From: a bacterium
GTDB taxonomy: Bacteria; UBP15; UBA6099; DSWB01
DNA length: 13,845 bases
Assembly (NCBI GenBank): GCA_020061125.1
Contig: JAGUYV010000090.1
Coordinates: 1-13,845 of the forward strand
Direction: 5' to 3'
The position numbers and the translations under genes are program-made. Below, in pieces: positions 1-13,845 of this stretch (positions within the stretch are counted from its first letter, which is position 1; each line of letters opens with the position of its first letter). The notes under the pieces are model-generated. The model did no database searches. It saw only the letters and a list, made by a program, of their open reading frames with translations, and had not been told where the DNA came from.

Positions 1-2315
1 ATCAGAAACTGGGTTCCTTCGGGGCCGGTGCGCGCCACCTTGATGTCTCCGCCGAGCTGGTTCACGATGCCGTAACAGATGGACAGCCCCAGGCCCGTGC
101 CTTTGCCCACGGGCTTGCTGGTCACGAACGGGTCGAAGATGGTGCCGAGCAGCTTGTGCGGGATGCCGCTGCCCGTGTCCGCCACGGTGATGCGCAGGCA
201 GCCGTCCGCGGCTTCGGTGCCGATGGTGATGTGGCCGCCCGCGGGCAGCACATCTATGGCGTTGTCTATGAGGTTGACCAGCACCTGCTGCAACTGCACC
301 GGATTCACGGCCAGGGCCGGCACTGCCGGGGACAGTTTGGTGTGGAACCGGATATTGCTGAACCGCACCCGCGAGTACATGAAGTCGAGCACATCGTTGA
401 TTACATTGTTGACATTGCAGGCCTCGGCCACGCTTTCATTCTGCGAGGCGAAGCCGAGCAGGCGCATGGTGATGCTTTTGCAGCGCATGGTGTGCTGGCG
501 GATTTTGGACAGGGACTCGGAGATTTCCTGGAAGTTCGGCGAAGCCTTGATGCGATCGTCGCTGTCCAGGAGTTCGCCGGCCCAGCCCGCGGCCTCGTTG
601 ATCACGGCCAGGGGATTGTTGATTTCGTGGGCCAGGCCCGCGCCGAGCTTGCCGATGGCCGCCAGGCGGTCCTGGTGAATGAGCTGGAGCTGGAGCACCT
701 TGCGCGTGGTCACATCGCGGCAGATGTCCACGGTGCCGATCACATAGCCCTCGTTGTCGTACAGATGCGAGATGGTGATGGCAACATCCACATGCGCGCC
801 GTCCTTGCGCACGAACCGGGTTTCGTGATTGGTGACGCCGCCCTCGGTGTACAGGCGTTTGAGCAGGCGCGGATATTCTTTGGGGTCCGCGTACAGCAGA
901 TCCGCGGGGCGGCCCGTGACCTCGCTGCGGTTGTAGCCCAGAATGTCCTCGGCGCCCCGGTTGAAGGTGGCGATGTTGCCGCTCAAGTCAGTAGTGATGA
1001 TGATGTCGCGCGAGTTTTCGAGCACATTCTGCAGGTATTCCTTGGTGGCCTGCAACTCTTTCTGCTTGCGTTCGAGTTCGCGCTGCATGGACTTGACATG
1101 GGTGATGTCCTCGGAGATGCAGCACACGCCCGTGATCTCGCCCTTTTTGTTGATGATAGGGAACCGGATGGCGTGGTAGTAATAGTCCTTGCCGGCCCTG
1201 GCGATTTTCTCTTCGGAGACGAATTGTTTCTTGCCCTTGCGCAGGACTTCGCTGTCGTTTTTGCGGAAGATGTCCGCGGTTTCACGGGGCAGGATTTCGA
1301 GGTCCGTGTGCGTGATGATTTCCTTGAAGGACAGGCCCAGGGCCTCGCAGCCCTTGTCGTTGATCTGGATGTATTGCCCGTTCATGTTTTTGATGGAAAT
1401 GGGGAACGGAGCGGAGAGGAAGAAGGTTTCGAGCTGGACCAGGGATTCGGCGAGTTCGTCTTCGAGGTGGATGCGGTAAGTGATGTCGCGCGTGGCCTCG
1501 ATGACGCCGATGAGGTTGCCTTCATGGTCGGACAGGGGCGTCATCTTGGTGGAGGCGTACACATCCTTGCCGGTTTCGTCAATGTGGTGGTACACGGCGT
1601 TCTGCGGGCGGCGGGTGCGGAGCACTTCGCGCAGCAGGCAGTAGTCTTCGGTGATCTGGCATTCGCCGCGCAGCTTGTTGTCAATTTCATAGCAGAATCG
1701 GCCCACGACTTTATCGTATTCGAGGCCGTTGTTCTGCAGGTATGGCTGGTTCACATCGAGCACGACCATGTCCGGGCTGATGACCAGGATTTCGTCGGGC
1801 AGGGAGTCGAAGATTTGTTTAATTTTATTTCGCTCGGCGTCAATGCGCTGCTGGGCCTCGGTTTCGGCGCGGATGCGTTCCTTGGCCGTGGCGTACATGT
1901 CCCAGAGCAAGCGTGCGGAGATGTGGTCTATGAGTTCCACGCCATCGGGTTTTTGCTGCTGGAGCTGCGCGCGCACCTTGCTGCTGCCCGTAAGTTCCAG
2001 AAGCATGTCCATGGGCTGATCCGCGAGCATCTCGCGCCAGTCCGAGTAGGTTGCGATGCCCATGCTGCGCGCGAGCTTGAGGCCCGGGGCCTCGGAGTTG
2101 ATGTCGCTGACCGCGAGGATGTCCATCCAGAAATCGGCGAGCACGCGGCTCTGGAGCATTTCGAGAATGGCGATGCATCCCGGACCTGCGCCCACGATGC
2201 CGGCCTTGAAAACGCGGGCCTCGTCCTGTGGTCCGTAGGCGCCGTAATGCGAGGGCTGCGCGCCGCCGTTGCCGCCGGGCGTTTTGCCGCGTGAGGTTCT
2301 CGTGTCGTCCGCCAT
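1..2315 (-). CDS. Hybrid-sensing histidine kinase: N-terminal Rossmann-like domain, three PAS domains, HisKA and HATPase_c (3' end cut by window edge)
   Basis: Probably a cytoplasmic sensor kinase; no membrane segment is visible. 771 codons can be read from the ATG at 2315 and the frame stays open to the left edge. Residues 37-140 look like a Rossmann-type nucleotide-binding domain: a beta strand, a GAGPGC glycine turn (43-48), then LAVSDIN (67-73) as a second strand ending in an acidic residue, as in NAD-dependent dehydrogenases. PAS domains lie at about 165-280, 291-405 and 425-538, each ending in a D-I/V-T type PAC motif. The kinase core has the H-box LAHEINNPL with phospho-acceptor H563, N-box NLIDNAIDV (N685), G1 DTGSGIP (713-719), FDPF (727-730) and G2 GTGLGL (739-744). 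AAGGAG lies 10 nt before the ATG. The preceding protease gene ends 23 bp upstream, so the two are probably co-transcribed. The ligand and the partner regulator are unknown; a C-terminal receiver domain beyond the edge cannot be excluded. Confidence 0.93.
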   Translation of the reverse strand, partial: MADDTRTSRGKTPGGNGGAQPSHYGAYGPQDEARVFKAGIVGAGPGCIAILEMLQSRVLADFWMDILAVSDINSEAPGLKLARSMGIATYSDWREMLADQPMDMLLELTGSSKVRAQLQQQKPDGVELIDHISARLLWDMYATAKERIRAETEAQQRIDAERNKIKQIFDSLPDEILVISPDMVVLDVNQPYLQNNGLEYDKVVGRFCYEIDNKLRGECQITEDYCLLREVLRTRRPQNAVYHHIDETGKDVYASTKMTPLSDHEGNLIGVIEATRDITYRIHLEDELAESLVQLETFFLSAPFPISIKNMNGQYIQINDKGCEALGLSFKEIITHTDLEILPRETADIFRKNDSEVLRKGKKQFVSEEKIARAGKDYYYHAIRFPIINKKGEITGVCCISEDITHVKSMQRELERKQKELQATKEYLQNVLENSRDIIITTDLSGNIATFNRGAEDILGYNRSEVTGRPADLLYADPKEYPRLLKRLYTEGGVTNHETRFVRKDGAHVDVAITISHLYDNEGYVIGTVDICRDVTTRKVLQLQLIHQDRLAAIGKLGAGLAHEINNPLAVINEAAGWAGELLDSDDRIKASPNFQEISESLSKIRQHTMRCKSITMRLLGFASQNESVAEACNVNNVINDVLDFMYSRVRFSNIRFHTKLSPAVPALAVNPVQLQQVLVNLIDNAIDVLPAGGHITIGTEAADGCLRITVADTGSGIPHKLLGTIFDPFVTSKPVGKGTGLGLSICYGIVNQLGGDIKVARTGPEGTQFL

Positions 2316-2338
2316 TCGGCTTTGGCTCCTTGCCTTTA

Positions 2339-3505
2339 TTACTTAATATAGTCCGCCAGGGTAATGGCGATGTTTTTTTGTTCGCCACCCCGGTCCACGG
2401 TAAGCGAGAAGACCGCGCCCGGCGGCTGGCGCACCAGGGTGCGCATGCCCGATATGCCGGTTTCGGACGCGGGCCTGCCGTCCACGGTGAGGATCTTGTC
2501 TCCCATCTCCAGGCCCGCGGCATGCGCCGGGCTGCCCTGTGCCACGGACACCACCACATAATCGCCGTCCAGGCGCAGGGCCGTAAGCCCGGCGCGCTCT
2601 TCCTGCCAGGGATCTTTGTAATGCGCGTTGGGCGTGAGATAAATCATGCGGCGGTTGTAGTCCAGAACCACCGTGAACCGGCGCAGGATTTCCGTGCCCA
2701 CAAGGCCGTCAATCATGGAATTGAACGGATTCGCGGCGTGGGCGTAAACGCGGAACCCCTTGAATGTGGCGGATGCGAACTCCAGGGTGTCCGCGCGCAG
2801 AAGGATGCTGTCCACCGAGCCGCCCAGACCGTACACGGGCATGCGGTACACGGCGTGTTTTTTGTGCAGTTCGCTGGCGGCCAGAAATTCCGGATAGATG
2901 TCCACCATGCTGTTGGCGCCGGTGTCAATCATGAAATTGCCGGGCGCGCCGTCGAGCCTGCATTTGACCAGGGGCACATTCATGGCGAGGTTGATGGGCA
3001 GCGACTGCGCGCCCGACGGGGGCGTATACTGCGCCGGCTCGTGCAGGCGCATCACGCTCTTTTCAAAGTCCAGCTCCACGACCCAGCGGCGGAACAGGGG
3101 GTAGCCCAGGATCATGTCCATATCCTGTTCGATGGGTGCGGATTCGCGCCGCAGGGGGCCGCCGAGCAGGGGCATGTCCGGCTGCATCAGGGGCGCGCTG
3201 TCAAGCGCGATCATGTCCGCGGCGAACGACGGCATTTCGAGCGCGCCGCCCGTGGCGGCCACGGGCAGCTTGCCTGTGGGTTGAAGCCCGAGGCTCTTCG
3301 CCAGGTCCAGATCCACAAGGTTGTGTGTGGACCCGGTGTCAATCATGGCGCGGTATGCGCCTTGCCCGGACAGGGTGACATTGTCGAGAAAGATATTGTT
3401 GTGCTTGAGAGTGAACGGCGCCTCGTGCGCGGCCGCTCCGAGCGCCGTACTCCGCGCAGCAAGGACCGCCGCCAGAACCAGCGCCGCCAGTGTCATGCGT
3501 TTCAT
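2339..3505 (-). CDS. Exported two-lobed retropepsin-like aspartyl protease with C-terminal PDZ domain
   Basis: 388 residues, probably a periplasmic aspartic protease. Residues 1 to about 23 form a signal peptide (KR followed by an Ala/Leu-rich core, cleavage near ALG or AAA). Two retropepsin-like lobes follow, each with the catalytic signature: IDTGS at 55-59 (D56) and IDTGA at 193-197 (D194). Each lobe also has a later hydrophobic-GY/VG segment (MILGYPLF 131-138; IDGLVGTEIL 265-274) matching the second conserved psi-loop of the family. Residues about 305-386 form a PDZ domain (GSPAHAAGLEMGDKILTVDG). Because both active-site aspartates are on one chain, the protein could work as a monomer, unlike single-lobe retropepsins that must dimerise. 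The ATG start gives an intact signal peptide; a G-rich stretch before it is only a weak ribosome binding site. It is first in a likely operon with the sensor kinase. The substrate is unknown. Confidence 0.88.
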   Translation of the reverse strand: MKRMTLAALVLAAVLAARSTALGAAAHEAPFTLKHNNIFLDNVTLSGQGAYRAMIDTGSTHNLVDLDLAKSLGLQPTGKLPVAATGGALEMPSFAADMIALDSAPLMQPDMPLLGGPLRRESAPIEQDMDMILGYPLFRRWVVELDFEKSVMRLHEPAQYTPPSGAQSLPINLAMNVPLVKCRLDGAPGNFMIDTGANSMVDIYPEFLAASELHKKHAVYRMPVYGLGGSVDSILLRADTLEFASATFKGFRVYAHAANPFNSMIDGLVGTEILRRFTVVLDYNRRMIYLTPNAHYKDPWQEERAGLTALRLDGDYVVVSVAQGSPAHAAGLEMGDKILTVDGRPASETGISGMRTLVRQPPGAVFSLTVDRGGEQKNIAITLADYIK

Positions 3506-3539
3506 ATTTCCGCCCCCGCACGCTTTTGTTCTTGTCCTG

Positions 3540-3568
3540 ATAATAATGCAAAACCGCGCCCAGAGTAA
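3540..3568 (-). promoter_or_regulatory. Possible sigma70-type promoter for the protease-kinase operon
   Basis: On the minus strand, TATTAT (3540-3545) matches the -10 consensus at five of six bases. TTACTC lies 17 bp upstream (3563-3568) but matches the -35 consensus at only two positions. The position is sensible, 35 bp before the ATG at 3505, but the weak -35 keeps confidence low. Confidence 0.3.
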
Positions 3569-3597
3569 GCCCCCGGCGCGCGGCCGGGCCTGTGGAA

Positions 3598-3626
3598 TTG
3601 CGGCGCAGCCTGTCTTATGCTAATCT
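3598..3626 (+). promoter_or_regulatory. Extended -10 promoter for the zinc-ribbon gene
   Basis: TTGCGG (3598-3603), a 17-bp spacer, then TAATCT (3621-3626) preceded by TGC, giving an extended -10. Predicted transcription start is near 3633, inside a 12-bp palindrome. It fires away from the protease promoter, so 3506-3678 is a divergent control region. Confidence 0.45.
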
Positions 3627-3630
3627 GGTA

Positions 3631-3642
3631 CCCGGCGCCGGG
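3631..3642. repeat. 12-bp perfect palindrome at the predicted transcription start
   Basis: CCCGGCGCCGGG is self-complementary and is followed directly by an overlapping GGCGCCGG copy. It overlaps the predicted start of the zinc-ribbon transcript, so it could be an operator or a 5'-end RNA hairpin. In GC-rich DNA such palindromes also arise by chance. Confidence 0.5.
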
Positions 3643-3678
3643 CGCCGGCCCCGCAATTTTTCAAGGAATGGCTTCATC

Positions 3679-3969
3679 ATGAAAATGCGTTGCGAACAGT
3701 GCGGTTATGTGGGAGAGAAAATCAACTTCATGAAGCTGGACACCGCGGACAAAACCCTGGCGTATGTGGATGCATGTCCCGAATGCGGCTCGGGCGGGCC
3801 GTTCGAGCAGCTCGAAGAGCCGGAGCGGGAACTGCATCCCGAGGCCCAGGCCGTGGCGGACCGCGTGTTCGAGGAGCAGCGGCGGGCCGTGCTCGACCAC
3901 CAGGTCTCCGATGACACGCTTATCACCGACGAAGAACTCAAGAACCTCGACCTCGAAGACGGCGATTGA
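3679..3969 (+). CDS. Small zinc-ribbon protein with acidic C-terminal tail
   Basis: 96 residues. Two CXXC knuckles, C5/C8 (CEQC) and C33/C36 (CPEC), are spaced as in a rubredoxin-like or FmdB-like zinc ribbon, so one bound metal ion is expected. Residues 42-96 are highly charged and mostly acidic, predicted helical, ending NLDLEDGD. No catalytic motif is seen. A nucleic-acid or protein adaptor role is possible but unproven. The frame is open upstream to an ATG-less extension at 3592, but the ATG at 3679 puts the first knuckle at the usual place near the N-terminus and has AAGGA 11 nt before it, so it was chosen. A promoter lies upstream. The next gene has its own promoter, so this may be a one-gene unit. 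I do not recognise a named family. Confidence 0.8.
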   Translation: MKMRCEQCGYVGEKINFMKLDTADKTLAYVDACPECGSGGPFEQLEEPERELHPEAQAVADRVFEEQRRAVLDHQVSDDTLITDEELKNLDLEDGD

Positions 3970-4030
3970 CCCTCGCCGCCGCAAGAGCGCTCCAATCCAG
4001 TCCATGTAAACACAACCAGACGCGCGGCGT

Positions 4031-4058
4031 TTGCCGGCCGCTCTCCTCATGCTATAAT
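4031..4058 (+). promoter_or_regulatory. Strong extended -10 promoter for the SRPBCC-like gene
   Basis: TTGCCG (4031-4036, four of six), a 16-bp spacer, then a perfect TATAAT (4053-4058) preceded by TGC. The predicted start near 4065 leaves a leader of about 40 nt before the GTG start at 4108. This is the best-matching -10 box on the plus strand in the window. Confidence 0.7.
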
Positions 4059-4107
4059 TTTCCGCAATATGATTAACAGGGACGAAGACTGAAAGGAGAT
4101 ATGCGCT

Positions 4108-4617
4108 GTGAAATACGAGATTTACCACGAGATCGGGGCGAACATAGACGACCTGGTCAAGCTGACCCAGATGCGCGAGGAACGCGACCCCAAGGTGTAC
4201 CCGAATGTCACCAGCACCAAGCTGGTCAAGGAAGAGCGCAAGGGCAGCAAATACATCACCGTGCTGGAAACCTGCGCCAACGGCGACATCCCCCCGAAAC
4301 TGCGAAAGCTTATCAGGCCCGAAATGTTGAGCTGGCACGAATACGGCGAATTCGATTTCGACAAAAATGAATACCGCTACAAGGTCAAGACTTTTTACTT
4401 GAGCAATGTGTTCAGCATGCACGGCCGAGTGCAATGGACAAAGATTGACGAAAACCGAACGGGCCGCAGGATGAATGTCGAAATTGACATCAAGGTCCCG
4501 ATTCTCGGCAGAATTGCGGAGAAAAAGATTTCCGAGACCCAGATCGAGAACCTGAACCTCGACCCCGGGCGCATGCCCCAGGAAGTCGAGGAAGCCAGGA
4601 AACTGGGCAAGCTGTAA
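4108..4617 (+). CDS. DUF2505 / SRPBCC-like protein of unknown function
   Basis: 169 residues, no signal peptide or membrane segment, so probably cytoplasmic. The pattern of alternating strands (KYEIYHEIGA at the start, KYITVLETCA at 48-57, FDFDKNEYRYKVKTFY at 82-97, RRMNVEIDIKVPILG at 120-134) followed by a long C-terminal helix resembles the START/SRPBCC ligand-binding fold, closest in my judgement to DUF2505. That fold binds lipids or other hydrophobic ligands in many families, but no ligand can be read here. The start is GTG at 4108: AAGGAG (4093-4098) lies 9 nt upstream, while the ATG at 4101 is only 2 nt from it and opens another frame. It has its own strong promoter. No clear terminator follows. 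Confidence 0.82.
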   Translation: MKYEIYHEIGANIDDLVKLTQMREERDPKVYPNVTSTKLVKEERKGSKYITVLETCANGDIPPKLRKLIRPEMLSWHEYGEFDFDKNEYRYKVKTFYLSNVFSMHGRVQWTKIDENRTGRRMNVEIDIKVPILGRIAEKKISETQIENLNLDPGRMPQEVEEARKLGKL

Positions 4618-4702
4618 TTTTCCGGGTGAAAACAATACCGTTCATTTAAGGGAAACCCCGCCCAGCCCAAAAGGCTCTTCCCCACGACATCCTGCCCCCT
4701 GG

Positions 4703-4724
4703 ATTCCGGTCCTCTGACCGGAAT
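4703..4724. repeat. REP-like palindrome ending in GGAATGACG
   Basis: A perfect 9-bp inverted repeat, ATTCCGGTC (4703-4711) and GACCGGAAT (4716-4724), around loop CTCT. It sits in the form CTGGATTCC...GGAATGACGG, which resembles dispersed palindromic repeats with ATTCC/GGAAT ends known from many bacteria, such as dRS3 in Neisseria. A single copy is visible, so the dispersed nature is inferred. It lies between convergent genes. Confidence 0.6.
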
Positions 4725-4775
4725 GACGGTTTAAGAGAACGTGATTGGGGTAAAAAAACATCTTTCGGGCGCAGC

Positions 4776-4802
4776 AAAAGGGGGCGGCATGACGCCGCCC
4801 CC
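4776..4802 (-). terminator. Intrinsic terminator of the beta-barrel gene
   Basis: A perfect 9-bp GC stem, GGGGGCGGC (4780-4788) and GCCGCCCCC (4794-4802), with a 5-nt loop. On the minus strand the stem is followed by TTTT (4776-4779) then GC, and lies 38 bp past the stop codon at 4841. The U tract is short. There is no T run on the plus side, so it probably acts on the minus strand. Confidence 0.75.
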
Positions 4803-4840
4803 ATGGCATTCTGTTTGCCGCGCCGCGATGCGGCGGGTGT

Positions 4841-5395
4841 TCAGAACCGGTATCCCGCGCTCAAGCCCAAGCTGCCTTCATCCACAATCCACTGCAGGCC
4901 CGCGGTCGCGCCGCAGGGGAAGTCGTAGCCGGCCAGCGCATTGATGTCCAGGCTCTTGTCGTCGTCGCTGGTTGTCGCGCCCGCGGCGTTGGACAGGTCC
5001 ACATCCAGGCTGCTGTAGCCCAGGCCTGCACCCAGATACCAACCCTTGCGCGGCCCCGCGTCCATGGCGGACACATACCACAGGTGGTTCACGCTCAACT
5101 GCCACAGAGTCGCGTCGCCGCTCCAGCCCGTGGCCGTGGCGTCGGGATTCGTGTACAGGAACGCCAGTTTCCATGCGCGCGTGCCTTCGTCCACATACCA
5201 GTTGTAGTCCAGGCCAAACGACAGGGCGGCGTCGAAATCCAGGTTCGCAAGCCCTGACGACACATCGTCGTCAATCTGGAACCAGCCCAGATTCACGCCC
5301 AGTGAGCCGTCCACATCTTCAATCACGGGCGCGGCTGCGGCAGGAGCGCCGGCCAGCAACGCCAGCGCCAGCGCCAGAAACAGGATTCTCTTCAT
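4841..5395 (-). CDS. Small outer-membrane beta-barrel protein
   Basis: 184 residues. Residues 1-22 are a clear signal peptide (MKRILFLALALALLAG, cleavage near AAA-APV). The mature part alternates hydrophobic and polar residues, is rich in Gly, Asp, Trp and Tyr, and can be split into about eight strands (for example SLGVNLGWFQI 31-41, AALSFGLDYNWYV 56-68, ATLWQLSVNHLWYVS 95-109, GWYLGAGLGYSSLDVDL 118-134, SLGLSAGYRF 175-184). It ends in YRF, and a C-terminal Phe is the recognition signal for the BAM assembly machinery. This fits an OmpA/OmpW-like eight-stranded barrel; pore or adhesin function cannot be told. GGAGG lies 11 nt before the ATG and a terminator follows. The SGNH hydrolase gene is upstream on the same strand, 172 bp away. 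Confidence 0.85.
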   Translation of the reverse strand: MKRILFLALALALLAGAPAAAAPVIEDVDGSLGVNLGWFQIDDDVSSGLANLDFDAALSFGLDYNWYVDEGTRAWKLAFLYTNPDATATGWSGDATLWQLSVNHLWYVSAMDAGPRKGWYLGAGLGYSSLDVDLSNAAGATTSDDDKSLDINALAGYDFPCGATAGLQWIVDEGSLGLSAGYRF

Positions 5396-5511
5396 AACCT
5401 TTCACACCTCCGGATTTTGTGAGTTTATGTAAATAATCATAATAGATTCCTGCGGCGCCGGTCCCGGAATTCCATGGTTCCGATACGCATCGCAACACGC
5501 TCTTGTTCCTA

Positions 5512-5540
5512 TCTATATTATCCGGAAAACGAAGCATCAA
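5512..5540 (-). promoter_or_regulatory. Weak candidate promoter for the beta-barrel gene
   Basis: On the minus strand, TTGATG (5535-5540), a 17-bp spacer, then TATAGA (5512-5517), each four of six to consensus. The leader would be about 110 nt. An AT-rich stretch nearer the gene (5420-5445) contains TATTAT but no fitting -35, so the true start is undecided. Confidence 0.25.
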
Positions 5541-5567
5541 GACCCTTGGGCGGAAAAAAACCGGGAG

Positions 5568-6689
5568 CTATGGCTTGCACAAACCTGCGCGCTTCTGGCC
5601 ATTGTCTATCATCGTGAGCTGTTTCTCGATTTCCGGCATCAATGTGTCCGCGATGATCTCATGCGCTTGTGCGTTGAGGTGAAAATCGTCCGGCGTCACC
5701 CAGAATTCACCGAGCGGCTGTTTCCGGATCAGCGCCCCGGTGACATCCAGCCAGGGAATGTGCTCCTCGTCGAGGGTTTGCGTCACCGTGTCATGAAACT
5801 CCTGGTAGGGGTAGGGCTTTCCGCGGCTCATTCCTTGATAGACCGGCCATGGGAAGATCACGAACAATGTGTTGACGCAGGATCCGCGCCGGGCGCTGAA
5901 TTTCCTGACGGCTTTCTGCCACTCTCTGAAGTGAACTCCTTCGGTGTCATAAATCGGCGCCATGAATTCGGGGCCTGTCGGAGCGGTTCGCGGATCCAGT
6001 TCCTCGTAGTTGCGTAAAGACACGCTCATGTCGGACCTGGCCTTCATTTTGACATATTTTAAAAATCTGTATGTGCTGAAATTTTCACTTAACAAATTTT
6101 TCATCTTCGAACCGAACCCGCCGCTTTCATTCAGGGGATATGAATAGGTCAGGTCATTGAGCAGAAATTGTACGATCACCAGATCGGGGCTGAATCCGGC
6201 GGCTTTGCGGTCCAGAACAAGCCATTCCTGCATGGTGTTGTAGCCGCCCACGGACATGTTGAGGACTTCCACGCGCGGAGCGCCCTTTTTGCGCGCAAAG
6301 CGGGTTTGCAGAATGCTCGTGTAAACCGATTCCTCGGGCAGCGACATAGCCGCGGTCATGGAGTCGCCCAGGACCACGATCCGTTTGACTCCGGGCGGTT
6401 TCTTCACCATGAAGTCCGGCCCCCGGAATCCGTGGCCATTGGTTCTCACGATATGGTTTCCGGCCTTGATGCGGGCGTTGGGCCTGTACTCGAAGTTCAA
6501 ACCCGGAACCTTGCTTTTCACATATATCGTTCGCGGGAACATGTTGAATGCGCGGAAGACCGCTTCGACCATCAGCAGCAAAAGGAATATAGACAGCATT
6601 GCCGCGGCTGCTGCGAACGCCATTTTTTTCCAGCGTGTTTGTTGCGGATTCGGCAAGCCTTGTTGGCCCTTGTTTCGATTTCCGTTCAC
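5568..6689 (-). CDS. Membrane-anchored SGNH/GDSL-family hydrolase
   Basis: 373 residues. A basic N-terminus (to K22) precedes one membrane helix at about 23-46, so the rest should face the periplasm. SGNH blocks are present in order: I, VVLGDSMT (105-112, nucleophile S110); II, MSVGGYN (145-151); III, FLLND (175-179, N178); V, DDFH (334-337, D334 and H337). The family removes acyl groups from sugars, lipids or peptidoglycan; a role in envelope polysaccharide acetylation is likely but inferred. The start is GTG at 6689, just after an in-frame stop, with no good ribosome binding site; ATG at 6623 (M23) is an alternative that would remove the basic tail. The carbonic anhydrase gene ends 34 bp upstream, so co-transcription is possible. 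The interior is visibly AT-richer than its neighbours, for instance about one third G+C at 6061-6120. Confidence 0.88.
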   Translation of the reverse strand: MNGNRNKGQQGLPNPQQTRWKKMAFAAAAAMLSIFLLLLMVEAVFRAFNMFPRTIYVKSKVPGLNFEYRPNARIKAGNHIVRTNGHGFRGPDFMVKKPPGVKRIVVLGDSMTAAMSLPEESVYTSILQTRFARKKGAPRVEVLNMSVGGYNTMQEWLVLDRKAAGFSPDLVIVQFLLNDLTYSYPLNESGGFGSKMKNLLSENFSTYRFLKYVKMKARSDMSVSLRNYEELDPRTAPTGPEFMAPIYDTEGVHFREWQKAVRKFSARRGSCVNTLFVIFPWPVYQGMSRGKPYPYQEFHDTVTQTLDEEHIPWLDVTGALIRKQPLGEFWVTPDDFHLNAQAHEIIADTLMPEIEKQLTMIDNGQKRAGLCKP

Positions 6690-6723
6690 GGTTTCCGGTT
6701 ATTAATGTTAACAGGATTTCCCG

Positions 6724-7254
6724 TTATGCGGGGTCAATTTTTTTCGCGGTTTTGATGTAAAGGCGGGTCAGCTCGACATAGGATTGCGCGCCCGCGTTTT
6801 TCATGAGGATTTGCTGTTCGGAGAGTTGCTTTTTAACCTGCGCCGGAGATCCCGCGGCCAGGGTTCGATCCGGGATGTTCGTGCCTGCGCGCACCATGGA
6901 GTTCTCGGCGATGATGCAGTCCTCACCGATCACGGCGCGGTCGGCCACGGTTGCGTTCATGCCCACGACCGAGCGGTCGCCCACCACGCACCCGTGCAAA
7001 ATGGCGCCGTGGCCCACGGTGCAATCGTTGCCCACACGGCATTCCTGTTGGGGCATGGTGTGCAGGGCGCAGGATTCCTGCACGCTGCTGCGGTCTCCGA
7101 TGCGGATGCGGCCGAAATCGCCGCGCAGCACGGCTCCGGCCGCAATGTAGCATTCTTCGCCGATCTCTACATCGCCGATGATCTGCGCGGTTTCGTGCAC
7201 CCATGCGCCGGCCCCGATTCTGGGCCTTTTTCCGTTGAATTCATACAGGGACAT
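6724..7254 (-). CDS. Gamma-class carbonic anhydrase family protein (left-handed beta-helix)
   Basis: 176 residues, the usual length for the YrdA/PaaY/CaiE-type gamma carbonic anhydrase group. Hexapeptide repeats ([LIV]-G-x-x-x) run from about 13 to 135 and predict a trimeric left-handed beta-helix. The three zinc-ligand histidines are H65 (CALHT), H82 (TVGHGAILHG) and H87. Other family residues are the LRGDF loop with R45 and D47, and Q59 in SVQE. The C-terminal helix is about 141-171. Reversible CO2 hydration is the family activity, though many members have no measured activity. ATG at 7254 was chosen because GGAGGAG lies about 6-8 nt upstream and homologues start near here; the frame extends 77 codons further upstream without family similarity and across the promoter. 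It may be co-transcribed with the SGNH gene. Confidence 0.92.
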   Translation of the reverse strand: MSLYEFNGKRPRIGAGAWVHETAQIIGDVEIGEECYIAAGAVLRGDFGRIRIGDRSSVQESCALHTMPQQECRVGNDCTVGHGAILHGCVVGDRSVVGMNATVADRAVIGEDCIIAENSMVRAGTNIPDRTLAAGSPAQVKKQLSEQQILMKNAGAQSYVELTRLYIKTAKKIDPA

Positions 7255-7268
7255 GGCGCACTCCTCCG

Positions 7269-7296
7269 TTTTCACAGATGGTTTTCCAATTATAAC
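7269..7296 (+). promoter_or_regulatory. Candidate promoter for the alpha/beta hydrolase gene
   Basis: TTTTCA (7269-7274, four of six), a 16-bp spacer, then TATAAC (7291-7296, five of six). The -10 overlaps the minus-strand -10 box, so polymerase could not occupy both promoters at once. Confidence 0.35.
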
Positions 7297-7297
7297 A
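7289..7297 (-). promoter_or_regulatory. Extended -10 promoter for the carbonic anhydrase gene
   Basis: On the minus strand TGT precedes a perfect TATAAT (7289-7294). No good -35 box is found at 16-18 bp, which an extended -10 can tolerate. It overlaps the candidate plus-strand -10 of the divergent hydrolase gene. Confidence 0.5.
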
Positions 7298-7380
7298 TGG
7301 CGGGGTTTACCGCAGTTCCGCGCGGGGTTAGAATCAGTAAGGCCCGCGCTTGCGGGACATTGCTGAACGGAGATGGGCGC

Positions 7381-8196
7381 ATGGGGTTCCGGCGCACACG
7401 GTTCGATGAGTCGTGGCTGGATTACGACGGCATGCGGCTTCGCGTGGTGGACACGGGGCGGGGCGATCCGATCCTGTTTCCGCACGGGCTGGGCGGCAAG
7501 ATCGAGGACAACGATTTAATCTTCCCGTTTCTGGCGGACCGGTACCGGGTGATTTCCGTGGATCAGCCCGGATCCGGGCTGTCGGACAAGCCTGTGGGCA
7601 TTGATTACACCGTTGAGTGGCTGGCAGATTTTCTTCTGGACTTTGCATCGCGCCTGGGGCTGGAGTCGTTTCATCTGATCGGCGGTTCGCAGGGCGGGCT
7701 GCTGACGCTGTTGTGCTGCGAGAAGGCGCCGGAGAGAGTGCGACGCGCAGTGGTGTATTCACCGTCCGGGGTGTGGGATGCGAATCCGGCGCTGGCGGGC
7801 GTTGTGAAGCGGCTTCCGCCGCACGCGGTGCGCGCGTTCATGCGGTTCACATCGCTGTTCTGGAACAGCCCGGCGCGGCCGGATTACTGGAGCGGGCGCG
7901 CGCAGGCGCTGGAGTTCGTGGACGAGGCGTCACAGGAACCGGGGTTCGGACGGCATGTGTTCGGGTGCGTGGCTTCGGTGTTCAGTGAAGATTTCCGGCC
8001 GCGGTTTGCGCGCATCACAACGCCGCTGCTCATACTGTGGGGCGAGCACGATTTCGGTATGCCGGTGTCCCAGGGCCAGGAACTGCACAGGCTGATTCCG
8101 CACGCGCAGTTTGAGACCATTCCCGAGGCGGGGCACAATGTGCTGTCCGAGCGCCCGCGCCTGTGCGCCGCGAAAATCAAGAAATTTCTCGGATGA
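7381..8196 (+). CDS. Alpha/beta hydrolase
   Basis: 271 residues, typical of the family. Oxyanion-hole loop HGLGG (35-39), strand VISVDQPGSGLSDKP (57-71), nucleophile elbow GGSQGG with S103, acid in GEHDFG (D224) and base in AGHN (H252) complete the Ser-Asp-His triad. A cap region lies at about 130-195. No signal peptide, so probably cytoplasmic. The fold covers esterases, C-C hydrolases and haloperoxidase-like enzymes; the substrate cannot be told. ATG at 7381 has GGAG 8 nt upstream; the frame is open much further upstream, but only as antisense to the carbonic anhydrase gene. It is tail to tail with the thioredoxin-like gene, with only 3 bp between stop codons. Confidence 0.92.
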   Translation: MGFRRTRFDESWLDYDGMRLRVVDTGRGDPILFPHGLGGKIEDNDLIFPFLADRYRVISVDQPGSGLSDKPVGIDYTVEWLADFLLDFASRLGLESFHLIGGSQGGLLTLLCCEKAPERVRRAVVYSPSGVWDANPALAGVVKRLPPHAVRAFMRFTSLFWNSPARPDYWSGRAQALEFVDEASQEPGFGRHVFGCVASVFSEDFRPRFARITTPLLILWGEHDFGMPVSQGQELHRLIPHAQFETIPEAGHNVLSERPRLCAAKIKKFLG

Positions 8197-8199
8197 ATT

Positions 8200-8928
8200 C
8201 TATTTGAGCAGGAGCCAGGCCGCGCCTCCTATGATGGCGTAGCGCTTCCACATCTGGCGTTTGCGCACCTGCATGCTCAACTGGTACTGCTCGGCCAGCT
8301 TCTTTGCGTCTCGCTCGGCGATGATGTCTCCCAAGAGTTTTGCCGCGTCCTGGTTGTATTCCGTGAAGTGACCGCGTACGGTGTGCGCGCCGTCGAGCAT
8401 GAAGATGTGCGGGATGCCGCGATCCTTGATCTGGAACAGGTCGAAGACTTTGGCCGCGGTGTCCAGGGTCATCACATAGCGGTCTTCAAGTTTGAAGTCG
8501 TAGTTGTATCCTTTTTCCTCAAGTTCTTTGGTGTAATTCGCGAGGTTTTCCTCGTATGCGCTCTTGGCTTTTTTCTTGACCATGGGGAACAGGGCCTTGT
8601 GGTACTTGCTCGTGTCGGCCACGATCACATACAGGATGCCCTGTGCATTGAAATGGTCGAGGGTGAGTTTCTTGAGCCAGCTAATGCCGAGCTCGGCGGT
8701 GTCTTCGTTCCCGAAGCAGTAGAGAACGATCCAGCCGTCGAGGTCCTGTGCGGACACGATGCGGCCGTAGAGGTCCTTGATGTCGAACCGGGGGATTGCG
8801 GTGATGGAGACCGGGGCCTGGCCCGGGCCGAGGGTCTGCTCCGCGGGCTGTGCGGCGGCTGCGGGCGCGGCCGTGCATGCGAAAACGAAAAGAGCAACAA
8901 ATAGAGCGAACAGGGGATTGCGTGTCAT
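8200..8928 (-). CDS. Exported thioredoxin-fold protein lacking CXXC, with C-terminal hydrophobic segment
   Basis: 242 residues. Residues 1-26 form a signal peptide; C18 (FVFAC) is a poor lipobox because of F16, so signal peptidase I cleavage after the Ala run is more likely. Residues 44-207 fit a thioredoxin/AhpC-TSA fold: FDIKDLYGRIVSAQDLDG (48-65) is the usual redoxin entry, WIVLYCFGNE (66-75) is the strand before the active site, and GIPHIFMLDG (171-180) has the cis-proline P173. The CXXC site is absent; C71 is the only mature cysteine if C18 is removed with the signal. A charged helix at about 116-150 is an insertion. The end, RYAIIGGAAWLLLK (229-242), is short and hydrophobic and could dip into a membrane. 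GGAGG lies 6 nt before the ATG. Thiol-disulphide exchange of the usual kind is unlikely. Confidence 0.82.
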   Translation of the reverse strand: MTRNPLFALFVALFVFACTAAPAAAAQPAEQTLGPGQAPVSITAIPRFDIKDLYGRIVSAQDLDGWIVLYCFGNEDTAELGISWLKKLTLDHFNAQGILYVIVADTSKYHKALFPMVKKKAKSAYEENLANYTKELEEKGYNYDFKLEDRYVMTLDTAAKVFDLFQIKDRGIPHIFMLDGAHTVRGHFTEYNQDAAKLLGDIIAERDAKKLAEQYQLSMQVRKRQMWKRYAIIGGAAWLLLK

Positions 8929-8977
8929 GTGCTGCCTCCAGAAGCGGGGGGTGTCCGGCAAGTATGGCAATTGGGAA

Positions 8978-9006
8978 AAAATAGCACGAAACCGGGTCGA
9001 GCGCAA
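8978..9006 (-). promoter_or_regulatory. Candidate promoter for the thioredoxin-like gene
   Basis: On the minus strand, TTGCGC (9001-9006), a 17-bp spacer and TATTTT (8978-8983) preceded by TGC. The -35 box is 2 bp from the -35 box of the divergent MBL-gene promoter. Confidence 0.4.
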
Positions 9007-9008
9007 CA

Positions 9009-9036
9009 TTGAAACCGGATTGGTCGTGGTTACAAT
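9009..9036 (+). promoter_or_regulatory. Promoter for the MBL-fold gene
   Basis: TTGAAA (9009-9014, five of six), a 16-bp spacer and TACAAT (9031-9036, five of six). With transcription starting near 9043, translation starts inside or before this promoter are excluded, which helps choose the gene start. Confidence 0.6.
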
Positions 9037-9068
9037 GTCAGAATGTTGGGGAAGGCGGTGTGCGGCGC

Positions 9069-9698
9069 GTGAAGGTTGAACGGTTTGAAACCGGAATGAT
9101 GATGAACAATACATATGTGGCGTGGTGTGCGGAAACGCGCCGGGCCGCGGCCGTGGACCCGGTTGGTTCATGCCGGCAGGCGTTGGCGTTCATCCGGGAC
9201 AACGCGCTCACCCTGGATTTCATTATTTACACCCACGCGCATCCGGACCATGTGAGCGGGGCGGCGGCCATGAACAAGGCTACGGGCGCGCGCGTGGCCG
9301 CGCATGCACTTGCAGGAAAGCTCATGCGCGGGCCGCTCATGCTGCTGTGCAGCGGCCTGGGCCTGGCCTTCAAACCCGTGCCTCCAGACATGCTTCTGGA
9401 GGATGGGGCCGAGATGCTGATCGGCAACCGCGCTCTGCGTGTGCTGCACACTCCGGGCCACACCCCGGACGGCCTCTGCCTGGCGGGTCCGGGGCTGGTG
9501 TTCACGGGCGACACGCTCATCAACGAATCCGTGGGCCGCACGGATCTGCCCGGCGGGTCCGGGGCCATGCTCATGCGAAGCATCCGGGACAAACTGCTGC
9601 CGTTGCCCGGGGACACAGTGGTGTATCCGGGGCACGGCCCGGCCACGACCCTGACCCACGAGCGCGCCCATAATCCCTTCCTTGTTAATTTGAAGTAG
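9069..9698 (+). CDS. Metallo-beta-lactamase-fold hydrolase (glyoxalase II / YcbL-like)
   Basis: 209 residues, cytoplasmic. Metal ligands are all present: THAHPDH (H56, H58, D60, H61), TPGHTPDG (H131), TGDTL (D148) and PGHGP (H189), so a two-metal site is expected. The GRTDLPGGS segment (156-164) is typical of the YcbL/ETHE1-like branch of glyoxalase II proteins, which cleave thioesters such as S-lactoylglutathione or oxidise persulfides. A short variable insert (about 86-108) lies between the two halves. GTG at 9069 gives a VKVERFETG start as in relatives; GTG at 9060 is an alternative closer to GGGGAAGG (9048-9055), and a TTG at 9009 lies inside the promoter and is rejected. The next gene has its own -10 element. 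Confidence 0.9.
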   Translation: MKVERFETGMMMNNTYVAWCAETRRAAAVDPVGSCRQALAFIRDNALTLDFIIYTHAHPDHVSGAAAMNKATGARVAAHALAGKLMRGPLMLLCSGLGLAFKPVPPDMLLEDGAEMLIGNRALRVLHTPGHTPDGLCLAGPGLVFTGDTLINESVGRTDLPGGSGAMLMRSIRDKLLPLPGDTVVYPGHGPATTLTHERAHNPFLVNLK

Positions 9699-9721
9699 TT
9701 GTTTATTTTTCAAACACGATA

Positions 9722-9730
9722 TGCTAAAAT
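9722..9730 (+). promoter_or_regulatory. Extended -10 promoter for the PfkB-family gene
   Basis: TGC followed by TAAAAT (9725-9730, five of six). TTGTTT (9699-9704) lies 20 bp upstream, too far for a standard -35, so recognition would rest on the extended -10. The leader would be about 40 nt. Confidence 0.45.
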
Positions 9731-9778
9731 TTGCATTCGAGCCGAATATTACGCGTTTATGGAGTCTTATTTAGAGAT

Positions 9779-10702
9779 ATGTCATTGTTGATAATTGGAA
9801 CCGTTGCGTTTGACACCGTGGAAACACCGTACGGAAAGGTGGAGCGCGTGCTGGGCGGGTCCGGGTCCTATGCGTCCCTGGCCGCGGCATACTACACAAA
9901 GCCGCGCCTGGTGGGCGTTGTGGGAGAGGATTTTCCGCAGCGCTATCTGTCGTTGCTGGAATCCCGGGGCGTGGACACCCTCGGGGTGGAGCGCGCGCCC
10001 GGCAAGTCTTTTTTCTGGCATGGCCGCTACGAAACCGATGTGAACATTCGCGAAACCCTGGTTACGGAACTCAATGTGCTCGAAACCTTCGACCCCAAGC
10101 TGCCCGGGGATTACGCGGACAGCCGGTTCGTTTTTCTGGCCAACATTGACCCGGCCCTGCAACTGCGGGTGCTGGAGCAGACGCCGGGCGCGGTTCTGAC
10201 CATGGCCGACACCATGAACCTGTGGATTGACATCGCTCGGGACGCGCTCGAGGAAGTGCTGCGCCGCGCGCACATCATCCTGTTGAACGATTCCGAAGCG
10301 AGGCAGTTGTGCGGCACCCCGAACCTTATTACGGCCGCGCGGCGCATTCTGGAAAAAGGCCCGCGGGCAGTCATTATAAAAAAGGGCGAGCACGGGGTCA
10401 TGATGTTCACGGACAAGGCCGTGTTCTCGCTGCCCGCGTATCCGCTCGAGGGGGTCAAGGACCCGACCGGGGCAGGGGATGCGTTTGCGGGCGGGTTTAT
10501 CGGATATCTTGCGGGAGCGGACGACTGCACGGAACCGGCCATGCGGCGCGCCGTGGTTGCAGGCACGGCCACGGCGTCGCTGTGCTGCGAGGACTTTAGC
10601 GTGGGCCGACTCCAAAGCGCGGACGCGGGCGCCGTGGCCGCGCGTATCGCAGGCATCGCCGATATTACTTCCGTGGATTTTGCGCAACTGGCCCGCGTTT
10701 AG
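9779..10702 (+). CDS. PfkB (ribokinase) family kinase
   Basis: 307 residues, the normal length. The N-terminus LLIIGTVAFDTVETP and LGGSGSYASLAAA (25-37) match the first PfkB region and substrate site. The C-terminal signature DPTGAGDAFAGGF (228-240) has the anion-hole GAGD with catalytic base D234. NDSEARQLCG (170-179) and VIIKKGEHGVM (198-208) are the usual nucleotide-side motifs. It should transfer phosphate from ATP to a hydroxyl of a sugar or nucleoside; the specific substrate cannot be read. ATG at 9779 starts exactly at the first beta strand; a TTG at 9731 in frame overlaps the -10 element. The ribosome binding site is weak (AGAGAT close to the ATG, GGAG 14 nt away). The gene is followed by a 215-bp leader before the BY-kinase gene. 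Confidence 0.9.
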   Translation: MSLLIIGTVAFDTVETPYGKVERVLGGSGSYASLAAAYYTKPRLVGVVGEDFPQRYLSLLESRGVDTLGVERAPGKSFFWHGRYETDVNIRETLVTELNVLETFDPKLPGDYADSRFVFLANIDPALQLRVLEQTPGAVLTMADTMNLWIDIARDALEEVLRRAHIILLNDSEARQLCGTPNLITAARRILEKGPRAVIIKKGEHGVMMFTDKAVFSLPAYPLEGVKDPTGAGDAFAGGFIGYLAGADDCTEPAMRRAVVAGTATASLCCEDFSVGRLQSADAGAVAARIAGIADITSVDFAQLARV

Positions 10703-10779
10703 CCCGGGCCCGGGTTTCCGCGAGCCGTGGAAAAGTTTTGTGCGGGAAACGGAAGATAATTAGGAAAGAATTTACACAA

Positions 10780-10819
10780 AAACCCGGCCCCATGCCGTAA
10801 GGCGTGTTTGTCCGGGTTT
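10780..10819. repeat. Two-tier stem-loop in the BY-kinase leader
   Basis: Outer arms AAACCCGG (10780-10787) and CCGGGTTT (10812-10819) enclose an inner hairpin, CATGCC (10791-10796) and GGCGTG (10801-10806, one G-U pair) around GTAA. There is an A run before it but no T run after it on the plus strand, so it is not a standard terminator for the PfkB gene. A leader RNA structure is possible. Confidence 0.5.
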
Positions 10820-10836
10820 GCGCCATTGAGCATTGC

Positions 10837-10854
10837 GACACCCGCCGGGGTGTC
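10837..10854. repeat. Second leader hairpin
   Basis: GACACCC (10837-10843), loop GCCG, GGGTGTC (10848-10854): a perfect 7-bp stem with a tetraloop, 63 bp before the start codon of the BY-kinase gene. No U tract follows, so it is not an intrinsic terminator. Confidence 0.55.
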
Positions 10855-10917
10855 CCGGCCGCGCAGCCGCACCGCAGCGCCTGATGCAAACCATTCGGAT
10901 CTGACCGGAGGCTTGTT

Positions 10918-13131
10918 TTGGAAATCAGGGAATATTTAAGCATCATCTGGAAACGCAAACTGCTCATTGTCATTTCCATGTTCCTGCTCGGGTTCCTGGG
11001 AATCGTGATCAACTATGTGATCATGAAAGCCACCTATCAGGCTACGGCCAAGATTCTTGTGGAGCCCAAGGCCAAGCTCGTGGTGCTGACCGGGGACCGC
11101 AATGCGAGCAACATGCCCCCGTCTCTGGACATTGAGACTTATGTGAAGATGCTCAAAAGCCATCGCGTGGGCGAGGCCGCGGCCCAAGAACTGCACAAAG
11201 ACGATAAAAAAATGCCCGACAGGGAGGCCCTCCAGAAGCAGGGCATCAACATGGCCAATGCGGTCGTGGTGGAAGCCGAAGAGGACACGGGCATCATCAA
11301 GGTCAGCGTGCAGAGCAAAAATCCCGAAGAATGCACGGACATCGCAAACGCCTATGTCAGAGCATTTGTGGGAGTCAGCAAACAGATGACGGAAAGCTCA
11401 CTGGACGAGCTGGAATCCTATGTGGAGAAACAGCTCGCGCAGGCCAACCTCAAGCTCAAGGAACGGTCGCAGAACATTAAGGAATTCCAGGACGACATTC
11501 TCGCCGAGCACGACACCACGAACCCGGACCTTCAGGAAACCGAACTTGACCAGCTTATCCGTCAGCTCGAAAACGAGCGCATGTACGCGAACATAGAACA
11601 GAAGGCGCTGGAGGTTCGCCTCCGCGGTTTCGCCCAACTGCTGAACCAGTACGACGATGTGCTCACCATGGGCACCATGGACCGGCCTGGCTGGGACAGC
11701 ATGTCCTTTACAAACAACAGTGAAATTGATGATCGCCTGCGCGAACTCGAACTCGAGCGCATTTCATTGCAGGAGAGATTTGTCGAGGGGCACCCCAAGC
11801 TGGCGGAACTGGACGGCAAGATCGAACTTCTCGAAAACCAGAAGCGGCGCGTGGTGAGCAGCTATGTGCAGGGCCGCCAGATAAACAATCAGCGCTATGA
11901 GCATGTGCGCGACAGCGTGGACGAGCTTGAGGTGGAGCTTGCGCTGGCCACGGCGAAAATTGAGCGTATCGAGCAGAGCCTCGAAGAAGCCCGCGGCAGA
12001 ATGGTTAATGTGCCGGAAATCAAAAAGCAGAAGATGGATCTCGAGCGGGATCTGGCCGTGGCCGAGTCCATGAAAACCATGCTCGAAGAGCAGCTTATCC
12101 AGCTCCAGCTCCAGCGCGTGGAGCGGCCCACCAAGGTGCAGGTGCTCGATCCCGCCATCAAGCCATCGGACCCCATATCGCCCCAGCGTGAGCGCAATGT
12201 GGCCATCGCCATCATCATCGGCCTGCTCCTGGGCGTTGGCCTTGCTTTCCTCCTCGAGGAAATGGAAGAAACCGTGCGCACCAGCGACGATGTCAAGAAT
12301 TACCTCAACCTGCCGGTGCTTGGCTCCATACCGTATTCCGCGGAAACCATCAACAAGCTCATCACAGATGTTCCTTTGAAATCTCCCATCGCAGAGGCTT
12401 ACCGGCGCTTGAGTTTCTTCACGCAGCTTTTCTGCCTGGATCCGCCCATCAAGAGCCTGCTCGTCACAAGCTGCAAATCCGACGAAGGCAAATCCACGAC
12501 CCTGTCCAACATGGCCATCAGCATGGCCCAGGAAGGCACCAAGGTTCTGATTATTGACACGGACCTTCGCAGGCCCATGCTGCATCGCATGTTTGGCATA
12601 GACAACTCCCTGGGCTTAAGTTCGATCCTCACTGGCGAACTCGAGGCCGAAATCGCGGTCAGCGACATGTCCGTGAGCGGCCGCCTGCCCAAAGAGTCGT
12701 TCATGGAAGTGGTGGTGGACCGCCTCATCCAGCCCACGAACATAAAGGGCTTGAGCGTAATCCCGTCCGGCCCGCTGCCCGCCAACTCCATCGAGCTGCT
12801 GCGCAGCGAGCGCATGCTGTCCTTCCTGCGCACCGTGGAGAAGAAAGCCGACATCGTAATTTTCGACAGTCCCCCGTCCATCCATGTGATTGACGCCGTG
12901 GTCATGGCGCAGATTCTGGACGGCGTGCTCATGGTCATCAACAGCGGCCGCATAGACCGCGAGGAAGCACTCCAGGTCAAGTACATGATCGAGAGCACCA
13001 AAACGCCCATCATCGGCGTGGCGCTCAACAATATCGAGGCATCAAGCCCGGATTATTATTATTACTATTATTACGGCGGCTACGGCTACGGCAGCCGCCA
13101 GCGCCGCAAGCGCGTGAAACTCAAACGCTAA
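10918..13131 (+). CDS. Polysaccharide co-polymerase / BY-kinase (Wzz domain fused to Wzc-type tyrosine kinase)
   Basis: 737 residues. Membrane helix 1 is about 14-33. A periplasmic region with long coiled coils (about 160-235 and 270-400) follows, then a proline-containing stretch (404-422) and helix 2 (428-447), as in Wzz/Wzc proteins that set exopolysaccharide chain length. The cytoplasmic kinase domain has Walker A SCKSDEGKSTT (518-528, K525), Walker A' VLIIDTDLRRP (543-553, D547 and D549) and Walker B VIFDSPPS (647-654, D650). EAYRRL (493-498) keeps only part of the EX2RX2R oligomerisation motif. The tail has seven tyrosines in a row (713-719) plus Y722 and Y724, then a basic end; this is the autophosphorylation cluster. 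The start is TTG at 10918, with GGAGG 6 nt upstream and the Wzz N-terminus EIREYLSIIWKRK directly after it. No wzx, wzy or glycosyltransferase gene is in the window. Confidence 0.93.
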   Translation: MEIREYLSIIWKRKLLIVISMFLLGFLGIVINYVIMKATYQATAKILVEPKAKLVVLTGDRNASNMPPSLDIETYVKMLKSHRVGEAAAQELHKDDKKMPDREALQKQGINMANAVVVEAEEDTGIIKVSVQSKNPEECTDIANAYVRAFVGVSKQMTESSLDELESYVEKQLAQANLKLKERSQNIKEFQDDILAEHDTTNPDLQETELDQLIRQLENERMYANIEQKALEVRLRGFAQLLNQYDDVLTMGTMDRPGWDSMSFTNNSEIDDRLRELELERISLQERFVEGHPKLAELDGKIELLENQKRRVVSSYVQGRQINNQRYEHVRDSVDELEVELALATAKIERIEQSLEEARGRMVNVPEIKKQKMDLERDLAVAESMKTMLEEQLIQLQLQRVERPTKVQVLDPAIKPSDPISPQRERNVAIAIIIGLLLGVGLAFLLEEMEETVRTSDDVKNYLNLPVLGSIPYSAETINKLITDVPLKSPIAEAYRRLSFFTQLFCLDPPIKSLLVTSCKSDEGKSTTLSNMAISMAQEGTKVLIIDTDLRRPMLHRMFGIDNSLGLSSILTGELEAEIAVSDMSVSGRLPKESFMEVVVDRLIQPTNIKGLSVIPSGPLPANSIELLRSERMLSFLRTVEKKADIVIFDSPPSIHVIDAVVMAQILDGVLMVINSGRIDREEALQVKYMIESTKTPIIGVALNNIEASSPDYYYYYYYGGYGYGSRQRRKRVKLKR
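13054..13074 (+). repeat. TAT/TAC trinucleotide repeat coding for seven tyrosines
   Basis: Seven consecutive tyrosine codons, five TAT and two TAC, in the order TAT x3, TAC, TAT x2, TAC. The AT-rich run stands out in a GC-rich gene, where TAC would be expected more often. It encodes the start of the BY-kinase tyrosine cluster. Confidence 0.85.
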
Positions 13132-13173
13132 GGAGCGCCGGAGCGGGCCGCGCGCGCTCGCCCGCATGCCGCC

Positions 13174-13845
13174 ATGCTCGAACGCTTCGTCCGCGGGATC
13201 ATCGAAAAAGAGGGCCGCAAGGCCGTTGTGGATGTTCCCGTTGACTCGATCTCCGTCAACCCCTACCAGCCCCGCCGCCGCTTCGAGCAGAAGCGCCTGG
13301 ACCAGCTCGCGCAATCCATTCGCGAGCAGGGCGTGATTCAGCCCGTGATCGTGCGGCCTCTGGGCAACGGCTACGAACTGGTCACGGGCGAGCGCCGCCT
13401 GCGCGCCAGCAAGCTCATCGGCAACAAAACCATTCCCGCCATCGTGCGCGAGTTGAGCGATCAGGATGTCATTGAGATCGTGTTCATCGAGAATCTGCAG
13501 CGCGAGCAGCTCGACATTGACGAAGAAGCCGAGGCCTACGGGAACCTCATGCACGAAACCGGGGGCCAGGCCTCGGAGCGCGCGCTCCAGCGCGTGGGCA
13601 AGGACATGGACTCGATCCAGAAGCGGTTGTGGATGCTGCACCTGCCGCAGATCATCAAGAAGGCCGTGGTGTCCCGCCTGATATCGCCGGAGCAGGCGCG
13701 GCTCATCGCGCGCATCGCAAACCAGGAAAAACAGATAGAGATTTTCGAGACCGTTTACAAAGAAAAGCTGACCCTGGAAGACACGCGCCGCCTTGTGCGC
13801 TCGCTGCCGTCGGTGATGAAACAGGCAGGGGATTGGGACGACGAG
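13174..13845 (+). CDS. parB: ParB/Spo0J-family protein (3' end cut by window edge)
   Basis: 224 codons are visible and the frame is open at the edge. The ParB N-terminal domain is clear: VDSISVNPYQPRR (23-35), LAQSIREQGVIQPVIVRP (45-62), the CTP-binding motif GERRLRA (72-78) and ENLQREQL (106-113). A helix-turn-helix region follows at about 117-160, and ISPEQARLIARI (170-181) matches the helix after it. ParB clamps bind parS, hydrolyse CTP and load onto DNA for chromosome or plasmid segregation. The ATG at 13174 is the first start after the BY-kinase stop, 42 bp away and in the same frame; AAGGAG overlaps that stop but is about 38 nt from the ATG, so the ribosome binding site is poor and coupling to upstream translation is possible. 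No standard parA is adjacent in the window. It could also be a Noc-like or specialised ParB paralogue. Confidence 0.9.
   Translation, partial: MLERFVRGIIEKEGRKAVVDVPVDSISVNPYQPRRRFEQKRLDQLAQSIREQGVIQPVIVRPLGNGYELVTGERRLRASKLIGNKTIPAIVRELSDQDVIEIVFIENLQREQLDIDEEAEAYGNLMHETGGQASERALQRVGKDMDSIQKRLWMLHLPQIIKKAVVSRLISPEQARLIARIANQEKQIEIFETVYKEKLTLEDTRRLVRSLPSVMKQAGDWDDE

Follow-up and report, generated by a model that had tools for sequence, protein, structure and literature searches.

Acylating acetaldehyde dehydrogenase of the DmpF type (1nvm, 4lrs, 4jn6) provides the closest known fold to the domain described here, with an E-value of 2.3e-7 in a family hidden Markov model (HMM) search and a structural Z-score of about 12. 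The enzyme and the domain have in common a turn of the GxGxxG kind, the third glycine position of which is Cys or Gly in the family, and a D...GL..A..LG motif past strand 2. The domain, however, lacks the catalytic second domain and its active-site cysteine, which are replaced by an ARLLW exit helix, and it is fused to kinases and regulators. In terms of function, the closest idea is the Rex repressor, in which a Rossmann domain serves as an NADH/NAD+ sensor. Rex, which binds DNA through a winged-helix domain, acts alone, whereas the present family is coupled to kinase, sigma-54 activator and cyclase outputs; Rex matches the family HMM weakly (E 0.013), and the domain is nearer in sequence to acetaldehyde dehydrogenase. 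Neither system is the same thing, because the catalytic half of the one and the DNA-binding domain of the other are absent. The NAD domains of Gfo/Idh/MocA, DapB_N and homoserine dehydrogenase (PF01408, PF01113, PF03447) match 13-18 of 49 family members, but their C-terminal substrate domain and an EKP or TANK-like motif are missing from the domain. After strand 5, the kinase encoded in the window (the whole stretch of DNA analysed, 13,845 nucleotides) has VELIDHISARLLWD rather than the Gfo/Idh/MocA EKP motif.

Many two-component systems respond to redox, yet none is known to us for which a dehydrogenase-type domain has been shown to bind NAD(H) directly. Cytoplasmic PAS histidine kinases possess the same PAS-PAS-PAS-HisKA-HATPase core as the window kinase, which adds the N-terminal Rossmann input. 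KdpD-type kinases likewise have a nucleotide-binding cytoplasmic input, but there, as outlined in PMC8214093, it is a USP domain that binds c-di-AMP, while the ligand considered here is putative. Neither Pfam nor NCBIfam contains a model for the domain as such, the NCBIfam matches on minimal members covering their outputs only, and no description of it was found in the open-licence papers searched. The fold itself is known; what is new is its recognition as a sensor domain of wide distribution, and neither database has a name for it.

We interpret the domain, with a probability of roughly 0.55, as a cytoplasmic Rossmann dinucleotide sensor, most likely of NAD(H), that is coupled through a rigid helix and derives from dehydrogenase kin by loss of the catalytic half. 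The sensor (input) role is well supported; that the Rossmann domain binds a ligand, which ligand this is and the direction of its effect are what we infer. Were the family as a whole to read NAD(H), it would form a redox input module of general use in bacterial signalling. It would also give a functional label to many sulfate-reducer and Nitrospirota sensors that lack a curated model for their N-terminal part. The minimal members are soluble and 340-450 residues long, some of them sit beside malate dehydrogenase and NuoF, and they make direct nucleotide sensing by kinases and sigma-54 activators readily testable.

Domain architecture of the window kinase

The window comprises a whole contig, and the kinase frame (2315..3, minus strand) stays open to the contig end. 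The sensor histidine kinase gene (3..2315) is cut at its 3' end and encodes the N-terminal 771 residues of the protein; all features of the kinase given below lie on the minus strand. Residues 32-142 (1890..2222) comprise the Rossmann sensor domain and the first turns of the next helix, as supported by the AlphaFold model (pLDDT 87) and PDB matches, and the 30 residues preceding the domain have no Pfam match. Three motifs pointed out in a preliminary description of this DNA are present: the glycine turn GAGPGC (residues 42-47; 2175..2192), the acidic residue D71 at the end of strand 2 within SDINSEAPG (residues 70-78, with SDIN at 70-73; 2082..2108), and strand 4 with the loop behind it, LLELTGSSKV (residues 105-114; 1974..2003). 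Strand 5 and the start of the exit helix follow as VELIDHISARLLWD (residues 126-139; 1899..1940), which includes the conserved W138.

In the AlphaFold model, a helical linker (residues 139-168; 1812..1901) extends the last Rossmann helix into PAS 1 (residues 169-281; 1473..1811), which was identified by a PAS_4 match. PAS 2 occupies approximately residues 291-410 (1086..1445), its limits being estimated from sequence with three PAS stretches counted, and PAS 3 was assigned by Pfam to residues from about 426 to 536 (708..1040). The HisKA dimerisation and phospho-acceptor domain, with H563 in HEINNP, lies at 441..650, and HATPase_c, with its N and G boxes, lies at 3..302 and is cut by the contig end. 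PAS_4, PAS_9 and HATPase_c exceed the Pfam cut-off, and HisKA falls just under it (24.6 versus 26.9 bits). With PAS domains, a HisKA domain bearing the phospho-acceptor histidine and HATPase_c, the window protein is a PAS sensor histidine kinase.

As had been proposed, no dehydrogenase catalytic domain follows the Rossmann part in Pfam searches, PAS starting instead at residue 169, and no catalytic half was found behind the Rossmann domain in any family protein scanned. These absences bear on the idea, raised by the resemblance to dehydrogenases, that the domain retains enzyme activity or shares one with a separate catalytic partner. Such an activity is highly improbable, given that the window kinase and every scanned member lack the catalytic half and that the domain is covalently built into signalling proteins.

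Fold of the N-terminal domain

The Rossmann fold became clear once relatives were added, the single sequence giving weak matches only. Searched alone, the window domain produced sub-threshold matches in Pfam (GFO_IDH_MocA at 0.02 and Glu_dehyd_C at 5e-4) and in NCBIfam (acetaldehyde dehydrogenase at 5e-4), and a phmmer search of the PDB with the window sequence alone likewise returned sub-threshold matches that did not settle the fold. An AlphaFold model of residues 32-165, built from a four-sequence alignment (the window copy, L005, L006 and L007), has a mean pLDDT of 87 and the order b-a-b-a-b-a-b-a-b-a, with a final helix spanning residues 131-164. In a Foldseek comparison with the PDB, acylating acetaldehyde dehydrogenases supplied each of the top seven matches, always with their NAD domain; VIA-align ranked the same enzyme family first (4lrs_B, Z 11.9; 1nvm_D, Z 11.8), and an HMM of 49 family members independently detected 1nvm_B in the PDB at the E-value of 2.3e-7 given above. 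Among these 49 members, Pfam matches were obtained to GFO_IDH_MocA (18), DapB_N (15), NAD_binding_3 (13) and CoA_binding (4), and the Pfam gathering scores were exceeded by a few relatives (L081, L088, L092), most members, including the window's, lying below them.

The Rossmann signal far exceeds chance, and the fold and family of the domain are established. The model, Foldseek, VIA-align and the family HMM agree with the earlier suggestion of a Rossmann-like domain heading a PAS kinase, and the structure prediction and fold search it had proposed as a check returned Rossmann topology with acetaldehyde dehydrogenase NAD domains as the best matches. Its interval of 1970-2210 covers residues 36-115 and is too short: the confirmed Rossmann core extends over kinase residues from about 36 to 130 and is followed by one long helix, which carries the conserved W138, and then by PAS-PAS-PAS-HisKA-HATPase. 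The N-terminal stretch of some 110 residues probably descended from, or shares an ancestor with, the NAD half of acetaldehyde dehydrogenase-type enzymes.

Conserved residues and the predicted ligand cleft

Conservation was assessed across 92 family domains. Three positions, G42, G44 and A82, never vary; position 109 holds either Thr or Ser throughout (T109 in the window), and G78 and W138 are conserved in 97% and 96%, respectively. At the end of strand 2, position 71 is Asp in 70% (D71 in the window), Glu in 9%, and Cys or Ser in 22%. Residue 47, the third glycine position, is Cys in 59%, including the window copy, and Gly in 40%. The window copy carries the family signature, namely D..N..APG past strand 2, T(G) past strand 4 and the ARLLW exit helix. 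It is 44% identical to L005 and 25-37% identical to the other alignment members, and it scores E 4e-57 against the family profile, the query alignment of which includes the window copy itself.

In the model, G42, G44, D71 and T109 directly follow strands 1, 2 and 4, and W138 belongs to the exit helix. The dinucleotide site of such folds is the region right behind strands 1, 2 and 4, and conservation in the family peaks there, matching the position of NAD. A dinucleotide, with NAD(H) as the first choice, would most likely bind in the cleft at the ends of strands 1, 2, 4 and 5, where G42-x-G44, D71, T109 and D130-H131 would line it. Two observations count against an NAD(H) sensor: Cys takes the place of the third glycine in 59% of the family, the window protein included, and the strand-2 acid is replaced by Cys or Ser in 22%. 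Moreover, the missing catalytic half leaves no ready-made nicotinamide pocket, so that the dimer or a further domain would have to contribute to any discrimination between NADH and NAD+.

The same two substitutions, the frequent Cys at the third glycine and the variable strand-2 acid, would suit a ligand-free dimerisation or protein-docking scaffold, a role for which Rossmann folds have been recruited elsewhere. We consider this unlikely, since G42, G44 and T/S109 rank among the top conserved positions and lie at strand ends, which would be odd for a pure scaffold; in addition, the Rossmann domain is the sole N-terminal domain of minimal one-component sigma-54 activators, which require signal input. 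We tentatively propose, at somewhat under even odds, that a large unnamed Rossmann family lets kinases, sigma-54 activators and diguanylate cyclases of several phyla read the NAD(H) pool directly. In such a family, the residue that closes strand 2 (Asp as against Cys-Thr-Asn or Ser-Arg-Asn) would tune each subfamily to a different dinucleotide.

Distribution and architectures of the family

The nearest relative of the window kinase, L005, is about 45% identical and has the same architecture. A two-sequence genome-contig scan yielded three genuine relatives and one further candidate, L008, a Spirochaetales ATP-grasp-like protein that was discarded on sequence as unrelated. This type of scan identified L006, a Desulfobacteraceae kinase with the layout Rossmann-PAS-GAF-PAS-HK, and L007, a Nitrospirae kinase of 343 aa in which the Rossmann domain is joined directly to HisKA-HATPase. 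L006 bears out the expectation in the preliminary description that similar fusions occur in deltaproteobacterial kinases, although the range proved wider and takes in other phyla and several outputs.

At E 1e-5, profile searches gave matches in 182 of the 291 genomes from the L006 class and in 132 of the 245 from the L007 phylum, where matches between E 1e-5 and 1e-20 may include true dehydrogenases; at E 1e-20, the counts are about 122/291 and 101/245. With matches in that intermediate range excluded, the domain is thus present in about 40% of the genomes sampled from these two groups. Strong matches occur in 5 of 149 Spirochaetota genomes (E 8e-43 to 1e-32), and a tblastn search of plasmids gave no match to the domain. 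Copy number ranges from one in the window's genome up to eight in some Desulfobacteria. Sampling of the window's own GTDB phylum is poor, with only seven genomes that all belong to a single order; the fusion occurs in one of them besides the window's own.

Kinase architectures include Rossmann-HisKA, Rossmann-HisKA_3 and Rossmann-GAF-PAS-HK-receiver-receiver-GGDEF; outside the kinases, Rossmann-sigma54-HTH_8, Rossmann-PAS-sigma54 and Rossmann-GAF-GGDEF were found. The Rossmann domain is the sole recognised non-output domain ahead of HisKA-HATPase (L007, L097), HisKA_3 (L089, L092) and sigma54-HTH_8 (L081, L088). A rough family tree shows two well supported main clades, and output type switches on it at least eight times, a count that is only a rough guide because few columns underlie the tree and many of its forks are unresolved. 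Many architectures combined with output switching are the behaviour of a modular input domain. The architectures, the helix spacing described below and the gene context of the family are direct observations.

Several unusual arrangements were also encountered. At L074:5912-8920 (plus strand), a 1003-residue kinase that is flanked on either side by response regulators has four tandem Rossmann copies followed by PAS and HisKA. Three consecutive Rossmann-domain genes lie near succinyl-CoA synthetase at L075:3392-7684 (minus strand), two of them (224 and 287 aa) without a recognised output and the third a PAS-sigma54 activator. The Spirochaetota protein at L137:520-2109 (minus strand), as read from its sequence, has an HTH-like N-terminus, a Rossmann domain, a probable GAF domain and GGDEF.

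Proposed coupling to the output domains

In directly fused HisKA kinases, the phospho-accepting His comes exactly 31 residues after the conserved Trp. This spacing was checked in two overlapping sets (13/13 and 5/5) and holds for all 16 distinct proteins. One of them, L007, is strongly diverged from the others. Its AlphaFold model shows a single helix (residues 99-153) across the Trp-His stretch, though its confidence is low near residues 122-138. The exit helix of the window kinase runs into PAS 1, not directly into HisKA.

Ligand binding is expected to shift the last helix (ARLLW...), which would be continuous with the signalling coiled coil. In the window kinase, the shift would reach PAS 1 and the DHp helix, and the output would be phosphorylation of a response regulator; in relatives, it may act straight on HisKA or on the AAA+ ring. 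Movement of the exit helix with ligand state would, in turn, move the DHp bundle.

Gene neighbourhoods and the candidate ligand

Malate dehydrogenase lies directly upstream, on the same strand, of the Rossmann-sigma54 gene at 6/6 Nitrospirota loci, which are related rather than independent, with gaps of 42-297 bases. At four of the five readable loci, the next recognisable downstream gene encodes a subunit of the NuoF type, which oxidises NADH in complex I-like enzymes. At L088:3199-7295 (plus strand), and likewise at L113, L114 and L115, malate dehydrogenase is followed by the Rossmann-sigma54 regulator and then by the NuoF-type subunit, a conserved order. The earlier suggestion that the kinase may sense NAD(H) or another nucleotide fits these neighbours of relatives and the conserved cleft residues. 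NAD(H) is favoured as the putative ligand because of these neighbours together with the NAD-domain ancestry, the metabolic context coming from relatives that belong to another phylum and are about 32% identical to the window domain.

In Desulfobacteria, a CitMHS_2 putative citrate transporter, which also counts towards the redox link, is a conserved neighbour at 10 loci and universal stress proteins at 9, and succinyl-CoA synthetase adjoins family members at one locus. The citrate-type transporter and succinyl-CoA synthetase would also fit a cleft used for a different ligand that contains adenine or belongs to central carbon metabolism, for instance coenzyme A, acyl-CoA or a C4 acid. For a CoA-type ligand, it also speaks that the nearest solved relatives are CoA-dependent dehydrogenases and that Pfam CoA_binding is matched by 4/49 members. 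Such a ligand nonetheless seems rather unlikely, as NAD(P)-binding Pfam families match more members (18, 15 and 13 of 49) than CoA_binding does and the NuoF neighbour indicates NADH.

Neighbours of the HisKA_3 kinases include glyA (11 loci), nrdR (7) and a LuxR-type response regulator (14), and the glyA and nrdR context of this branch is not plainly redox. In the window, no response regulator partner of the kinase was found, and the kinase neighbours, an aspartyl protease-PDZ gene and then unrelated genes, are uninformative on redox. The first of these, at 2339-3505 (minus strand), lies directly upstream of the kinase on the same strand and encodes a retroviral-type aspartyl protease fused to PDZ. 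A conserved-looking protein of 169 aa with a sub-threshold DUF2505 match is encoded at 4108-4617 (plus strand). The gene at 10918-13131 (plus strand) specifies a Wzz/GNVR protein of the exopolysaccharide chain-length type, which is joined to a domain resembling bacterial tyrosine kinases and ends in a Tyr-rich tail.
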